Assembly: GCA_948467395.1 (NCBI GenBank)
Contig: CAOKDX010000001.1
Coordinates: 186,001 to 250,000, forward strand
Length of the DNA: 64,000 bases
From: an uncultured Clostridia bacterium
GTDB taxonomy: Bacteria; Bacillota; Clostridia; Lachnospirales; Lachnospiraceae
Direction of reading: 5' to 3'
Shown here: piece by piece, positions 1 through 64,000 of the stretch
How the letters are laid out: each line of letters begins with the position of its first letter
How positions within the stretch are numbered: position 1 is the stretch's first letter
Notes under the pieces: model-generated
What the model saw: only the letters and a program-made list of their open reading frames with translations
Database searches by the model: none
What the model was told of the DNA's origin: nothing
Program-made: the position numbers and the translations under genes

Positions 1-111
1 GCCACATTAAAGAGCGGCACACTGACGATCAAGGGTAAGAAGAAGGGCAAGTTTACACTTAAGATCAAGAGCGGCAAGGCAGTGAAGTCCGTCAAGGTGA
101 CAATTAAATAG
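1..111 (+). CDS. C-terminal end of a lysine-rich surface protein (5' end outside window)
   Basis: Only the last 36 codons and a TAG stop are present. The tail is strongly basic and ends with the residues KSGKAVKSVKVTIK. Aligned without gaps, 27 of its 36 residues match the extreme C-terminus of the 1213-residue LamG/Big_2 protein encoded at 1755-5396, so the two are very probably paralogous surface proteins or share a terminal module. The gene is followed by a clear intrinsic terminator. Nothing can be said about its N-terminal domains from this window. Confidence 0.8.
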   Translation, partial: ATLKSGTLTIKGKKKGKFTLKIKSGKAVKSVKVTIK

Positions 112-131
112 AATCAGGGCAATTAATATGG

Positions 132-168
132 GGAGTATCGTGAATTAATTCACGGTACTCCTTTTTTT
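132..168 (+). terminator. Rho-independent terminator of the first surface-protein gene
   Basis: A long stem formed by GGAGTATCGTGAA and its near-complement TTCACGGTACTCC (132-161) is followed directly by seven T residues (162-168). It lies 20 bases after the stop codon of the partial gene. Confidence 0.85.
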
Positions 169-200
169 ATTCATTTAACGGGGCGATGACCGGGCCTGTT

Positions 201-233
201 CGTCTGAACAACCAAAAATCCGTCTGAACAACC
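201..233 (+). repeat. Two direct copies of CGTCTGAACAACC
   Basis: The 13-base unit occurs at 201-213 and 221-233, so the period is 20 bases. It sits just upstream of a -35 element at 235. The second copy, with its preceding AAAATC, also resembles one arm of the terminator stem at 37574-37613. This could be an operator (two sites one helical face apart) or debris of a duplicated terminator; the sequence does not decide. Apart from this repeat, a promoter and a hairpin, the 300-base gap from 112 to 411 holds nothing else recognisable. Confidence 0.5.
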
Positions 234-234
234 G

Positions 235-263
235 TTGACTTTCCAGATAATGTGTTTTACACT
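235..263 (+). promoter_or_regulatory. Sigma-A type promoter for the Rpn-like gene
   Basis: TTGACT (235-240), a 17-base spacer, then TACACT (258-263). It resembles the promoter at 5470-5498: both begin TTGACTTTCC and end TTTTACA, and both lie downstream of a lysine-tailed surface-protein gene. Confidence 0.6.
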
Positions 264-354
264 TAGAAGTGTAAATAAATGTTTAAAAGAGCAGCATGAC
301 CGGTTGTGGTACTCCGAGGAAACGGTTTGTCATTTTTATTCGTAAGGATGATTT

Positions 355-388
355 GCTCCATGGCGAAGATTTGGACCCGCCATGGAGC
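355..388 (+). other. Strong hairpin in the leader of the Rpn-like gene
   Basis: A perfect 11-bp inverted repeat (GCTCCATGGCG at 355-365, its complement at 378-388) encloses a 12-base loop. No T-tract follows, so it is not a terminator. It ends 10 bases before the AAAGGAG ribosome binding site at 399-405 and covers an in-frame ATG at 382, which argues against that ATG as the start. It may modulate translation, or be part of a mobile unit. A 39-codon frame (ATG at 296, stop TGA at 413-415) runs through it and overlaps the TTG start of the next gene. Confidence 0.6.
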
Positions 389-411
389 CAGAACAGGGAA
401 AGGAGTACATA

Positions 412-1473
412 TTGAAGAAAGATTTAAGTACTAAGGGATTACTGGAATATCCGGATGTTTTTGCAGATATTGGAAATGTCTGCCTGTTTGGCGGGAAAAA
501 ATATATCAGACCCGAGAATCTTGAACTGTGTCCACAGCAGACGGTGTATAAAGAAGCGGATGGGGCGCTCCATGAACACAGAGGGGACATTCGGATGCGT
601 CTGAAAGAAAATGGTTTGGAGTTAGCGATACTGCATGTGGAAAACCAAAGTGAATTGTCCAATATTATGCCTCTGCGAGATATGGGTTATGTTTACAGCG
701 GGTATCAGGAACAGATTCGCAGATTAAAGGATATAAACAGGAAGACGGGATTATTTTACGGCATGAAAGAAATCGGAGAAGATCAAAAGCTTCACCCGGT
801 GGTATCACTTATTTTGTATTATGGAACAGATGAATGGATGGGGCCTTCCTGTCTGATGGATATGCTGGATCTGCCATCCGAAGAACGGGATCATTGGCTT
901 TCCATAGTACAGGACTATAAGATTCATCTGATTGATCTGGGACGTCAGAGTGATGAACTGGTCAGTCAATATGAGTCTGACCTGTGGTATATTATTAAAT
1001 GCCTGAAATGTGGAAAGGATAAAGAGAAGTACAAAAGTTTTCTGACAGAAGGAATTGGCCGCAGGATGGACCATCCGGAGGCTGTGATTGATATGATTAC
1101 GGCATTTGCAGGAAAGACAAAGGCCAAATTGTTAGCAGAACAGATAATTAATCAGCAAAGAGATAAGGGAGGCGACTGCACTATGTATTCTTTTTTGGAT
1201 TATTTTGAGGAAGTTGGCCTGGAAAAGGGCATTGAAAGAGGGATTGAACAAGGGATTCAACAGGGAATAGAACGGGGAATTGAGCAGGGAATTGAGCGGG
1301 GAATGAAAGAGGGAATGGAAAAAGGGCAGGAAAAGATTTATTATCGAATGTTCAGTAATAATAGAACGCCCGAAGACATCAGTGAGTTTACAGGAGATCC
1401 TGTTGATTATCTGAATGAACTTCACGAAAAATATCTGGCGGCAGTCCGGGAGGAAAATAAATACGAGACGTAA
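412..1473 (+). CDS. Rpn family recombination-promoting nuclease / putative transposase
   Basis: About 353 residues. The N-terminal half has the PD-(D/E)XK pattern of the Rpn/Transposase_31 family: an HRGDIRMRL strand carrying the acidic residue, then HVENQSE (the E-x-Q element), then MPLRDMGYVYSGY. These proteins are RecA-independent, DNA-nicking recombination-promoting nucleases. The C-terminus carries a run of about nine degenerate EKGIERGIEQG-like repeats, typical of this family in clostridia and probably a helical multimerisation segment. I chose TTG at 412 because AAAGGAG lies at 399-405; an in-frame ATG at 382 falls inside the leader hairpin and has no ribosome site. The gene stands alone between two surface-protein genes with its own promoter and terminator, like a solitary mobile gene. 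Base composition is more AT-rich than the housekeeping genes further along. Confidence 0.85.
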   Translation: MKKDLSTKGLLEYPDVFADIGNVCLFGGKKYIRPENLELCPQQTVYKEADGALHEHRGDIRMRLKENGLELAILHVENQSELSNIMPLRDMGYVYSGYQEQIRRLKDINRKTGLFYGMKEIGEDQKLHPVVSLILYYGTDEWMGPSCLMDMLDLPSEERDHWLSIVQDYKIHLIDLGRQSDELVSQYESDLWYIIKCLKCGKDKEKYKSFLTEGIGRRMDHPEAVIDMITAFAGKTKAKLLAEQIINQQRDKGGDCTMYSFLDYFEEVGLEKGIERGIEQGIQQGIERGIEQGIERGMKEGMEKGQEKIYYRMFSNNRTPEDISEFTGDPVDYLNELHEKYLAAVREENKYET

Positions 1474-1501
1474 AAGAAAGCATTCGGACAGCTTAACGGT
1501 G

Positions 1502-1541
1502 CATCTGATCCTTGTAATATGCAGGGATCAGATGTTTTTTT
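1502..1541 (+). terminator. Rho-independent terminator after the Rpn-like gene
   Basis: CATCTGATCC (1502-1511) pairs with GGATCAGATG (1525-1534), followed by seven T residues. Confidence 0.85.
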
Positions 1542-1612
1542 GTTCTAATGAATTTTTTGTGCAGTTTATACAAATTATTCATGAAATTAAAATTAAATTT
1601 GTGCGGAATTGA

Positions 1613-1641
1613 TTGACGTAAAATCACATCTGTAATATAAT
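1613..1641 (+). promoter_or_regulatory. Promoter of the LamG/Big_2 surface protein
   Basis: TTGACG (1613-1618), 17-base spacer, TATAAT (1636-1641). This gives a 5' untranslated leader of roughly 105 bases, purine-rich, with a GTGCAC palindrome occurring twice. Confidence 0.75.
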
Positions 1642-1754
1642 TATTCACAAATAAAGAGAGAGGATGTGCACGGCAGAAAGAAGGAGGGACAAGGGAAGGC
1701 GCGGGTGCACAGGATACTGCAAACATTACGAAAAGACAGAAGGAAGGTATCGGA

Positions 1755-4700
1755 ATGAAAAAAAACAGAATATTTAAATGTGTTATGGCAGCGCTGTTAT
1801 CGGCTGGTATGGTGCTGACTGGAGTAAATTATTATCCGGATGGAGGGAGAGAGAGTAAAGCTGCAGTTACGTTGCCGGCGCCTATTTATGAAAATGATTT
1901 TGAAATTGAGGATGCAGCAAAGGGGACAATTGTTGGTGGAGGAAGTATTGTAAATGCTTCGGATTCATCACATGGAAGGGTTTTCGAAAATGCGGCGGCG
2001 CAAGGCGGCGCTTCCAAAAGGGCTAATTTTTTCCAGCTGCCGGCAGCTCTTTTTAATTCAAATGCGGCTCAGATTGCTGAGAAAAAAGGGGTAACGGTAA
2101 GTTTCGCGGTAAATGCTAACGGAAAGTCAGCTATGTTTTCGCCGGTTTTTTCAGCATACGGTGCAGCTCCCTCAAATGGGACGAATACTTTTCCTATGTT
2201 CATCATTCAGGGACGCCAATTGATACAATTTAATGCAAACGGATATTGTGATTTTACAGATGCAGATAATGTAAACGGAAAAAATGTGGAATCCATCGAT
2301 TATATGAATGACAATGGCTGGCACACAGTAACTGTGACCATTTCAGAAAATAAAGCGGTTTATTATGTGGATGGATTGCCGGCAAATACATGGAATCACG
2401 CGGTTCCAGGTTTTTTGAGTGCTGCCGGCATAGGTTCATTAAACTATATCTGCCTGGGTGGTAATCAGGCATGGGATTGGGCAGATGACGATGCCTTTTA
2501 TCAGTTCGATGATGTAAAGATTTATGCGGAGGCATTGAGCGCTGACCAGGTTTATAAACTTGCGACAGGCAAAGAATCGTCATCCGATAAAACGAATCTG
2601 GAAGCCGCTTTAGCAAAAGCAAATGCTGTTCGGCAGGAATTGTATACGGCACAGTCACTGGCTGATTTTAAGAGCGCATTGACGAAGGCGAATGGCATAA
2701 TGGCGGATGGTACGGCAGAGCAGGCGGCTGTTGACGATGCCGCGAGCGAGTTATTATCTGTTATGGAAGGGCTCATAAAGAAGGACATTGATCTGTCCTC
2801 CGGTTTGTTATTGAACACAGATTTTACATCTTCTACGGCAACAATAGATAATGAGAGGAATATCATTACTGCAGGAGGTTATACAATAAAACCCCTCGGA
2901 ACATCCAGCATTCAAAATGGTTATATTCAGTCAGCAACGGCAAAGGATACAGGTAAAGCCGGTATTTCTCTGGACAAAGACCTGCTTAAAAATGCTGCCT
3001 TAGAATCGGGATTGAGTTTCAATGTTGAATGGAAGTTTGAAAATCTTTTTACGGGTGATACCTCTGATTTTGGTTCATTGCTTGGCATTACTGATTCTGG
3101 CAATAAAGTATTACTGATGAATACGATCGGTTTCGTTACGGTGTTAAAAAACGGGGAAGGCGGCGGATGGTATTTTCCGGGGAGCGACTGCAGAAACGGC
3201 TTTGCCTGGGACAGCTGTAAGCAATATGATAACACCACAAAAAAATTAACATTCACAATGGACAGCACAGGATACAGAATGTATGTGGATGGGGTACTGG
3301 CATGTGAGAAGACAAGTATGGCGGGATTTGATTTTGCGGATATGGTTACGTCAGCGGCCAATATTGTGATCGGAAGAGACTGCGATGAAACCAGCAGATA
3401 TTACGATATACAGGGTCAGCTTCACAGCATTCAGGTTTATAACCGTGCCTTGAATGCGGCGGAGGTGGAAGAACTGGCATCCAAAGGGGTAACAGACAAA
3501 ACAATTTCAGCTGTTATTAAAGCATCGGAGGGCGCTAGTATCGTGATCAGACAGGGTACGGAAGAGATTGTACGGGCAGCCGCTGATGCGGATGGCAATA
3601 TAATTCTTAAGGGTCTGGCGGATAATAGGACATATTCTTATGAATTGCTGCTGGCTTCCGGCGCAAAGCTTACAGGCGAGTTTTCTGCAAAGGGGTCAGA
3701 TGTAGAAATCGCTCCACTTAAACTGACAGGTATAGAATTTAAAGAAAAGGAAGTCACGCTGGAAAATATAAAAAATACAGCTGACGGTCATATTCTTCCA
3801 GCATCCAAACAGCTTACCGTTATTTACACACCAGAGCATGCCGCAGATAAAGAAGTCGAATATACTTCTTCTAATCCGGACATTGTATCGGTGGATGCGC
3901 ATGGCCTTATCAGGGCCAGTGAAAATGTGACACAGGCGGAAACGGTCACCATTACAGCCACAGCGAAGAGCGACAATAAGATAACCGCAGTTTGTACTGT
4001 AAATGTTTCTGTCAAGGAGATGGAAGTGATTGAAGTACAGGGGATTGAGATTACTCCTGCGGCCCCTGCGGTTGAGGTAGGAAAGACCATACAGCTGACA
4101 GCAGACATCACTCCGGAAAATGCAACAATCAAGACTTGTGAATGGAGTTCCGGAAATGAGTCCATTGCAGAAGTAGATGGAAATGGTCTGGTGACAGGCG
4201 TAGGGGAAGGCAGTGTTGTGATTACTGTCAAAGCCACCGATGGTTCAGAAAAAACTGCGGATGTTACCCTTATAGTGAAAAAGGCTTCCATTCCAGTGGC
4301 CGACATCACTTTGGACAAAACCAAACTGGAATTAGAAGTGGGCGGCACGGCGGCTCTTAAGGCCTCCATAATTCCTGACACGGCATCAAATAAAGAGGTA
4401 ATATGGACCTCTTCGGATGAAACTCTGGCCGAGGTGGAGAAAGGAAAAATAACTGCGAGGAAGGCGGGTGTCGTTACCATTACCGCCGCATCAGCCGAAA
4501 ATCCGGAGATCAAGGCAGACTGTACGGTTACCATTAAGGAATCGGCAGGAGGCATTGTGAAAGTCACTGGCATCACTCTGGATAAAACAGCCATGGAACT
4601 GAAAGCAGGAGAAGCGGGACAGCTGACAGCAGCTGTAGCTCCGGCAGATGCGACAGACAAAGAGGTGGAGTGGGTATCGGAGGAGCCGGCCATCGCCACA

Positions 4701-5396
4701 GTAGACAGTACAGGTAAAGTCATGGCAGTGAAAGCAGGGAAAACGAAGATCCACGCAATATCCAGATCGGATAAGACTATTCGTGCGAATTGTGTGATTA
4801 CGGTTACTTCGACATCAGCCGGCGATTCCGATATTAAGGATCCGGATGAAGGCCCCAAACCAGATCCCAATCCGGGTCCCGGTCCGAACGGCGGCCAGCA
4901 GGCCTCCATCACCCTGAGCGCGGCAAATGTAACGCTGTATACAGGGAAAGCAGGAAATAGTGCCGTAGTGAAACCGACGGTACAGGGCGCCTCGTCAGCC
5001 GTAGTCTGGACCTCGTCAAATAAGAAAATAGCAACGGTAACCGGTGGTACGATCAAAGCCGTGAAGAAAGGAACTGCCGTTATCACTGCTGCGGCTAACG
5101 GAGTATCTGCCACGGTGAAGGTAACTGTAAAGAATCCTTCCATCAAAGTAAAGCAGGGCAAAAAGACAGTTAGTAAGGTGACGCTAAAGAGAAAGAAATC
5201 CATAAGGCTTGCCGTGACAGTCTCGCCCGCAAAGTCAGGAATGAGTCTGGCAAAGCTTTCGGCAAAGAATAAAAAGATTGCCAAGGTAACCTTTAAGAAA
5301 GGTAAGATTACAATCAAAGGCAAAAAGAAGGGAAAACTCACCTTGAAGGTTAAGAGCGGCAAGGCGGTGAAATCCATTAAGGTAACAGTAAAATAA
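1755..5396 (+). CDS. Secreted multidomain surface protein: LamG, FIVAR-like and Big_2 domains
   Basis: 1213 residues with a signal peptide (KKNRIFKCVMAALLSAGMVL, cleavage probably near residue 36). Approximate order: concanavalin A/LamG-like domain (45-270), a helical FIVAR-like linker (277-340), a second LamG-like domain (347-575), a small carboxypeptidase-regulatory-like beta domain (582-653), four Big_2 bacterial Ig-like domains (654-757, 758-842, 843-931, 932-1018), a Pro/Asp/Gly linker (1019-1050), a fifth Ig-like domain, and a very lysine-rich C-terminal beta domain (about 1126-1213). No LPXTG, S-layer or catalytic motif is visible, so a glycan-binding adhesin or cell-wall scaffold held by the basic tail is the best guess. 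An AAGGAAGG site precedes the ATG. Its tail is shared with the gene ending at 111. Confidence 0.85.
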   Translation: MKKNRIFKCVMAALLSAGMVLTGVNYYPDGGRESKAAVTLPAPIYENDFEIEDAAKGTIVGGGSIVNASDSSHGRVFENAAAQGGASKRANFFQLPAALFNSNAAQIAEKKGVTVSFAVNANGKSAMFSPVFSAYGAAPSNGTNTFPMFIIQGRQLIQFNANGYCDFTDADNVNGKNVESIDYMNDNGWHTVTVTISENKAVYYVDGLPANTWNHAVPGFLSAAGIGSLNYICLGGNQAWDWADDDAFYQFDDVKIYAEALSADQVYKLATGKESSSDKTNLEAALAKANAVRQELYTAQSLADFKSALTKANGIMADGTAEQAAVDDAASELLSVMEGLIKKDIDLSSGLLLNTDFTSSTATIDNERNIITAGGYTIKPLGTSSIQNGYIQSATAKDTGKAGISLDKDLLKNAALESGLSFNVEWKFENLFTGDTSDFGSLLGITDSGNKVLLMNTIGFVTVLKNGEGGGWYFPGSDCRNGFAWDSCKQYDNTTKKLTFTMDSTGYRMYVDGVLACEKTSMAGFDFADMVTSAANIVIGRDCDETSRYYDIQGQLHSIQVYNRALNAAEVEELASKGVTDKTISAVIKASEGASIVIRQGTEEIVRAAADADGNIILKGLADNRTYSYELLLASGAKLTGEFSAKGSDVEIAPLKLTGIEFKEKEVTLENIKNTADGHILPASKQLTVIYTPEHAADKEVEYTSSNPDIVSVDAHGLIRASENVTQAETVTITATAKSDNKITAVCTVNVSVKEMEVIEVQGIEITPAAPAVEVGKTIQLTADITPENATIKTCEWSSGNESIAEVDGNGLVTGVGEGSVVITVKATDGSEKTADVTLIVKKASIPVADITLDKTKLELEVGGTAALKASIIPDTASNKEVIWTSSDETLAEVEKGKITARKAGVVTITAASAENPEIKADCTVTIKESAGGIVKVTGITLDKTAMELKAGEAGQLTAAVAPADATDKEVEWVSEEPAIATVDSTGKVMAVKAGKTKIHAISRSDKTIRANCVITVTSTSAGDSDIKDPDEGPKPDPNPGPGPNGGQQASITLSAANVTLYTGKAGNSAVVKPTVQGASSAVVWTSSNKKIATVTGGTIKAVKKGTAVITAAANGVSATVKVTVKNPSIKVKQGKKTVSKVTLKRKKSIRLAVTVSPAKSGMSLAKLSAKNKKIAKVTFKKGKITIKGKKKGKLTLKVKSGKAVKSIKVTVK

Positions 5397-5422
5397 CAGG
5401 CTTACTAATTTCGCACTGCCTG

Positions 5423-5463
5423 AAAGGTCCGGAAACCGGGAAACCGGTTTTTCGGACCTTTTT
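5423..5463 (+). terminator. Rho-independent terminator
   Basis: AAGGTCCGGAAACCGG pairs with CCGGTTTTTCGGACCTT around a GAAA-like loop, ending in a run of T at 5459-5463. Confidence 0.85.
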
Positions 5464-5469
5464 CAACTC

Positions 5470-5498
5470 TTGACTTTCCGGATTGCTTCTTTTACAAT
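5470..5498 (+). promoter_or_regulatory. Promoter of the CotH-family gene
   Basis: TTGACT (5470-5475), 17-base spacer, TACAAT (5493-5498). The leader to the ATG at 5630 is about 125 bases. The sequence resembles the promoter at 235-263. Confidence 0.7.
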
Positions 5499-5629
5499 GA
5501 AAAAGTATAAGAATGAGGAACATAATTAGTACATAACTTTTATACATCTTTCGTGTACAATGGAAAAAATATCTTATAAATCGGTTCAGCCGCTTCGCGC
5601 GGTGCAGCCATGTAAGAGGAGGAGAGGAT

Positions 5630-7840
5630 ATGGTTTGGAGATGGAGCAGAAAAAGGGAGGTAAGGCTTGTGACGAGGGCAGTGCTGGCAGCGGTGCTGCT
5701 GGCAGCTCTGCTGCTGCCACGGGTGCCGGCGCTGGCACTGACGCTGGAGCATGGCACCACGGATAAGCGGATTACGGAAGGTATGCTGTCAAATACCCCG
5801 CCCTCTGATTATGAGATAGACAAATCAATTCAGGGGGATGCCAAAGACGGAGTCTACAACGATTATTTTTTGAAGGATGACGTCCAGACGGTCTCCATTG
5901 AGGTGGATGAAAATAATCTGAATTACCTGTTACAGAATGCGGCGGATAAGCCCACTGTCATGACAAAGAGCGTCACCATCGGTGACAAAACACTCGGTTA
6001 TACCGGACTGAAGACAAAGGGAAATTATACGCTGCAGCACGCCGTAACCGATAACCCCGGCAGCGACAGATTTTCCTTTACCATCAATTTTGGAAAGTTT
6101 ATTAAGAAGAGTAATGGTTTTAGCAAGCGGCAGAACTTTTTTGGATGTCATAAGATCAGTTTCAATAATTTTTATTTTGATAAATCCATGATGAAGGAAT
6201 TCATTGCCATGAAGCTTATGTCGGAGATGGGACTTCCCACGCCGCAATATGGTCTGGCAAAGCTGTACATCAATCAAAAGTACTACGGCGTATATTTTAT
6301 GGTGGAGGCGCTGGACAGCAGCATTCTGGAGCAGCATAAGGGAGTGGAGGACAAGGATCTCAGCCCTTACCTTACCAAGCCGGAAGAATCCACACTGGAA
6401 TATGATACTGCCATGGACCGGTTTATGAAACAGGATGGAACCTTTGATCTTGGCACTGTGTTAAAGCAGGATGGCAATGGTCTTTACAAGGCATCCGGGG
6501 CATTGAAGAAACAGTCCTATCTATGGGAGGATGACGAAGAAACACTGCAGGATGTGGCGGAGATGATGCCCACTGTGCTGGGCTGGCAGAGGAAACTCAC
6601 TCTCTTGAGCCAGGGAAAAGATTTTCAGGGGAATAAGATTGATGTCAATAGTGATCAGTACCTGAAGCTGTTGGAAGAGATTATGGATGTGGATGAGACG
6701 GTGCGGTATTTTGCCGCGCACAGCTGGCTTGTTCAGCTGGATGATATGTTTGTCGTGCTGCGCAACATGGGACTGTATATTGACCAGGACGGAAAGAGCA
6801 TGATGCTTCCGTGGGATTATGATTTGAGCTTTGGATGCTATTATCCAAGTATGGCGGAGACAACGGCGAATATGCATATTGATCTGATGTACAGGGCGGA
6901 CTGGATCGCGTTCACCGACCAGCCAAGAACAAAGGAAACTCTGGATTACACGAGATTTCCATTTTTCCAGGTGATCTATCAGAATGACGCTTTGATGGAG
7001 AGGTATCATCAGTATATGAAGGATTGCTCTAAGATTGCCGCCCTGGGCGGAAGGACTTCCGATGGAAAGACATATGAGCCGTGCCGCTTTGTCTCAAGCA
7101 TCTCAAAGATGGAAGATGCGCTGCTCCGGGCGGCAGATCAGAAACTGGCGAAAAATGTCTACTATCTGAACAAGACGGAACAGCCTCAGGATGCCAGGGC
7201 AGCCCTGCCAAATCTTAAGAGAATTATAGCGCTGCGGGCCCTGGGGGTGCTGTTACAGGTGGATGGGATGGAAGCCGTAGTCAGCGGATATGGGTGCAAT
7301 CTGGAAACGCTGGGAAATGCTGTCCAGGGAATGAATTCCTTCCGGGGCAGGATAGCAGCGATTGATGAGGATACCGGGGTGTATTCTGTGGCGGATTACC
7401 AGTCCTCCCGGTCAGACAATTCGCCGTCCCTGCGGCTGCGGGAAATGGAGAGCGGGGAACTGGTGTATCAGAGGATAATAGAACAGGCCGGCGGGGCGGC
7501 AGGTCTCAGGGTCTATACACTTATGGATACCGCCCGGGCATCGGGAGATTATATGTTGTATTTTCCTGCTTCCTCAAAGGAATTTGCAGATATTCAGGAG
7601 ATCTATTCCTATGACGGCAGTGGTTCCCTGAAAAAGCTTGAGGTAAAGAAGGAGGAAGACCGGTATTGTGTGGCGGCGGCGTCCATTGAGTATCTTGTTT
7701 TCAAGGGCGGCGGCTCCCCGGAGGAGAAGGGGCCGGCTGCTTCGTCCCGGTGGATTGCCCTGTGGTCGGGCGGTGCCGTTCTGGTGGTGGCAGCGGCAGT
7801 GGTGATGATCCTTTGGCGCAGGAAGAAAAAAAGGAGATAG
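5630..7840 (+). CDS. CotH kinase family protein, membrane-anchored
   Basis: 736 residues. An N-terminal hydrophobic signal (residues about 12-36) and a C-terminal membrane segment followed by a KKKRR-type stop-transfer tail (about 702-736) place the body outside the cell. The central part is the CotH domain: the NFFGCHKISFNNFYFD and KLYINQKYYGVYFMVE segments and, near residues 392-402, the MLPWDYDLSFG motif that in CotH kinases supplies the catalytic metal-binding aspartates. CotH proteins phosphorylate partner proteins; Bacillus CotH acts on spore coat proteins, but an exported vegetative relative more likely modifies surface proteins. The neighbouring LamG/Big_2 protein is a possible substrate, though they have separate promoters. 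The start follows GGAGGAGAGGAT. Confidence 0.85.
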   Translation: MVWRWSRKREVRLVTRAVLAAVLLAALLLPRVPALALTLEHGTTDKRITEGMLSNTPPSDYEIDKSIQGDAKDGVYNDYFLKDDVQTVSIEVDENNLNYLLQNAADKPTVMTKSVTIGDKTLGYTGLKTKGNYTLQHAVTDNPGSDRFSFTINFGKFIKKSNGFSKRQNFFGCHKISFNNFYFDKSMMKEFIAMKLMSEMGLPTPQYGLAKLYINQKYYGVYFMVEALDSSILEQHKGVEDKDLSPYLTKPEESTLEYDTAMDRFMKQDGTFDLGTVLKQDGNGLYKASGALKKQSYLWEDDEETLQDVAEMMPTVLGWQRKLTLLSQGKDFQGNKIDVNSDQYLKLLEEIMDVDETVRYFAAHSWLVQLDDMFVVLRNMGLYIDQDGKSMMLPWDYDLSFGCYYPSMAETTANMHIDLMYRADWIAFTDQPRTKETLDYTRFPFFQVIYQNDALMERYHQYMKDCSKIAALGGRTSDGKTYEPCRFVSSISKMEDALLRAADQKLAKNVYYLNKTEQPQDARAALPNLKRIIALRALGVLLQVDGMEAVVSGYGCNLETLGNAVQGMNSFRGRIAAIDEDTGVYSVADYQSSRSDNSPSLRLREMESGELVYQRIIEQAGGAAGLRVYTLMDTARASGDYMLYFPASSKEFADIQEIYSYDGSGSLKKLEVKKEEDRYCVAAASIEYLVFKGGGSPEEKGPAASSRWIALWSGGAVLVVAAAVVMILWRRKKKRR

Positions 7841-7861
7841 GCAGCAGATAAGAAGCAATAA

Positions 7862-7906
7862 AAGAACTGACACACGGATGAGTACTTTGGTGTGCCAGTT
7901 CTTTTT
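7862..7906 (+). terminator. Terminator after the CotH gene, possibly bidirectional with pyrG
   Basis: AAGAACTGACACAC pairs with GTGTGCCAGTTCTT (one mismatch), then TTTTT on the plus strand. On the minus strand the same stem is followed by TTTTATT, so it could also end pyrG, which stops 50 bases away. Confidence 0.8.
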
Positions 7907-7957
7907 CATATAGTGATTACTTTTTTATTCCAAAGCCGGGCTGCCGTTTCCGCGGCT

Positions 7958-9568
7958 TTATTCGCATTTGCCGTATTTCATTGCTGCCGCCACAAATCCC
8001 TTAAACAGGGGGTGGGGGTGATTCGGCCTGGATTTAAATTCCGGGTGTGCCTGTGTCGCCACGAACCACTGGTGGGAGGGCAGTTCTAACATTTCCACGA
8101 TCCTGCCGTCGGGAGAGAGACCACAGAGGTTCATGCCGTGTTTCTCCAGATCATCGCGGTAGTAATTATTGACCTCATAGCGGTGGCGGTGTCTCTCGTG
8201 GATCGTCTCTGTGCCATACAGGGAATAGGCTCTGCTCTCCTTATCCAGCACACAGGGATAGGAACCAAGCCGTAAGGTGCCGCCGATGTCTTCTACACCG
8301 TCCTGATCCGGCATCAGATGGATGACCGGATGGGTGGTGGAGGGATCCAGCTCCGCACTGTGGGCGTCGTTCCAGCCGATCACATCCCGGGCAAATTCCA
8401 CGATGGCGAGCTGCATGCCAAGGCACAGACCCAGGAATGGGATATTGTTTTCACGGGCATGGCGGATGGCATAGATTTTTCCGTCTATGCCCCGGTCGCC
8501 GAAGCCGCCGGGAACGAGTATGCCGCTGACATCCCGGAACATTTCGGCTGCATTTTCCTGTGTGACCTCTTCGGAATTGACCCATTTGATATTGACCTGT
8601 GCGCCGAGATTGAAGCCTCCATGCTTGAGCGATTCCACTACACTTATGTAGGCGTCGTGGAGCGCGGTATATTTCCCTACCAGCGCAACGGTCACTTCCT
8701 TCTTTGGATGCTTAATGGCGTCCACCATATCCTCCCAGCCCTTGATATCCGGCTCCGGACAATCCAGATGCAGGCATTTGCACACGGTCTGGGCGAGATG
8801 CTCCTTCTCCATGGCAAGCGGTACTTCATACAGGGTTTCCACATCCAGATTCTGGATTACCTGGCTGTTCGGTACATTACAGAACAGGGAAATCTTGTCC
8901 CGGATGGCCTTGTCCAAGGGAATCTCCGTACGGCATACAACGATATTGGGCTGGATCCCCATGCCCTGCAGCTCCTTGACGCTGGCCTGGGTGGGCTTGG
9001 ATTTCAGCTCCTGGGATGCCTTCAGGTATGGGACCAGGGTGACATGAATGAGAATGGCATTTTCATGTCCCACATCCAGCTGGAACTGCCGGATGGCCTC
9101 CAGGAAGGGCTGGCTCTCGATGTCGCCCACGGTGCCGCCCACCTCGATAATGGCGATCTGCGTTTCCTTACATCCGTCGTTGCGGTAGAAACGGCTTTTC
9201 AGCTCATTGGTGATGTGTGGGATAACCTGCACGGTGCCGCCGCCGTAATCTCCACGGCGTTCCTTGGAGAGTACCGACCAGTATACCTTGCCGGTGGTGA
9301 CATTACTCTGCTTGTTCAGGCTCTCGTCGATGAAACGCTCATAATGTCCCAGATCCAGATCCGTCTCCGCCCCGTCATCCGTTACAAATACTTCGCCGTG
9401 CTGGATCGGGTTCATGGTGCCCGGGTCAATATTGATGTATGGGTCGAATTTCTGCATGGTGACCTTGTAACCGCGCATTTTCAAAAGTCTTCCCAAAGAG
9501 GCGGCGGTAATTCCCTTTCCCAGACCAGAAACGACACCGCCTGTCACAAAAACGTACTTTACAGCCAT
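7958..9568 (-). CDS. pyrG: CTP synthase
   Basis: 536 residues, full length. It converts UTP to CTP using ATP and glutamine-derived ammonia. The N-terminal synthetase domain opens with [22 protein letters not shown] (P-loop-like), followed by [17 protein letters not shown] and the [11 protein letters not shown] element. The C-terminal class I glutamine amidotransferase domain has GLCLGMQ with the nucleophile Cys, and HPEF with the catalytic His near the end. I chose the second ATG (9568) because GGAGGAA sits just before it and overlaps the upstream in-frame ATG at 9580. The gene is divergent from ftsH. The leader is only about 28 bases and no G-rich start suitable for the Bacillus-type reiterative transcription control is seen. 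Confidence 0.97.
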
Positions 9569-9603
9569 AGCTTCCTCCATTCTGAATACAAAAAATATAA
9601 TCT

Positions 9604-9632
9604 AGTATACCCTTTTTAAGGAGTTGTTTCAA
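9604..9632 (-). promoter_or_regulatory. Promoter of pyrG
   Basis: On the minus strand TTGAAA (9632-9627), 17-base spacer, TATACT (9609-9604). Confidence 0.7.
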
Positions 9633-9665
9633 GAGTAAATTCACGAATCTTTCACATACTAACCA

Positions 9666-9694
9666 TTGATTTATATGATAAAATCTTTTATACT
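9666..9694 (+). promoter_or_regulatory. Promoter of the ftsH operon
   Basis: TTGATT (9666-9671), 17-base spacer, TATACT (9689-9694). The leader to the ATG at 9792 is about 90 bases. Confidence 0.65.
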
Positions 9695-9791
9695 TATAAC
9701 CATGTGGAAAAAATTTGCAGAAGGCAGATTTTATGGAAAAAAATTTTCTGCGAAAACTATTTCTAAATAAATTCGAAAGGAACCCGAGAAC

Positions 9792-11711
9792 ATGGATTTA
9801 AATGACAATAAACGTCAGAACAATAATGATCCAAACCGGAACAAAAAGTTCCGTACCAATATTATCATCTGTATCCTGGCGGCAATGTTTGCCATGGGAC
9901 TGATCCTCTTTTTGAATTCCGCACTTCAGAGCAACACGAGGAAAGAGATTTCATACAGTAAATTTATCGAGATGCTGAAAAAGGATGAAGTGAAGAAGGT
10001 TACCTTTAAATCAAATATGATTTATATCGAGCCGAAAACAGATGAGAAGGTTTCTATGTTTGCCGTAACCTACTATACGGGATATCTCAATGATACCAGC
10101 CTGGTTCAGGACATGCTGAATAAATACGGGGTGGAGTTTACTGCCGAGATTGACAACCGGGGATCGGGCATACTGGATTTTCTGCTGACCTATGTCCTTC
10201 CCATCGGCGGCCTGTGGCTGTTGATCTGGTTCTTCCTTCGCTCCATGACAAAGGGGGGAGGCATGATGGGAGGCGTTGGCAAATCCAATGCCAAGATGTA
10301 TGTGGAGAAAAAGACCGGAGTGACCTTTGCGGATGTGGCAGGGGAAGAGGAGGCAAAGGAGTCTCTGACGGAGCTGGTGGATTTCCTTCGGAATCCCGAG
10401 AAATATAAGAAAATCGGCGCCAAGCTCCCCAAGGGAGCTCTTCTGGTGGGACCGCCGGGAACCGGAAAAACCCTTTTGGCGAAAGCGCTGGCAGGTGAGG
10501 CGGGAGTGCCGTTTTTCTCCCTCTCCGGATCCGATTTTGTGGAAATGTTCGTCGGCGTCGGGGCCTCCCGTGTCAGGGATCTGTTTAAGCAGGCCACATC
10601 CATGGCACCCTGTATTATATTTATTGATGAGATCGATGCCATTGGAAAGAGCCGTGACGGTTCCTATGGCGGCGGGAACGATGAGAGGGAGCAGACGCTG
10701 AATCAGCTTCTCTCGGAGATGGACGGATTTGATTCCTATAAGGGAATCATTATTCTGGGTGCCACCAACCGGCCGGAGGTGCTGGACAAGGCGCTGCTCC
10801 GGCCGGGGCGCTTCGACCGCCGGATCATTGTGGAAAAGCCGGATCTGAAAGGGCGTATCGATGTGCTGAAGGTGCATTCCCACGACGTTCTGATGGACGA
10901 TACGGTGGATCTGGAGGAGATTGCCCTGGCTACCTCCGGCGCCGTGGGGGCCGATCTCGCCAATATGGTCAATGAGGCGGCGATCATGGCGGTAAAGGAC
11001 GGAAGGAAGGTTGTGAGCCAGAAAGATCTTTTTGAGGCGGTAGAGGTGGTTCTTGCCGGCAAGGAGAAGAAAGACCGGATCCTGGGCAAAGAGGAAAAGG
11101 AGATTGTTGCCTATCACGAGACGGGGCATGCCCTTGTCACGACGGTTCTCAAAAATACGGAGCCGGTTCAGAAGATCACCATTATCCCCCGCACAAAGGG
11201 ATCCCTGGGATATGTAATGCAGGTGCCGGAGGAAGAAAAATACCTTATGAAGAAGGGCGAGCTGCTGTCGGAGATTACTACTTTCCTTGGGGGACGGGCG
11301 GCAGAAGAGGTGATGTTTGATGACGTGACCACCGGAGCCTCCAACGATATTGAGAGGGCTACCGATATTGCCCGCACCATGGTGACACAGTACGGCATGA
11401 GTGAAAGATTCGGCATGATGGGACTGGAGACGGTCCAGAGCCGGTATCTGGACGGCAGGCCGGTAATGACCTGCGGGGAAAAAACCGAGAGCCAGATCGA
11501 TGAGGAAGTGATGAAGATTCTGGATCAGTGTTATGCCAGGGCCCGGGAGATCATCGAGGCAAATGTGGAGGTTATGAAGAAGCTGGCCTCCCATCTGATC
11601 GAGAAGGAGACCATCACAGGAAAAGAATTTGTGAAGATCTACGAGGAAGCAACGGGAATAAAATTGAAAAAGAAAAACGATTTAGCGGAGACAAATGAGG
11701 AGACAGAATAA
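9792..11711 (+). CDS. ftsH: ATP-dependent zinc metalloprotease FtsH
   Basis: 639 residues. Membrane-bound AAA+ protease that degrades misfolded membrane proteins and regulators. Two membrane segments (about 22-44 and 116-138) flank the extracytoplasmic part. The AAA+ module has GPPGTGKT (Walker A), [12 protein letters not shown] (Walker B) and the second region of homology ending in [10 protein letters not shown]. The M41 protease domain carries HETGH (HEXXH) near residue 441. The length is typical. It heads an operon with the HAD phosphatase, uvrC and ygiQ-like genes. AAAGGAAC precedes the ATG. Confidence 0.97.
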
Positions 11712-12523
11712 TGGCTTATGAACTGCTGGTGCTGGATGTGGACGGCACACTGGTAAATACAGACAAAGAAATCTCTGACCGGACCAGGGATGCCCTGATT
11801 GACTGCCAGAAGAACGGAATCCGGGTGGCCATCGCCTCCGGACGATGCACGGAGGGGATACGGAATCAGGCACGGGCGATCCGGCTGGAAGAGTACGGCG
11901 GGTATATCGTGTCCTATAACGGCGGGCGGATCACCAACTGCCGCAGTGGTGAGGTTGTGTACGACATCCCGCTGCCGGAGGGAATGATTCATGAATTGTA
12001 CGATTATTCTTTGCGGGAGGGGACGGGCATCCTGACATATTATAATGGAAAGATCGTTGCCCACAGCGACACGGATCCCTATATTCTCATTGATTCCAAG
12101 GGATGTGACATGCCGGTGTGGGTGCCGGAGGATTTTCACCGGGACGTACATTTTAATGTCAATAAGTGTATCCTCACCGGGGAACCGGAGAAGCTGGCTG
12201 TGCTGGAAGAGAAAGCGGCGAAGGATTTCCAGGGGAAATTATCCGTCTACCGCTCGGAGGGATTTTATCTGGAGATGATGCCGCTGGGCGTGGATAAGGC
12301 ATATGGCGTCTCCCGCCTGCTGCAGCGGCTCGGATATTCCCGGGGACAGATGCTGTGCTGCGGGGATGGGTTTAATGACCTGCCCATGATTGAATACGCA
12401 GGACTGGGCGTCGCAATGGCCAATGCGCCGGAGCAGGTCAGGGCGAAGGCAGATTATGTGGCGCCCTCCTGTGACGAGGATGGCCTTGTGGATGTGATTG
12501 AACGATTTGTAAAGGACTGGTAA
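11711..12523 (+). CDS. Cof-type HAD superfamily hydrolase
   Basis: 270 residues. Motif I is LDVDGTLVNTD with the nucleophile and general-acid aspartates, and the C-terminal CCGDGFNDLPMIEYAG supplies the motif IV acidic pair. The large inserted cap domain marks the Cof/IIB subfamily, whose members dephosphorylate sugar phosphates, nucleotides or PLP; the substrate cannot be read from sequence. The start codon overlaps the ftsH stop (TAATG), so translation is probably coupled. Confidence 0.9.
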   Translation: MAYELLVLDVDGTLVNTDKEISDRTRDALIDCQKNGIRVAIASGRCTEGIRNQARAIRLEEYGGYIVSYNGGRITNCRSGEVVYDIPLPEGMIHELYDYSLREGTGILTYYNGKIVAHSDTDPYILIDSKGCDMPVWVPEDFHRDVHFNVNKCILTGEPEKLAVLEEKAAKDFQGKLSVYRSEGFYLEMMPLGVDKAYGVSRLLQRLGYSRGQMLCCGDGFNDLPMIEYAGLGVAMANAPEQVRAKADYVAPSCDEDGLVDVIERFVKDW

Positions 12524-12526
12524 GCC

Positions 12527-14389
12527 GTGAAAGAGGGATTTATCTTAGAAGAGGAGCTAAAGAAGCTGCCGGCGAAGCCGGGGGTATATCTGATGCATGA
12601 CAGTGCGGATGAGATCATCTATGTGGGAAAGGCGGTGAGCCTGAAGAACCGGGTGAGACAGTATTTTCAGAAGAGCCGCAGTGTGACCCCGAAGATCGAG
12701 CGGATGATCGGGCGGATCGCATGGTTTGAATATATCGTGACGGACAGCGAGCTGGAGGCCCTTGTTCTGGAGTGCAATCTGATCAAGGAACACAGCCCGC
12801 GCTATAATACGATGCTGAAGGACGGCAAGTCATACCCTTATCTGAAAGCAAGTGTACAGGAAGCCTTTCCAAGGCTTCTTTTTGCGCGTCAGATGAAGCG
12901 GGACGGAAGCCGTTATTTCGGGCCGTTTACAAGCGGCAAGGCGATACGGGAGACCATTGAGCTGGTGAACCAGCTCTACCATCTCAGAAACTGCCGCAGG
13001 AATCTTCCGAAGGATACCGGAAAGGAGCGCCCCTGTCTCTATCATCAGATCGGACAGTGCCTGGCGCCCTGTCAGGGAGGGGTGACCCAGGAGGAGTACC
13101 AGAAAAACTTCCAGAAGGCACTGCGGTTTCTCCAGGGGGATACAAAGGGAATCCTGGCAGAACTGACGGAGAAGATGACCCGGGCCTCCGAAGAGATGAG
13201 GTTTGAGGATGCGGCCGCCTGCCGTGACCAGATCAACAGTATCCGGCAGGTGACGGAGAAGCAGAAGATCACCTCGGATGATAATGAGGACCGGGATATT
13301 ATCGCCCTGGCCCGGGGCGGCGACGAGGCCGTTGTGCAGGTGTTCTTTATCCGCGGCGGAAGGATGCTGGGACGGGAGCACTATTATCTCACCGGGGTGG
13401 AGGAGGAGCCGGACACGGCGGTGCTGTCCGCCTTTATCAAGCAGATGTACTCCGGGACGCCCTATATCCCGAAAGAGATCTGGACAGAAAAGGAAGTGGA
13501 GGATGCGGAGGCCATTCTGGACTGGCTGTCTGCCAAGAGAGGGCATAAGGTATATTTCCGCCATCCCAGGAGAGGGCAGAAGGAACGGATGCTGGAGCTT
13601 GCCCGAAGAAATGCTTTTATGGTGCTGACGAAGGATGCGGAGAAGCTGAAGGCGGAGCGTGCCCGCACCATCGGCGCCATGGAGGAGATCCAGTCACTGC
13701 TTGATATGGAGGGGCTGGTGCGGGTGGAATCCTATGATATTTCCAATATCAATGGGTTTGAGACCGTCGGTTCCATGGTGGTATTTGAGAACGGCAGGGC
13801 GAAGAAAAATGATTACCGGAAGTTCCGGATCCGTTCTGTCAGCGGACCGGATGACTACGCTTCCATGGAAGAGATGCTTACCAGAAGGTTTGAACACAGT
13901 CAGAGGGAAAATCTGTCGGAGGAGGATTCCTTTAAACATCTGCCGGACATTATTTTCATGGATGGGGGCAGAGGCCAGGTCAATATAGCGGAACGGGTCC
14001 TGGATGCCCTGGGGATCCAGGTGCCGGTGTGCGGCATGGTGAAGGACGACCATCACCGCACCCGGGGGCTTTACTTTGAAAATAGGGAAATTCCCATGGA
14101 TACCCACGGGCAGGGATTTCGTCTGATTACAAGAATCCAGGACGAGACACATCGTTTCGCCATTGAATATCATAAGCTGATCCGGGGCAAGGGGCAGGTC
14201 CGTTCCATACTGGATGATATCCCCACCATCGGAGCTGTAAGGAGAAAGGCGCTGATGCGGCATTTTTCCTCCCTGGAACAGATTAAGAATGCCAGCCTGG
14301 AGGAACTGAAGGAGGTTCCTGGCATGAACGAGCGGTCGGCAGTTGAAATTCTGCGGTTTTTCGGAAAGGAAGAGGGGACGGATGAGTAG
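12527..14389 (+). CDS. uvrC: Excinuclease ABC subunit C
   Basis: 620 residues. Makes both incisions in nucleotide excision repair as part of UvrABC. It has the N-terminal GIY-YIG nuclease (KPGVYLMHD then EIIYVGKA), a Cys-containing region (CLYHQIGQCLAPC), the UVR motif around residues 200-235, the RNase H-like nuclease (ESYDISNINGFETVG and IFMDGGRGQVN), and a C-terminal helix-hairpin-helix pair. The start is GTG, three bases after the HAD gene stop, with only a weak GGACTGG site, which suggests translation by re-initiation. uvrA and uvrB are not in this window. Confidence 0.96.
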   Translation: MKEGFILEEELKKLPAKPGVYLMHDSADEIIYVGKAVSLKNRVRQYFQKSRSVTPKIERMIGRIAWFEYIVTDSELEALVLECNLIKEHSPRYNTMLKDGKSYPYLKASVQEAFPRLLFARQMKRDGSRYFGPFTSGKAIRETIELVNQLYHLRNCRRNLPKDTGKERPCLYHQIGQCLAPCQGGVTQEEYQKNFQKALRFLQGDTKGILAELTEKMTRASEEMRFEDAAACRDQINSIRQVTEKQKITSDDNEDRDIIALARGGDEAVVQVFFIRGGRMLGREHYYLTGVEEEPDTAVLSAFIKQMYSGTPYIPKEIWTEKEVEDAEAILDWLSAKRGHKVYFRHPRRGQKERMLELARRNAFMVLTKDAEKLKAERARTIGAMEEIQSLLDMEGLVRVESYDISNINGFETVGSMVVFENGRAKKNDYRKFRIRSVSGPDDYASMEEMLTRRFEHSQRENLSEEDSFKHLPDIIFMDGGRGQVNIAERVLDALGIQVPVCGMVKDDHHRTRGLYFENREIPMDTHGQGFRLITRIQDETHRFAIEYHKLIRGKGQVRSILDDIPTIGAVRRKALMRHFSSLEQIKNASLEELKEVPGMNERSAVEILRFFGKEEGTDE

Positions 14390-16211
14390 GAGAGAAGATT
14401 TTCTGCCGGTGTGCCGGAAGGATATGGAACTTCGGGGCTGGGACCAGTGTGACTTTGTGTATGTTATCGGGGATGCCTATGTGGATCATTCTTCCTTTGG
14501 CCCCGCCATAATCAGCCGCCATCTGCAGGCCCACGGCTACCGGGTGGGAATTCTCCCGCAGCCGGACTGGCGGGATGATAGAAGCATCACGGCACTGGGT
14601 GAGCCGCGGCTGGCATTTCTTGTCAGCGGCGGCAATATGGATTCCATGGTAAACCATTTCACCGTTGCGAAGAAACGGCGCCGGACAGACGCCTATACCC
14701 CCGGCGGCGTCATGGGAAAACGTCCGGATTATGCGGTGACGGTATACGCCAATCTGATCCGGCGCACATACAAGAAAGTCCCGGTGATTATCGGAGGGAT
14801 TGAGGCAAGTCTCCGGCGTCTGGCGCATTACGATTACTGGTCCGACCGGGTGAAACGTTCTGTTCTGCTGGATTCCGGGGCGGATCTGATTTCCTATGGA
14901 ATGGGGGAACACAGTATACTGGAGATTGCAGAGGCCTTGGACAGCGGTCTCGCGGTGCGGGACATCACCTTTATCCCAGGAACGGTGTACCGGACGAAGG
15001 TAGGAGAACTGAGTGCCTACAATCCGGTGATCCTGCCCTCCTTTGATGAAATCTGCAGTGACAGGAGAAGGTATGCGGAGAGCTTTATGATCCAGTATGA
15101 GAATACCGACCCCTATACGGCGAGACCGCTGGCAGAGCCCTATCCCAATAAGGTGCTGGTAGTACAGAATCCGCCGGCAGCACCCCTCACGACACAGGAG
15201 ATGGATGATATCTATGCTTATCCCTATACGGGAACCTACCATCCGGATTATGAAGAGGCCGGCGGCGTACCGGCCATTCGGGAGATCCGGTTCAGCCTTA
15301 CCAGCAGCCGGGGCTGTTTCGGCGGCTGCAGCTTCTGCGCCCTCACATTCCACCAGGGACGCATCGTACAGGTGAGGAGTCAGGAATCCATTCTTCAGGA
15401 GGCGGAGAGGATCATAAAGGATCCGGAGTTTAAGGGTTACATCCATGATGTGGGAGGGCCCACGGCAAACTTCCGGCAGCCTTCCTGCGGGAAACAGACA
15501 GAGAAGGGCGTGTGCCTGAAAAAGCAGTGCCTGTTTCCGAACCTCTGTCGGAATCTGCAGGCGGATCACACCGATTACGTGAAGCTGCTCCGCAGGCTGA
15601 AGAAGCTGCCCGGGGTAAAGAAGGTTTTTGTCCGCTCCGGCATCCGGTTTGACTATGTGATGGCAGACCAGGACGATACATTTTTGAGGGAATTGTGCCG
15701 GGATCATATCAGCGGGCAGCTCCGGGTGGCGCCGGAGCATGTGTCGGATAAGGTGCTGAGAGCCATGGGCAAGCCGCCGCATAAGGTGTATCTCCGGTTT
15801 CTGGAACGGTATGAGCGGGTGAACCGGCTGACAGGGAAGAAGCAATATGTGGTACCCTATCTGATGTCCTCCCATCCCGGTTCCACGCTGAAGGAGGCGG
15901 TGGAGCTGGCAGAATATATCCGGGATCTCGGCTATATGCCGGAGCAGGTACAGGATTTCTATCCGACCCCGGGCACGATATCCACCTGTATGTATTATAC
16001 TGGTCTGGATCCGAGAAATAGGAAGCCGGTCTATGTGCCCCGGCAGCCCCGCGAGAAGGCGATGCAGCGCGCCCTGATCCAGTACCGCGATCCCCAAAAT
16101 TATGAACTGGTAAAAGAAGCCCTGCACAGGGCAGGGCGTACTGATCTGATTGGATTTGACAGGCACTGCCTGATTCCCCCCAGAAAGATCCGGGGAGGAA
16201 AGAAAAAATAG
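14382..16211 (+). CDS. ygiQ: YgiQ family radical SAM protein
   Basis: 609 residues. Its function is not established. An N-terminal B12-binding-like fold (YVIGDAYVDHSSFGPAIISR) precedes the radical SAM core, where GCFGGCSFCAL supplies the CxxxCxxC ligands for the 4Fe-4S cluster. A second cysteine group (SCGKQTEKGVCLKKQCLFPNLC) lies downstream and could hold another cluster. I start at ATG 14382, which overlaps the last eight bases of uvrC and follows a GAGGGGACGG site; an upstream in-frame ATG at 14343 lies inside uvrC. It is the last gene of the ftsH operon, ending 17 bases from the convergent PBP gene with no terminator between. Confidence 0.92.
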   Translation: MSRREDFLPVCRKDMELRGWDQCDFVYVIGDAYVDHSSFGPAIISRHLQAHGYRVGILPQPDWRDDRSITALGEPRLAFLVSGGNMDSMVNHFTVAKKRRRTDAYTPGGVMGKRPDYAVTVYANLIRRTYKKVPVIIGGIEASLRRLAHYDYWSDRVKRSVLLDSGADLISYGMGEHSILEIAEALDSGLAVRDITFIPGTVYRTKVGELSAYNPVILPSFDEICSDRRRYAESFMIQYENTDPYTARPLAEPYPNKVLVVQNPPAAPLTTQEMDDIYAYPYTGTYHPDYEEAGGVPAIREIRFSLTSSRGCFGGCSFCALTFHQGRIVQVRSQESILQEAERIIKDPEFKGYIHDVGGPTANFRQPSCGKQTEKGVCLKKQCLFPNLCRNLQADHTDYVKLLRRLKKLPGVKKVFVRSGIRFDYVMADQDDTFLRELCRDHISGQLRVAPEHVSDKVLRAMGKPPHKVYLRFLERYERVNRLTGKKQYVVPYLMSSHPGSTLKEAVELAEYIRDLGYMPEQVQDFYPTPGTISTCMYYTGLDPRNRKPVYVPRQPREKAMQRALIQYRDPQNYELVKEALHRAGRTDLIGFDRHCLIPPRKIRGGKKK

Positions 16212-16228
16212 GAACGGCGGCAATAGGA

Positions 16229-18787
16229 TTATTGGTGGACATGGCAGAGGGAGTTTGTCAGATGGTCCGGAATGATCAGTGAGTTGTCCGCCGTATTCTG
16301 CCTGTTATCCGAATCCGTCTCCTTCTTCTGCAGATAGACAACGGAATACACTCCGCCAGGAGGACAGTTATCACCGGCGGGCCGCTGGGAACTCCGGCAG
16401 ATGCGGCGGCGCACATGGCAGTCGCATTTCTCGGTGGGCAGGCTTTCCCGGGAGAAGTATTCGAGTTTAGAGCAGGAGCCGCCAACGGCCTGGTCGCAGA
16501 GATCCTTTATGGCGAGTTTGCCGCATTTCGTACAGATCCGGGTGGAGGTCACGGATTTTGGTTTCTTAAATGTAGTCCTTGCTTTCCGGTTGTTGATCTT
16601 TTCCATAATAGTCCGCCAGATCTCTTTGTGGTAAGAAGTATTTTTCTGGCTGCTGCTGTTGTCATAGCCTCCCCAGATTCCCGCCGTATAATAGGGAGTA
16701 TAGCCTACGAACCAGAGATCCCTGCTGTCGGTGGTGGTGCCGGTCTTGCCTGCCTGGGGCATCTGCAGTTTTTTGAATTTCAACTGTTTTCCGGTGCCGT
16801 TGTAGATCACATCCTGCATGGCGCTGGTCAGCAGCCAGGCGGTGGAATCCTTCATTACCCGGACACCGGTCTCCTTCGTATTATCCAAAAGAACATTTCC
16901 GTCATGATCCATAACCTTCGAGTAAAAGACCGGGCGGTGCCAGGTGCCGCCGCTGGCAATGGAGGCAAAGCCGCTGGTGAGCTCCAGATTTGTAACGCCC
17001 TTAGTCAGCCCGCCCAGAGCCATTGGCAGGGCGATGTCCGTATATGTCTTGCCTGAGCTGTCTGTGTAGCTGTCTACCAGTGTTGTAAAGCCTAAGCTCT
17101 GCAGATAGTCGAAACCGGTTTTTGGTGTTACCTGTTCCAGCGTCTTCACGGCGATGACGTTCATGGAATCGGCAATGGCGGTCCGCATGGAGGTGAGGCC
17201 CCGGTATGAGGAGCCATACCAGTTCTTTACCAGCTTTTTTGTGCCAGGATAATAATATTTGGCGTCGTCCTGAACAGAGGCCAGTGTCATTCCTGAGGTA
17301 TCCAGTGCCGGGAGATAGGTAGATAGTACTTTAAAGGTGGAGCCGGGCTGTCTTGCCGAGCTGACGGCGCGGTTCAGGGTGCGGCTGCCGGTTTTGGTTC
17401 CCCTGCCGCCGCAGAGGGCGAGAACCTCGCCGGTGTGCTGGTTCATCAGGACAAAGGATGCCTGGGGCTGGATTGCCAGTTCCTTTGTTTCTGCCACCAC
17501 GGTATCACCTTTCTTCACCACTGCTTTGCGGTACGGCTGAATAATCTTTTCCGCCTCTTTCTTTTTGCTGAAAAAGGCGCTGATCTTCTTGTGCTTCTTA
17601 GAGGAATACCACCGTTTCATTGTGTCAAAGTCGTAGTTTGATTCCGTATTGTCGGCATGACGCACTGTGAGCCGGTAGGTCAGCTCATATTCTGAATCCT
17701 CCGGATAGTATTTTTTGTCATTGACCACCCCGTCGCAGACCTTCTGGATCTTCTGGTCCTGGGTGCTTATTATGGTTAGTCCCCTGCTGTAGATGGCGTT
17801 GAATGCCTGCGTCTCTGTATAGCCAAGCCTTTCCTTCAGATCCTCCACCACCTGGTCGATCAGTGCATCGGAAAAATATGAGGTGACATGGGAGACCTGT
17901 CGGATCTCCTGATTGACAGACTGTATCCGGTCATAGACATTATCTGCCATCGCCTCATTATATTCTTCCGTCGTGACCAGTCCCTGTTCCCTCATATAGG
18001 TCAGCACAGTGCTCCGCTTCTGCCTGTTCTTTCCCGGATGGGTAATGGGATTGTAGGCGGAGGGGTTCTGGGTGATGCCGGCGATGACAGCGCACTCGGA
18101 TAATGTCAGCTGCGATACGTCTTTATTAAAATACCGCTTGGAGGCCGCCTGGACGCCCAGTGTATTCTGTCCCAGGTTAATGGTATTCAGATAAAATTCC
18201 AGAATCTGTTTTTTGTCGTATTTTTTTTCCAGCTGGACAGCCAGGTACTGCTCCTGCAGTTTGCGCTCCAGCCGGGCGAACATGGTGCTCTCCTCTCCGC
18301 CGCCGAAGACCTGGTTTTTCAGGAGCTGCTGTGTCAGGGTGCTGGCGCCCTGGTTGAAATCCCCGCCGTTCATAATGCCGGTGGCAAAGGCCCGGAGGAT
18401 TCCGTGAAAGTCCACCCCGCTGTGCGACCAGAACCGCTCATCCTCAATGGCGATAAATGCATTCTGCAGATTGGAAGGAATCTGATCCAGTACGGCATAT
18501 TCCCGGTTGGCGTCCCTGCCCACAAGATTCTGCAGGGTTCTTCCCTGGGAATCCGTAATGGTGGTGGCATACCCCTGTGGGGAAACCTGGATCTCGTCAA
18601 TGGCCGGCGCTGAGTCGATGATGCTGCGGAATGCCCCATAAAGGATACTGATCATCAGACATGCGGCAAAAAGGGTAAGCACCAGCAGGATCCGGATGGT
18701 GATAAGCTGTATTTTAAAACGCCGTTTTGTATTCGGCGATGCGATTTTATGTGCGCGCTGTTCCACTGCTCCTCGGCTGAAATTCAT
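16229..18787 (-). CDS. Class A penicillin-binding protein (PBP1A family)
   Basis: 852 residues. Bifunctional peptidoglycan glycosyltransferase/transpeptidase. A short cytoplasmic N-terminus and one membrane anchor (about 30-55) precede the GT51 domain with IEDERFWSHSGVDFHG and GASTLTQQLLKN. The transpeptidase domain has STFK (active-site Ser near 482), SMN and KTGTT (near 680). The roughly 100-residue tail is rich in Cys (CTKCGKLAIKDLC, GGSC, EKCDCHVRRRIC), a clostridial-type extension of unknown role that may form disulfides or bind metal. The ATG at 18787 follows AAGGAGG; an in-frame ATG at 18814 has no such site. Convergent with ygiQ, divergent from yigZ. Confidence 0.95.
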   Translation of the reverse strand: MNFSRGAVEQRAHKIASPNTKRRFKIQLITIRILLVLTLFAACLMISILYGAFRSIIDSAPAIDEIQVSPQGYATTITDSQGRTLQNLVGRDANREYAVLDQIPSNLQNAFIAIEDERFWSHSGVDFHGILRAFATGIMNGGDFNQGASTLTQQLLKNQVFGGGEESTMFARLERKLQEQYLAVQLEKKYDKKQILEFYLNTINLGQNTLGVQAASKRYFNKDVSQLTLSECAVIAGITQNPSAYNPITHPGKNRQKRSTVLTYMREQGLVTTEEYNEAMADNVYDRIQSVNQEIRQVSHVTSYFSDALIDQVVEDLKERLGYTETQAFNAIYSRGLTIISTQDQKIQKVCDGVVNDKKYYPEDSEYELTYRLTVRHADNTESNYDFDTMKRWYSSKKHKKISAFFSKKKEAEKIIQPYRKAVVKKGDTVVAETKELAIQPQASFVLMNQHTGEVLALCGGRGTKTGSRTLNRAVSSARQPGSTFKVLSTYLPALDTSGMTLASVQDDAKYYYPGTKKLVKNWYGSSYRGLTSMRTAIADSMNVIAVKTLEQVTPKTGFDYLQSLGFTTLVDSYTDSSGKTYTDIALPMALGGLTKGVTNLELTSGFASIASGGTWHRPVFYSKVMDHDGNVLLDNTKETGVRVMKDSTAWLLTSAMQDVIYNGTGKQLKFKKLQMPQAGKTGTTTDSRDLWFVGYTPYYTAGIWGGYDNSSSQKNTSYHKEIWRTIMEKINNRKARTTFKKPKSVTSTRICTKCGKLAIKDLCDQAVGGSCSKLEYFSRESLPTEKCDCHVRRRICRSSQRPAGDNCPPGGVYSVVYLQKKETDSDNRQNTADNSLIIPDHLTNSLCHVHQ

Positions 18788-18857
18788 AAAATACCTCCTT
18801 ATAAGGCAGCTCAATGGCGATGGTCCAATTGTGCCACTGAGCCGGGCTGCTGATCAC

Positions 18858-18866
18858 AGTATAACA
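18858..18866 (-). promoter_or_regulatory. Probable extended -10 promoter of the PBP gene
   Basis: On the minus strand TGTTATACT, an extended -10 element, about 70 bases before the start. The -35 region is poor. It is back to back with the yigZ promoter, only seven bases separating the elements. Confidence 0.45.
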
Positions 18867-18873
18867 AAAAATA

Positions 18874-18902
18874 TTGAAAAGGGAAAGCGGAATTGGTATA
18901 AT
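18874..18902 (+). promoter_or_regulatory. Promoter of the yigZ-rarA operon
   Basis: TTGAAA (18874-18879), 17-base spacer, TATAAT (18897-18902). Confidence 0.75.
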
Positions 18903-18944
18903 ATGATGATAGTAACTGGACGGAAGTTTGGACAGGAGGCAGTG

Positions 18945-19601
18945 ATGGAATCATCCGGAATTATTTTATATCAGGGCGGACAGGGGGAATATACCGAGAA
19001 AAAGTCACGGTTTATCGCCAGTATTTTTCCTGTACAGAGTGAGGATGAGGCACAGGAAAACATTGCCAGGATCCGGAAGGAGCACTATGATGCCAGACAC
19101 AACTGCTTTGCCTATGTCATCGGGGACAACAATGAGACGGAGCGCTGCAGTGACGACGGGGAGCCCTCTGGCACAGCCGGCCGGCCCATCCTGGATGTAC
19201 TGACGGGAAACGGCATCCACAATGCGGCGGCGGTGGTGACCCGGTATTTTGGCGGTACGCTGCTGGGGACAGGCGGACTGGTGCGGTCGTATACGGCGGC
19301 GGTAAAGGATGCCCTGGAGCACTGCGTGCTTATGGAGCAGTGCAGAGGATTCCGGCTTCATGTGGCAGCGGATTATAATGATGCAGGACGGCTGCAGCAT
19401 TTGTTCCGGACCATGGAGCTGACGGAGCTGGATACCATATATGGGACAGAGGTTGAGATGGTCCTTCTTGTCCCTTCTGGCCGGATTGGCAGAGTGGAGG
19501 ATGAGATTACCGAAAAAACTGCCGGCAGGGCAGCTCTTGACCGCCAGGAGGAGCTGCGTTACGGGGTGGCCGGCGGTGAAGTGATCCTGCTGCAAAATTA
19601 G
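18945..19601 (+). CDS. yigZ: YigZ / IMPACT family protein
   Basis: 218 residues, the usual family length. The N-terminal UPF0029/IMPACT domain shows EKKSRFIASI, the ARHNCFAYVIG segment, the ERCSDDGEPSGTAG signature and VVTRYFGGTLLGTGGL. The C-terminal part resembles the DUF1949 ferredoxin-like domain. Bacterial YigZ is a putative translation-associated protein, but its activity is unproven. The ATG at 18945 follows AGGAGG by five bases; the long upstream extension of the same frame overlaps the PBP promoter region and is not coding. Followed by rarA at a 10-base gap. Confidence 0.9.
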   Translation: MESSGIILYQGGQGEYTEKKSRFIASIFPVQSEDEAQENIARIRKEHYDARHNCFAYVIGDNNETERCSDDGEPSGTAGRPILDVLTGNGIHNAAAVVTRYFGGTLLGTGGLVRSYTAAVKDALEHCVLMEQCRGFRLHVAADYNDAGRLQHLFRTMELTELDTIYGTEVEMVLLVPSGRIGRVEDEITEKTAGRAALDRQEELRYGVAGGEVILLQN

Positions 19602-19611
19602 GAGGAAGACA

Positions 19612-20937
19612 TTGAATTTACTGGATTATATGGAAGAGCAGAGGAAGGAAAAGGAGGCGCCCCTGGCCTCCCGGCTCCGGCCCGTAAGGCTGGAGGAGGT
19701 GGTGGGGCAGCGGCACATCATAGGGAAGGACAAGATGCTGTACCGGGCCATACAGGCGGACAAGCTCAGCTCCATTCTTTTCTACGGGCCGCCGGGAACC
19801 GGAAAGACTACCCTGGCCAAGGTCATCGCCAATACCACCAGCGCCTCCTTCCTGCAGCTGAATGCTGCCTCCGCCGGCAAGAAGGACATGGAAGAGGTTG
19901 TGGCAAAGGCAAAGGAAAATATGGGTGCCTATGGTCAGAAGACGATACTTTTCATTGATGAGATCCATCGGTTCAATAAAGGGCAGCAGGACTATCTTCT
20001 TCCCTTTGTGGAGGACGGCACGGTGGTGCTTATTGGGGCCACTACGGAAAATCCGTATTTTGAGGTAAACGGGGCACTGATCTCCCGTTCTATTATCTTT
20101 GAATTGAAACCGCTGGGAGCAGAGGATATTAAGACGCTGATCCGCCGGGCGCTGGAAGACGTGGACCGGGGAATGGGGAGCTATCGCGCCAGAATCGACG
20201 ATGACGCCCTGGAATTTCTGGCTGACGTCAGCGGAGGGGATGCCAGAACCGCCCTCAATGCCGTTGAGCTGGGTGTACTGACCACAGAGCGGGGGGAGGA
20301 CGGTTGCATCCGGATTACTCGGGAGGCGGCGCAGGAGTGCATACAGAGAAGGACGGTGCGGTATGATAAAAACGGTGACAGCCACTATGATACGATATCC
20401 GCTTTTATCAAGAGCATGCGCGGCTCCGATCCGGATGCGGCGGTGTACTATCTGGCACGGATGCTCTACGCCGGAGAGGATATCACATTTATTGCAAGGC
20501 GGATTATGATCTGTGCGGCGGAGGATGTGTCCAATGCGGATCCACAGGCGCTGGTGGTGGCAGTGAGCGCCGCCCAGGCAGTGGAGCGCCTCGGTATGCC
20601 GGAGGCAAGGATCGTGCTGGCCCAGGCCGCGGCATATGTGGCGTGTGCGCCAAAAAGCAACTCTGCCATTGCAGCGATAGACGCGGCCGACAGATATATC
20701 AGGAGCCATCCGGATTACCGCATTCCGGTCCATCTCATGGATTCTCATTATAAGGGGGCGGCGAAGCTCGGCCACGGCGCCAGATATCAGTACGCCCATG
20801 ATTTTGAAAATCATTATGTGGACCAGCAGTATCTGCCGGATGAAGTGAAGGGGGAGCGGTTTTACCGGCTCTCTGACAGCGGGTATGAGAAAGAGATTAA
20901 GGAGCATTTTGAAAAAATGGGAATTGACAAAGGCTGA
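19612..20937 (+). CDS. rarA: Replication-associated recombination protein A (AAA+ ATPase)
   Basis: 441 residues. RarA/MgsA acts at stalled replication forks with SSB. The AAA+ core has [12 protein letters not shown] (Walker A), FIDEIHRFNKGQQD (Walker B with the family-specific HRFNK), sensor 1 GATTENPYFEV and the arginine-finger region. The C-terminal tetramerisation domain (KSMRGSDPDAAVYYLARM, then HLMDSHYKGA) is complete. The start is TTG, with GGAGGAAGACA directly upstream, partly overlapping the end of yigZ. Confidence 0.95.
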   Translation: MNLLDYMEEQRKEKEAPLASRLRPVRLEEVVGQRHIIGKDKMLYRAIQADKLSSILFYGPPGTGKTTLAKVIANTTSASFLQLNAASAGKKDMEEVVAKAKENMGAYGQKTILFIDEIHRFNKGQQDYLLPFVEDGTVVLIGATTENPYFEVNGALISRSIIFELKPLGAEDIKTLIRRALEDVDRGMGSYRARIDDDALEFLADVSGGDARTALNAVELGVLTTERGEDGCIRITREAAQECIQRRTVRYDKNGDSHYDTISAFIKSMRGSDPDAAVYYLARMLYAGEDITFIARRIMICAAEDVSNADPQALVVAVSAAQAVERLGMPEARIVLAQAAAYVACAPKSNSAIAAIDAADRYIRSHPDYRIPVHLMDSHYKGAAKLGHGARYQYAHDFENHYVDQQYLPDEVKGERFYRLSDSGYEKEIKEHFEKMGIDKG

Positions 20938-20965
20938 GGAAGAATGAGTGTGAATGGAGGAAGAG

Positions 20966-21193
20966 ATGGAAGAGAATAAAAAGCCGAAGAGTTCGTATAC
21001 AAGAGGGCAGCGGATCTGCGCCCTGATCGTGGTGGTTGTTCTGATTGCCCTTTATGTGGTGACACTGGCTGCCGCCATCACTACATCGCCGGCGGCACCG
21101 GAGCTGTTTAAGATGAGCCTGGGGGCGTCTATCCTGCTGCCGATCCTGTTTTGGTGTTATATCCGTTTCGCAAAGCTATTTGGCGGAAAATGA
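20966..21193 (+). CDS. Small membrane protein, two predicted TM helices
   Basis: 75 residues. A charged N-terminus (MEENKKPKSSYTRGQR) is followed by two hydrophobic segments (about residues 20-40 and 52-68) and a short basic end. I recognise no family. I prefer the ATG at 20966, preceded by GGAGGAAG, over the one at 20954, which overlaps that site. It is probably co-transcribed with rarA, 28 bases upstream. Confidence 0.7.
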   Translation: MEENKKPKSSYTRGQRICALIVVVVLIALYVVTLAAAITTSPAAPELFKMSLGASILLPILFWCYIRFAKLFGGK

Positions 21194-21201
21194 TTTTTTT
21201 T

Positions 21202-21221
21202 CAACTTTTTGAAAAAAGTTG
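21202..21221 (+). terminator. Weak terminator-like hairpin before tRNA-Pro
   Basis: CAACTTTTT faces AAAAAGTTG with a minimal loop, followed by GTTTAC rather than a full T-tract. It abuts the tRNA promoter. Confidence 0.4.
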
Positions 21222-21250
21222 TTTACAAATGTCTTATTTTGATGTAAAAT
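21222..21250 (+). promoter_or_regulatory. Promoter of tRNA-Pro
   Basis: TTTACA (21222-21227), 17-base spacer, TAAAAT (21245-21250), 12 bases before the mature 5' end. Confidence 0.65.
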
Positions 21251-21262
21251 AAATTTGTTTTT

Positions 21263-21336
21263 CGGCGTGTGGCTCAGCTTGGTAGAGCGCTTCGTTCGGG
21301 ACGAAGAGGCCGTGGGTTCGAATCCCGTCACGCCGA
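21263..21336 (+). tRNA. tRNA-Pro (anticodon CGG)
   Basis: 74 bases. The acceptor stem CGGCGTG pairs fully with CACGCCG (21329-21335), with A at 21336 as the discriminator. The anticodon stem CTTCG/CGAAG encloses the loop TTCGGGA, giving anticodon CGG, which reads CCG. The T arm has GGGTTCGAATCCC. The 3' CCA is not encoded. The gene stands alone with its own promoter and terminator. Confidence 0.95.
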
Positions 21337-21359
21337 TGCTGATATAGAGAGAAAGAAAG

Positions 21360-21390
21360 ATAGACAGGGTATGTGCTCTGTCTATTTTTT
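21360..21390 (+). terminator. Terminator of the tRNA-Pro transcript
   Basis: ATAGACAG (21360-21367) pairs with CTGTCTAT (21378-21385), followed by five further T residues. Confidence 0.85.
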
Positions 21391-21407
21391 CAAATAAAGA
21401 GCCGCTG

Positions 21408-21441
21408 CCCTGACACCGGGGGCATAACCGCCTTGTCAGGG
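21408..21441 (+). promoter_or_regulatory. Inverted repeat over the nad promoter, probable operator
   Basis: CCCTGACA (21408-21415) and its exact complement TGTCAGGG (21434-21441) flank 18 bases. The right arm covers most of the -35 element TTGTCA (21433-21438). Such a placement suits a repressor. NiaR/YrxA represses nad genes in many Firmicutes, so it is an obvious candidate, but I cannot match its consensus from memory and no regulator gene is in the window. Confidence 0.5.
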
Positions 21442-21461
21442 ATGGACTTTTATGGTATAGT
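21433..21461 (+). promoter_or_regulatory. Promoter of the nadABC operon
   Basis: TTGTCA (21433-21438), 17-base spacer, TATAGT (21456-21461). Confidence 0.7.
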
Positions 21462-21508
21462 TATCCCAAAGTCCAACACGAAATGTGGGCAGAGAAAGGA
21501 TAAAGATC

Positions 21509-22423
21509 ATGAGTGATTTACAAAACCGCATTCGACAACTAAAGAAGGAGAAAAATGCGGTTATACTGGCACATTATTATGTGCATGACGATGTTCAGCA
21601 GGCAGCGGATTATATCGGGGACTCGTTTTATCTGAGCAGGCTGGCTGCCACGACAGAGGCGGATACCATTGTGTTCTGCGGTGTGTCCTTTATGGGGGAG
21701 AGCGCGAAGATTCTCAGTCCGGAAAAGACGGTTCTGATGCCGGACGAGACGGCGGACTGTCCCATGGCGCATATGGCGGATATCGACCGGATCCGGCGGC
21801 TGCGGGAAGAATATCAGGATCTTGCCGTCGTATGCTATATCAATTCTACGGCGGAGCTGAAATGCCACTCCGATGTATGTGTCACGTCATCCAATGCACT
21901 GAAGATCGTGAAAAATCTTCCCAATCACAATATATTTTTCATACCGGACGAAAATCTGGGCCGCTATGTGGCGGAACAGGTGCCGGAGAAGAACTTTATC
22001 TTCAATGACGGCTGCTGCCATGTTCACGCGGCGGTTACGCCGGAGCAGGTAAGGGCGGTGAAGGCGGCCCATCCGGCAGCAGAATTTCTTGTACATCCTG
22101 AGTGCAGGCCGGAGGTGCTGGAGCTGGCTGACTTTATCGGCAGCACATCCGGGATCATTGAGTATGCTTCTTCCAGCGAGACGCAGGAATTTATTATTGG
22201 AACAGAACGGGGTGTCCTGTATGAACTGAAGGGAAAAAATCCCGATAAGATATTTTACCCCGTGGGAGCAGCGCTCTGCTGTTCGGACATGAAGAAGATA
22301 ACGCTGGAGAAGATTGTTCATGTTCTGGAGACGGGAGAGGGAGCAGTGGAAGTTTCGGAGGAGACGAGAGACAGGGCGAATGCCCCTCTCAACCGTATGC
22401 TGGCACTTGCCGCCGGCAGATAA
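21509..22423 (+). CDS. nadA: Quinolinate synthase A
   Basis: 304 residues. A 4Fe-4S enzyme that condenses iminoaspartate with dihydroxyacetone phosphate to make quinolinate, the second step of NAD synthesis from aspartate. Visible motifs: NAVILAHYYVHDDVQQAADYIGDS, VFCGVSFMGESAKIL, CYINSTAELK, DGCCHVHAAV and HPECRPEV, with cysteines spaced as expected for the three cluster ligands. I use the ATG at 21509 with AGAAAGGA upstream, not the in-frame GTG at 21485, which has no ribosome site. It is the first gene of the operon. Confidence 0.95.
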   Translation: MSDLQNRIRQLKKEKNAVILAHYYVHDDVQQAADYIGDSFYLSRLAATTEADTIVFCGVSFMGESAKILSPEKTVLMPDETADCPMAHMADIDRIRRLREEYQDLAVVCYINSTAELKCHSDVCVTSSNALKIVKNLPNHNIFFIPDENLGRYVAEQVPEKNFIFNDGCCHVHAAVTPEQVRAVKAAHPAAEFLVHPECRPEVLELADFIGSTSGIIEYASSSETQEFIIGTERGVLYELKGKNPDKIFYPVGAALCCSDMKKITLEKIVHVLETGEGAVEVSEETRDRANAPLNRMLALAAGR

Positions 22424-22457
22424 TCATAACATGCTACTGTTCAGAATGGAGAGCGAT

Positions 22458-23750
22458 ATGAGCATACATACCGATATTGCCATTGTGGGAAGCGGGGCCG
22501 CGGGACTGTTCTGCGCGCTGAAGCTTCCGGCAGACAGGCAGATCACGGTGATAACAAAAGAAGAGGCACACCGGAGTGATTCTTTCCTGGCACAGGGGGG
22601 GATCTGTGTTCTAAAGGATGAATCGGATTATGAAAGCTATTTTGAAGATACCATGAAGGCCGGACACTATGAAAACCGGAAGGAGTCTGTAGAAATCATG
22701 ATACGCTCTTCCACAGGCATTATAGAGGAACTTACAGACCTTGGCGTTGAGTTCCAGCGGGATGGCGGTTCCCTGCGCTATACGAGGGAGGGGGGACATT
22801 CGGATTCCCGTATCCTGTTTCATGAGGATGCCACGGGAAAGGAGATCACCAGCAGGCTTCTGGAGCGGGTCAGAGAGCGGGCAAACATCCGGATCATCGA
22901 GCACTGTACCATGGTTGACATTCTGGAGGAGGACGGAATCTGTCACGGCCTGGTGGTGCGGTTTCCAGATGGAGAACCGGGAACTGTAACGGCGGATTAT
23001 ACCGTTCTGGCCTGCGGCGGTCTGGGGGGGCTGTATGAACATTCCACGAATTTCCGCCATATTACCGGGGATGCCCTGGCGGTGGCCCTGCGGCATGGTA
23101 TCCGGCTGGAGAACATTGATTACATACAGATACATCCCACCACCCTGTACTCGAAGGAGCCGGGACGGCGGTTTCTGATCTCGGAATCTGTCCGGGGCGA
23201 GGGGGCGGTTTTGCTGAATAAGAAGAAAGAGCGTTTCGTGGATGAGCTTCTTCCCAGGGATCTTCTCACGAAGGAAGTGCACAGACAGATGGAGGAGGAC
23301 GGGATGCCGTATGTCTGGCTCTCCATGGCAGCCATTCCCAGAGAGACCATAATCAGTCATTTTCCCAATATATACAGACGATGTCTGGAGGAAGGGTATG
23401 ACTGCACAAAGGAATGTATTCCGGTGGTGCCGGCGCAGCACTACTTTATGGGCGGGATATGGGTGGACCGGGACAGCCGCACATCCATGGAGCATCTCTT
23501 CGCCGTGGGGGAGACAAGCTGTAACGGAGTTCATGGGAGCAACCGGCTGGCCAGTAATTCCCTTCTGGAAAGCCTTGTGTTTGCGGAGCGTTCGGCGGCA
23601 AGGATCCGGCGGGAGTATACTCCGCTGGGAGAAATCAGCGCCCTGCCGGATCTGGAGCCATACAGGGAGGGAGCGGAGCTGGAAGAACAGTATCACCGGG
23701 AGGTATTGGACGCCATAGAGAGGGAAAGGAGACAGAGAGAACATGAATGA
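22458..23750 (+). CDS. nadB: L-aspartate oxidase
   Basis: 430 residues, at the short end for the family. An FAD flavoprotein oxidising L-aspartate to iminoaspartate, the substrate of NadA; in an anaerobe fumarate probably replaces oxygen as acceptor. The FAD-binding IAIVGSGAAGLFCAL opens the protein. SDSFLAQGG, GHSDSRILFHEDATGKEIT, the catalytic-region HPTTLY and GVHGSNRLASNSLLESLVF follow. The ATG at 22458 has a GGAGAGCGAT site; further upstream in-frame starts overlap nadA. The C-terminal helical domain is reduced compared with E. coli NadB. Confidence 0.93.
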   Translation: MSIHTDIAIVGSGAAGLFCALKLPADRQITVITKEEAHRSDSFLAQGGICVLKDESDYESYFEDTMKAGHYENRKESVEIMIRSSTGIIEELTDLGVEFQRDGGSLRYTREGGHSDSRILFHEDATGKEITSRLLERVRERANIRIIEHCTMVDILEEDGICHGLVVRFPDGEPGTVTADYTVLACGGLGGLYEHSTNFRHITGDALAVALRHGIRLENIDYIQIHPTTLYSKEPGRRFLISESVRGEGAVLLNKKKERFVDELLPRDLLTKEVHRQMEEDGMPYVWLSMAAIPRETIISHFPNIYRRCLEEGYDCTKECIPVVPAQHYFMGGIWVDRDSRTSMEHLFAVGETSCNGVHGSNRLASNSLLESLVFAERSAARIRREYTPLGEISALPDLEPYREGAELEEQYHREVLDAIERERRQREHE

Positions 23751-24609
23751 GGTTACAATGCGGCTAAATGCGGATCGTCTGATCCGTCAGGCGCTGGAAG
23801 AAGATATAACAAGTGAGGACATTACGACGAATGCTGTTATGCGGGAGGCGGTGCAGGGTGAAGTAGAACTGATCTGCAAACAGGATGGCATTGCTGCCGG
23901 GCTGCTGGTGTTTGAACGGGTCTTTACCCTGCTGGACCCGGAGGTATCGGTGGAATTTTATTGTCAGGACGGGGATGAAGTAAAAAGTGGAAGGAAGATG
24001 GCCACGGTGAGGGGGGATATCCGCGTGCTTTTGAGCGGGGAGCGCACAGCGCTGAATTATCTCCAGAGAATGAGCGGGATCGCCACGTATACCCATTCTA
24101 TCGCCAGATTGCTGGAGGGCACCGGGACAAGGCTCCTGGACACCCGGAAAACGACGCCGAATATGCGGATCTTTGAGAAATATGCCGTCAAGGTAGGGGG
24201 CGGGAATAATCACCGTTACAATCTGTCGGACGGCGTCCTTCTAAAGGATAATCATATCGGGGCGGCGGGAAGCGTCACACGGGCGGTACAGATGGCGCGG
24301 GAATATGCGCCCTTTGTCCAGAAGATCGAGGTAGAGACGGAAAATCTTGATATGGTGAGAGAGGCGGCAGAGGCCGGCGCCGATATTATTATGCTGGACA
24401 ATATGACGCCGGAGGTTATGCGGGAGGCCGTTGCGCTGATCGGCGGGCGCGCTGCCACAGAGTGTTCCGGCAATGTGACAAAGGAAAATGTGGCGGAGCT
24501 GGTTGATATCGGAGTGGATTATATTTCCAGCGGGGCCCTGACGCATTCGGCGCCCATCCTGGATATATCACTGAAAAATCTGCATCCCATCGGGGAGGGA
24601 GGACGATAA
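23743..24609 (+). CDS. nadC: Nicotinate-nucleotide pyrophosphorylase (carboxylating)
   Basis: 288 residues. Quinolinate phosphoribosyltransferase, giving nicotinate mononucleotide, the third step of the pathway. Conserved elements are EEDITSEDITTNAV, GERTALNYLQRMSGIAT, LLDTRKTTPNMR, KYAVKVGGGNNHRYNLSDGVLLKDNH, and the C-terminal barrel strands VETENLDM, IIMLDNM and ECSGNV. It overlaps the end of nadB by eight bases, so translation is likely coupled. Confidence 0.96.
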   Translation: MNEVTMRLNADRLIRQALEEDITSEDITTNAVMREAVQGEVELICKQDGIAAGLLVFERVFTLLDPEVSVEFYCQDGDEVKSGRKMATVRGDIRVLLSGERTALNYLQRMSGIATYTHSIARLLEGTGTRLLDTRKTTPNMRIFEKYAVKVGGGNNHRYNLSDGVLLKDNHIGAAGSVTRAVQMAREYAPFVQKIEVETENLDMVREAAEAGADIIMLDNMTPEVMREAVALIGGRAATECSGNVTKENVAELVDIGVDYISSGALTHSAPILDISLKNLHPIGEGGR

Positions 24610-24611
24610 TT

Positions 24612-24998
24612 ATGTTGAAGACAGGAATCCGGGGCAGACAAAGTGTAGTAGTGGGGGAAGAGAATTCAGCCAGGACGATGGGAAGCGGAACGCTGAAGGT
24701 GTTTGCTACGCCGGCCATGACTGCCCTGATGGAAAAGACGGCGTGGACCAGTGTGGCGCCCTATCTGGAAGAGGGGCAGGGAACGGTGGGAACACACCTT
24801 GACATATCCCATGATGCCCCGACGCCTTTCGGAAAGACCGTGACCTGTGAAAGTGAGCTGGTGGAGATTGACGGACGCCGCCTTGTGTTTGAGGTGACGG
24901 CGGAGGACGGAACCCATGTGATCGGCAGAGGACGGCATGAGCGCTTTATTGTGTCAGAGGAGAAATTTCAGGCAAAGGCGGATCAGGCATTGAAATAA
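24612..24998 (+). CDS. Hotdog-fold thioesterase, FlK-like
   Basis: 128 residues, a single hotdog domain. FATPAMTALMEKTAW carries the Thr and Glu positions and VGTHLDISHDAPTPFG the His position expected for the FlK (fluoroacetyl-CoA thioesterase) catalytic arrangement, and GRGRHERFIV closes the fold. Relatives hydrolyse small acyl-CoA esters; the substrate here is unknown. It starts two bases after the nadC stop and ends just before the operon terminator, so it is co-transcribed with NAD synthesis although no biochemical link is known to me. Confidence 0.85.
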   Translation: MLKTGIRGRQSVVVGEENSARTMGSGTLKVFATPAMTALMEKTAWTSVAPYLEEGQGTVGTHLDISHDAPTPFGKTVTCESELVEIDGRRLVFEVTAEDGTHVIGRGRHERFIVSEEKFQAKADQALK

Positions 24999-25012
24999 AG
25001 AATGAAAAGGGA

Positions 25013-25042
25013 AAGGACGACTGGCATACCAGTCGTCCTTTT
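25013..25042 (+). terminator. Terminator of the nad operon
   Basis: AAGGACGACTGG (25013-25024) pairs perfectly with CCAGTCGTCCTT (25029-25040), four-base loop; the T-tract is short (TTTT). Confidence 0.75.
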
Positions 25043-25163
25043 GAAAGAGGAGTTTTATGAAAAAATATCAAAAATTAGGAATTGGCTTGTTTCAATAGGT
25101 TTTGGAATTCTCTCTGTCCCTCAACCTATGACCATAGTATAGTGGCTAAATGTGAAAAGAATG

Positions 25164-25190
25164 TGTTCAAAATGCCTGATTTTGTGAACA
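25164..25190 (-). other. Bulged hairpin downstream of the AAA+/VWA operon
   Basis: TGTTCAAAAT (25164-25173) faces ATTTTGTGAACA (25179-25190) with a two-base bulge. It is the only hairpin seen after the minus-strand operon ending at 25251 and could be a weak terminator, but the following T-tract is interrupted. Confidence 0.3.
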
Positions 25191-25250
25191 AATTGTTAAG
25201 CTTTACGGCACTTTCTACCTGTTTTTACAATTTTCAACAAATATATACAA

Positions 25251-26807
25251 TTAAAGGGATAATTCCTGGATTTTTCTCTTTAATTCACTTTTTTTGTCGT
25301 CAATCAGTAATTCCCTGTTGTATTCATAAAATTTATCGCAGCCGTGTTCCGACACAAACCATGCCGCATTGGGGTTCAGTGTCAGCTCCGTGACGAAGAG
25401 GACCATTTCCTGCCTGCCGGCAAATACCTTTTCAAGAAAAAGGAAGCTGTTGGTGAGAGCCTGTCCTGTTATTTCGGCGGAACGGCTGTACTGCTCCACA
25501 GCGCCGGCGAAAAGCTCCCTGATCCGGTCAAAGGGAGGGAGGGAGACTGGCGGTGTGTCCTCCAGAAGAAGGCTTCGGATCTGGGAAAGGTGTGACAGGG
25601 ACAGCAGGAGCTGGCGCTCCCTGTCTTCCGTAAGCCGCCCGGCGGACTTCTCCGTCCGCAGGATCTGACGGATTCGCTCATATTCTTCCTGGAGCAGTTC
25701 CTCCGGCGATTTCCGGGATGTGGAGAGCAGACCCCGGAGCCTCTGAAGGGATTCGTGTACCTGGGTCAGTGCCGCATCCGTCTGGAAGAGACTGCAGAAC
25801 TGTTCGTTCAGTCCCCCCAGAAGCAGTCCCAGGACGCTGACCGCTTCGTCGAAGGGCGCATCATGGAGACGGTTCAGGGTGGCGGCGGCGTTCCGTCCCT
25901 CCTGGCACGACTCATCCAGGGCAGCGCCGGAAAAGATGGCGGGTATATTGTACTGCTGCCGGTAGCGGCGGAACAGTTCATAATAATTGCCGAAATCCCC
26001 TGCGATTTCTTCGTGCTGTATATACTGGTGGATCGCTGCCGCGCCCACCGTCAGCTCCTGTTTTTCAGCGGCAAGGAGATAGCGGGAGAGATCCTCCCAT
26101 CCCCGGGCAGTTACAAATTCCTCTCCGCCGATGGCGGTCTCTGCCTGATAGAAATGATCCTTTCGGATATCCAGATAGGAGAGGATGGCGGGGTGGACGT
26201 GGCGGGCATAGGCGTATTCCCGCCAGGAGGGATAATCTTCCACAATATCAATGCGTTTCAGACGATCCAGCGTCGTGATGTCGAAGGCGCGGACGGACCG
26301 GTTGTACTCGGGCGGATTGCCTGCAGCAATGATGATCCAGCCCTCTGGTACGCGGTGTGTGCCGAAGGTTTTGTACTGAAGGAACTGCAGCATGGTAGGG
26401 GCAAGCGTCTCAGATACGCAGTTGATCTCATCCAGGAAGAGGATGCCCTCCTTTAGCCCGGTCTGTTCCATCTTATCATAAACGGAGGATATGATCTCAC
26501 TCATGGTGTACTCCGTGACAGAAAAATTTGTGCCGTTGTATTCCCGTTCCCGTATGACGGGCAGTCCGATGGCACTCTGCCTTGTGTGATGCGTAATGGT
26601 GTAGGAGACAAGGGCCACGCCTTCCTGGGCGGCGACCTGCTCCATAATGGCGGTCTTGCCGATGCCGGGCGGTCCCATTAGAAGGACCGGCCGCTGTTTT
26701 TCGGCGGGAATCTCATACTGGCCCCACTCGTTCCGGGCAAGATAGATGCGCAGTGTATGGATGACCTCCTGTTTGGCCTCTTTAATTGACATTTGATACT
26801 GACTCAT
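25251..26807 (-). CDS. MoxR-like AAA+ ATPase
   Basis: 518 residues. Walker A GPPGIGKTAIMEQVA near 43-51, Walker B GILFLDEINCVSETL near 117-126, sensor 1 IIAAGNPPEYN, and a downstream SRY-type lid. This is the MoxR class, ATPases that work with a VWA partner to remodel or mature protein complexes. The C-terminal 250 residues are helical, rich in Leu, Glu and Arg, and unrecognised. The true start is the ATG at 26807 (MSQYQMSIKEAK), one base after the VWA gene stop, with AAAGGAG 11 bases upstream; the longer frame runs back into that gene. It is the third gene of the operon. Confidence 0.88.
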   Translation of the reverse strand: MSQYQMSIKEAKQEVIHTLRIYLARNEWGQYEIPAEKQRPVLLMGPPGIGKTAIMEQVAAQEGVALVSYTITHHTRQSAIGLPVIREREYNGTNFSVTEYTMSEIISSVYDKMEQTGLKEGILFLDEINCVSETLAPTMLQFLQYKTFGTHRVPEGWIIIAAGNPPEYNRSVRAFDITTLDRLKRIDIVEDYPSWREYAYARHVHPAILSYLDIRKDHFYQAETAIGGEEFVTARGWEDLSRYLLAAEKQELTVGAAAIHQYIQHEEIAGDFGNYYELFRRYRQQYNIPAIFSGAALDESCQEGRNAAATLNRLHDAPFDEAVSVLGLLLGGLNEQFCSLFQTDAALTQVHESLQRLRGLLSTSRKSPEELLQEEYERIRQILRTEKSAGRLTEDRERQLLLSLSHLSQIRSLLLEDTPPVSLPPFDRIRELFAGAVEQYSRSAEITGQALTNSFLFLEKVFAGRQEMVLFVTELTLNPNAAWFVSEHGCDKFYEYNRELLIDDKKSELKRKIQELSL

Positions 26808-26808
26808 A

Positions 26809-28158
26809 TTATAGACAGCTCCTTTCCGATAATAGACCGGGCTCGTCGATCCGCAGGCGGATGGCCCAATCCGGCAATGAATCAAAGGCGGGCTCCCGGG
26901 CAGACCCATATTCTTCTTTCAGGAAATCCGCCAGCAGAAATGCGGCGGGGCAGGCAGGGGGTGAGGAGGGAAACGTACCGTACCCGTCTGTCAGGATCAT
27001 TACGCCGTGGACCGTCTCCTCTGTACCGGATCGTCTTATGCCTTCGATGTAACGGAACACACACCGGTAATCGGTTCCGCCCCCGCCCCTGACAGCAAAG
27101 GCATCTGCCTGTGCGGCGAACTGCTGGAAGGAGGTGATGAGGATTTCTTCCTGGATCACCGTATCGAACTGCAGCAGCCGGATTTTCATATGGTTAAAAA
27201 ATCTTCTGGAATTCCCCAAAATTGCCATGGTCTCTGAGAGGAAACGGCGGACTGGTGTTCCACGGACAGAGCCGGATGTGTCGATGGCGATGACCAGACT
27301 GCGGATTTTCTTTTCTTCCTTATATTCCAGCGGCTCGATCAGGGGAATGTTTCCGTAGAGATCCATGCCCAGTGTATAGTAGGCCGTGTCAAATTCCTCG
27401 TCATTGATCCGCAGGCAGTCCTGCCAGACCGCAAAGCGCCGCAAAAAGCGGTCGTATTTCATCGAACTGCCGCAGGACAGCTTCAGCATCTGCAGCAGGC
27501 TGCCGGCGGCGGTTCCGGCACGGCGCTCAAAGGTTTCCATGCTGGTGCGCGTCTTGTTCCCGAGCTCCTGCCATTTTTCCTGATTCTGTCTGTGCTGTTC
27601 CGGCTTCTGTGAGGGATCCTTCTTATCCCGGGGCCAGAACTGGTGGCTGTCGATGCAGAATTCCTGCTCCAGGAGAAGCATGTTCTGATGGTAGAATATG
27701 CTGCCCTCCAGAAGATGGCAGAGCCTTCCCGGCGTCAGCAGAGAGATCTGGTGCTCCTGGATATACCGGTAAGTCTCCTCCCGCAGGCTGGAAGGGACTT
27801 TCCGGAGACACGGAATATCCAGGGAGTCCAGAATGGATTCCGTGCAGATATCGCAGGACAGATCCCACAGCGCCCTGTCCTGTGCCGGTTCCAGATATAA
27901 GTGGGAGAAGAGGCAGTGGAGGAGATTGTGGAGGAAGGCCCTGTTTATGAGAACTGGATTTTCCTCGAAGGAACGGAAGAGATAGCGCGGCTGGAAATAT
28001 AATTTTTCGCCGTCCGTGGCCGAGGAACCAATAAGGGGGCTCATCTCAAAGGTGAGGCCGGAGAGGGCGGCGTCAAGGAAACGAAGCGAGAGATACAGAT
28101 CGCTGCGAACGGTGGAAAGTATTTCCCTGCCAAGGGCAGTATGGGATGGGGTGTCCAT
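26809..28158 (-). CDS. VWA-like protein with degenerate metallopeptidase-type N-domain (DUF2201-like)
   Basis: 449 residues. The C-terminal half is a von Willebrand A-like domain with an intact MIDAS: IAIDTSGS near 288-296, GGGGTDY, and ILTDGYG near 388. The N-terminal half resembles the putative metallopeptidase domain that precedes such VWA domains (DUF2201): FLHNLLHCLFSH at 76-86 followed by WDLSCDICTESIL. The usual HExxH is HNLLH here, so the catalytic Glu is replaced and peptidase activity is doubtful. AAGGAGG precedes the ATG. The downstream gene supplies the MoxR-like ATPase partner. Confidence 0.85.
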   Translation of the reverse strand: MDTPSHTALGREILSTVRSDLYLSLRFLDAALSGLTFEMSPLIGSSATDGEKLYFQPRYLFRSFEENPVLINRAFLHNLLHCLFSHLYLEPAQDRALWDLSCDICTESILDSLDIPCLRKVPSSLREETYRYIQEHQISLLTPGRLCHLLEGSIFYHQNMLLLEQEFCIDSHQFWPRDKKDPSQKPEQHRQNQEKWQELGNKTRTSMETFERRAGTAAGSLLQMLKLSCGSSMKYDRFLRRFAVWQDCLRINDEEFDTAYYTLGMDLYGNIPLIEPLEYKEEKKIRSLVIAIDTSGSVRGTPVRRFLSETMAILGNSRRFFNHMKIRLLQFDTVIQEEILITSFQQFAAQADAFAVRGGGGTDYRCVFRYIEGIRRSGTEETVHGVMILTDGYGTFPSSPPACPAAFLLADFLKEEYGSAREPAFDSLPDWAIRLRIDEPGLLSERSCL

Positions 28159-28170
28159 GGGGGTTCCTCC

Positions 28171-28950
28171 TTACAGATCAAATTTCTTTGTGCTGGAAGA
28201 GCCGTTTCTGCCCCGGCGCATAAGGTCGAGAAGATAGCTGATAACAGAGGGGGTTTCCAGCGACTGGGCGGTTTTCAGTGCCAGCGCCATAAGCGTTCCG
28301 TCCGGCGGTTCCCCTTCGAGAAAATACCGAAGGGAATCTATGTCCTGTTCCCGGATAAAGTAGGCCAGCAGCTCATCCGGGTGCGCAGTCCAGAAATCCC
28401 GGTAGGACGTCTCCGCCTCCGGGGAAAGCAGGTAGGGGAAGCGCAGGCGGAAGGAGAGGATCCGGGCCAGGACCGGAATCTCCTCGCTGACCCGGGCCCG
28501 GCTCCACAGCCCGTCGTAACGCTGGTAGTCAACCTGGGAGTCGTAGAAACACTGCTGGTACAGATAGCCTGCGCCGTAGCCCACCTCCTGAAAGATCCTG
28601 GCTGGCTCATTGGCGATATATTCATATTCAAAACGGGGGAAGAGAAGCATAGACCGGCCATTGTTATCATAGGATATGGAGACTGTGATCTCCTGATACA
28701 TGTCATAGAGGATATCCTTCAGGCAGGTGCAGTCGCCCTCGCCATGGGCCATAATAATATGAGAGAGCTTCGGACAATTTTTGAATGCGCCGTCCCCGAT
28801 CTCGATTCCTCCGTGGGGGAGATAGATCGTGTGGAGGGACCGGCAGTTATAGAATGCATGCCTGCCAATATATTCCGTGCCTTCCGGTATATGGAATTCG
28901 GAGAGCGCCCGGTCCTCTGCGTAGGCGTAATCCCGGATTCTGTGATTCAT
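28171..28950 (-). CDS. BspA-like leucine-rich repeat protein, first gene of MoxR-VWA operon
   Basis: 259 residues with no signal peptide, so cytoplasmic. Residues about 18-75 form two LRR_5 (BspA-type) repeats: IPEGTEYIGRHAFYNCRSL and IEIGDGAFKNCPKL. The rest is helical with aromatic residues and not recognised; part (SYLLDLMRRGRNGSS) resembles an ankyrin-like end. BspA-type repeats are usually on secreted adhesins, so a cytoplasmic copy beside an AAA+/VWA pair is unusual and may recognise a client protein. The start has AGGAGG; it ends 12 bases before the VWA gene. Confidence 0.75.
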   Translation of the reverse strand: MNHRIRDYAYAEDRALSEFHIPEGTEYIGRHAFYNCRSLHTIYLPHGGIEIGDGAFKNCPKLSHIIMAHGEGDCTCLKDILYDMYQEITVSISYDNNGRSMLLFPRFEYEYIANEPARIFQEVGYGAGYLYQQCFYDSQVDYQRYDGLWSRARVSEEIPVLARILSFRLRFPYLLSPEAETSYRDFWTAHPDELLAYFIREQDIDSLRYFLEGEPPDGTLMALALKTAQSLETPSVISYLLDLMRRGRNGSSSTKKFDL

Positions 28951-28995
28951 GTCTTACCTCCTGGAATTTATCACTGTGGTTATGTTCACTATCAA

Positions 28996-29024
28996 AGAAT
29001 AGCACTCTATAGACAATTTTACAA
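28996..29024 (-). promoter_or_regulatory. Probable promoter of the LRR-VWA-MoxR operon
   Basis: On the minus strand TTGTAA (29024-29019), 17-base spacer, TATTCT (29001-28996), about 45 bases before the start codon. Confidence 0.5.
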
Positions 29025-29096
29025 GAAAATGATATACTGAATACAGTATTTTTATGCGGGAACAGAAACCAGGGATGAAAAAGAAAGAAAAAGCAG

Positions 29097-29125
29097 GTTT
29101 GTGCCTGCGTGCTGTTTGCACAAAC
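29097..29125 (+). other. Hairpin in the leader of the zinc-ribbon gene
   Basis: GTTTGTGC (29097-29104) and its exact complement GCACAAAC (29118-29125) flank 13 bases. No T-tract follows. It ends 62 bases before the start codon; the role is unknown. Confidence 0.35.
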
Positions 29126-29187
29126 ATTGCTTTATACACAAAAAAGCAAAGGTGAAAAGGGTTCACCATGCAGAAATGAGGTAAGAT

Positions 29188-29682
29188 ATGTTTTGTCAGA
29201 ATTGTGGAAAAGAAGTGGCAGAGGGAGATCGCTTCTGCAAGAACTGCGGTGTACTGATCGGGTATACGAGACAGGAACAGGAGCCGGCAGCAGAGGACCG
29301 GAGCGGCTGGCCGGTTCAGGAGCCGGATGATCCGGCGGCGTCCACTCAGCAGGAGCCAGCATCCTTTCAGCAGGGGGAGCAGCGGCCTTCCTCTTCACGG
29401 AAAATGGTAACATGGATCATCGTGGGGGCGGTGGTGCTGATCGGCCTGATATCCCTGCTGGTGTTAATTGTACTGAACGGTGCTGCCCGGAAAAAGGCGG
29501 AGCCAAGGATGCAGAGGTGGAAGGAGCAGATCGAGGAAAATCAGGAGGATAACAGCTTCGACAGCTTCTATGACTATGATTTTGACAGTGACGATGAGGA
29601 TGACTTCTTTGACGACGAGGATGATGAGGATGGTTTTTTCCCTGACACAGATGAGAAGCAGGGAGGAGAACAGTTTTTTTAA
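29188..29682 (+). CDS. Zinc-ribbon, single-pass membrane protein with acidic tail
   Basis: 164 residues. MFCQNCGKEVAEGDRFCKNCG forms a CxxC-x10-CxxC zinc ribbon. A Pro/Glu/Gln/Ser-rich stretch follows, then one membrane helix (about 74-96) and an extremely Asp-rich tail (about 121-160) that is disordered and probably outside the cell. Such zinc_ribbon_2 membrane proteins are common in Firmicutes and of unknown function. It lies 15 bases before the RelA/SpoT-like gene, so the two are probably one transcript. Confidence 0.8.
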   Translation: MFCQNCGKEVAEGDRFCKNCGVLIGYTRQEQEPAAEDRSGWPVQEPDDPAASTQQEPASFQQGEQRPSSSRKMVTWIIVGAVVLIGLISLLVLIVLNGAARKKAEPRMQRWKEQIEENQEDNSFDSFYDYDFDSDDEDDFFDDEDDEDGFFPDTDEKQGGEQFF

Positions 29683-29697
29683 TAGGGGAAGAAGGAT

Positions 29698-31491
29698 ATG
29701 AAGTATAGAGAAGAAGACATACAGGAGATAATCTACACCAGACAGCTCGAGGGCATTGGGGAGCGCCTCGAGGAAGACATTGCCGGGATACTGAACCGGA
29801 CGGGGATGTATTTCCGTATATTTAACCGGGCCAAGACGTCATTTTCCATTGCGCAGAAGCTCAGCAAGGAGGGATATGGATTTGGTGAGGAGGAAAAGAA
29901 GCTGCAGGATCTCATTGGACTGAGAGTGGTGGTCTATTATCAGGATGATATGAATATTATCCGGACCATTCTGGAGCGGACATTCCGCCGGGTGGGAGCG
30001 TGGTCGGAGACGGAGAGCACCAATGAGGAATTTAAGGCGTCCAAGCTAAACGGGGTATTCCGCATTCCGGACGAGTACCAGCGGATCTACAGCGGGAACT
30101 TCAGCCAGCTCCCCATAGACAGAACCTTTGAGGTACAGCTTCGGACGGTATCCTTCGAGGGCTGGCATGAGATTGAACATGATATGAGGTATAAATCTCC
30201 CCATGGAGATGAATTCTGGCGCAATAACGAGGACCTTTCCCGGACACTGAATTGTGTGCTGGCAAATCTGGAGCTGTGCGACTGGTCCACCCTGAGCGTG
30301 TTTGACAAATTGTCCTACTATCACTACGAAGAGGGCAACTGGGAGATGATGATGAAGGGAAAGTTCCGCCTTCGTTTTGAGGCCCAGCCGCTTTCTCCGG
30401 AGCTGGTGGCGTTTTTAGACGATAATCCGGTGGTGGCATACTGTCTTTACCGGTGCGACCGGGCAAAGGTGATATTTGCCCTGATGCAGGAACGCCATGA
30501 AAATATCACCTATGATCTCGTGGTAAAGGCGGCAAATGAATCGGCCGCCTCTTATGAGGCAAAGACCCAGCGCCGGCTGACTAAGCTGTGCCACGAGGTG
30601 ATCGGCAGGGACCGTACCCAGAAGATGGAACGGCTGGATCTGCGGCCGCTGGACATCACGCCGTCCTTCCAGCTGAATGTGACGCTGATGCACAGCCCTC
30701 TGAAGGATGTGCATCAGGAATTTATGTCGGCAGTCCATTTGATCGGCGCCTGGGCCCAGGGGCGTTTCCGGAATATTGCGGAGGACATTCCCACTACTCC
30801 CGTGGATTATGAACTTCATGTGCCGGGATTTAATATTAAGGTGCTGGGGAACCTTTCCCTGGGGTTTTATAAGATGTCCATGGACTATGTGGACACCACC
30901 CGGAAGGGCGTAGTCTGGCGGACGAATGTCAGTCTGGAGCTCAGCGAGCGGATCCGGATGAATGTGTCCTGCGATTACTGCCATACGCCGGACCGTCTTG
31001 TGCGGGACAGCTTCTCGAAGCCCCGGTTTGTAGATGAGATCTTTCGTAAGATCGGCTATGAGGATGTGCTTCCCATGTCCCTGAAGCCGCGGAAGATCAA
31101 GACAATGCGGGAGCTGGAGGAGATCAGTGCCTTTACCGCTGACCACAGCAGGAGCCTTCCTGTGATCCTGGCGGTGGAAGAGGAGGATTCGGAACGTCAG
31201 ATTAACGTCAACCGTCTGGCTGAGACCATCGGGACCTATGCCCATGTGTTTCTTCTGGATAAAAAGGCGATTCCGATCCTGATGGAGATATCCGATTACT
31301 CCAAGGAAGAACTGATGGGAGCCGTCTGGGTGACCTTCCAGGGAGGAGAGGATAAGTTCTATACCAGGGATATGATCGCTGACAGCCGTTTTGATTTCAA
31401 TAAATACGCTTTTGATCAGGGAAATGTATATGAGAAGGCTTTCCGTCACAAGCTGGTGCGTCTGATCAAGGAGAAGAACTGTTGTCTGTAA
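29698..31491 (+). CDS. Large RelA/SpoT-synthetase-fold protein with unknown C-terminal region
   Basis: 597 residues. Residues about 25-170 show the nucleotidyltransferase fold of (p)ppGpp synthetases: RAKTSFSIAQKL (44-55, ATP-binding R-x-K), DLIGLRVVVYY (metal Asp71) and FEVQLRTVSFEGWHEIEHDMRYK (Glu145 and the HxxxEH helix). The usual NGYxSxH segment between them, whose Tyr stacks on the guanine, is absent: the region reads FKASKLNGVFRIPDEYQ. So the substrate may not be GDP/GTP. No HD hydrolase, TGS or ACT domain is visible. The remaining 400 residues are unrecognised; near the end SLPVILAVEEEDSERQINVNRLAETIGTYAHVF resembles a domain seen in some conflict-type proteins. Confidence 0.7.
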   Translation: MKYREEDIQEIIYTRQLEGIGERLEEDIAGILNRTGMYFRIFNRAKTSFSIAQKLSKEGYGFGEEEKKLQDLIGLRVVVYYQDDMNIIRTILERTFRRVGAWSETESTNEEFKASKLNGVFRIPDEYQRIYSGNFSQLPIDRTFEVQLRTVSFEGWHEIEHDMRYKSPHGDEFWRNNEDLSRTLNCVLANLELCDWSTLSVFDKLSYYHYEEGNWEMMMKGKFRLRFEAQPLSPELVAFLDDNPVVAYCLYRCDRAKVIFALMQERHENITYDLVVKAANESAASYEAKTQRRLTKLCHEVIGRDRTQKMERLDLRPLDITPSFQLNVTLMHSPLKDVHQEFMSAVHLIGAWAQGRFRNIAEDIPTTPVDYELHVPGFNIKVLGNLSLGFYKMSMDYVDTTRKGVVWRTNVSLELSERIRMNVSCDYCHTPDRLVRDSFSKPRFVDEIFRKIGYEDVLPMSLKPRKIKTMRELEEISAFTADHSRSLPVILAVEEEDSERQINVNRLAETIGTYAHVFLLDKKAIPILMEISDYSKEELMGAVWVTFQGGEDKFYTRDMIADSRFDFNKYAFDQGNVYEKAFRHKLVRLIKEKNCCL

Positions 31492-31516
31492 TGTGATACC
31501 GCAAATATAAAAACTG

Positions 31517-31545
31517 TTGACAGAAATAGAGAAAAAAATTATAAT
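31517..31545 (+). promoter_or_regulatory. Consensus promoter of the FN3 secreted protein
   Basis: TTGACA (31517-31522), 17-base spacer, TATAAT (31540-31545): both hexamers are perfect, predicting strong expression. Confidence 0.85.
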
Positions 31546-31603
31546 AAAAACGGAACTTACGATTCATTGTTTTTTTAGTTTGATTAAGAAGGAGTAAAGA
31601 AGA

Positions 31604-32845
31604 ATGAAAAAGAGTGTTAAAATGTTACTGATGGTATTTGCTGTGGCATTTGGCGTTCTGCTTGTGTCAGGGACTACAAGTAAGGCGGCGGCATGGCAGT
31701 CAACATGGAATTCCGGCCTGAAAGCAACCGGACAGAAGACACAGAGTGTGGATCTGCAGTGGAACACTTACATAGGTGATGAACGGGTGGACAGTTATAT
31801 TATCTATCTGGGAAATGATCTGGACAATATGAAACGCAAGTCGCAGATTTCTTCCAGCCAGACCCATACTACGGTTTATGGCCTGGCGCCAGGCGGCGTA
31901 TATTATGTTGCTGTCGTCCCGGTAAACGGCTACGGGAATGCCGAAGTGGCGCTGGATGTGGGTGAAGCCATTCAGATCGGTACAGTACCGGTGGTAAATC
32001 CGGTTACCGGCCTGAAGCAGACATCTGCAACGGCAAATTCCATTACCATGACATGGAGTCCGGTCAGCGGTGCCACTGCCTATGATGTATACCGTTATAA
32101 CGGCTATAATGATTATACCCTGGTAGGACAGGATCTGACGACCACATCACATACTGTCGGTGGTCTTAATACCAATATGTCAGTGTATTATTTCGTGATC
32201 GCTAAGCAGACGGTTGCGGCAACAGGGATTACAGGACAGAGCAGCGAGTACACACGTGTTGCCATGAGGACGGTTCCAGCGAAGGTAACGCTTCTTGCCA
32301 TTACGAATTACTGGCAGTATCTGGGAGAAGCTGTTTACGGCTGGGGCGCCATGAGCAATGTTTCCGGCTATGAATTTGAACTTCGCAATAGCAACAACAA
32401 GGTGCTGACCAAAAAGGACACAGGTACATCCGCATCTGCCGGCGTGGATCCCTTCCCGAAGGGAGTGTTCACCAAGGCGCGTGCAAGGGCGTATATCACA
32501 GTGGACAACAAGAAAATATATGGTCCATGGTCCAATTACCTCTATAGTGCTTCTACTAAAAAATGTACCGTAAAGCGTTCAGCGAACAAAAAGAAAATTA
32601 CTGTGAAATGGACGAAGGTAAAAGGGGCGACGAGTTATAAGGTATCCATGGCGACAAAGAGCAATGGAAAGTATAAAAAGGTGAAAACCCTCAGCAAGAA
32701 GAAATCCTCGCTTACTATTACGAAGTATGGAAAGAAAAAGCTGAGCAAGAACAAAAAGTATTTTATCCGGGTGGAATATCTTATCAAAGTAGGAAAGAAA
32801 ACATATACAAGTAAGATTTTCTCCGGCGACACCAGTGGAATCTGA
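31604..32845 (+). CDS. Secreted fibronectin type III repeat protein
   Basis: 413 residues with a signal peptide (KKSVKMLLMVFAVAFGVLLV, cleavage near TSKAAA). Four FN3-like modules follow, about 33-130, 133-225, 228-320 and 324-413; the second has the clearest pattern (ANSITMTWSPVSGATAYDVYR). The last module is very rich in lysine (KKITVKWTKVKGATSYKVSM and beyond) and resembles the basic tails of the two surface proteins at the start of the window. No LPXTG or membrane anchor is seen. A perfect consensus promoter and AAGGAG site suggest an abundant product. Possibly a wall-associated structural or binding protein. Confidence 0.8.
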   Translation: MKKSVKMLLMVFAVAFGVLLVSGTTSKAAAWQSTWNSGLKATGQKTQSVDLQWNTYIGDERVDSYIIYLGNDLDNMKRKSQISSSQTHTTVYGLAPGGVYYVAVVPVNGYGNAEVALDVGEAIQIGTVPVVNPVTGLKQTSATANSITMTWSPVSGATAYDVYRYNGYNDYTLVGQDLTTTSHTVGGLNTNMSVYYFVIAKQTVAATGITGQSSEYTRVAMRTVPAKVTLLAITNYWQYLGEAVYGWGAMSNVSGYEFELRNSNNKVLTKKDTGTSASAGVDPFPKGVFTKARARAYITVDNKKIYGPWSNYLYSASTKKCTVKRSANKKKITVKWTKVKGATSYKVSMATKSNGKYKKVKTLSKKKSSLTITKYGKKKLSKNKKYFIRVEYLIKVGKKTYTSKIFSGDTSGI

Positions 32846-32886
32846 TGGCTGCGGTGTGGATAGAACGGTAACAGAATAAAAGTTGA

Positions 32887-32921
32887 GGTCACTGCTTTTT
32901 GGGCGGTGACCTTTTCTTTTT
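32887..32921 (+). terminator. Terminator of the FN3 gene
   Basis: GGTCACTGC (32887-32895) pairs with GCGGTGACC (32903-32911) with one mismatch, followed by TTTTCTTTTT. Confidence 0.85.
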
Positions 32922-32972
32922 ATCCAGTTTGTGATAGAATGGAAACAATCTATAGAAAAGGAAGTGTTTGTA

Positions 32973-33500
32973 ATGAAAGCTGGAATATTTTATCACCAAA
33001 GAACAGGCGGGCCCGTGCAGATCATTGCCCGGGCACAGACAAAACCTACTTTTCAGGAGGTGATCTGCTATCAGGAACTCACGATGCCCTATGACCATTT
33101 TGTCATGGAGAAGACGCAGTTTTTCTCAGAGTATGTGAAGAATTTTGAAGAGCTGCCGCTGGTGGGGCGCAGGCAGATCGGGAAACGGGACGACCTGCCG
33201 GATAAACGCCCACTGATATCGAAGGGGGAGATCCGCAGTCAGGAGGAGAGAGATGAGGTGTCACAGGAGGAGTCGGATCCAAGAATACGGAAGCTGCTGG
33301 CCTTCTTTGATGCGGATACATATAAGGAGAAGATTCGGTTGTTGGATGGGATGAAGGAGGATCTGGATGAATTTATGCTGAATAATATTGCGGTAAGTCT
33401 GGATCTGTCCATTGAGGACGGTGTGGACGGTTTTGGATTTATCATGTCTGAGCTGAAGATCCGCAGCCGGTATGAGAGCGACAGGGGAGAAAGACTTTGA
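32973..33500 (+). CDS. Conserved hypothetical protein upstream of truA
   Basis: 175 residues. The first 50 (FYHQRTGGPVQIIARAQTKP, then EVICYQELT and HFVMEKTQFFSEYV) look like a small DUF1653-type beta domain. The rest is charged and helical, ending in VSLDLSIEDGVDGFGFIMSELKIRSRYE. No function can be assigned. The ATG at 32973 has an AAGGAAG site; the frame opens earlier but without one. It overlaps truA by four bases (TTGA), so the pair is translationally coupled. Confidence 0.65.
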   Translation: MKAGIFYHQRTGGPVQIIARAQTKPTFQEVICYQELTMPYDHFVMEKTQFFSEYVKNFEELPLVGRRQIGKRDDLPDKRPLISKGEIRSQEERDEVSQEESDPRIRKLLAFFDADTYKEKIRLLDGMKEDLDEFMLNNIAVSLDLSIEDGVDGFGFIMSELKIRSRYESDRGERL

Positions 33501-34237
33501 AAAATTACCGGATGAAGATACAGTATGACGGGACGCGGTATCGCGGGTGGCAGCGGCAGACCGGCGGGGAGGATACGATTCAGGGAAAGCTGGAAAAGGT
33601 ATTGTCCCGCCTGAATGGTGAGTCAGTCACGATAGACGGCGCCGGCCGGACAGACGCCGGCGTCCATGCAAGGTGCCAGGTGGCCAACGTACATCTGGAC
33701 AGGTTATGGGATCCGGAAGAACTGAGGGATAAACTAAATGAATATTTACCAGAGGACATACGGATACTGGAAGTAGCCGAGGCGGGGGCGCGGTTTCACA
33801 GCCGTCTGAACGCCACGGGAAAAGTATATGAATACCGTCTGGTAAAAAAGGGCTGCAGCAATGTATTTGCCAGAAAGTACAGCTGGCAGATGGCGGAGGA
33901 TCTTGATATAGAACGAATGAGGACGGCGGCACGGGAGCTGGTGGGACAGCACGATTTCAGAGGCTTCTGTTCCCGGGCTTCGAAGAAAAAATCCACCGTC
34001 CGGCGGATTGACAGAGTGGAGATCCGGGAGACGGAGGACAGTATTTATATGCTGTTTGAGGGCAACGGTTTTCTCTATCATATGGTCCGCATCCTGGCCG
34101 GGACACTGGTGGAGACCGGCACAGGAGCCAGGGAGCCGGAGAGTATCCGGGAGATTCTGGAGAAAGGCAGCCGCGGGCTGGCAGGGGAGACGGCGCCGGC
34201 CCGGGGGTTGACGCTTCTTTCGGTCCGGTATGATTAG
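33497..34237 (+). CDS. truA: tRNA pseudouridine synthase A
   Basis: 246 residues. Converts uridines 38-40 of the tRNA anticodon arm to pseudouridine. The catalytic Asp is in GAGRTDAGVHA near residue 50; QYDGTRYRGWQRQ, FHSRLNATGKVYEYR, DFRGFCS and NGFLYHMVRI are the other family elements. The start is TTG, overlapping the previous stop, with GGGGAGAAAG upstream. Confidence 0.95.
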   Translation: MKNYRMKIQYDGTRYRGWQRQTGGEDTIQGKLEKVLSRLNGESVTIDGAGRTDAGVHARCQVANVHLDRLWDPEELRDKLNEYLPEDIRILEVAEAGARFHSRLNATGKVYEYRLVKKGCSNVFARKYSWQMAEDLDIERMRTAARELVGQHDFRGFCSRASKKKSTVRRIDRVEIRETEDSIYMLFEGNGFLYHMVRILAGTLVETGTGAREPESIREILEKGSRGLAGETAPARGLTLLSVRYD

Positions 34238-34285
34238 TGCCGCCGGACCAGACGGTCCGCGGCTGCATACAAAGGGGGGATGGCC

Positions 34286-34516
34286 ATGCGCCTGATGGAA
34301 TTTAAGATGGAGCGGGAGAATCTTGTCCAGGAAGGAGACGAGGTGACAGTTACCGAAGGGGTTCTGCCCAGCGCCTACTATTATACGATCAATCCGGCGG
34401 TGGCGATGTCGGGAAATTATGTATTCCGGGAGAGGCTGCATACAGATCATGGCATTGTCCGGGAGATCAAGCACAACGAAAAAGGCTATTATGTTGTAGT
34501 GGAATTCGATGAATAG
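34286..34516 (+). CDS. Small conserved hypothetical protein
   Basis: 76 residues, acidic and predicted beta-rich, without membrane segments: MRLMEFKMERENLVQEGD, ALPSAYYYTI-like middle, and a KHNEKGYYVVVEFDE end. I recognise no family. The ATG at 34286 is six bases after AAGGGGGG; the ATG at 34280 overlaps that site. It sits between truA and the aminopeptidase gene with short gaps, so it is probably in the same transcript. Confidence 0.6.
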   Translation: MRLMEFKMERENLVQEGDEVTVTEGVLPSAYYYTINPAVAMSGNYVFRERLHTDHGIVREIKHNEKGYYVVVEFDE

Positions 34517-34548
34517 AAGAATGGAGCAAAGAGGAAAGGAAACCAGAT

Positions 34549-35934
34549 ATGGAACGTAAAAATGCATGGAAGGATTATACGAAAAAGGAACTGAAGGAGC
34601 TGGAGAAGCTGAATAAGGACTACCGGGCATTTCTGGATGCCGGAAAGACCGAGCGGGAATGCGCCCTGCAGTCCGTGAAGATGGCGGAGAAGGCCGGATA
34701 CCGGAATCTGAAGGAGATCATCGCCTCCGGCGGCGGGCTGGAAGCAGGAGATAAGGTGTATGCGGTAAATATGAAGAAAGCTGTCGTCCTTTTTCAGATC
34801 GGAAGACAGCCTCTGGAGAAGGGCATGGCGATTTTGGGAGCCCATATTGACTCACCCCGGATGGATATCAAACAGAATCCGCTGTATGAGGACACAGAGC
34901 TGGCCTATCTGGATACCCATTATTATGGCGGCATTAAGAAATACCAGTGGGTGACGCTGCCTCTGGCGATTCATGGGGTATTTGTCAAGAAAGACGGAGA
35001 GACGGTGGAGGTATGTATCGGTGAAGATGAGAAGGATCCGGTGTTCTGCGTTACGGATCTCCTGATCCACCTGGCTCACGAGAGGATGGAGAAAAAGGCC
35101 GATAAGGTGATCGAGGGCGAGGCGCTGGATATTTTGTTTGGCAGCCAGCCTCTGAAGGGAGCGGAAAAGGATGCCGTCATGGCAAATGTGCTGCAGATCC
35201 TGAAGGACCGGTATGAGGTGGAGGAAGAGGATTTCCTCTCTGCCGAGCTGGAGGTGGTGCCGGCGGGGAGAGCCAGGGAATCGGGCATCGACACCAGCAT
35301 GATCATGGCGTACGGGCAGGACGACAGAGTCTGCGCCTACACGTCCCTGGCAGCTATGCTGGAAGTGGAGGATACCGAGTACACCACATGCTGTCTTCTG
35401 GTGGACAAGGAAGAGATCGGCAGTGTGGGAGCAACGGGAATGCAGTCAAATTTCTTTGAAAATATGGTGGCTGAGCTGCTGGAGTGCCTGGGACAGTATT
35501 CCGAACTGGCGCTGCGCCGCTGTCTTATGAATTCCCGGATGCTCTCGTCCGATGTGAGCGCTGCCTATGATCCCACCTATGCGGCCGCATATGAGAAGAA
35601 AAACGCCGCCTATTTTGGCCGCGGCATGGTATTTAACAAATTTACCGGATCCCGGGGGAAATCCGGCAGCAATGACGCGAATGCCGAATTTATGGCACAG
35701 ATCCGCGGTATTCTGGAACATGCCGGCGTAGCGTATCAGACGGCGGAGCTGGGCAAGGTGGATATCGGCGGCGGCGGTACGATCGCCTATATTATGGCGC
35801 TGTATGGCATGGACGTCATTGACTGCGGCGTGGCGGTGCTGAATATGCACGCGCCCTGGGAGATCACAAGCAAGGCGGATGTATATGAGGTGAAAAAGGG
35901 ATACGTTGTATTTCTGGAAAAAATTTTCGGCTGA
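34549..35934 (+). CDS. M18 family aminopeptidase
   Basis: 461 residues. A zinc-dependent cytoplasmic aminopeptidase of the aspartyl aminopeptidase/ApeA type. LGAHIDSPRMDIK gives a metal His and Asp; CLLVDKEEIGSVGATGMQS holds the catalytic Glu pair; SSDVSAAYDPTYAAAYE and the C-terminal DCGVAVLNMHAPWEITS provide the remaining metal ligands. Length fits the family. Start has GAGGAAAGGAAACC upstream. Confidence 0.92.
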   Translation: MERKNAWKDYTKKELKELEKLNKDYRAFLDAGKTERECALQSVKMAEKAGYRNLKEIIASGGGLEAGDKVYAVNMKKAVVLFQIGRQPLEKGMAILGAHIDSPRMDIKQNPLYEDTELAYLDTHYYGGIKKYQWVTLPLAIHGVFVKKDGETVEVCIGEDEKDPVFCVTDLLIHLAHERMEKKADKVIEGEALDILFGSQPLKGAEKDAVMANVLQILKDRYEVEEEDFLSAELEVVPAGRARESGIDTSMIMAYGQDDRVCAYTSLAAMLEVEDTEYTTCCLLVDKEEIGSVGATGMQSNFFENMVAELLECLGQYSELALRRCLMNSRMLSSDVSAAYDPTYAAAYEKKNAAYFGRGMVFNKFTGSRGKSGSNDANAEFMAQIRGILEHAGVAYQTAELGKVDIGGGGTIAYIMALYGMDVIDCGVAVLNMHAPWEITSKADVYEVKKGYVVFLEKIFG

Positions 35935-35957
35935 TAACGGAAAAAAGGAATGAGCGG

Positions 35958-37553
35958 ATGAGTGATAACATACGAAGGTTAAAGTGTGGCGGGGTATGGA
36001 TATGGGCGGTGCTGTTCTGTATGATGGCGGGAGCATTCCTCCTGCAGGCGGAGCCATCTTCTGCCGCCGGAACGGCGGGGAAGGCCAAAGACCCTCTGGA
36101 GCAGATAGAGAAGGCTATGGTATCTGCTTCTACCAAAAAGATCCAGTATCGTGCGGGAAAGGTTTCCTCGGTACAGGGGCGTTACTGGCGCGGAGCAAAG
36201 AAGCTCCCACTCTCTGCCGCCCGGCTGACGATCAGGAAGAAGGGCTGGTATACCTTCCGGGTTATGAAGACCTCTGGTAAATACAGGCTCTTTTCCCTGC
36301 GGCTGAGAAGGAAGGCATATCCCGTGCCGGTCAATACGCCGGCAATGCAGCGTGCCGGGTATTATCTGCTGATACCTAAGAGCGGTACGGCCCAGGCATT
36401 GGGTACGAAGGAAGACTCTCTTCTGGCGGGATCTGAGACTGTGCTCCAGACACGGGGCAGATCGGCGGCGGGCGTGTGGCAGCTGGAGCCTGCGGGAGGC
36501 ACTGCGTTCCGTCTGAAAAATGGCAACAGCGGCCTGTATCTTACATGCAGGAAGTCGAAGAAAAAGAGGCTGGCGACGCAAGAGAAGGGAAATTCATCCA
36601 GCAAAGGACAGTTATACCGCTGCTACTCCGCAGGCGGCGCTTATTATTACATACGAAATGTGCTGACAAAGGAATATCTGAATACAGCAGGCGGCAGCCT
36701 TGGCAGGGCTCCGCGGCACAGCGGTAAGGCGTGGAAATTCCGGCTGGCAGTCACCGGGCAGCCCCAGTCCCGGTTTGCTGTGGAGGGGGAGACATACCCG
36801 GTTTCCCTTGTCTGTGGAAAGGCTTTTTCCCTGAGAGGAACAGTTACTTCTTTCTATACGATAAAGAGCCTTGTGGTTCAGGTGGTGGACAGTCAGGGCA
36901 GGGTCTGCCTTCAGAAATCCGCTGCTCCGGCAGCGTGCCGGTATGACCTGGCAGAGGCAGATGCCGCCATTCCTTTTGGCAGTCTGGGTGCTGGCAGCTA
37001 TGTCTATCAGGTGGTGGTGCAGGATGCCACCGGGAAATCTGCCGTGGTCGTGAACCGGGCATTTGTAGTCTTCGTGCCGGGGGGCGCGGCGGCCCGGATG
37101 CTGATCTACAACAGGGATGCCGTGGCGGCTGTGGGATATCAGTCTGCCGGAAACGAGCTGGAGAAGAAAGCATGTGCCTCCTATGCCCTGGCGTACTGCC
37201 ATGCCATCCTGACAGGCTCTGCCGTGAGCCCGCATACATACTGGAGCAGCACTACAAATGTAGACTGCGTGTGGAGCCGGGGCGGTTATACTACCAGTGC
37301 GTACCACTCGGAACAGGAGGTGCTGCAGGCGGCCTATGGCCAGCTTCTGGCAAACAGGCCCTGCATTCTTCATGTGACAGGGAAGAACGGGAATCAGCAC
37401 TGGGTGACGCTGACCGGTTATCAGAATGTCACGGCCGGAGTTCTGACTGCAGCAAATTTCATTGCCGTCGATCCCTGGAGCGGGGCGACGATAACCGTCT
37501 CGGACAGCTATCAGGTGAGAAATACATACCGGCTGGCATACAGGAGTCCCTGA
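35958..37553 (+). CDS. Secreted protein: lectin-like region plus C39-like cysteine peptidase domain
   Basis: 531 residues. One N-terminal hydrophobic segment (about 12-31) with an ASxAxG-type cleavage site predicts export. Residues about 120-250 have the spacing of a ricin-type beta-trefoil lectin (GVWQLEPAGGTAFRLKNGNSGLYL, YYYIRNVLTKEYLNTAGG). A beta domain follows (about 265-375). The C-terminus resembles a C39-like papain-fold peptidase: ACASYALAYC with a candidate Cys near 405, QHWVTLTGY with His near 480 and AVDPWSG with Asp near 503. The active protein may thus bind glycan and cleave a peptide outside the cell. Substrate unknown. Own terminator; recA follows. Confidence 0.7.
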   Translation: MSDNIRRLKCGGVWIWAVLFCMMAGAFLLQAEPSSAAGTAGKAKDPLEQIEKAMVSASTKKIQYRAGKVSSVQGRYWRGAKKLPLSAARLTIRKKGWYTFRVMKTSGKYRLFSLRLRRKAYPVPVNTPAMQRAGYYLLIPKSGTAQALGTKEDSLLAGSETVLQTRGRSAAGVWQLEPAGGTAFRLKNGNSGLYLTCRKSKKKRLATQEKGNSSSKGQLYRCYSAGGAYYYIRNVLTKEYLNTAGGSLGRAPRHSGKAWKFRLAVTGQPQSRFAVEGETYPVSLVCGKAFSLRGTVTSFYTIKSLVVQVVDSQGRVCLQKSAAPAACRYDLAEADAAIPFGSLGAGSYVYQVVVQDATGKSAVVVNRAFVVFVPGGAAARMLIYNRDAVAAVGYQSAGNELEKKACASYALAYCHAILTGSAVSPHTYWSSTTNVDCVWSRGGYTTSAYHSEQEVLQAAYGQLLANRPCILHVTGKNGNQHWVTLTGYQNVTAGVLTAANFIAVDPWSGATITVSDSYQVRNTYRLAYRSP

Positions 37554-37573
37554 TGCCGACAGCGTGATTCGCT

Positions 37574-37613
37574 GAAAAATCCGTCTGAACTACAATGGAC
37601 AGACGGATTTTTC
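37574..37613 (+). terminator. Terminator upstream of recA
   Basis: GAAAAATCCGTCTG (37574-37587) and its exact complement (37600-37613) form a 14-bp stem ending in TTTTTC; it would also work on the other strand. Confidence 0.85.
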
Positions 37614-37641
37614 TTATATATAATTGAGTCAGAAAAAGTTG

Positions 37642-37670
37642 TTGACAACCGAAACGATATAGTATACTAT
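37642..37670 (+). promoter_or_regulatory. recA promoter
   Basis: TTGACA (37642-37647), 17-base spacer, TACTAT (37665-37670). Confidence 0.7.
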
Positions 37671-37681
37671 AGATACATACA

Positions 37682-37693
37682 GAACATTAGTTC
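37682..37693 (+). promoter_or_regulatory. SOS box (LexA operator) of recA
   Basis: GAACATTAGTTC, a perfect GAAC-N4-GTTC as in the Gram-positive LexA consensus CGAAC-N4-GTTCG (the 3' G is also present). It lies just after the expected transcription start. Confidence 0.8.
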
Positions 37694-37711
37694 GAACAGG
37701 AGGATATAGAG

Positions 37712-38818
37712 ATGGAAAAGGATCAAAATAAATTAAAGGCGCTGGAGTCTGCCATTGCACAGATTGAGAAGGCATATGGGCAGGGGTCGATCATGAAGCT
37801 GGGGGATACGACGCGTATGCAGGTAGAGGCAGTTCCCACAGGTTCCCTGAGCCTTGATATAGCACTTGGAGTGGGAGGGATTCCCAAGGGACGTATTGTG
37901 GAGATCTATGGACCGGAGTCCAGCGGCAAGACTACGGTGGCGCTGCATATGGTGGCAGAGGTACAGAAGAAGGGCGGCATTGCAGGCTTTATCGATGCCG
38001 AGCACGCTCTGGATCCGGTCTATGCCAGGAATATTGGTGTGGATATCGATGAATTGTACATCTCCCAGCCGGACAGCGGCGAGCAGGCCATGGAGATCAC
38101 GGAGACCATGGTTCGTTCCGGAGCGGTGGACATCGTTATTGTGGATTCCGTGGCAGCACTGGTGCCGAAGGCAGAGATTGACGGAGATATGGGGGATTCC
38201 CATGTGGGCCTGCAGGCGCGTCTGATGAGTCAGGCCCTGAGAAAACTGACTTCGGTGATCAATAAGTCCAATTGTACCGTGATCTTCATTAACCAGCTGC
38301 GGGAGAAGATCGGGGTCATGTTTGGAAATCCGGAGACTACCACTGGCGGCCGCGCCCTGAAGTTCTATGCCTCGGTCCGTCTGGATGTAAGAAAGGTGGA
38401 GACATTGTCACAGGCCGGGGAGAAGGTGGGAAACCACGTCCGGGTCAAGGTTGTGAAAAATAAAGTGGCACCGCCGTTTCAGGAGGCAGAGTTTGATATT
38501 ATGTTCGGCAGGGGGATTTCCCGTGAGGGGGACGTGCTGGACCTGGCTGCCAAGAACGATATTATCATGAAGAGCGGGGCATGGTATTCCTACAATGGAG
38601 AGAGAATCGGACAGGGACGTGAGAATGCCAAGAAATATCTGTCCGAGCATCCTGCCATCTTTGATGAAGTGGATCTTGCCGTCCGGGCCAAGCTGATGGC
38701 GGCAGACGAAGAGGAGACGGAAGGGGAAGGGAAAGAGGCAGCCGGGAAGAAATCTGCGCCGGCGTCAGATAGTAAGGAAAAAAAGACGACGGCGAAGAAA
38801 GCAGCCAAGGGCGAATAG
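37712..38818 (+). CDS. recA: Recombinase A
   Basis: 368 residues. DNA strand-exchange ATPase and LexA co-protease. GPESSGKTT is Walker [12 protein letters not shown] Walker B, and the L2 loop region reads [30 protein letters not shown]. The tail after about residue 335 is highly charged (Glu then Lys-rich), as is common. The start follows AGGAGGATATAGAG. Followed by recX at one base. Confidence 0.98.
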
Positions 38819-38819
38819 A

Positions 38820-39368
38820 ATGAGTGACGAAAGACAGATACTGGCATGGCGGAATCCGGATGAGGATTCCGCTGGTTTTATAGAGGGACATAAGGATGAG
38901 GAGTGCAGAAAGGCGGCAGCCAGGGCTATGAACCTTCTTCTGCAGCAGGACAGGACGAAGAAAAATCTTATGGACCGGCTGTACCGGGGGGGATTTTCAG
39001 AGAGGGCATCGGAGTACGCCCTTCAATATGTCATGCAATTCGGATATTTGGATGATCTGCGCTATGCACAGAATTATATATCCTGCCACAAGGGGGACCG
39101 CAGCCGGAAGGAACTGCGCTATAAGCTGCTGGACCGGGGAGTGCCGCCAGAGACAATTGCGGAGGCATTTCTGGAATATGATGAGGATGAGGAACACGAG
39201 GCGCTGAGAAAAATGCTTCGGAAACGTCTCAAGGGAGACTCACTTTCCGACATGGATTACCCGGCACGGGAGAAGATTACGGCGTATCTGGTCCGCAAGG
39301 GGTATCCCCTGTCGAAGGTGCGGGCCGTTATGAGGGAATGGGCAGAGGAGGAAACGCGGCCGTACTAA
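38820..39368 (+). CDS. recX: Regulatory protein RecX
   Basis: 182 residues. RecX binds RecA filaments and limits their activity. The three-helix repeats are visible: AMNLLLQQDRTKKNLMDRLYRGGF, YLDDLRYAQNYISCHKGDRSRKELRYKLLDRGVP, and YLVRKGYPLSKVRAVMREW. Start one base after the recA stop, so it shares the SOS-controlled transcript. Confidence 0.92.
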   Translation: MSDERQILAWRNPDEDSAGFIEGHKDEECRKAAARAMNLLLQQDRTKKNLMDRLYRGGFSERASEYALQYVMQFGYLDDLRYAQNYISCHKGDRSRKELRYKLLDRGVPPETIAEAFLEYDEDEEHEALRKMLRKRLKGDSLSDMDYPAREKITAYLVRKGYPLSKVRAVMREWAEEETRPY

Positions 39369-39389
39369 CAGCATACTGTAAAAAAAAAG

Positions 39390-39418
39390 TTGCCTTTTCC
39401 CATGCTCTTGTGTATAAT
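39390..39418 (+). promoter_or_regulatory. Promoter of glmM
   Basis: TTGCCT (39390-39395), 17-base spacer, TATAAT (39413-39418). Confidence 0.7.
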
Positions 39419-39495
39419 GTAGTACATATGGAGTTTTGGGCGCATCTGCCCATGGGAGATTGTTTGCCGGTTTCTCCGGCGGAATGGAGAATATT

Positions 39496-40842
39496 ATGAA
39501 ATACTTTGGGACGGATGGATTCCGCGGGGAGGCCAATGTAACGCTGACTGTGGAACATGCTTACAAAGTGGGACGTTTTCTGGGATGGTATTTTCAGAAA
39601 GAGGATCATAATGTCAGGATCGTCATCGGGAAGGATACAAGACTTTCCGGTTATATGTTTGAGACGGCGCTTGCATCGGGGCTGACAGCCAGCGGGGCGG
39701 ATGTCTATGAACTGCATGTGACCACGACCCCCAGCGTGTCATATCTTATCAGGGAAGAGAAGTTTGACTGCGGGATCATGATCAGTGCCAGCCACAATCC
39801 CTATTTTGATAATGGGATCAAGGTGATCAACGGCGAGGGGCACAAGCTGGAACCGGAAGTAGAAGAACAGATTGAGAGATACATTGATGGAGAGACAGAG
39901 GATCTTCCGCTGGCCAGGAGGGAGAAAATTGGCCGCTGTATTGATTATGTCAGGGGAAGGGAGAAATATACTGCCTATCTTAAGGGGCTTGTGAAGCAGC
40001 GGTTTGATGGAAAGACCATTGCGCTGGATCTGGCGAATGGATCCGCCTCCGCCCTGGCAAAAGATATATTTGAGGATCTGGGAGCACAGGTCATCGTCCG
40101 GTTTGACCAGCCCAATGGAACAAATATTAACAGGGAATGCGGCTCTACCCACATTGAGACACTGCAGGGGCTGGTATATGATACGGGAGCAGATGTGGGA
40201 TTTGCCTTCGACGGAGACGCCGACCGTTGTCTTGCCGTAGATGAAGACGGCAAGGTGGTGGATGGCGACCATATATTGTATCTGTGCGGCAGATATCTGA
40301 AGGAAAAGGGAAAACTCCATAAGGACACGGTTGTCACTACGGTCATGTCCAATATGGGTTTATATAAAGCCTTTGACAAGCTGGGAATCCGCTATGAACA
40401 GACGGGAGTCGGGGATAAATATGTCTGTGAAAATATGATGCAGAATGGTTATTCCATCGGCGGGGAGCAGTCAGGGCACATTATTTTTAAAGAGCATGCA
40501 GTGACCGGGGACGGTATCCTCACCGCTCTGATGATTATGGAAGCCTATTTGAGCTACGGGAAACCTTTGTCCATGCTGACAAAGGATCTCGTCATCTATC
40601 CCCAGCTTCTGGTGAATGTAAAGGTAAAGGATAAGCTGGCGGCAAGAGAGGACGAGGATGTGAAGAGAGCGGAGAAAGAGGTTATGGAAGCTCTTGGCGA
40701 CGCCGGGCGCCTGCTTTTGAGGGAAAGCGGCACGGAGCCGTTGATCCGTGTGATGGTAGAGGCAGAAAGCGATGAGTTATGTAGAAAAAATGTGGATCGT
40801 ATCGTTCAGGTGCTGAAGGATAAAGGACACGCTGCAGAATAA
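39496..40842 (+). CDS. glmM: Phosphoglucosamine mutase
   Basis: 448 residues. Interconverts glucosamine 6- and 1-phosphate for UDP-GlcNAc and peptidoglycan synthesis. KYFGTDGFRGEAN opens the protein, ISASHNPYFDNGIK carries the phosphoserine (Ser99), DGDADRC the metal loop, GGEQSGHI the sugar-specificity loop and RESGTEPLIRVMVE the phosphate-binding loop. I start at ATG 39496 with GGAG upstream; the frame extends 20 codons further without a ribosome site. Confidence 0.95.
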   Translation: MKYFGTDGFRGEANVTLTVEHAYKVGRFLGWYFQKEDHNVRIVIGKDTRLSGYMFETALASGLTASGADVYELHVTTTPSVSYLIREEKFDCGIMISASHNPYFDNGIKVINGEGHKLEPEVEEQIERYIDGETEDLPLARREKIGRCIDYVRGREKYTAYLKGLVKQRFDGKTIALDLANGSASALAKDIFEDLGAQVIVRFDQPNGTNINRECGSTHIETLQGLVYDTGADVGFAFDGDADRCLAVDEDGKVVDGDHILYLCGRYLKEKGKLHKDTVVTTVMSNMGLYKAFDKLGIRYEQTGVGDKYVCENMMQNGYSIGGEQSGHIIFKEHAVTGDGILTALMIMEAYLSYGKPLSMLTKDLVIYPQLLVNVKVKDKLAAREDEDVKRAEKEVMEALGDAGRLLLRESGTEPLIRVMVEAESDELCRKNVDRIVQVLKDKGHAAE

Positions 40843-40852
40843 GGAGGATAAC

Positions 40853-42166
40853 ATGAGTTACACAGTAGAAAATTTAGAGAAGAGTATGGCAAAGATCACG
40901 ATCACTGTAAGTGCAGAGGATTTTGAGGCAGCGATGGTGAAGTCTTACAATAAGAATAAGAAGAGCATCAGTATTCAGGGGTTCCGCCGCGGAAAGGCTC
41001 CGCGCAGGATGATTGAGAAAATGTACGGTCCGGAGATCTTCTATGAGGACGCTGCGAATTTTGCCATTCCGGATGCCTATGAAGAGGTATCCAGGGAATG
41101 TGATCTGGAAATTGTCTCCAGACCAGAGATTGATGTGGTTGAGATTGGCAACGGAAAAGATTTTGTTTTCACAGCTACTGTGGCAGTGAGACCGGAGGTT
41201 ACTCTTGGTGAATACAAAGGACTTGAAGTGGAGAAAAAGGAAGTAAAGATCATGGCGGCAGACGTCAACGCGGAGCTGGAGCGCATCCGTGAGCAGAACA
41301 GCCGTATGGTGACCGTAGAGGACAGGGGAATAGAGAAGGATGATACCGCCGTGATCGACTTTGAAGGATTTGTAGATGGCGAAGCGTTCCAGGGAGGAAA
41401 GGGGGACGATTACTCACTTGTTATCGGCAGCCATTCCTTTATCGATAATTTTGAAGATCAGCTGATTGGGAAAAAGGCTGGTGATGAGACGGAAGTCAAT
41501 GTGACATTCCCGGAAGATTATCACCAGGAATCCCTGCAGGGCAAACCGGCTCTGTTCAAGGTTACGGTTAAGTCTGTCCGGAGAAAAGAGCTTCCGGAGC
41601 TGGATGATGAATTTGCCAGTGAAGTATCCGAATTTGAGACACTGAAGGAATATAAGGCCAGCATTAAGAAAACTCTTACAGAGAGAAAGAAAGAAGAAGT
41701 TAAGAGACAGAAAGAGACTGCTGTTGTGGAGAAGGCGGTGGAAAATGCATCCATCGACATTCCGGAGCCGATGATTGACGAGCATGTGCGCCAGATGGTT
41801 CAGGAATTTGCCGGACGGATCCAGCAGCAGGGACTGAATATGGAACAGTATATGCAGATGACCGGCATGACGCCAGATGCCCTGATGGCACAGATGAGAC
41901 CGGAGGCAGAGAAACGCATTAAGACAAGACTCACCCTGGAGGAGATTGTAAAGGCAGAGAATATCGAGGCGACAGAAAAGGATATTGAGGACGAGATCCA
42001 GAATATCGCATCCATGTATGGGATGGAGGTTGACAAGCTCAAAGAGGCAATGGGCGATGATGAGAGAGAGCAGGTAGCAGAGGATATGGCTGTCCAGAAG
42101 GCAGTTGAGTTCATTGCAGAGAATGCGTCTGAGGTGGAAACGAAAGAGGAAAAAGCAGAAGAATAG
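40853..42166 (+). CDS. tig: Trigger factor
   Basis: 437 residues. Ribosome-bound chaperone and prolyl isomerase. The N-terminal ribosome-binding domain has [17 protein letters not shown], the FKBP-type domain includes [16 protein letters not shown] and [17 protein letters not shown], and the C-terminal helical arms run from about residue 260. AAGGAGGATAAC precedes the ATG, 10 bases after glmM. Confidence 0.97.
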
Positions 42167-42198
42167 GAAAGACATTTAATAGATGTGGAGGCGTGACG

Positions 42199-42813
42199 AT
42201 GGCATTAGTACCTTACGTCATTGAGCAGACCAGCCGCGGCGGTGAGCGCTCATATGACATTTATTCAAGATTATTAAAGGAACGTATCATTTTTCTCTCG
42301 GATGAGGTGAATGATCAGACGGCAAGTCTTGTAGTAGCACAGCTTTTGTTCCTGGAATCCGAGGATCCCAAAAAGGACATCCAGCTCTATATCAACAGTC
42401 CGGGCGGATCGGTGACGGCGGGCATGGCGATTTACGACACGATGAATTATGTAAAATGTGATGTATCCACCATATGCATTGGTCTGGCGGCGAGCATGGG
42501 AGCTTTTCTCCTCTCCAGCGGCGCGAAGGGCAAGCGTTTCGCTCTTCCCAATGCCGAGGTGATGATCCACCAGCCATCCGGCGGAGCCAAAGGACAGGCT
42601 ACGGAGATTCAGATTGTGGCGGAGAATATTTTAAAAACAAAGAAAAAGCTGAATGAGATTCTGGCGGCGAATACGGGGCAGTCAGTGGAGAAGATTGCGC
42701 AGGATACAGAGCGGGATAACTTTATGAGTGCCGATGAGGCGAAGGAATACGGCCTTGTGGATGCCATTGTGCTGAACCGTAAGGATACAAGTGAAGAGAA
42801 GGCAGAGAATTAA
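42199..42813 (+). CDS. clpP: ATP-dependent Clp protease proteolytic subunit
   Basis: 204 residues. Serine peptidase that forms the degradation barrel with Clp[15 protein letters not shown] carries the active Ser, MIHQPSGG the His, and a downstream Asp completes the triad ([16 protein letters not shown] follows). The ATG at 42199 is seven bases after GGAGG; the in-frame GTG at 42193 is only one base from it. No CtsR box is seen upstream; it appears to be read through from tig. Confidence 0.97.
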
Positions 42814-42836
42814 GCAGGCTGTCTTGTGATAGGGAG

Positions 42837-42866
42837 AATGGTGCCGGAATGTACTGGTACCATTTT
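42837..42866 (+). terminator. Terminator-like hairpin between clpP and clpX
   Basis: AATGGTGCC (42837-42845) pairs with GGTACCATT (42856-42864) with one G-U pair, followed by only TTTTG in total. It may attenuate transcription into clpX rather than end it. Confidence 0.45.
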
Positions 42867-42909
42867 GCCATATGTCTGGATAAGATGAATTTTATGACTG
42901 GAGGCTGAC

Positions 42910-44217
42910 ATGGCAGGAAAGAATAGTGACAATATGTCGCGGCTGCGCTGCTCGTTCTGCGGCAGGACGGAGCAGCAGGTCCGCAAACTCATCGCAGGCC
43001 CAAGCGGTGTTTATATTTGTGATGAATGTGTTGATCTTTGTGATGAGATTCTGGAAGAAGAATATCAGGAGAATTATGAAGAGAAGGACGAGGAGGAAAT
43101 CAATCTTCTCAAGCCTCGCGAGATCAAACAGTTTCTGGATGAATATGTAGTGGGGCAGGAGGATGCGAAACGGGCGCTTTCTGTAGCGGTATATAACCAT
43201 TATAAGAGGATCAAGGCAGGCAGGGACATGAATGTGGAGCTGCAGAAGAGCAATATCCTGATGGTAGGTCCTACGGGATCGGGTAAGACCTATCTGGCAC
43301 AGACGCTGGCGAAGATCCTGAATGTGCCCTTCGCCATCGCGGATGCCACGACCCTGACAGAGGCCGGGTATGTGGGCGAGGATGTGGAAAACATCCTGTT
43401 GAAGATCATACAGGCGGCGGATTACGATATTGCCCGTGCGGAGCATGGCATTATTTACCTGGATGAGATTGATAAGATTACGAAGAAGGCAGAAAATGTC
43501 TCCATCACCCGGGATGTTTCCGGTGAGGGGGTGCAGCAGGCACTGCTGAAGATCCTGGAGGGGACGGAGGCGAGTGTTCCTCCCCAGGGCGGCAGAAAAC
43601 ATCCACAGCAGGAGTTCTTCCATATCGATACCACCAATATATTGTTTATATGCGGCGGTGCCTTTGATGGTCTGGATAAGATTATCAGCTCCCGCATTGA
43701 CAAGAAATCCATTGGGTTCGGTGCGGATATTTCCGATCCCACACAGCAGAATGTGGGAGAGCTGTTTAAACAGGCACTGCCCCAGGACTTTGTGAAATTC
43801 GGGCTGATACCAGAATTTATCGGCAGGGTTCCCATGACGGTATCGCTGGATCTACTGGATGAAGAGGCCTTAAAGGAGATATTGGTGCGTCCGAAAAATG
43901 CCATTACCAAGCAGTACCAGAAGCTGCTGGAGCTGGATGGAGTAAAGCTGTCTTTTGAAGATGAGGCTCTGGGCGCGGTGGCGCGTCTTTCCACAGAGAG
44001 AAAGACGGGGGCCAGGGGGCTGAGGGCGATTCTGGAGAGCAGCATGCTGGATTATATGTTCGATCTGCCCTCCCGGGATGATGTGACGGAATGTGTCATA
44101 ACAAAGGGAGTGATCGAAGGGGATGGTGCCCCCCGCCTTTCCGGACCGGGAGGCAGTGTTCTTCTGGAGGATCCGGAACTGGACAGGACCGGGCAGGCCT
44201 CAGAAGAGAGTGCATAA
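42910..44217 (+). CDS. clpX: ATP-dependent Clp protease ATP-binding subunit ClpX
   Basis: 435 residues. AAA+ unfoldase feeding ClpP. The N-terminal zinc-binding domain has four Cys ([11 protein letters not shown], then [10 protein letters not shown]). [12 protein letters not shown] is Walker [11 protein letters not shown] Walker [12 protein letters not shown] a pore loop, and [23 protein letters not shown] includes sensor 1. The IGF loop that contacts ClpP reads KSIGFGAD. Start follows GGAGGCTGAC. Confidence 0.97.
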
Positions 44218-44243
44218 GCAGTGAGACAAATATGGAGGATGAC

Positions 44244-46565
44244 ATGAGTGAACAGCAAATGAAAACAATGCCAATTCTTGCTCTGCGTGGTATGGCGGTA
44301 TTACCGGGTATGCTGGTTCATTTAGATATAAGCAGGGAGATTACCAAGCGGGCCATCGAGGAGGCGATGGAGCTGGACGGCACATTATTTCTCACCGTGC
44401 AGCGCGACGAATCAGTGGAGACGCCGTCCTTTTATGATCTGCATGAGATTGGCGTTATCGCCAAGGTCCGCCAGGAAGTTAAACTGAAGGATAATATTGT
44501 GCGCGTGATGATCTCCACACTGGAGCGCGGCAATCTGCTGAGCCTGAATCAGACCAAGCCCTTTCTTGTGGGGGATGTTGTTCCCTACAGCTGGGATGAG
44601 GCAGATGACTTTATCGGCGAGAGTGAGAAGGCGGCCATGTGCCGTAATCTAAAGGAGATCTATAATATCTATCTCAACGAAAATCCCCGGGCGGGGCGCA
44701 GTGCCCTGGATAAGATCCGAAAGACAGAGAATCTCTCTAAATTAACGGATCTTGTTGCCATGCACATCAATATGGGATACGAAAAACGTCAGGAAATACT
44801 GGAGTGCCTGGATCTGGAGCGGAGATATGAGCTGGTGTCATCGGTGCTGATGGAGGAGGTCAATATTTCCCGGATCCGGGAGGCGTACCGCAACAAGGTG
44901 AAGGAAGAAGTAGACAAGAACCAGAAGGAATATTTCCTGCGTGAGCAGATGAAGGTGATCCGGAATGAACTGGGCGACGAGGGCGATGCGGAGGATTACG
45001 CCGAGAAATATACGGCGGAGCTGGAGAAGCTGCAGTGCGGTGAGGAAGTCAGGGAAAGCATTGCGGGGGAGATCCGCCGGCTCCAGCATATTCCGGTGAG
45101 CTCATCGGAGCATGTGGTGGCAAGGGATTACATTGAAAATGTCCTTGCCCTTCCCTGGGATAAGATGTCCCAGGACAACAATGATATAAAAAATGCGGAA
45201 AGGGTTCTGGATGAGGACCATTACGGCCTTGTGAAGGTGAAGGAAAGGATACTGGAATTTCTTGCCGTACGGGCGCTGACAGACAAGGGGGAATCCCCCA
45301 TTATCTGCCTGGTGGGACCGCCGGGAACCGGTAAGACGTCCATCGCCCGGTCCGTGGCGCGGGCACTGGACAGAAAATACGTCCGCATCTGCCTTGGCGG
45401 CGTCCGGGATGAGGCGGAGATCCGCGGCCATAGGAGAACTTATGTAGGCGCCATGCCGGGACGGTTTATCGACGGGCTGAAGAAGGCGGGTGTGAAGAAC
45501 CCGCTTATCCTTCTGGATGAGATTGACAAGGTCAGCAGCGATTACCGGGGAGATACTTCCTCAGCGCTGCTGGAGGTTCTTGATCCAGAGCAGAACAGGA
45601 ATTTTGTAGACCATTATGTGGAGCTGCCGGTGGATCTGTCCGAGGCGCTGTTTATCTGTACGGCAAATTCCACCGATACGATACCGAGACCTCTTCTGGA
45701 CCGGATGGAGCTTATATCCATTGCCGGTTATACCGAGAACGAACGGTTCCATATCGGGAAGGATTACCTGGTGCCCAAGCAGCTGAAGAAAAACGGGCTG
45801 AAGAAAAAGCAGCTGGCCATCGGCGATGCGGGACTGCGGGTGATCATATCCCATTATACGAAGGAGGCAGGCGTCCGGGAGCTGGAGCGCCAGATCGGCA
45901 GGATCTGCCGGAAGAGCGCCAGGAGGATACTGGAGGGAGAAGAGGGTATCATCCGCGTAAGCTCCCGGAATGTCGGTGATTTTCTTGGCAAGCGGAAATA
46001 CCGCATCAATGAGGCGAACAAAAAAGATGATATCGGCATTGTCCGGGGGCTGGCCTGGACGGAGGTGGGCGGCGACACACTGGAGATTGAGGTAAATACA
46101 ATGCCCGGTGAGGGTAATCTTATCCTCACCGGACAGCTGGGGGATGTTATGAAGGAATCCGCCCAGATCGCCCTGAGTCTGGTTCGTTCCCTTCTGCCGA
46201 AGAGGGAGAAGTTCTTTAAGGAAAGTGATTTTCACCTTCATGTGCCGGAGGGGGCAGTTCCCAAGGACGGACCCTCCGCCGGAGTTGCCATGACCACCGC
46301 GCTGTATTCCGCCGTTACCGGAAAAAAGATTGCCGCCAGAGTGGCCATGACAGGAGAGATTACGCTCCGGGGGCGGGTGCTGCCCATCGGGGGACTTAAG
46401 GAAAAGCTGCTGGCTGCCAGGCTGGCAGGAATTGGGACTGTACTGGTGCCGGCTGATAATAAACCGGATGTAGAGGAACTGGAGGAAGAGATCACGGAGG
46501 GCATGTCAGTGGTGTTCGCCGAGAGGATTCAGGATGTGCTGAAGACGGCACTGGTGGAGGGATAA
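44244..46565 (+). CDS. lon: ATP-dependent protease Lon
   Basis: 773 residues. Cytoplasmic AAA+ serine protease. N-terminal LON substrate domain ([15 protein letters not shown]), AAA+ domain with [15 protein letters not shown] and [10 protein letters not shown], and the protease domain with [15 protein letters not shown] (Ser of the Ser-Lys dyad) and the Lys in GLKEKLLAA. Start ATG 44244 follows GGAGGATGAC; the frame opens inside clpX. No CIRCE or CtsR site is seen. Confidence 0.97.
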
Positions 46566-46572
46566 GACAGAG

Positions 46573-47193
46573 TTGGTTATCAGATCATTAGAACTGGAGA
46601 CGGTGTGCGGCATTACCAGCAGGCTCCCGCAGCATGATAAAATGGAGATGGCGTTCTGGGGACGGTCCAATGTGGGGAAATCCTCATTGCTGAATACGCT
46701 GTGGAACAGGAAATCCATGGCGCGGATATCGGCCCAGCCGGGCAAGACCCAGACCATCAATTATTACAATGTAAACGATGTCTGTTATATGGTAGACCTG
46801 CCGGGATACGGATATGCCAAAGTTTCCCGGGAACTGGCGGGGAAGTGGAGGAAGATGATCGAGCGGTATCTGGATACATCCCGGGCGCTGCGGGTGGTAT
46901 TTCTGCTGATCGACAGCCGCCATGATCCGACAAAGCAGGATGTGGAGATGTATCGCCTGCTCTATCAAAAGGGGTTTAATCCCCTGATTATCGCCACAAA
47001 GACAGATAAGCTGAGAAGAAATGAAAAAAAACGGAAGCTGTCCGGCATCGGCAGGGTGCTTGGCGCCGGACCGGATACGCCTATACTACCTTTTTCAGCC
47101 CTGAACAGGGAAGGGAAGGAGGAGATATGGGAATATATTGATTACTTTGTACAGGAACTGGGTTCGACAGTGACAGATAGAGCCCGCCAATAA
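46573..47193 (+). CDS. engB: Ribosome biogenesis GTP-binding protein EngB/YsxC
   Basis: 206 residues. Essential GTPase for 50S assembly. G1 GRSNVGKSS, G2/G3 SAQPGKTQTINYY then VDLPGYGYAKVS, G4 TKTDKL and G5 in LPFSALN are all present. The start is TTG (read LVIRSLELE), with GGAGGG 12 bases upstream inside the lon end. Directly downstream of lon as in other clostridia and bacilli. Confidence 0.95.
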   Translation: MVIRSLELETVCGITSRLPQHDKMEMAFWGRSNVGKSSLLNTLWNRKSMARISAQPGKTQTINYYNVNDVCYMVDLPGYGYAKVSRELAGKWRKMIERYLDTSRALRVVFLLIDSRHDPTKQDVEMYRLLYQKGFNPLIIATKTDKLRRNEKKRKLSGIGRVLGAGPDTPILPFSALNREGKEEIWEYIDYFVQELGSTVTDRARQ

Positions 47194-47211
47194 AATACAA
47201 TGGGAGGAAAT

Positions 47212-47844
47212 ATGACGAAGAAGCAGCGTGCTGCCGCGATCATTGAACTGCTGGAACAGGAATATCCGCTGGCAGACTGTACACTGGATTATGACGAGGC
47301 GTGGAAGCTCCTGGTCAGTGTCCGCCTTGCGGCACAGTGTACCGATGCCAGAGTAAATGTGGTGGTCAAAGAGCTCTATGAAAAATATCCTTCGCCTTCG
47401 GCCCTTGCCGCTGCTGCCGTGGAGGAGATCGAAGCCATCGTGAAGCCCTGCGGCCTGGGACACAGCAAGGCGCGGGATATCCATAAATGTATGAACGTAC
47501 TGGTGGAAAAATATGAGGGCAGGGTGCCGGAGGATTTTGACGCTCTTCTGGCTCTTCCCGGCGTGGGCCGCAAGAGCGCCAATCTGATTATGGGGGACGT
47601 CTTTGGAAGGCCTGCCATAGTGACGGATACCCACTGCATCCGCCTGGTCAACCGGATGGGACTGGTGGATGGCATTCGGGATCCCAAAAAGGTGGAGATG
47701 GCTCTCTGGAAGATCATACCGGGAGAGAAGGGCAGTGACTTCTGCCATCGTCTGGTGCACCACGGCAGAGAGGTGTGCACGGCACGAAAGGCGTATTGTG
47801 GCAAATGTGTTCTAAAAGAAATCTGTAAGGGGGTGCTGGGATGA
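47212..47844 (+). CDS. nth: Endonuclease III
   Basis: 210 residues. DNA glycosylase/AP lyase for oxidised pyrimidines. The HhH-GPD region LPGVGRKSANLIMGDVFG holds the catalytic Lys and VDTHC-type TDTHCIRL the Asp. The C-terminal Cys pattern (CTARKAYCGKCVLKEIC) binds the 4Fe-4S cluster. ATG 47212 follows GGGAGGAAAT. Confidence 0.95.
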   Translation: MTKKQRAAAIIELLEQEYPLADCTLDYDEAWKLLVSVRLAAQCTDARVNVVVKELYEKYPSPSALAAAAVEEIEAIVKPCGLGHSKARDIHKCMNVLVEKYEGRVPEDFDALLALPGVGRKSANLIMGDVFGRPAIVTDTHCIRLVNRMGLVDGIRDPKKVEMALWKIIPGEKGSDFCHRLVHHGREVCTARKAYCGKCVLKEICKGVLG

Positions 47845-48347
47845 AGAAAATATTTAATTATGTATGGGAACATGGTTCTCTTTTGATCCGCAGGCTCTGC
47901 GGACTGGTATGGGGAGCAGCGGGCGTTTTCTGCCTGTTTACTGCGTATCGGCAATGGCAGTATCTGTCCGCTCCCCAGGCATTCCATCCGCTGGGGAAAG
48001 GGACGGAGGTACTGATGATCGCTGTTGTCCTTCTGCTTGCCGTACTGTTTCTTCTCTATGGGACGGTACAGCTCACGAGGGAAACGGATCATGCACTGGC
48101 CAGGCTTTTCCAGAAGAAGGTGCCCAATGGGATACTGGTCATTCTGGCCTATGCCGTCTTTCTCTTTGTAATCTGTTCCTTTACTATGGGAGAGATTGCC
48201 CTGAAATCGAAATACGCCGTACCGCTGCAGATTGCGGCGGCCGTTCTTCTGATCCTGGATCTGTGCACAAATCTTGGACTTTTTCCGGATCAGTGGGAGA
48301 GTTCGCCGCTGATCCGGCTAATTGCACGGCGCAGCAGGAAAAAATAA
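47841..48347 (+). CDS. Hypothetical membrane protein, four TM helices
   Basis: 168 residues with hydrophobic segments near 18-36, 55-75, 95-115 and 125-145 and basic ends. No recognised family. It overlaps nth by four bases (ATGA), so it is translated from the same message. Confidence 0.75.
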   Translation: MKKIFNYVWEHGSLLIRRLCGLVWGAAGVFCLFTAYRQWQYLSAPQAFHPLGKGTEVLMIAVVLLLAVLFLLYGTVQLTRETDHALARLFQKKVPNGILVILAYAVFLFVICSFTMGEIALKSKYAVPLQIAAAVLLILDLCTNLGLFPDQWESSPLIRLIARRSRKK

Positions 48348-48354
48348 ACGCATC

Positions 48355-48395
48355 AATACTGACAGAGGATTATCCTTCCTTTGTCAGTATTTTTT
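48355..48395 (+). terminator. Terminator after the nth operon
   Basis: AATACTGACA (48355-48364) and TGTCAGTATT (48382-48391) form a perfect stem followed by TTTT. The stem overlaps the 3' end of the convergent gene at 48370, and the opposite strand could use it too. Confidence 0.75.
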
Positions 48396-48780
48396 CATAT
48401 AAGAGTCCTACCAGAAACCAGAGGGGGGCATAATCAAAGCGGACGATGCCCTTATAATTGCTTTTGGCATCGCTGTAGTCCCAGGGGCAGCAGTCCTTTT
48501 TTTTCAGAAGGCTTCCCGTGCCAAATTCTGTCAGAAAGATAAAAAATGTGTAGATGGAGCCCCGGAACATAATATTTTTGCCCTCCAGCTTGTGGCAGAG
48601 CGGGGACATTATGGATGCCATGCCGTAGATCGGGAACATCCAGATGGAGGTGGCGCATTCCATTTTCTTATTTTTCTCAAAACAGATGGAGCCAAGCCCT
48701 GTCCAGAAGCATTCCAGCCCCCATCCGGTGAGACCGCACTTCATAAATTGTTCCGCCTGTTTCTTCAGTTTGTGTTTCAT
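48370..48780 (-). CDS. Putative ABC-transporter type IV (CmpB-like) membrane protein
   Basis: 136 residues. It fits the PF06541-type family: an N-terminal helix with GLTGWGLECFWTG, CATSIWMFPIYGMAS, then a third helix and the family signature CCPWDYSDAKSNYKGIVRFDYAPLWFLVGLLYE. About four membrane segments. The family has no proven function despite the transporter label. Start follows AGGAGC. It stands alone on the minus strand. Confidence 0.8.
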   Translation of the reverse strand: MKHKLKKQAEQFMKCGLTGWGLECFWTGLGSICFEKNKKMECATSIWMFPIYGMASIMSPLCHKLEGKNIMFRGSIYTFFIFLTEFGTGSLLKKKDCCPWDYSDAKSNYKGIVRFDYAPLWFLVGLLYEKILTKEG

Positions 48781-48834
48781 AGTGATGCTCCTGCCTTTCG
48801 GTGATGATTTTACCAGTGTAGTATGTCCAAATCG

Positions 48835-48863
48835 TTGCTAAGTAATTCCAAATCTGTTATACT
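48835..48863 (+). promoter_or_regulatory. Promoter of the DUF1015 gene
   Basis: TTGCTA (48835-48840), 17-base spacer, TATACT (48858-48863). Confidence 0.65.
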
Positions 48864-48905
48864 AAAATCATGTTTACAAAATTTAGAGGAAACGAGGGTA
48901 TTTAT

Positions 48906-50141
48906 ATGGCAACGATCAGACCATTTCGCTGTGTGCGTCCGGAACAGGATGTGGCAGACAGGGTGGCAGCACTACCTTATGATGTATACAACAGACAGGA
49001 GGCGAAGGCGGAGGTGGAGAGAGAGCCGCTTTCCTTTTTGAAGATCGACCGTGCTGAGACTGGTTTTCCGGATTCTGTCGATACCTATGCACCGGAGGTA
49101 TACCAGAGAGCAAAGGAGCTGCTGCAGAAGGATATGGCAGACGGCATATACAGAAGGGATGAGGAACCTTCCTATTATGTCTATGAGCTGACTATGAAGG
49201 GGCGTACACAGACCGGACTGGCGGCATGTGCGGCGGTGGACGACTACATAAACAATGTGATCAAAAAGCATGAGAATACAAGGGCAGATAAGGAGCAGGA
49301 CCGCATCACCCATGTGGATACCTGCAATGCCCAGACGGGCCCGATCTTTCTTGCCTACCGGTCCGATACGGTGATCAATGAGGTCGTGGCCCGGGCAGGG
49401 GAAGGCAGGCCGCTGTATGATTTTACCTCACCGGATGGGATTGGGCACCGGGTCTGGAAGATCAGCGATGCCGAAGAGGTAGAGAAGATCCGGAACGCGT
49501 TTGAACACATCGGACAGATTTATATTGCCGACGGCCATCACCGGGCGGCATCCGCGGTGAAAGTGGGACTGAAACGGAGGGAGGAGAATCCCGGATACGA
49601 TGGGACGGAGGAATTCAATTATTTTCTCTCGGTGCTGTTTCCCCATGACCAGCTTATGATCATGGACTACAACCGCACGGTAAAGGATCTGAACGGGCTC
49701 TCCCGGGAAGAGTTCCTGCAGAAGATATCCGGATGTTTCCGGGTTGAGGAGAGCGGGATTCCGGTGAGACCCGAAAAAAAGGGAACCTTTGGCATGTATC
49801 TGGAGGGAAAATGGTATCGTCTGACAGCGGAGAAGTCTTTGTTTGAGGGCAGGGATGCGGTTGGCTCCCTGGATGTATCTGTATTACAGGATCATCTTCT
49901 GTCACCGGTTCTCGGCATCGGTGATCCCCGGACGGATTCCCGGATTGATTTTGTCGGGGGCATACGCGGTCTGGAGGAACTGGAGAGAAGGGCAGATACC
50001 GATATGAAGGTATCCTTTTCCATGTACCCGACTTCCATCACAGAGCTTTTCGATGTGGCGGATCAGGAGCTTCTTATGCCGCCGAAATCCACGTGGTTTG
50101 AGCCAAAGCTCCGCAGCGGATTATTTATTCATGAGATATAA
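48906..50141 (+). CDS. DUF1015 family protein
   Basis: 411 residues. The family signature is clear: MATIRPFRCVRPEQDVADRVAALPYDVYNR at the start, ADGHHRAASA in the middle and the C-terminal MPPKSTWFEPKLRSGLFIHE. DUF1015 proteins are widespread in Clostridia and often sit near serine synthesis genes, but no such gene is here and the activity is not established. ATG 48906 has a GAGGGTATTT site; the earlier in-frame ATG at 48870 lies almost on the promoter. Confidence 0.88.
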   Translation: MATIRPFRCVRPEQDVADRVAALPYDVYNRQEAKAEVEREPLSFLKIDRAETGFPDSVDTYAPEVYQRAKELLQKDMADGIYRRDEEPSYYVYELTMKGRTQTGLAACAAVDDYINNVIKKHENTRADKEQDRITHVDTCNAQTGPIFLAYRSDTVINEVVARAGEGRPLYDFTSPDGIGHRVWKISDAEEVEKIRNAFEHIGQIYIADGHHRAASAVKVGLKRREENPGYDGTEEFNYFLSVLFPHDQLMIMDYNRTVKDLNGLSREEFLQKISGCFRVEESGIPVRPEKKGTFGMYLEGKWYRLTAEKSLFEGRDAVGSLDVSVLQDHLLSPVLGIGDPRTDSRIDFVGGIRGLEELERRADTDMKVSFSMYPTSITELFDVADQELLMPPKSTWFEPKLRSGLFIHEI

Positions 50142-50180
50142 GTAGAATGCGACCAACAGTTTGTATACAAGGAGGTAACT

Positions 50181-52430
50181 ATGGCTTTACGATTGGAAGA
50201 TTACATGCAGTGGCCGGAGATTGAGGCGCTGGAATATGCAGAGTGCGGCAGACCGGAGACGGTATTGGGACCAAGGATGATCGGTAAGTCCCATGTACTT
50301 GTGACGGCATTGTTCAGGGATGCCGATTCGGTGAAGGTCAGGGTTCTTGACACAAAGAAGGAATACAGTATGGAGAAAATGGAGGAGATGGGCTATTATG
50401 CGGTACTGATTCCGGCGAAGAAGATCCCCGCCTATCATTTTCTTGTGAAGAGAGGCAAGAAACAGGAGGAGACGCCGGATCCCTACGCCATGGAATCTCA
50501 GATAGACGGCCTGGATATGAACCGGTTTAATAACGGGATCCACGATACCATTTACCAGAAGCTGGGTGCACATCCCATGACGCTGGAGGGGACGAAGGGA
50601 ACTTACTTTGCTGTCTGGGCTCCCAATGCCAGGGCAGTCAGTGTGGTGGGGGACTTCAATAACTGGGATCCCGGTACGCATCCCATGCGTTTTCTGCCGG
50701 ATGCCGGCATCTACGAGCTCTTTGTGCCGGGTATCGGAAAGGGAGAGATATATAAGTTCCGGCTTCTGGACAGCATCGGAAAGGAAGTGCTGAAGGCGGA
50801 TCCCTTTGCCAGCTATGCGGAGGTTCGCCCCAGGACGGCCAGTGTCGTATGGGACAGTGATTATACATGGGACGATAAGAAATGGATGGAGGCCCGCAGG
50901 AAGTGGAAGGTAAAGAAGGAGGCAATGCTGATCTATGAAGTATCCCTGGCGGGATTCTGCAAGCCGAAGGATACCGATGTGGAAGAAAAAGAGGCCTTCT
51001 GCAATTACCGGGATATTGCCCCGGTGCTGTCCCGGTACTGCGAAGAGATGGGGTATACCCATGTGGAGCTGATGCCGGTGATGGAGCATCCCTTTGACGG
51101 CTCCTGGGGGTATCAGGTGACGGGATATTATGCCCCCACGGCCCGTTATGGCACACCGGATGATTTCCGGTATTTCGTTGATTATATGCACCGCCACGGA
51201 ATCGGTGTGATTCTGGACTGGGTGCCGGCGCATTTCCCCAAGGATGAGCACGGGCTTGCCCGGTTCGACGGCACCTGCCTCTTTGAACATCTGGATCCGA
51301 GACAGGGCGAGCATCCGCACTGGGGGACGCTGATCTACAATTATGGCAGACCACAGGTAGTGAATTTCCTTGTTGCCAACGCACTCTACTGGCTGGAGGA
51401 ATTCCACGCGGATGGGCTCCGTATGGACGCCGTGGCGTCCATGCTCTATCTGGATTATGGCAAAAATGACGGCGAATGGGTGGCGAATATATATGGCGGC
51501 AATGAAAATCTGGAGGCGATCTCCTTTATCCAGAGAGTGAATGACAAGATCCATGCAAGGAAGGACGGCTCTCTGTCCATTGCGGAGGAATCCACTGCCT
51601 GGCCCCAGGTTACGGGCAGGACATCGGATGAGGGGCTGGGCTTCGATCTGAAATGGAATATGGGCTGGATGAACGATTATCTGGAATATATCCGCACCGA
51701 TCCCCTGTTCCGCAAGGGCAGGCACGGCATGCTGACATTTAGTATGGTCTATCAGTATTCCGAGGAATTTATCCTTGTCCTGAGCCATGATGAGGTGGTT
51801 CATATGAAGGGTTCCATGTACACGAAGATGCCGGGGGAGAGAAAGGATAAATTCGCCAGTCTTCGTCTGACCTATGGATATATGGCGGCGCATCCCGGCA
51901 AGCAGCTTCTGTTTATGGGGCAGGAGTTCGGTCAGGAACGGGAGTGGAGTGAAGCCAGGGAGCTGGACTGGAACCTGCTGGAGCCGGTGGATGGAGAGAT
52001 GTCGGAAAATGAGCGGCTCAGACAGTATGTGAGCATATTGAATTCTTTCTATCTGGCTCATCCTGCCATGTATGTGGATGACTCACGGCCCTCCGGCTTT
52101 GACTGGATCAGCACGCTGGATGCTGACAGGAGTGTTATTGCTTTTGTGAGGAAATGCAAGGATGAAACACTTTTGGTCCTCTGCAATTTTACGCCGGTGG
52201 CTTATGAGGATTTCTGTGTCGGTGTACCCTTTGCCGGCAAATATAAAGAGATTTTCAACAGTGATTCGGCAGAATATGGGGGAACCGGTTTTGTCAATCC
52301 AAGAGTGAAGCAGTCGAAGAAGATTAAATGCGACGGACGGCCCAATTCACTGGAATGTAAGCTGGCGCCATTGGCCATCCAGATATTCAGCTGTACCAGG
52401 ACAGCCCAGAAGGGCGGAAAGAAGAAGTGA
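50181..52430 (+). CDS. glgB: 1,4-alpha-glucan branching enzyme
   Basis: 749 residues. Introduces alpha-1,6 branches in glycogen. An N-terminal beta domain (about 1-110), a CBM48 domain (YFAVWAPNARAVSVVGDFNNWD), and the GH13 barrel with EMGYTHVELMPVMEHPFDGSWGYQ, DGLRMDAVASMLYLDY (nucleophile Asp), IAEESTAWP (acid Glu) and LSHDEVVH. No other glycogen genes are nearby, so it is not in a glg operon here. A TTGTATACAA palindrome lies just before the GGAGG site. Confidence 0.93.
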   Translation: MALRLEDYMQWPEIEALEYAECGRPETVLGPRMIGKSHVLVTALFRDADSVKVRVLDTKKEYSMEKMEEMGYYAVLIPAKKIPAYHFLVKRGKKQEETPDPYAMESQIDGLDMNRFNNGIHDTIYQKLGAHPMTLEGTKGTYFAVWAPNARAVSVVGDFNNWDPGTHPMRFLPDAGIYELFVPGIGKGEIYKFRLLDSIGKEVLKADPFASYAEVRPRTASVVWDSDYTWDDKKWMEARRKWKVKKEAMLIYEVSLAGFCKPKDTDVEEKEAFCNYRDIAPVLSRYCEEMGYTHVELMPVMEHPFDGSWGYQVTGYYAPTARYGTPDDFRYFVDYMHRHGIGVILDWVPAHFPKDEHGLARFDGTCLFEHLDPRQGEHPHWGTLIYNYGRPQVVNFLVANALYWLEEFHADGLRMDAVASMLYLDYGKNDGEWVANIYGGNENLEAISFIQRVNDKIHARKDGSLSIAEESTAWPQVTGRTSDEGLGFDLKWNMGWMNDYLEYIRTDPLFRKGRHGMLTFSMVYQYSEEFILVLSHDEVVHMKGSMYTKMPGERKDKFASLRLTYGYMAAHPGKQLLFMGQEFGQEREWSEARELDWNLLEPVDGEMSENERLRQYVSILNSFYLAHPAMYVDDSRPSGFDWISTLDADRSVIAFVRKCKDETLLVLCNFTPVAYEDFCVGVPFAGKYKEIFNSDSAEYGGTGFVNPRVKQSKKIKCDGRPNSLECKLAPLAIQIFSCTRTAQKGGKKK

Positions 52431-52470
52431 ATCACTAGAACATGACATTCTGGCATTTTTTCCAATACCC

Positions 52471-52498
52471 TTGACATAAAGTAGAAACTTGCTATAAT
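52471..52498 (+). promoter_or_regulatory. Promoter of the iscS-iscU-mnmA operon
   Basis: TTGACA (52471-52476), 16-base spacer, TATAAT (52493-52498). Confidence 0.8.
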
Positions 52499-52514
52499 GA
52501 ATATATTGAGTATA

Positions 52515-52533
52515 TCCTATCAGAATTATAGGA
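52515..52533 (+). promoter_or_regulatory. Palindromic operator-like site before iscS
   Basis: TCCTAT, seven bases, ATAGGA: an inverted repeat just after the expected transcription start and touching the GGAGG ribosome site. Rrf2-family regulators (IscR, CymR) use AT-rich dyads of this size near Fe-S and cysteine genes, so it could be such an operator. No regulator gene is in the window. Confidence 0.5.
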
Positions 52534-52549
52534 AATGGAGGTTTTATTC

Positions 52550-53734
52550 ATGAGTGAGTTTATATATCTGGATAATGCCGCTACTACGGCGGTAAGGCCA
52601 GAGGTTGTAGAATCGATGCTGCCATACTTTACTGAAGTTTACAGTAATCCCTCCAGCGTGTATCGTTTTGCCGGGAAGGCAAAAAAAGCCATGGAGGCTG
52701 CCAGGGAGCAGATTGCAGGTATTGTGGGTGCGAAGCCGTCAGAGATTTATTTCACCGGCGGGGGAAGTGAATCCGACAACTGGGCGCTCAAGGCAGTGGC
52801 AGAGAATTATAGAGAAAAAGGAAAACATATTATCACATCCAGGATTGAGCACCATGCCGTGCTCCACACCTGTGAATGGCTGGAGAAAAACGGATATGAG
52901 GTGACATATCTTGACGTGGACGAAAACGGTTTTATCTCTTTGGATGAGCTGGAGAAAGCCATACGCCCGGATACGATACTGATCACTATTATGTTTGCCA
53001 ATAATGAGATTGGAACCATCGAGCCGGTGAAGGAGATCGGTGGGATTGCCCGAAAGCACGGAGTGCTGTTTCACACGGATGCGGTGCAGGCATTTGCCCA
53101 TGTGCCGGTAGACGTGGAGGAGATGAATATCGATCTGCTCAGTGCAAGCGGACATAAGTTCTATGGCCCCAAGGGCATTGGATTTTTGTATATTAAAAGC
53201 GGTCTGAAGATCAGTGCACTGATTCACGGAGGCGCCCAGGAGCGCTCCCGCCGTGCCGGCACCCATAATGTGCCTGGTATCGTCGGTATGGCGAAGGCGG
53301 CAGAGCTGGCTGCTGCCGGCATGGAAGAAGCAATAAAGAAAGAGACGGAGATCCGGGATCATATGATCCGGCGGATAGAAGAAGAAATTCCTTTTGTCCG
53401 GGTGAACGGAGACCGGGAAAAGAGACTTCCTGGCAATGTCAATGTATGTTTTCGGTTTGTGGAGGGAGAGTCTCTGCTGATCATGCTGGATCAAAAGGGG
53501 ATCTGTGCTTCCAGCGGCTCCGCCTGTACGTCAGGCTCACTGGATCCGTCCCATGTGCTTCTGGCCATCGGGCTGCCTCATGAGATTGCCCATGGTTCCG
53601 TGCGGCTGACGCTTTCGGATACCACAACTAGGAAAGAGGCAGACTATGTGGTAGATAATCTCAAGGTCATTGTGGAGCGGATGCGCAGCATGTCTCCACT
53701 CTATGATGATTTTATAAAAAGAAAGGAAGACTGA
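52550..53734 (+). CDS. iscS: Cysteine desulfurase (NifS/IscS type)
   Basis: 394 residues. A PLP enzyme that takes sulfur from cysteine for Fe-S clusters and tRNA thiolation. IYLDNAATT begins the protein, SASGHKFYGPKGIGF has the PLP Lys, and GICASSGSACTSGS the persulfide Cys. ATG 52550 follows GGAGG by eight bases. Position before iscU and mnmA shows it serves both cluster assembly and 2-thiouridine formation. Confidence 0.94.
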   Translation: MSEFIYLDNAATTAVRPEVVESMLPYFTEVYSNPSSVYRFAGKAKKAMEAAREQIAGIVGAKPSEIYFTGGGSESDNWALKAVAENYREKGKHIITSRIEHHAVLHTCEWLEKNGYEVTYLDVDENGFISLDELEKAIRPDTILITIMFANNEIGTIEPVKEIGGIARKHGVLFHTDAVQAFAHVPVDVEEMNIDLLSASGHKFYGPKGIGFLYIKSGLKISALIHGGAQERSRRAGTHNVPGIVGMAKAAELAAAGMEEAIKKETEIRDHMIRRIEEEIPFVRVNGDREKRLPGNVNVCFRFVEGESLLIMLDQKGICASSGSACTSGSLDPSHVLLAIGLPHEIAHGSVRLTLSDTTTRKEADYVVDNLKVIVERMRSMSPLYDDFIKRKED

Positions 53735-53736
53735 AA

Positions 53737-54165
53737 ATGGAATATAGTGAAAAGGTGATGGATCATTTCTCTAATCCAAGAAACGTAGGGGAGATTGATG
53801 ATGCCAGCGGCGTAGGCACTGTGGGAAATGCCAAATGCGGCGATATTATGCGGATGTATCTGGATATAGATGAGGAGACGAAGATTATCAGGGACTGCAA
53901 ATTCAAAACCTTTGGCTGCGGCGCCGCTGTGGCCACAAGCAGTATGGCGACAGAGCTTGTAATTGGAAAGACGATATATGAGGCCCTCGAGGTTACGAAT
54001 AAGGCGGTAATGGAAGCACTGGACGGGCTGCCTCCCGTGAAGGTGCACTGTTCCCTGCTGGCAGAAGAAGCAATACATGCGGCACTCTGGGATTATGCGG
54101 AAAAGAACGGAATTCAGATTGAAGGGCTGGAAAAGCCGAAAGCAGATATCAATGATGAAGAATAA
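53737..54165 (+). CDS. iscU: Fe-S cluster assembly scaffold IscU/NifU
   Basis: 142 residues. The three cluster cysteines appear as NAKCGD, TFGCGAA and VHCS, with the conserved Asp after the first. NPRNVGEIDDASGVG is the family N-terminus. It starts two bases after iscS and overlaps mnmA by 14 bases. Confidence 0.95.
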   Translation: MEYSEKVMDHFSNPRNVGEIDDASGVGTVGNAKCGDIMRMYLDIDEETKIIRDCKFKTFGCGAAVATSSMATELVIGKTIYEALEVTNKAVMEALDGLPPVKVHCSLLAEEAIHAALWDYAEKNGIQIEGLEKPKADINDEE

Positions 54166-55231
54166 AACAGTAGTGGTAGGCATGTCAGGCGGGGTTGATT
54201 CCTCGGTGGCTGCCTGCCTTTTAAAATCACAGGGATACCAGGTGATCGGCGTCACGATGCAGATCTGGCAGGAAGAGAACCCCTCTTTGACAGCGGCAGA
54301 GGGAGGCTGCTGTGGTCTTCGTGCCGTGGAGGATGCCAGACGGGTGGCGCATCAGCTTGATATCCCATATTATGTTATGAATTTCCGCCGGGAATTCCAG
54401 CGGTATGTCATCGACTATTTCGTCAGGGAATACCGGGCCGGAAGAACCCCGAATCCCTGTATTGCCTGCAACCGTTATGTGAAATGGGAATCGCTGCTGC
54501 ACAAGAGCCTTGCCCTTGGTGCGGATTACATCGCCACCGGACATTATGCGAAGCTTCGGCAGATGCCGGACGGGCGCTATACCATCTGCCGCTCTGATTC
54601 ACTCCGCAAGGATCAGAGCTATGCCCTGTATAGTCTCACACAGGAACAGCTGGCTCATACATTATTTCCCCTGGGGGAATATGACAAAGAAGAGGTTCGG
54701 CAGATGGCAGAGCAGGCCGGATTGCAGGTGGCGCACAAGCCGGACAGTCAGGAGATATGTTTTGTCCCGGATGGAGATTATGCGTCCTTTCTTGAGAGAG
54801 AGTCAGGACAACAGGAACAGCGGGGGAATTTTGTGGATCTGGACGGCAGGGTGCTGGGGCAGCATAAGGGCATTGGCCATTACACCATTGGCCAGCGCAA
54901 AGGCCTTGGCATAGCACTGGGTGAGCCTGTCTTCGTAGTGAAGATCTGTCCCGATACGAGGGAAGTGGTTCTGGGGAAGGGAACCGATGTTTTTACGGAT
55001 CATCTCAGGGCGGAAGAGGCGAACTATATGGCGGCAGACCATTTTGAGGCGGGGCAGAGGGTGACAGCCAAGATCCGGTATAACCATGAGGGGGCGCCTG
55101 CCGTGATTCGTTCTGCGGGAGAAGATTTTTTTGAACTGGAATTTGAGGAGCCGGTGCGGGCCGTGACACCGGGACAGGCAGTGGTATTATATGATCAGGA
55201 AAATGTATTGGGAGGGGGGACGATAGTGTGA
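54152..55231 (+). CDS. mnmA: tRNA-specific 2-thiouridylase MnmA
   Basis: 359 residues. Makes 2-thiouridine at position 34 of Glu, Gln and Lys tRNAs. PP-loop GMSGGVDSSVAA, the Cys in TPNPCIACNRYVKW and the second Cys in SQEICFVPDGDY are intact. The C-terminal barrel ends with VVLYDQENVLGGGTIV. Two adjacent ATGs (54152, 54155) lie inside iscU; either may be used. Ends four bases from the convergent SDR gene. Confidence 0.94.
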   Translation: MMKNKTVVVGMSGGVDSSVAACLLKSQGYQVIGVTMQIWQEENPSLTAAEGGCCGLRAVEDARRVAHQLDIPYYVMNFRREFQRYVIDYFVREYRAGRTPNPCIACNRYVKWESLLHKSLALGADYIATGHYAKLRQMPDGRYTICRSDSLRKDQSYALYSLTQEQLAHTLFPLGEYDKEEVRQMAEQAGLQVAHKPDSQEICFVPDGDYASFLERESGQQEQRGNFVDLDGRVLGQHKGIGHYTIGQRKGLGIALGEPVFVVKICPDTREVVLGKGTDVFTDHLRAEEANYMAADHFEAGQRVTAKIRYNHEGAPAVIRSAGEDFFELEFEEPVRAVTPGQAVVLYDQENVLGGGTIV

Positions 55232-55235
55232 GATT

Positions 55236-55985
55236 TCACGAGATCTTCCATCCCCCGTCCACTCCGATAACCTGCCCGGTGAGATAGACGGGAGCCTTTG
55301 CCAGAAGGGCCGTCGTATCGGCGATTTCCTCAGCCGTTCCCATGCGCCCCGCGGGGATTTCCTCGCAGACAGCAAGGATCTCTTCCCGGGTGAAGCAGCT
55401 GTTCATAGCCGTGTCAATCATTCCGCAGGCGATGGCATTGACGGCGATGCCGCTGGGGGCAAGCTCTTTGGCAAGAGATCTGGTAAGGGCGTGAATTCCC
55501 CCCTTAGCGGCAGAATACGCAGCCTCACAGGAGGCGCCCACATTACCCCAGACAGAGGATATATTTATAATATGTCCTCTTTTTGCGTGAACCATAGAAG
55601 GGATTACAGAGCGGCACATATAGAAGGCAGAAGAAAGATTTGCATTCAGGATGCGAAACCATTCCTCCGCCTTCATATCCTGCAGGAGTCCAATGTGGGA
55701 GAGCCCGGCGCAGTTCACAAGAAGCTCCGGCGACCGGCCGGGGGTATCCCCTGCCTGGGTTTCGGGCAGGGCAAGCAGCGCCTCTGTTTGACCGGGATCG
55801 GTAAAATCAACCGTTCGGGTTGTGACACTGACATTTTCCTGCCGGCACAGGGAGCAGATATCTGACAGTCTGTCTGTCCGTCTGCCGCCGATGAGAAGCA
55901 GGTCATATCCCTCTTTCGCAAGTTTTAAGGCAATGGCGCTTCCAATGCCGCCGGAAGCGCCGGTTACAATGGCGTACTGGTTCAT
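55236..55985 (-). CDS. ymfI: SDR oxidoreductase, probable EF-P 5-aminopentanone reductase (YmfI-like)
   Basis: 249 residues. Rossmann TGASGGIG at 9-15, catalytic Ser144, Tyr157 and Lys161 (NISSVWGNVGASCEAAYSAAKG). The SSVWG-VGAS, CGMIDTAMN and EEIPAGRMGTAEEIA stretches match my recollection of YmfI, the reductase that completes the 5-aminopentanol modification of elongation factor P in Bacillus, better than FabG. It lacks efp or efp-modification neighbours; it is the last gene of the cyclase/FecR operon, 11 bases after FecR, with an AGGAG site. A generic 3-oxoacyl reductase remains possible. Confidence 0.75.
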   Translation of the reverse strand: MNQYAIVTGASGGIGSAIALKLAKEGYDLLLIGGRRTDRLSDICSLCRQENVSVTTRTVDFTDPGQTEALLALPETQAGDTPGRSPELLVNCAGLSHIGLLQDMKAEEWFRILNANLSSAFYMCRSVIPSMVHAKRGHIINISSVWGNVGASCEAAYSAAKGGIHALTRSLAKELAPSGIAVNAIACGMIDTAMNSCFTREEILAVCEEIPAGRMGTAEEIADTTALLAKAPVYLTGQVIGVDGGWKIS

Positions 55986-55996
55986 AATGCAGTCTC

Positions 55997-57124
55997 CTAT
56001 TCCGATATCCAGTTGATCACAGTATTATTGTGGATCTTCCGGGAAAAATCAAAATCCCACCTTCCCTTTGGAGAAGGCGTAAGCTTAGGCTTAGACGCAG
56101 CGTGGCCCTTCTCTATAGTCTGTACGCCGAAAACCTTTCCCTGATACCGGAATGTCACAGTATAATTTTTGTTCTCCTTTTTGTCTGTATCCTGTGCCGA
56201 AGGTGTCCCTGCATCTGTAGCAGTATCCATATCCGGTTCCGACTGTTCGGCAGGCTGGGTGTCAGATGGTTTCTGACGGGATGTATCCGGTTCCGGTGTG
56301 CTGTTCTGGCTGGAGGGTTCTTCGTTATCTGTCCCTTGTTCCGGCGCTGTCTCATCTTTATTCTCTGGTTCCTGGATCAGCTTCTGCAGTTCTTCCTTTG
56401 AGATACCGGTGATGGGAGCACCCTTTTCCATCAGATCCGACAGGAATTGGAGCGCCTGGGGCGGGAGATCGGAATAGGTAATGCCGGAGGGCTCCTTTAG
56501 GTAACGGACGCCCTCGGAGGAGCTCTGGATTACTGCCTCTTTTCCCGCCTCGATAAGAACCTCGTCCTGTTTGGTCCCGTCCGGAGCGATGGGGCGGAAT
56601 GCCACCGTGCCGTGGAAGGTGGATATTCGGGTCTGATTCTTTCCCGTCTTATCTACATATCCCTCTGCCCGGAAAATAGTTCCCCGTACCGCCATTATGG
56701 AATTGGGACTGTTTACCTCATAGGTGGATTCCCCGGTTAATTTATTCTCAATCTCATTTGTCACGGCGCCCTGTTCCAGACAGATTGAGGTTTTGGAGTC
56801 CTTATCCGAGCCCTCTGCCCGGATGGAAAGAACAGAATTTTCCTCTACCATAACATACTTGTCATCGTCCAGTTTGAGCCGCATGGAACTGTCCTGTCCA
56901 AGGCTCACCCTGTCCCCGGATTCGAGGTATAGATTTGTGGCCGCAGTAATGGTTCCGGTGCCCTCCCGCTGGATTTCCGCCCTTCCCTCTAACTGATAGA
57001 TCTGGATGGAGCGGTAGGAGTCTGTCTTCTTTGAAAGAAAACGGATGGTCATAATGACGCCCGCAGCCAGGACCATGAGTCCTAAGACGATAACGATCAT
57101 TTTCAAAGATTTCTTATTTTGCAT
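55997..57124 (-). CDS. Membrane-anchored FecR-domain protein
   Basis: 375 residues. One membrane segment (about 8-30), then the FecR domain (about 38-170): LEGRAEIQREGTGTITAATNLYLESGDRV, RLKLDDDKYVMVEENS, NSIMAVRGTIFRAEG. A Pro/Glu/Thr/Ser linker (about 255-315) leads to a small beta domain (about 320-375, VTFRYQGKVFGVQTIEKG) like an InlB B-repeat. So the FecR domain is outside the cell. In Gram-negative bacteria FecR links sensing to sigma factors; no sigma factor is here. Twelve bases after the secreted protein gene. Confidence 0.85.
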   Translation of the reverse strand: MQNKKSLKMIVIVLGLMVLAAGVIMTIRFLSKKTDSYRSIQIYQLEGRAEIQREGTGTITAATNLYLESGDRVSLGQDSSMRLKLDDDKYVMVEENSVLSIRAEGSDKDSKTSICLEQGAVTNEIENKLTGESTYEVNSPNSIMAVRGTIFRAEGYVDKTGKNQTRISTFHGTVAFRPIAPDGTKQDEVLIEAGKEAVIQSSSEGVRYLKEPSGITYSDLPPQALQFLSDLMEKGAPITGISKEELQKLIQEPENKDETAPEQGTDNEEPSSQNSTPEPDTSRQKPSDTQPAEQSEPDMDTATDAGTPSAQDTDKKENKNYTVTFRYQGKVFGVQTIEKGHAASKPKLTPSPKGRWDFDFSRKIHNNTVINWISE

Positions 57125-57136
57125 ATGGATCCCCCT

Positions 57137-59050
57137 CTACTGTTTCTGAAAGTCAAAAGCACTGTCCCCGGAAACGTAAAACACAGAATTGCCCTGATAT
57201 ACCGTATTGTCGCCTGCTACCCTCCACTTACCTGAACACAGCTTATAGGAAGTATCCGGTTTCAATAAATATTTTCCACTTATGGAAATTCCGTCCCGCA
57301 GCCAGAGCTCGTTTACATAAAACCGGCAGGAAACCACATTGCCAGCCCGGTCCGCCGCCTCGATGGTATGAGCCCGGTTATCTGCCGGGATGGTAAGTGT
57401 ATGGATGCTGCCGCTTACCTTTGCTGTCCTCCCGTCCACGGTTACCGTTTCCAGATAACTGTCCCGGATGGTAAAAGTGGAATTGCCGTAGAAGGTTTTG
57501 CCGTTTTCCATCTGGTCAATGGAGGGTGCCGTTGTGTCGATAACGATGCCGGTTGTTCCGGCATAGGAAACATTGCCGCTGTTATCCTCCGCTTTGGCAT
57601 AGAGGACACAGGCTTTATCCTCCGGCAGTAAGACCGGTTCCCTGTAATCTGTCCAGGAAGGAATTCTCCCTTCTACTTCCTGGGCGGTATAGACTTTATC
57701 TTCTGTAAAGAGATCCCGCTCCGCCAGATAATATTTTATGGATCCCTCCCGGACGCCGCTTCCGGAATCCGCTGCCGTGATGGTGAGACTTTTCTTTTCC
57801 CTGAAAAAGGTGCCAAAGGAGATGAGATGCACGAAATCCTTCCAGAAGGTATTCTGATCCAGAGAGATTGTGATTTCCGGCGGGGTTTCATCCCCGCTGA
57901 CGGCCATGTCCGTCTTTACGATACCGGTGACCTGAATGGCCTGATTTTCCCTGATGTGATACAGGGTGTATGTATACTTGCTGCCATCGATGCCTGAAGG
58001 CGTCAGGACAGTGTCATTTGCCGAGACTGAAAAATCCCTGGATGCTTCGTAGCCGTTATCCAGTGTCACCGTAAATATATAATTGCTGCCATAGTCCGCT
58101 GTAGACGACTGCTGTGATGCCGCTTGGTATCCGGTGCCTTCCGGCAGTGTGATGTGAAAGGTTGGTCTGCGGAATGTCACATATACGGTGACCGGACAGT
58201 CCGGCATGATAAAGCTGCGGTCCGTGACGGTGACCGGTGTGCCGCTGTCATCCTTTCTGGTAACGGTAATGGTATCCGTTTCATAGGTGTCCGCGGGTTC
58301 TGGTACTACCGTAATCTTCTGACCGAAAGCGGCAGAGGAGATCTCTTTCTCCCCAGCCAGGACACGGCAGTTTCCGTTCCCGGCAGAGGAGATCGTGATA
58401 TCATAACCGGGAACCTCCAAAGGGTCACTGATGGCAGAAACCCCGTCAGGGAAGGAGGCAACACAGAGATAAGTACCCGGTTCCCCGGTAAAGGTATCCG
58501 TTTCCTGACCGGAGACTCTGCCGGCCGGCATAAGTCTGGTGATATCGATCCGGGCCCAGAACGAGCGGCCGTCTGTTTCCGACATCCGGAGAGAAAATAA
58601 GCCGCCGGCAGTAATCTCCCGGGCATACTTCCCCTCTGCAGTACTGGCCAATGTATGTCCCGCGGCATCTTTTATCGTTCCGGTGAAACCGGCACAGGGA
58701 GTGACTGTTAGGAGATCGCCCTTTCTTGCCGGCACATCGATGTCAAGAGTGCCGTCCGGAGCCTCCCAGCCCTGTAACGAACTGTTATAGGTATTTCCAT
58801 CCGGAGCTGCTTCGATCTGGTGATCCTGCTTCTTTTCCGATACAACCTGGCATACGGCAGGCTCCGCTCTGTGCCATGCAAAATCAGCGCCCTCTTTATT
58901 CAGCCTTACAAAGGGCTCCTCTGCCGTGGGCTGATGGGTGATCTGGTACGGACTGGTTTCTGCCTGTACCGGTACTGCCTGTGGTGCGGAAATAATAGTG
59001 AGCATCGTTGCCAGCAGCAGGGCAGATAATTTTTTCACTCTTTTTCTCAT
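57137..59050 (-). CDS. Secreted Ig-like protein of the signalling operon
   Basis: 637 residues with a signal peptide (KKLSALLLATMLTIISAPQA, cleavage near VQAET). The body is beta-rich: an N-terminal part of about 200 residues, middle strands with ITISSAGNGNCRVLAGEK and YVTFRRPTFHITLPEG, and near 395-600 Ig-like modules (PPEITISLDQNT, IVIDTTAPSIDQMENGKTFYG). No anchor or enzyme motif. Its start overlaps the HD-GYP stop (ATGA), coupling a cytoplasmic signalling enzyme to an exported protein. Confidence 0.75.
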   Translation of the reverse strand: MRKRVKKLSALLLATMLTIISAPQAVPVQAETSPYQITHQPTAEEPFVRLNKEGADFAWHRAEPAVCQVVSEKKQDHQIEAAPDGNTYNSSLQGWEAPDGTLDIDVPARKGDLLTVTPCAGFTGTIKDAAGHTLASTAEGKYAREITAGGLFSLRMSETDGRSFWARIDITRLMPAGRVSGQETDTFTGEPGTYLCVASFPDGVSAISDPLEVPGYDITISSAGNGNCRVLAGEKEISSAAFGQKITVVPEPADTYETDTITVTRKDDSGTPVTVTDRSFIMPDCPVTVYVTFRRPTFHITLPEGTGYQAASQQSSTADYGSNYIFTVTLDNGYEASRDFSVSANDTVLTPSGIDGSKYTYTLYHIRENQAIQVTGIVKTDMAVSGDETPPEITISLDQNTFWKDFVHLISFGTFFREKKSLTITAADSGSGVREGSIKYYLAERDLFTEDKVYTAQEVEGRIPSWTDYREPVLLPEDKACVLYAKAEDNSGNVSYAGTTGIVIDTTAPSIDQMENGKTFYGNSTFTIRDSYLETVTVDGRTAKVSGSIHTLTIPADNRAHTIEAADRAGNVVSCRFYVNELWLRDGISISGKYLLKPDTSYKLCSGKWRVAGDNTVYQGNSVFYVSGDSAFDFQKQ

Positions 59051-60525
59051 TGCCTATATCCTCCTTTTGCTTTTAATGCTTCGGCCAGCCACTCTACAAG
59101 CTGCCGGTCGATTTTTCCCTCATCTGCCATGTCCCTCAGAATGTCCAGTGCTTTTTCCTCCGGGACCGGTTTCTTATAGGGGCGGTCCGTTGCCGTCAGC
59201 GCATCATAGATATCGGCAACTGTCAGAATTCTGGTCTCAAGATCCAGGTCGTCTTTGGCCAGATGATTCGGATAACCGCTTCCATCCAGAAATTCATGGT
59301 GGGAGGCGGCCCATTTTGGTATGTCGCTGAAATTTTTATTGAAACGGACCTTGTGTAGTATCTTTTTTGTCATTACCACGTGGTTTTCCATCTCCTTCCG
59401 CTCTTCCAGCGAGAGAGTTCCTCTTCGGATGCTTAGATGTTCAATCTCCTGGTCCGTGAGGTATTTCGTCACGGTTCCATCCTCTTTTTGATGGTATTTC
59501 TCTGCCAGGCGGCAGATATGCCTGTAATTTTCATCATCCAGGAAGGGCACGCCGTCGATTTTATGGATAAATGCCAGCTCCGATTCCAGGTCCTGCCGTT
59601 GATGCTCGTACTCCTCCCGGGAGATTCTTCCCCGGAGCATATCCGCCTCATACAGGGCATTCAGCAGCTCAAACCGCATATCTACCATCCGGATATCATG
59701 ATCCAGCCGTGTGGCGCGGTTCATAATACCGCGGGGGATCGTAATCTTCCCGATATCGTGCAGGAGTGCAGCCAGCTGAAGTTTTTCCTTCCGGTTCTGG
59801 TCAAAATATTCCGTGCTCTTACCGGCTCTGTACATCCTGGAGATGTAATCGGCCAGAAGTCCTGCGTACTTTTCTACATTTTCTGTATGAGAGGCATTGT
59901 ATGGCGTTCTCTCGTCTAACGCCATGGTCAGGGCCTCCACAAAGGAGTACAGCTGCGCCTTCATCTCCTCCATGTGCAGCAGGTTCGTGAGTTCAATCGC
60001 TGCCATGGAACCAAGGGATCGTATAATGATATCATATTGTTCATCGAAGGGGATGACGGCTCCGTTCCCGTCCATGGCATTGATCAGCTGCAGTACGCCG
60101 ATCAGTTTATTTTCATTGTCCTCCAATGGTATCACCAGCAGGGATTTCGTATGGTAACCGGTCAGGGCGTCGTATTTCCTTGGACCGGAGAAATCAAACC
60201 GGTCGCTGTTGTCCACATCCGGCACATTTACGATTTCCCGATGGATGGCTGCATAGGAGCATATATTCTGCTCGTTCATCGGCACCGGCGGCATATCGTC
60301 GATAAATTCACCGTCCGTGCCGCGGCTGATTCCCATGGAAAGGGTTTTCATAATCTTAAAGCTGAGGCAATTATTTTCATATAAGTACAGGGTGCTTGCG
60401 TCGCAGCTGGTGATCTCCATGGCGTTCTCCAGAATGGCGGCCAGAAGGAGATTACGGTTCTTTTCTGTTGACAGCCGGATGCCGATATTGAGTATCTTTT
60501 CAAAATCATTATATGTAAAATGCAT
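59047..60525 (-). CDS. GAF and HD-GYP domain protein (c-di-GMP phosphodiesterase)
   Basis: 492 residues, no membrane segment. GAF domain about 18-165 (CDASTLYLYENN, KSLLVIPLEDNENKLIGVLQLIN), then HD-GYP about 195-480. HTENVEKYAGLLADYI, LLHDIGKITIPRGIM near 253 and HHEFLDGSGYPNHL near 406 are intact, so hydrolysis of c-di-GMP to GMP is expected. About 100 residues are inserted between the HD and HHE motifs, including a coiled region. The ATG at 60525 follows AAGGAGACGG; the in-frame ATG at 60567 lies in the previous gene. Confidence 0.9.
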   Translation of the reverse strand: MHFTYNDFEKILNIGIRLSTEKNRNLLLAAILENAMEITSCDASTLYLYENNCLSFKIMKTLSMGISRGTDGEFIDDMPPVPMNEQNICSYAAIHREIVNVPDVDNSDRFDFSGPRKYDALTGYHTKSLLVIPLEDNENKLIGVLQLINAMDGNGAVIPFDEQYDIIIRSLGSMAAIELTNLLHMEEMKAQLYSFVEALTMALDERTPYNASHTENVEKYAGLLADYISRMYRAGKSTEYFDQNRKEKLQLAALLHDIGKITIPRGIMNRATRLDHDIRMVDMRFELLNALYEADMLRGRISREEYEHQRQDLESELAFIHKIDGVPFLDDENYRHICRLAEKYHQKEDGTVTKYLTDQEIEHLSIRRGTLSLEERKEMENHVVMTKKILHKVRFNKNFSDIPKWAASHHEFLDGSGYPNHLAKDDLDLETRILTVADIYDALTATDRPYKKPVPEEKALDILRDMADEGKIDRQLVEWLAEALKAKGGYRQ

Positions 60526-60541
60526 ATCCGTCTCCTTCTTA

Positions 60542-61330
60542 CTAGTAATTTTCAGGGTAGATTTCATGCTGTTTCATATAAACAAGGGATTTTCTCTGGG
60601 CCTCGCAGCCGCTTACTTCAATCAGTACGCCGGCGTCCACCTGATGCCGGCGGAGCAGCTGACTGAAATTCTGCCAGTCAATCTGACCGTCTCCCAGGGG
60701 CTGGTGAAGATCATTTTTCAGATCGTTATCATTGATATGTATATGGCGGATAGAGCCGGCCAGTGTTTCCACCCATTCCTTTCCGGTGGTGGCGGTAAGG
60801 GCGGCATGGGCATAATCCAGACAGATGCCAAAGTTTGGGACGTCCGTCATGTCCTCTGCCAGTCCGGCCAGGACATCCGGCGCCTCGTCAAACATGTTTT
60901 CCATATAAATCTGCTGTTCCGGGTATTCTCCCGCCAGCTCCCGGAAAAAGGCGGCATTCTGCTCCCTCCATTGTGTCAGGTAGTAATCCACCCGGAAACC
61001 CGCCAGCCTGCCCGTATGAAATACGACGCCCTTCAGACCCATCTGCCGGGCGATCTCCATGGACTGCCGGACCCGCAGAATGGATACTTCCCGGATCCGG
61101 GGATCGCTGCTGTGTATCGTTACATCCAGAAAGGCACCGTGCATGGTGTCTCTGGAAAAGTCGCTGCGGTACTTTCTGTAATAGGCGATGATTTCTTCCT
61201 GTTTCTTCGGATCATCCAGAACAGCCGGTGCATAGAAATCATTATATTCAAATGCGCAGCCATATTCTGCGGCGAGCCGGAGGGAATGCTCCAAATCCTG
61301 AATATCCGGAACTAAATATAATTGCTTCAT
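60542..61330 (-). CDS. TIM-barrel sugar phosphate isomerase/epimerase-like protein
   Basis: 262 residues of the AP-endonuclease 2 superfamily. Strand-end metal ligands can be seen: YNDFYAPA, THGAFLD-type MHGAFLDVTIHS, VVFHTGR, YMENMFDE (Glu), GICLDYAHA, HIHINDNDLKNDLHQPLGDGQIDW and VLIEVSG (Glu). The substrate is unknown. It begins immediately after the cyclase stop (TAAATG), with AAGGTG upstream, and is followed by HD-GYP at 16 bases. Confidence 0.85.
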   Translation of the reverse strand: MKQLYLVPDIQDLEHSLRLAAEYGCAFEYNDFYAPAVLDDPKKQEEIIAYYRKYRSDFSRDTMHGAFLDVTIHSSDPRIREVSILRVRQSMEIARQMGLKGVVFHTGRLAGFRVDYYLTQWREQNAAFFRELAGEYPEQQIYMENMFDEAPDVLAGLAEDMTDVPNFGICLDYAHAALTATTGKEWVETLAGSIRHIHINDNDLKNDLHQPLGDGQIDWQNFSQLLRRHQVDAGVLIEVSGCEAQRKSLVYMKQHEIYPENY

Positions 61331-63133
61331 TTATTTTATCACCTTATCTAATTGATATACAAAGACTCCGTTGCTCTTTCCTTTCAGCGGGATCTGTCCA
61401 ATGGACGTTACTTCCACCTGGTCCTTTACGGCTTCATAGACCTGCTGGCTGATCAGGATCTGACCCCTCTCTGCGCTGCTCTCAAGACGTGCGGCCGTGT
61501 TTACCGTATCCCCGATGGCTGTATAGTCCATACGGAAATCGCAGCCGATATTGCCCACGACGGCTTCTCCGCAGTGGATGCCGATTCCGAAAGCAACGCG
61601 TCTGCCGAAGCGCTGTTCCAGCTGATCGGCAATGGCGTCCGCTCCTGCCATCATGTCCCATGCGGTACATACCGCCCGGAAAATATAGTGATCCAGGTCG
61701 AAGGGGGCGTTGAACACAGCCATGGTGGCGTCTCCTACAAATTTATCCAGGGTGCCGCCATTATCAAAAATTGATCTGGTAGTAAGGCTGAGATATTCAT
61801 TGAGGATTTCTACAACCTCATCCGGACGAAGGCTTTCCGACATGGTGGTAAAGCCGCGGATATCCACAAACAATACGGCGATATGGCGGTTTTCTCCCCC
61901 CAGGACAAGTTCAAAATCCCTGTCCCTGCTGATCTTATCCACTACCTGGGGCGCCACATATTGTTTGAAAACATTCAGTACATGCCGCCGGCGGTGTATT
62001 TCCACAAGATATCCCTGGATAAGCCGGACAAGGTAAATAATGGCCAGGAGAACCGGAAGAAGGATAACGGGAGTGATGATCCCCCCGGTATATAGCAGCC
62101 TCGTCAGTACGATGTCCAGAACAACCAATACTGCCAGCAAAATGGAAGAGATCAGTATTTTAGTCTTTCTGGCAAGCAGGAAAAATATCCCGCAGATCAG
62201 TCCTCCCGCCAACGCATACAGGCCAGGGGACACGGGAAGCTGGGTCTTTCCGTCCAGCAGCGCCTCCACAATATTGGCGTGGATCTCCACCCCGTACATC
62301 TGACTGTTGTGGCTGATGGCAGGCGGATAGGCGTCCTGCATTCCCACGGCATAGGCCCCCACCAGTACAACGGCATTCTGAAAGATGCCGGGATCCACGG
62401 TTCCATCCAGTACATCTGCCATGGAGACAAGGTTATAGCCGCCGGGTTTCCCGGAATAGGAAAAATAGAAGCTGTTGTTTCTGCCATATGTATCGGGAAG
62501 CCGTGCTTCGCTGCCCTGGCTTTCCATATATTTTCTGTAGGCCTGGAAGGAAAGGCTGTACACCGGTTCCCCCTGATAGTCGATATATGCCATCGCCTGG
62601 CGCACACAGCCGTCCGGATCAATGGTAGTGTTGGCGAATCCGCAGGTGACGCTTTCCCGAAGGCTCTGGTAGGGGGTGATCACATTTTCTATGTGATAGG
62701 GATTGTATGTCACCGTTCCGTCCGCCGCTGTCTCCGGCTGTTCTTTAAAGGAGAAGCTCATGGCGGCAATTACATTCCCGGCCTTTTTGCACGCCTCGGC
62801 AAAATGCATGTCTCCGGCGTCGTCCACATTTTCGCTGTAGATCACATCGAACCCGATCACAGCCGGACGGGCTTTTTCATCCCGATTCAATGTCTCCACT
62901 AATTTTGCCGGGAGATCCCTGCTCCAGGTGTTTACCGGGCCGTATTTTCCCAGCGTCTTATCGTCAATCCCTATGATGTATATCTTCTTATCTGTGACGG
63001 TTTCCTTCTGGTTCAGCCAGTCAGAGATCCTGGCGTCCCATGAGCCCGCAGCCCCCAAATAGAGAAGGAGGGTTGAGGCTGTCATAATAATTATCGTAAC
63101 AACTGCCAGTTTTATATAGTCTTTTTTCTTCAT
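61331..63133 (-). CDS. CHASE2-domain adenylate cyclase (class III)
   Basis: 600 residues. One N-terminal membrane segment (about 9-28), an extracytoplasmic CHASE2 sensor domain (about 35-295: IGIDDKTLGKYGPVNTWSRDLPAKLV, VIGFDVIYSE, VVLVGAYAVGMQDAYPP), three membrane helices (about 297-365), and a class III cyclase domain (about 405-590). Metal aspartates are in LFVDIRGFT (near 422) and KFVGDATMAVF (near 464), with the adenine-type Lys two before FVG; MDYTAIGDTVNTAARLES has the Asp, Asn and Arg used for adenine recognition and transition-state binding. So cAMP synthesis is likely. First gene of a six-gene operon. Start follows GGGAGG. Confidence 0.92.
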   Translation of the reverse strand: MKKKDYIKLAVVTIIIMTASTLLLYLGAAGSWDARISDWLNQKETVTDKKIYIIGIDDKTLGKYGPVNTWSRDLPAKLVETLNRDEKARPAVIGFDVIYSENVDDAGDMHFAEACKKAGNVIAAMSFSFKEQPETAADGTVTYNPYHIENVITPYQSLRESVTCGFANTTIDPDGCVRQAMAYIDYQGEPVYSLSFQAYRKYMESQGSEARLPDTYGRNNSFYFSYSGKPGGYNLVSMADVLDGTVDPGIFQNAVVLVGAYAVGMQDAYPPAISHNSQMYGVEIHANIVEALLDGKTQLPVSPGLYALAGGLICGIFFLLARKTKILISSILLAVLVVLDIVLTRLLYTGGIITPVILLPVLLAIIYLVRLIQGYLVEIHRRRHVLNVFKQYVAPQVVDKISRDRDFELVLGGENRHIAVLFVDIRGFTTMSESLRPDEVVEILNEYLSLTTRSIFDNGGTLDKFVGDATMAVFNAPFDLDHYIFRAVCTAWDMMAGADAIADQLEQRFGRRVAFGIGIHCGEAVVGNIGCDFRMDYTAIGDTVNTAARLESSAERGQILISQQVYEAVKDQVEVTSIGQIPLKGKSNGVFVYQLDKVIK

Positions 63134-63178
63134 TTTTTCCTCCCATTACGCAAATTTGAAATGTATCTCCTGTTTGGC

Positions 63179-63229
63179 GGGTCAGAAGGTCAAAATGCAG
63201 GCATGAACGGCATTTTGACCTTCTGACCC
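63179..63229. repeat. Perfect 20-bp-stem inverted repeat in the cyclase leader
   Basis: The arm at 63179-63198 (GGGTCAGAAGG... to ATGC) is exactly complementary to 63210-63229, with an 11-base loop. Each arm contains GGTCA twice, eight bases apart. No T-tract follows on either strand. It lies between the putative cyclase promoter and its start codon. It could be a repetitive extragenic palindrome, a remnant of a mobile element, or an RNA or protein binding site. Confidence 0.85.
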
Positions 63230-63244
63230 TGGCATCACCATAAT

Positions 63245-63253
63245 ATTGTAGCA
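63245..63253 (-). promoter_or_regulatory. Possible extended -10 promoter of the cyclase operon
   Basis: On the minus strand TGCTACAAT, an extended -10, about 110 bases before the start; no good -35. If used, the transcript leader contains the 20-bp palindrome. Confidence 0.4.
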
Positions 63254-63268
63254 CAATTTGAAAAAAAG

Positions 63269-63297
63269 TTGTATATTTATTTGGTTTCTGCTATAAT
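63269..63297 (+). promoter_or_regulatory. Promoter of the rightmost gene
   Basis: TTGTAT (63269-63274), 17-base spacer, TATAAT (63292-63297). Confidence 0.7.
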
Positions 63298-63352
63298 AAC
63301 AAGAACGTTTGTAAATTTCCGACGATGCAGTTCGAATTAAGGGAGAATCATA

Positions 63353-64000
63353 ATGAAGAAAAAAAGCGTAGCAGGCATTATTGCCTTAAATTTTTTTAAG
63401 ACAATAGGGATTATTCTGCTGCTGGTCGCCGTGGGGGTGCTGAGCTATTATCTGACGATGCTCTATTTTGACCAGACAGCCCGGACAGAGAGGAGTACCA
63501 CGTATAAGCATGTGATAACCGTCAATACTGGTAATGAATCCTCCAATCTGATTTACAGTTATGATGCGAAATCAAGGAAGATAAAGGCCATGGTTCTGGA
63601 GCTGTTTGATTCTGTTTCGGGAAACATGAACTACATTACGATACCGGTAAATACACAGATCACCATTACGGCCAACACGTATGCAGATCTGATGAAGGTG
63701 AGCCAGAAGCTGCCCCAGGTATGCAGGATGACGGATATCAATGACTACTTTAAGGGAGACGTGGCCTATGAATACGGCATTCTTATCCTGCAGGAGGAAT
63801 TAAAGGCGGATATTGGATATTTTACGGCAATTTCCTCCGATAAATTCGGCTCGTATTTTGAGAATGCGGGATCCAAAAGCAAGCCGAAATATAAGCCGGC
63901 AAAGGCACTGCTGGACCGGGCTTCGGCATGCTCCTCCCCCGGGGATCTGGAGGATCTTATGGAGGAAGCATGGGAGGATCTTATTACCGATGTCACTCTC
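63353..64000 (+). CDS. Membrane-anchored, possibly LCP-like protein (3' end outside window)
   Basis: 216 codons are open to the window edge. A basic N-terminus and one membrane helix (about 18-38) are followed by an extracytoplasmic part. NLIYSYDAKSRKIKAMVLELFDS, YITIPVNTQITI, and AYEYGILILQEELKADIGYFTAISSDKF have the spacing of LytR-CpsA-Psr (LCP) domains, which attach polymers to the cell wall, but the conserved Arg/Asp residues of LCP phosphotransferases are not clear. Start follows AAGGGAGAATCATA. Divergent from the cyclase operon. Confidence 0.6.
   Translation, partial: MKKKSVAGIIALNFFKTIGIILLLVAVGVLSYYLTMLYFDQTARTERSTTYKHVITVNTGNESSNLIYSYDAKSRKIKAMVLELFDSVSGNMNYITIPVNTQITITANTYADLMKVSQKLPQVCRMTDINDYFKGDVAYEYGILILQEELKADIGYFTAISSDKFGSYFENAGSKSKPKYKPAKALLDRASACSSPGDLEDLMEEAWEDLITDVTL

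Follow-up and report, generated by a model that had tools for sequence, protein, structure and literature searches.

A CHASE2-adenylyl cyclase locus of the Lachnospiraceae with a candidate TIM-barrel cAMP phosphodiesterase and a predicted link from cAMP to c-di-GMP

Introduction

A gene cluster of the Campylobacterota joins a CHASE2-adenylate cyclase to a phosphodiesterase, a FecR protein and a TPR protein (PMC9239204) and, going by the accessible part of that report, is among the closest counterparts of the locus analysed here. Common to both are the CHASE2 cyclase, the FecR gene and a phosphodiesterase gene, the last of these predicted in our case; our locus differs in placing a TIM barrel in the phosphodiesterase slot, in adding a GAF-HD-GYP protein and a secreted partner, and in showing no Pfam match to TPR in any of its six proteins. 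The BiofilmReg operon of Burkholderia, with a CHASE2 kinase and a FecR/LysM protein, likewise sets CHASE2 beside an exported FecR protein, but its output, in the portion of the source available, is a two-component system rather than cAMP and c-di-GMP; the same portion calls the signals of CHASE2 not known (PMC5192318). The Clr/CyaD1-D2-K pathway of Sinorhizobium meliloti also includes a CHASE2 cyclase and a FecR-domain protein, but cAMP is received there, in the available extract, by the CRP-like regulator Clr, which has FecR as a target; we see no such arrangement here (PMC5498481).

Individual proteins of the locus also have described relatives. CbiR and endonuclease IV are, in the accessible text, TIM barrels of the AP endonuclease 2 superfamily that have conserved metal ligands, like the TIM-barrel protein here, and cleave phosphodiesters, as we propose for ours (PMC7733943); ours is linked to cyclases and not to cobamide or repair genes. 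The atypical class II phosphodiesterases Rv1339, YhfI and CpdA are reported, in the sections available, to carry a [T/S]HXHXDH signature that recurs in the MBL protein of sister loci, and YhfI is said there to prefer cAMP and cGMP as substrates; their role is the one we propose for the TIM barrel, but their MBL fold is unrelated to it (PMC9293780, PMC9117128). The GAF domain resembles in sequence those of PDE5, PDE2, PDE6, PDE10 and adenylate cyclase 1ykd, which sit on cyclases or on cAMP/cGMP phosphodiesterases, whereas ours sits on an HD-GYP enzyme. In the open-access literature we found no report of a class III adenylyl cyclase in Lachnospiraceae, of CHASE2 with adenylate cyclase and phosphodiesterase in Firmicutes, of an HD-GYP protein with a GAF domain binding cAMP, or of an AP endonuclease with a phosphodiesterase role in an adenylate cyclase neighbourhood, and no xylose isomerase-like TIM barrel acting as a cyclic nucleotide phosphodiesterase was among the matches listed there (titles and abstract starts). 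CHASE2 and FecR appear together in three papers of that literature. The source family is Gram-positive, so that no outer membrane is expected, unlike in the Campylobacterota.

Results

We analysed a 64,000-nucleotide stretch of DNA from an uncultured bacterium of the Lachnospiraceae (the window), in which six open reading frames lie on the minus strand with intergenic gaps of 0, 16, -4, 12 and 11 bases, the HD-GYP gene being taken to start at 60525 (Table 1). Its longest frame extends to 60567, where we saw no ribosome-binding site by eye, and the start at 60525 is preceded by one (AGAAGGAG). Across 80 TIM loci in named genomes (in one of which, L115, the ORF caller had missed the TIM gene) the neighbourhood is conserved beyond chance: a CHASE2-cyclase gene lies nearby in 76, HD-GYP in 72, FecR in 68 and the SDR in 3, and the order cyclase-TIM-HD-GYP is kept in 64, so that the arrangement is not confined to one genome. 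The recurring set comprises the CHASE2-adenylyl cyclase, the TIM-barrel protein, the GAF-HD-GYP protein, the FecR protein and the secreted partner. Distances of the cyclase, TIM and HD-GYP proteins correlate at 0.93-0.95 across 76 loci, values that shared descent alone could produce. By consensus scan, a weak method, we counted 17 promoter-like sites against 9.9 expected, some of them inside the operon, and 11 terminator-like sites against 8.8; Rfam returned zero matches over window positions 52000-64000. A perfect 20-bp inverted repeat precedes the cyclase gene in the window, but a repeat of at least 11 bp occupies that place in only 7 of 98 loci, and we rejected a conserved leader hairpin.

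Table 1. Positions of the genes and domains within the window
Feature	Position	Strand	Basis
CHASE2 class III adenylyl cyclase, 600 aa	61331-63133	-	Pfam and residues
CHASE2 domain	about 62198-63076	-	Pfam 1.3e-42
Cyclase catalytic domain	about 61352-61888	-	Guanylate_cyc, Pfam 1.2e-26
TIM-barrel protein, candidate metal-dependent phosphodiesterase for cAMP, 262 aa	60542-61330	-	AP_endonuc_2, nine ligands, co-occurrence
GAF-HD-GYP c-di-GMP phosphodiesterase, 492 aa counted from 60525	59047-60525	-	Pfam, residues, ribosome-binding site
GAF domain, proposed cAMP receptor	59992-60450	-	PDB matches, NorR control
Secreted Ig-like partner with a hydrophobic N-terminal stretch, 637 aa	57137-59050	-	
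Unannotated C-terminal domain of secreted partner, about 52 residues (585-637)	57140-57298	-	
FecR-domain protein, 375 aa, N-terminal membrane anchor	55997-57124	-	Pfam
SDR, YmfI-type EF-P 5-aminopentanone reductase, judged a neighbour and not a member	55236-55985	-	

Both domains of the cyclase exceed their Pfam cut-offs (CHASE2 146.6 bits, Guanylate_cyc 93.8 bits). Residues D424, K464, D468, T538, N545 and R549, which we take to be the catalytic positions (the metal-binding Asp pair, the Asn/Arg pair and the cAMP-type Lys/Thr pair), are kept in all 113 CHASE2-cyclase proteins; three pairs of loci (L052/L075, L053/L141 and L055/L149) had been fetched twice, leaving 110 distinct. Given the Lys/Thr pair, the predicted product is cAMP. 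The HD-GYP protein matches HD_5 (1.2e-33) and GAF (1.2e-11) in Pfam, and its presumed catalytic residues H227, H270, D271, H396, H423, H424, GYP and D452 are present in 100% of 96 proteins (93 distinct). The initial annotation had described both signalling enzymes as keeping their catalytic residues, which these alignments bear out, and had predicted outputs in cAMP and c-di-GMP, which they support. Its remark that class III cyclases are uncommon in Lachnospiraceae does not hold for our sample, since 40 of 200 genomes of the family carry the catalytic domain.

A receptor for cAMP was sought in the same genome. As the initial annotation had noted for the window, a CRP-like gene is absent: the whole genome holds one PF00027 match, which is degenerate by eye and wants the phosphate-binding consensus, and we set a CRP-type receptor aside. 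The GAF domain of the HD-GYP protein, the sole PF01590 match of the genome, draws 18 of its 19 PDB matches from cyclic-nucleotide GAF domains, and the GAF of NorR, run as a control, returned none of these. With the NKFDE motif as our assumed reference, N163 and F174 are kept and Ala mostly stands where the motif has Lys. On the strength of this sequence similarity to PDB entries, the GAF domain is likely the cAMP receptor, a role that the initial annotation had passed over.

The TIM-barrel protein matches AP_endonuc_2 (2.5e-26), its only Pfam match at an E-value of 0.1, with no match to the known cAMP phosphodiesterase domains of classes I-III. The nine metal ligands that we take to define the trinuclear site of EndoIV are found in 102 of 102 TIM proteins, six of the nine by alignment with E. 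coli EndoIV and the other three assigned by order. Its best NCBIfam matches are phosphodiesterases, CbiR (51.2 bits against a cut-off of 105) and deoxyribonuclease IV (40.3 against 244), neither of which reaches the equivalog cut-off. All 23 genomes with a strong TIM match, under a threshold chosen after the list had been viewed, belong to the 40 with a class III catalytic domain; seven weaker TIM-like matches fall in genomes without a cyclase. In three loci (L152, L153 and L154) TIM shares a gene run with cyclases that lack CHASE2, and in 4 of the 23 genomes (L156, L158, L159 and L160) it does not adjoin a cyclase.

In 15 other genomes an MBL protein occupies the TIM slot, and the 40 cyclase genomes divide into 23 with TIM, 15 with MBL, none with both and 2 with neither. 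The phosphodiesterase signature is present in 11 of 11 MBL proteins (alignment rows), and NF041851, the NCBIfam cyclic nucleotide-degrading phosphodiesterase, matches all 11 below 0.001 but short of its cut-off (48.8 against 400 bits in L038); the MBL profile is closer to RNase Z than to YhfI. On the cyclase tree no more than two changes are needed to account for the split, so we regard the exclusion as mostly inherited and discarded the idea of many independent swaps. Taken together, the retained ligands, the co-occurrence with cyclases and the slot shared with MBL suggest that the TIM barrel is a probable cAMP phosphodiesterase, possibly of an undescribed kind. The initial annotation had not recognised it as such.

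The FecR domain scores 4.1e-10 in Pfam, and all Pfam matches of the secreted protein fall under the cut-off. The placement of CHASE2 beside exported FecR and secreted partners, already pointed out in the initial annotation, recurs at the TIM loci. FecR also adjoins CHASE2 where the output is HD-GYP (L048, L165) or PP2C (L050). The stretches of L049, L168 and L169, the last of them a piece at a contig end, contain CHASE2 but no FecR gene. A dedicated C-terminal domain of the secreted protein, overlooked previously, has 11 matches in 10 of the 200 genomes, all 10 of which carry the cyclase; MBL-type loci are without it.

Discussion

We propose, with about an even chance of being right, that the locus encodes a self-contained envelope-sensing relay from cAMP to c-di-GMP in which the TIM barrel serves as the cAMP phosphodiesterase. 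CHASE2 would read two proteins outside the membrane, the FecR protein anchored in it and the secreted partner, with the C-terminal domain of the latter as the candidate contact, and would set the activity of the class III cyclase, whose retained Lys/Thr pair points to cAMP as its predicted product. The HD-GYP enzyme encoded alongside may then bind cAMP at its GAF domain, altering c-di-GMP hydrolysis, while the TIM barrel, acting as an EndoIV-like metal-dependent phosphodiesterase, would remove cAMP, a role suggested by its observed slot and co-occurrence; no CRP-type regulator would be necessary. More tentatively, and somewhat short of an even chance, the TIM barrel may found a class of cyclic-mononucleotide phosphodiesterases with an EndoIV-like fold and trinuclear metal site, with the GAF-HD-GYP protein as cAMP receptor and CHASE2 reading its exported partner through the C-terminal domain. 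If so, a further class would join the recognised cAMP phosphodiesterases, class III cyclases of gut Lachnospiraceae-type bacteria could act without a CRP-type receptor, and CHASE2 would gain a candidate contact domain.

The proposed relay competes with other readings of the same genes. The TIM barrel might serve the HD-GYP enzyme rather than the cyclase by hydrolysing pGpG or another breakdown product of c-di-GMP: the two adjoin in 70 of 80 loci and are fused as TIM-GAF-HD-GYP in L070, a fusion that also speaks for the relay, and an EndoIV-type site would presumably suit a dinucleotide. We consider this unlikely, as at six loci (L042, L047, L059, L060, L062 and L063) TIM adjoins the cyclase and the stretch has no HD-GYP gene, and its strong matches are limited to genomes with class III cyclases. 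That it is instead a sugar isomerase or epimerase tying metabolism to the operon is quite improbable: such enzymes belong to its Pfam family and epimerase NCBIfam families match it weakly, but retention of all nine EndoIV-type ligands, the better if sub-threshold matches to CbiR and deoxyribonuclease IV, and its habit of following cyclases speak against it. The GAF domain, for its part, might bind cGMP or another ligand, leaving the two messengers merely co-regulated. PDE5 is a cGMP enzyme, and the human protein is the best PDB match of this GAF, above adenylate cyclase 1ykd; moreover, its ligand cannot be fixed from sequence. Against this reading, which we hold to be rather unlikely, stand the cAMP-type Lys/Thr pair of the operon's own cyclase and the confinement of known cNMP-binding genes to loci without HD-GYP (6 of 21, against 0 of 89 with it, among the 110 distinct CHASE2-cyclase loci).

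As for the extent of the unit, the initial annotation had proposed a functional operon of six genes, SDR included. Reading frames, strand and spacing are as it described, the neighbourhood is conserved, and the SDR has its own ribosome-binding site and follows on the same strand after an 11-base gap; its rarity at TIM loci, however, removes it from the set, and a functional unit of all six genes is very improbable. Its side and strand differ in the two nearest relatives: it is convergent in L072, and in L073 it lies upstream of the cyclase. It also occurs without the cyclase in G534, G536, G537 and G542. The protein matches adh_short (1.3e-49, Pfam) and exceeds the cut-off of the YmfI equivalog NF047420 (244.9 against 238 bits), an identity that also counts against membership. 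Possibly, the SDR is co-transcribed with the other genes in the source genome alone.

Conservation of the unit and its membership

The initial annotation described six adjacent genes as one sensing operon, and an ORF check in the window bore out their positions, with gaps of 0, 16, -4, 12 and 11 bases when the HD-GYP start that has a ribosome-binding site is taken (see table). Pfam matched CHASE2, Guanylate_cyc, AP_endonuc_2 (the TIM barrel), GAF, HD-GYP, FecR and adh_short in the window proteins, and gave only sub-cut-off matches for the secreted protein. A hydropathy scan placed hydrophobic stretches of the cyclase at residues 9-27 and, several more, within 303-369, and found one N-terminal stretch each in the secreted and FecR proteins. 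The leader inverted repeat, not kept in relatives and single-copy in the genome, has a folding energy of -40.3 kcal/mol (z -6.5).

Features and their locations
Feature	Location	Description
HD-GYP start, window	60525	Ribosome-binding site present
Leader inverted repeat, window	63179-63229	Perfect 20-bp repeat, 11-base loop, 45 nt upstream of the cyclase start
Sole PF00027 match, window's genome (L071)	G000:C13:60947-61177	Long frame, nucleotide-binding site degenerate by eye; a protein carrying two GGDEF domains lies ~3.5 kb away
CHASE2-phosphatase	L050:8851-10791	CHASE2 joined to SpoIIE-type PP2C phosphatase, adjoining a 1675-residue FecR protein
CHASE2 protein	L049:7713-9962	No known output domain; C-terminal part repetitive and Cys-rich
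CHASE2-TIM frame, outside the family	L176:8049-9239	A piece of CHASE2 and the C-terminal part of TIM in one frame; catalytic domain absent

What recurs across the family is a real, conserved unit without the SDR. Cyclase matches at 1e-10 occur in 43 of 200 family genomes, drawn from 199 genera; three (G087, G096, G187) match through CHASE2 only and have another output or none, leaving the class III catalytic domain in 40. Among the stretches fetched around 40 cyclase matches, 18 added later and two from outside the family, gene order varies among lineages and the gene types recur: CHASE2-cyclase, FecR, GAF-HD-GYP and either the TIM barrel or a metallo-beta-lactamase-fold (MBL) protein, to which some loci add NHL propellers, GGDEF, or HATPase and STAS alongside a cNMP-binding PP2C. 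A scan of named genomes with a TIM alignment gave 452 confirmed places, of which the best 80, biased to close relatives and including three duplicates of loci in the first sample, contain CHASE2-cyclase in 76, HD-GYP in 72, FecR in 68, SDR in 3 and MBL in none. In these 80 the TIM gene adjoins the cyclase in 67 and HD-GYP in 70, and the order cyclase-TIM-HD-GYP is found in 64.

The SDR did not hold up as a member: besides its rarity at TIM loci, it lies convergent behind FecR in one of the two nearest named relatives (L072) and just upstream of the cyclase in the other (L073), and among congeners it occurs in 6 of 12 tested, the cyclase in 2 of 13, with the SDR present and the cyclase absent in G534, G536, G537 and G542. 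The protein scores above the NCBIfam cut-off for YmfI, the EF-P 5-aminopentanone reductase, and is treated here as a neighbour.

Sensor, cyclase and TIM barrel

The operon without the SDR is a variant of a known sensory kind. Campylobacterota have clusters of genes for CHASE2 cyclase, phosphodiesterase, FecR and TPR proteins (PMC9239204), a biofilm operon of Burkholderia has CHASE2 kinases with FecR/LysM proteins (PMC5192318), and in Sinorhizobium meliloti the targets studied for Clr, a cAMP regulator, include a FecR-domain protein (PMC5498481); the CHASE2-FecR sensor module is, on these accounts, already known. Neither a TIM barrel in the phosphodiesterase slot nor a GAF-HD-GYP receptor was found in the open-access literature searched.

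As judged from gene neighbourhoods, FecR tracks the sensor and TIM the cyclase, because FecR also adjoins CHASE2 with an HD-GYP (L048, L165) or PP2C (L050) output, and TIM shares a gene run with class III cyclases devoid of CHASE2 (L152 and L153, both two genes apart; L154, adjacent). Three CHASE2 stretches have no FecR (L049, L168 and the contig-end piece L169), and four TIM genes are not linked to a cyclase. CHASE2 is fused directly to HD-GYP in L048, L165 and L168, with an adjoining FecR gene in two of the three. TIM is rare beyond the family: of 341 genomes from the class, five match at 1e-40, and two of these fall outside it. In one of the outside loci (L175), a cNMP-binding/DUF2225 gene accompanies FecR, CHASE2-cyclase and TIM; the other (L176) also has FecR, and its CHASE2-TIM frame looks like an internal deletion.

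The Lys/Thr pair is present in all 113 CHASE2-cyclases. Glu in place of the substrate Lys, found in six of the seven class III cyclases that lack CHASE2 (L152, L153, L154, L155, L157, L166, L167), would predict cGMP synthesis by those six. If TIM serves both kinds of cyclase, it may cleave both cAMP and cGMP. The operon carries the prediction of a new class of cyclic-nucleotide phosphodiesterase, with TIM as the candidate.

The secreted partner's C-terminal module

In 71 loci, 72 proteins (69 of them distinct; 193 to 1596 residues long) terminate in a module of ~52 residues, which in every case lies no more than 16 residues from the C-terminus; in L143 its bearer is itself a FecR protein. The 200 family genomes contain 11 copies of it, spread over 10 genomes that all have CHASE2-cyclase, and by coordinates all 11 copies lie ~6 kb or less from a CHASE2 gene or gene piece. 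Pfam did not match the window copy and gave only stray weak matches for 3 of 42 member hits, and the module was not met in the open-access literature searched on the operon's other components. As the partner recognised by CHASE2 or FecR, we infer this module to be the best candidate.

The GAF domain as candidate cAMP receptor

The window GAF domain, the only PF01590 match of its genome (97.7% complete), has 19 PDB sequence matches at 0.01, of which 18, several being copies of one protein, are PDE5, PDE2, PDE6, PDE10 or the cyclase 1ykd and one is a GAF-HD-GYP. With a profile from nine GAFs, cyclic-nucleotide GAFs make up 20 of 21 PDB matches; the sole control, the GAF of E. coli NorR, matched only the GAF-HD-GYP, at 0.009. 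Across 110 distinct CHASE2-cyclase loci, a cNMP-binding gene accompanies none of 89 with HD-GYP versus 6 of 21 without it, several of the latter cut by contig ends (p 2.5e-5, uncorrected for relatedness). The window's genome has eleven GGDEF matches, which suggests that c-di-GMP is made there.

Other arrangements of these domains include a single 765 aa protein fusing TIM, GAF and HD-GYP (L070) and a GAF-GGDEF gene between TIM and cyclase (L152). Three CHASE2-cyclase loci without HD-GYP (L057, L059, L062) carry genes for cNMP-binding PP2C, HATPase and STAS, possibly a cAMP-driven partner switch.
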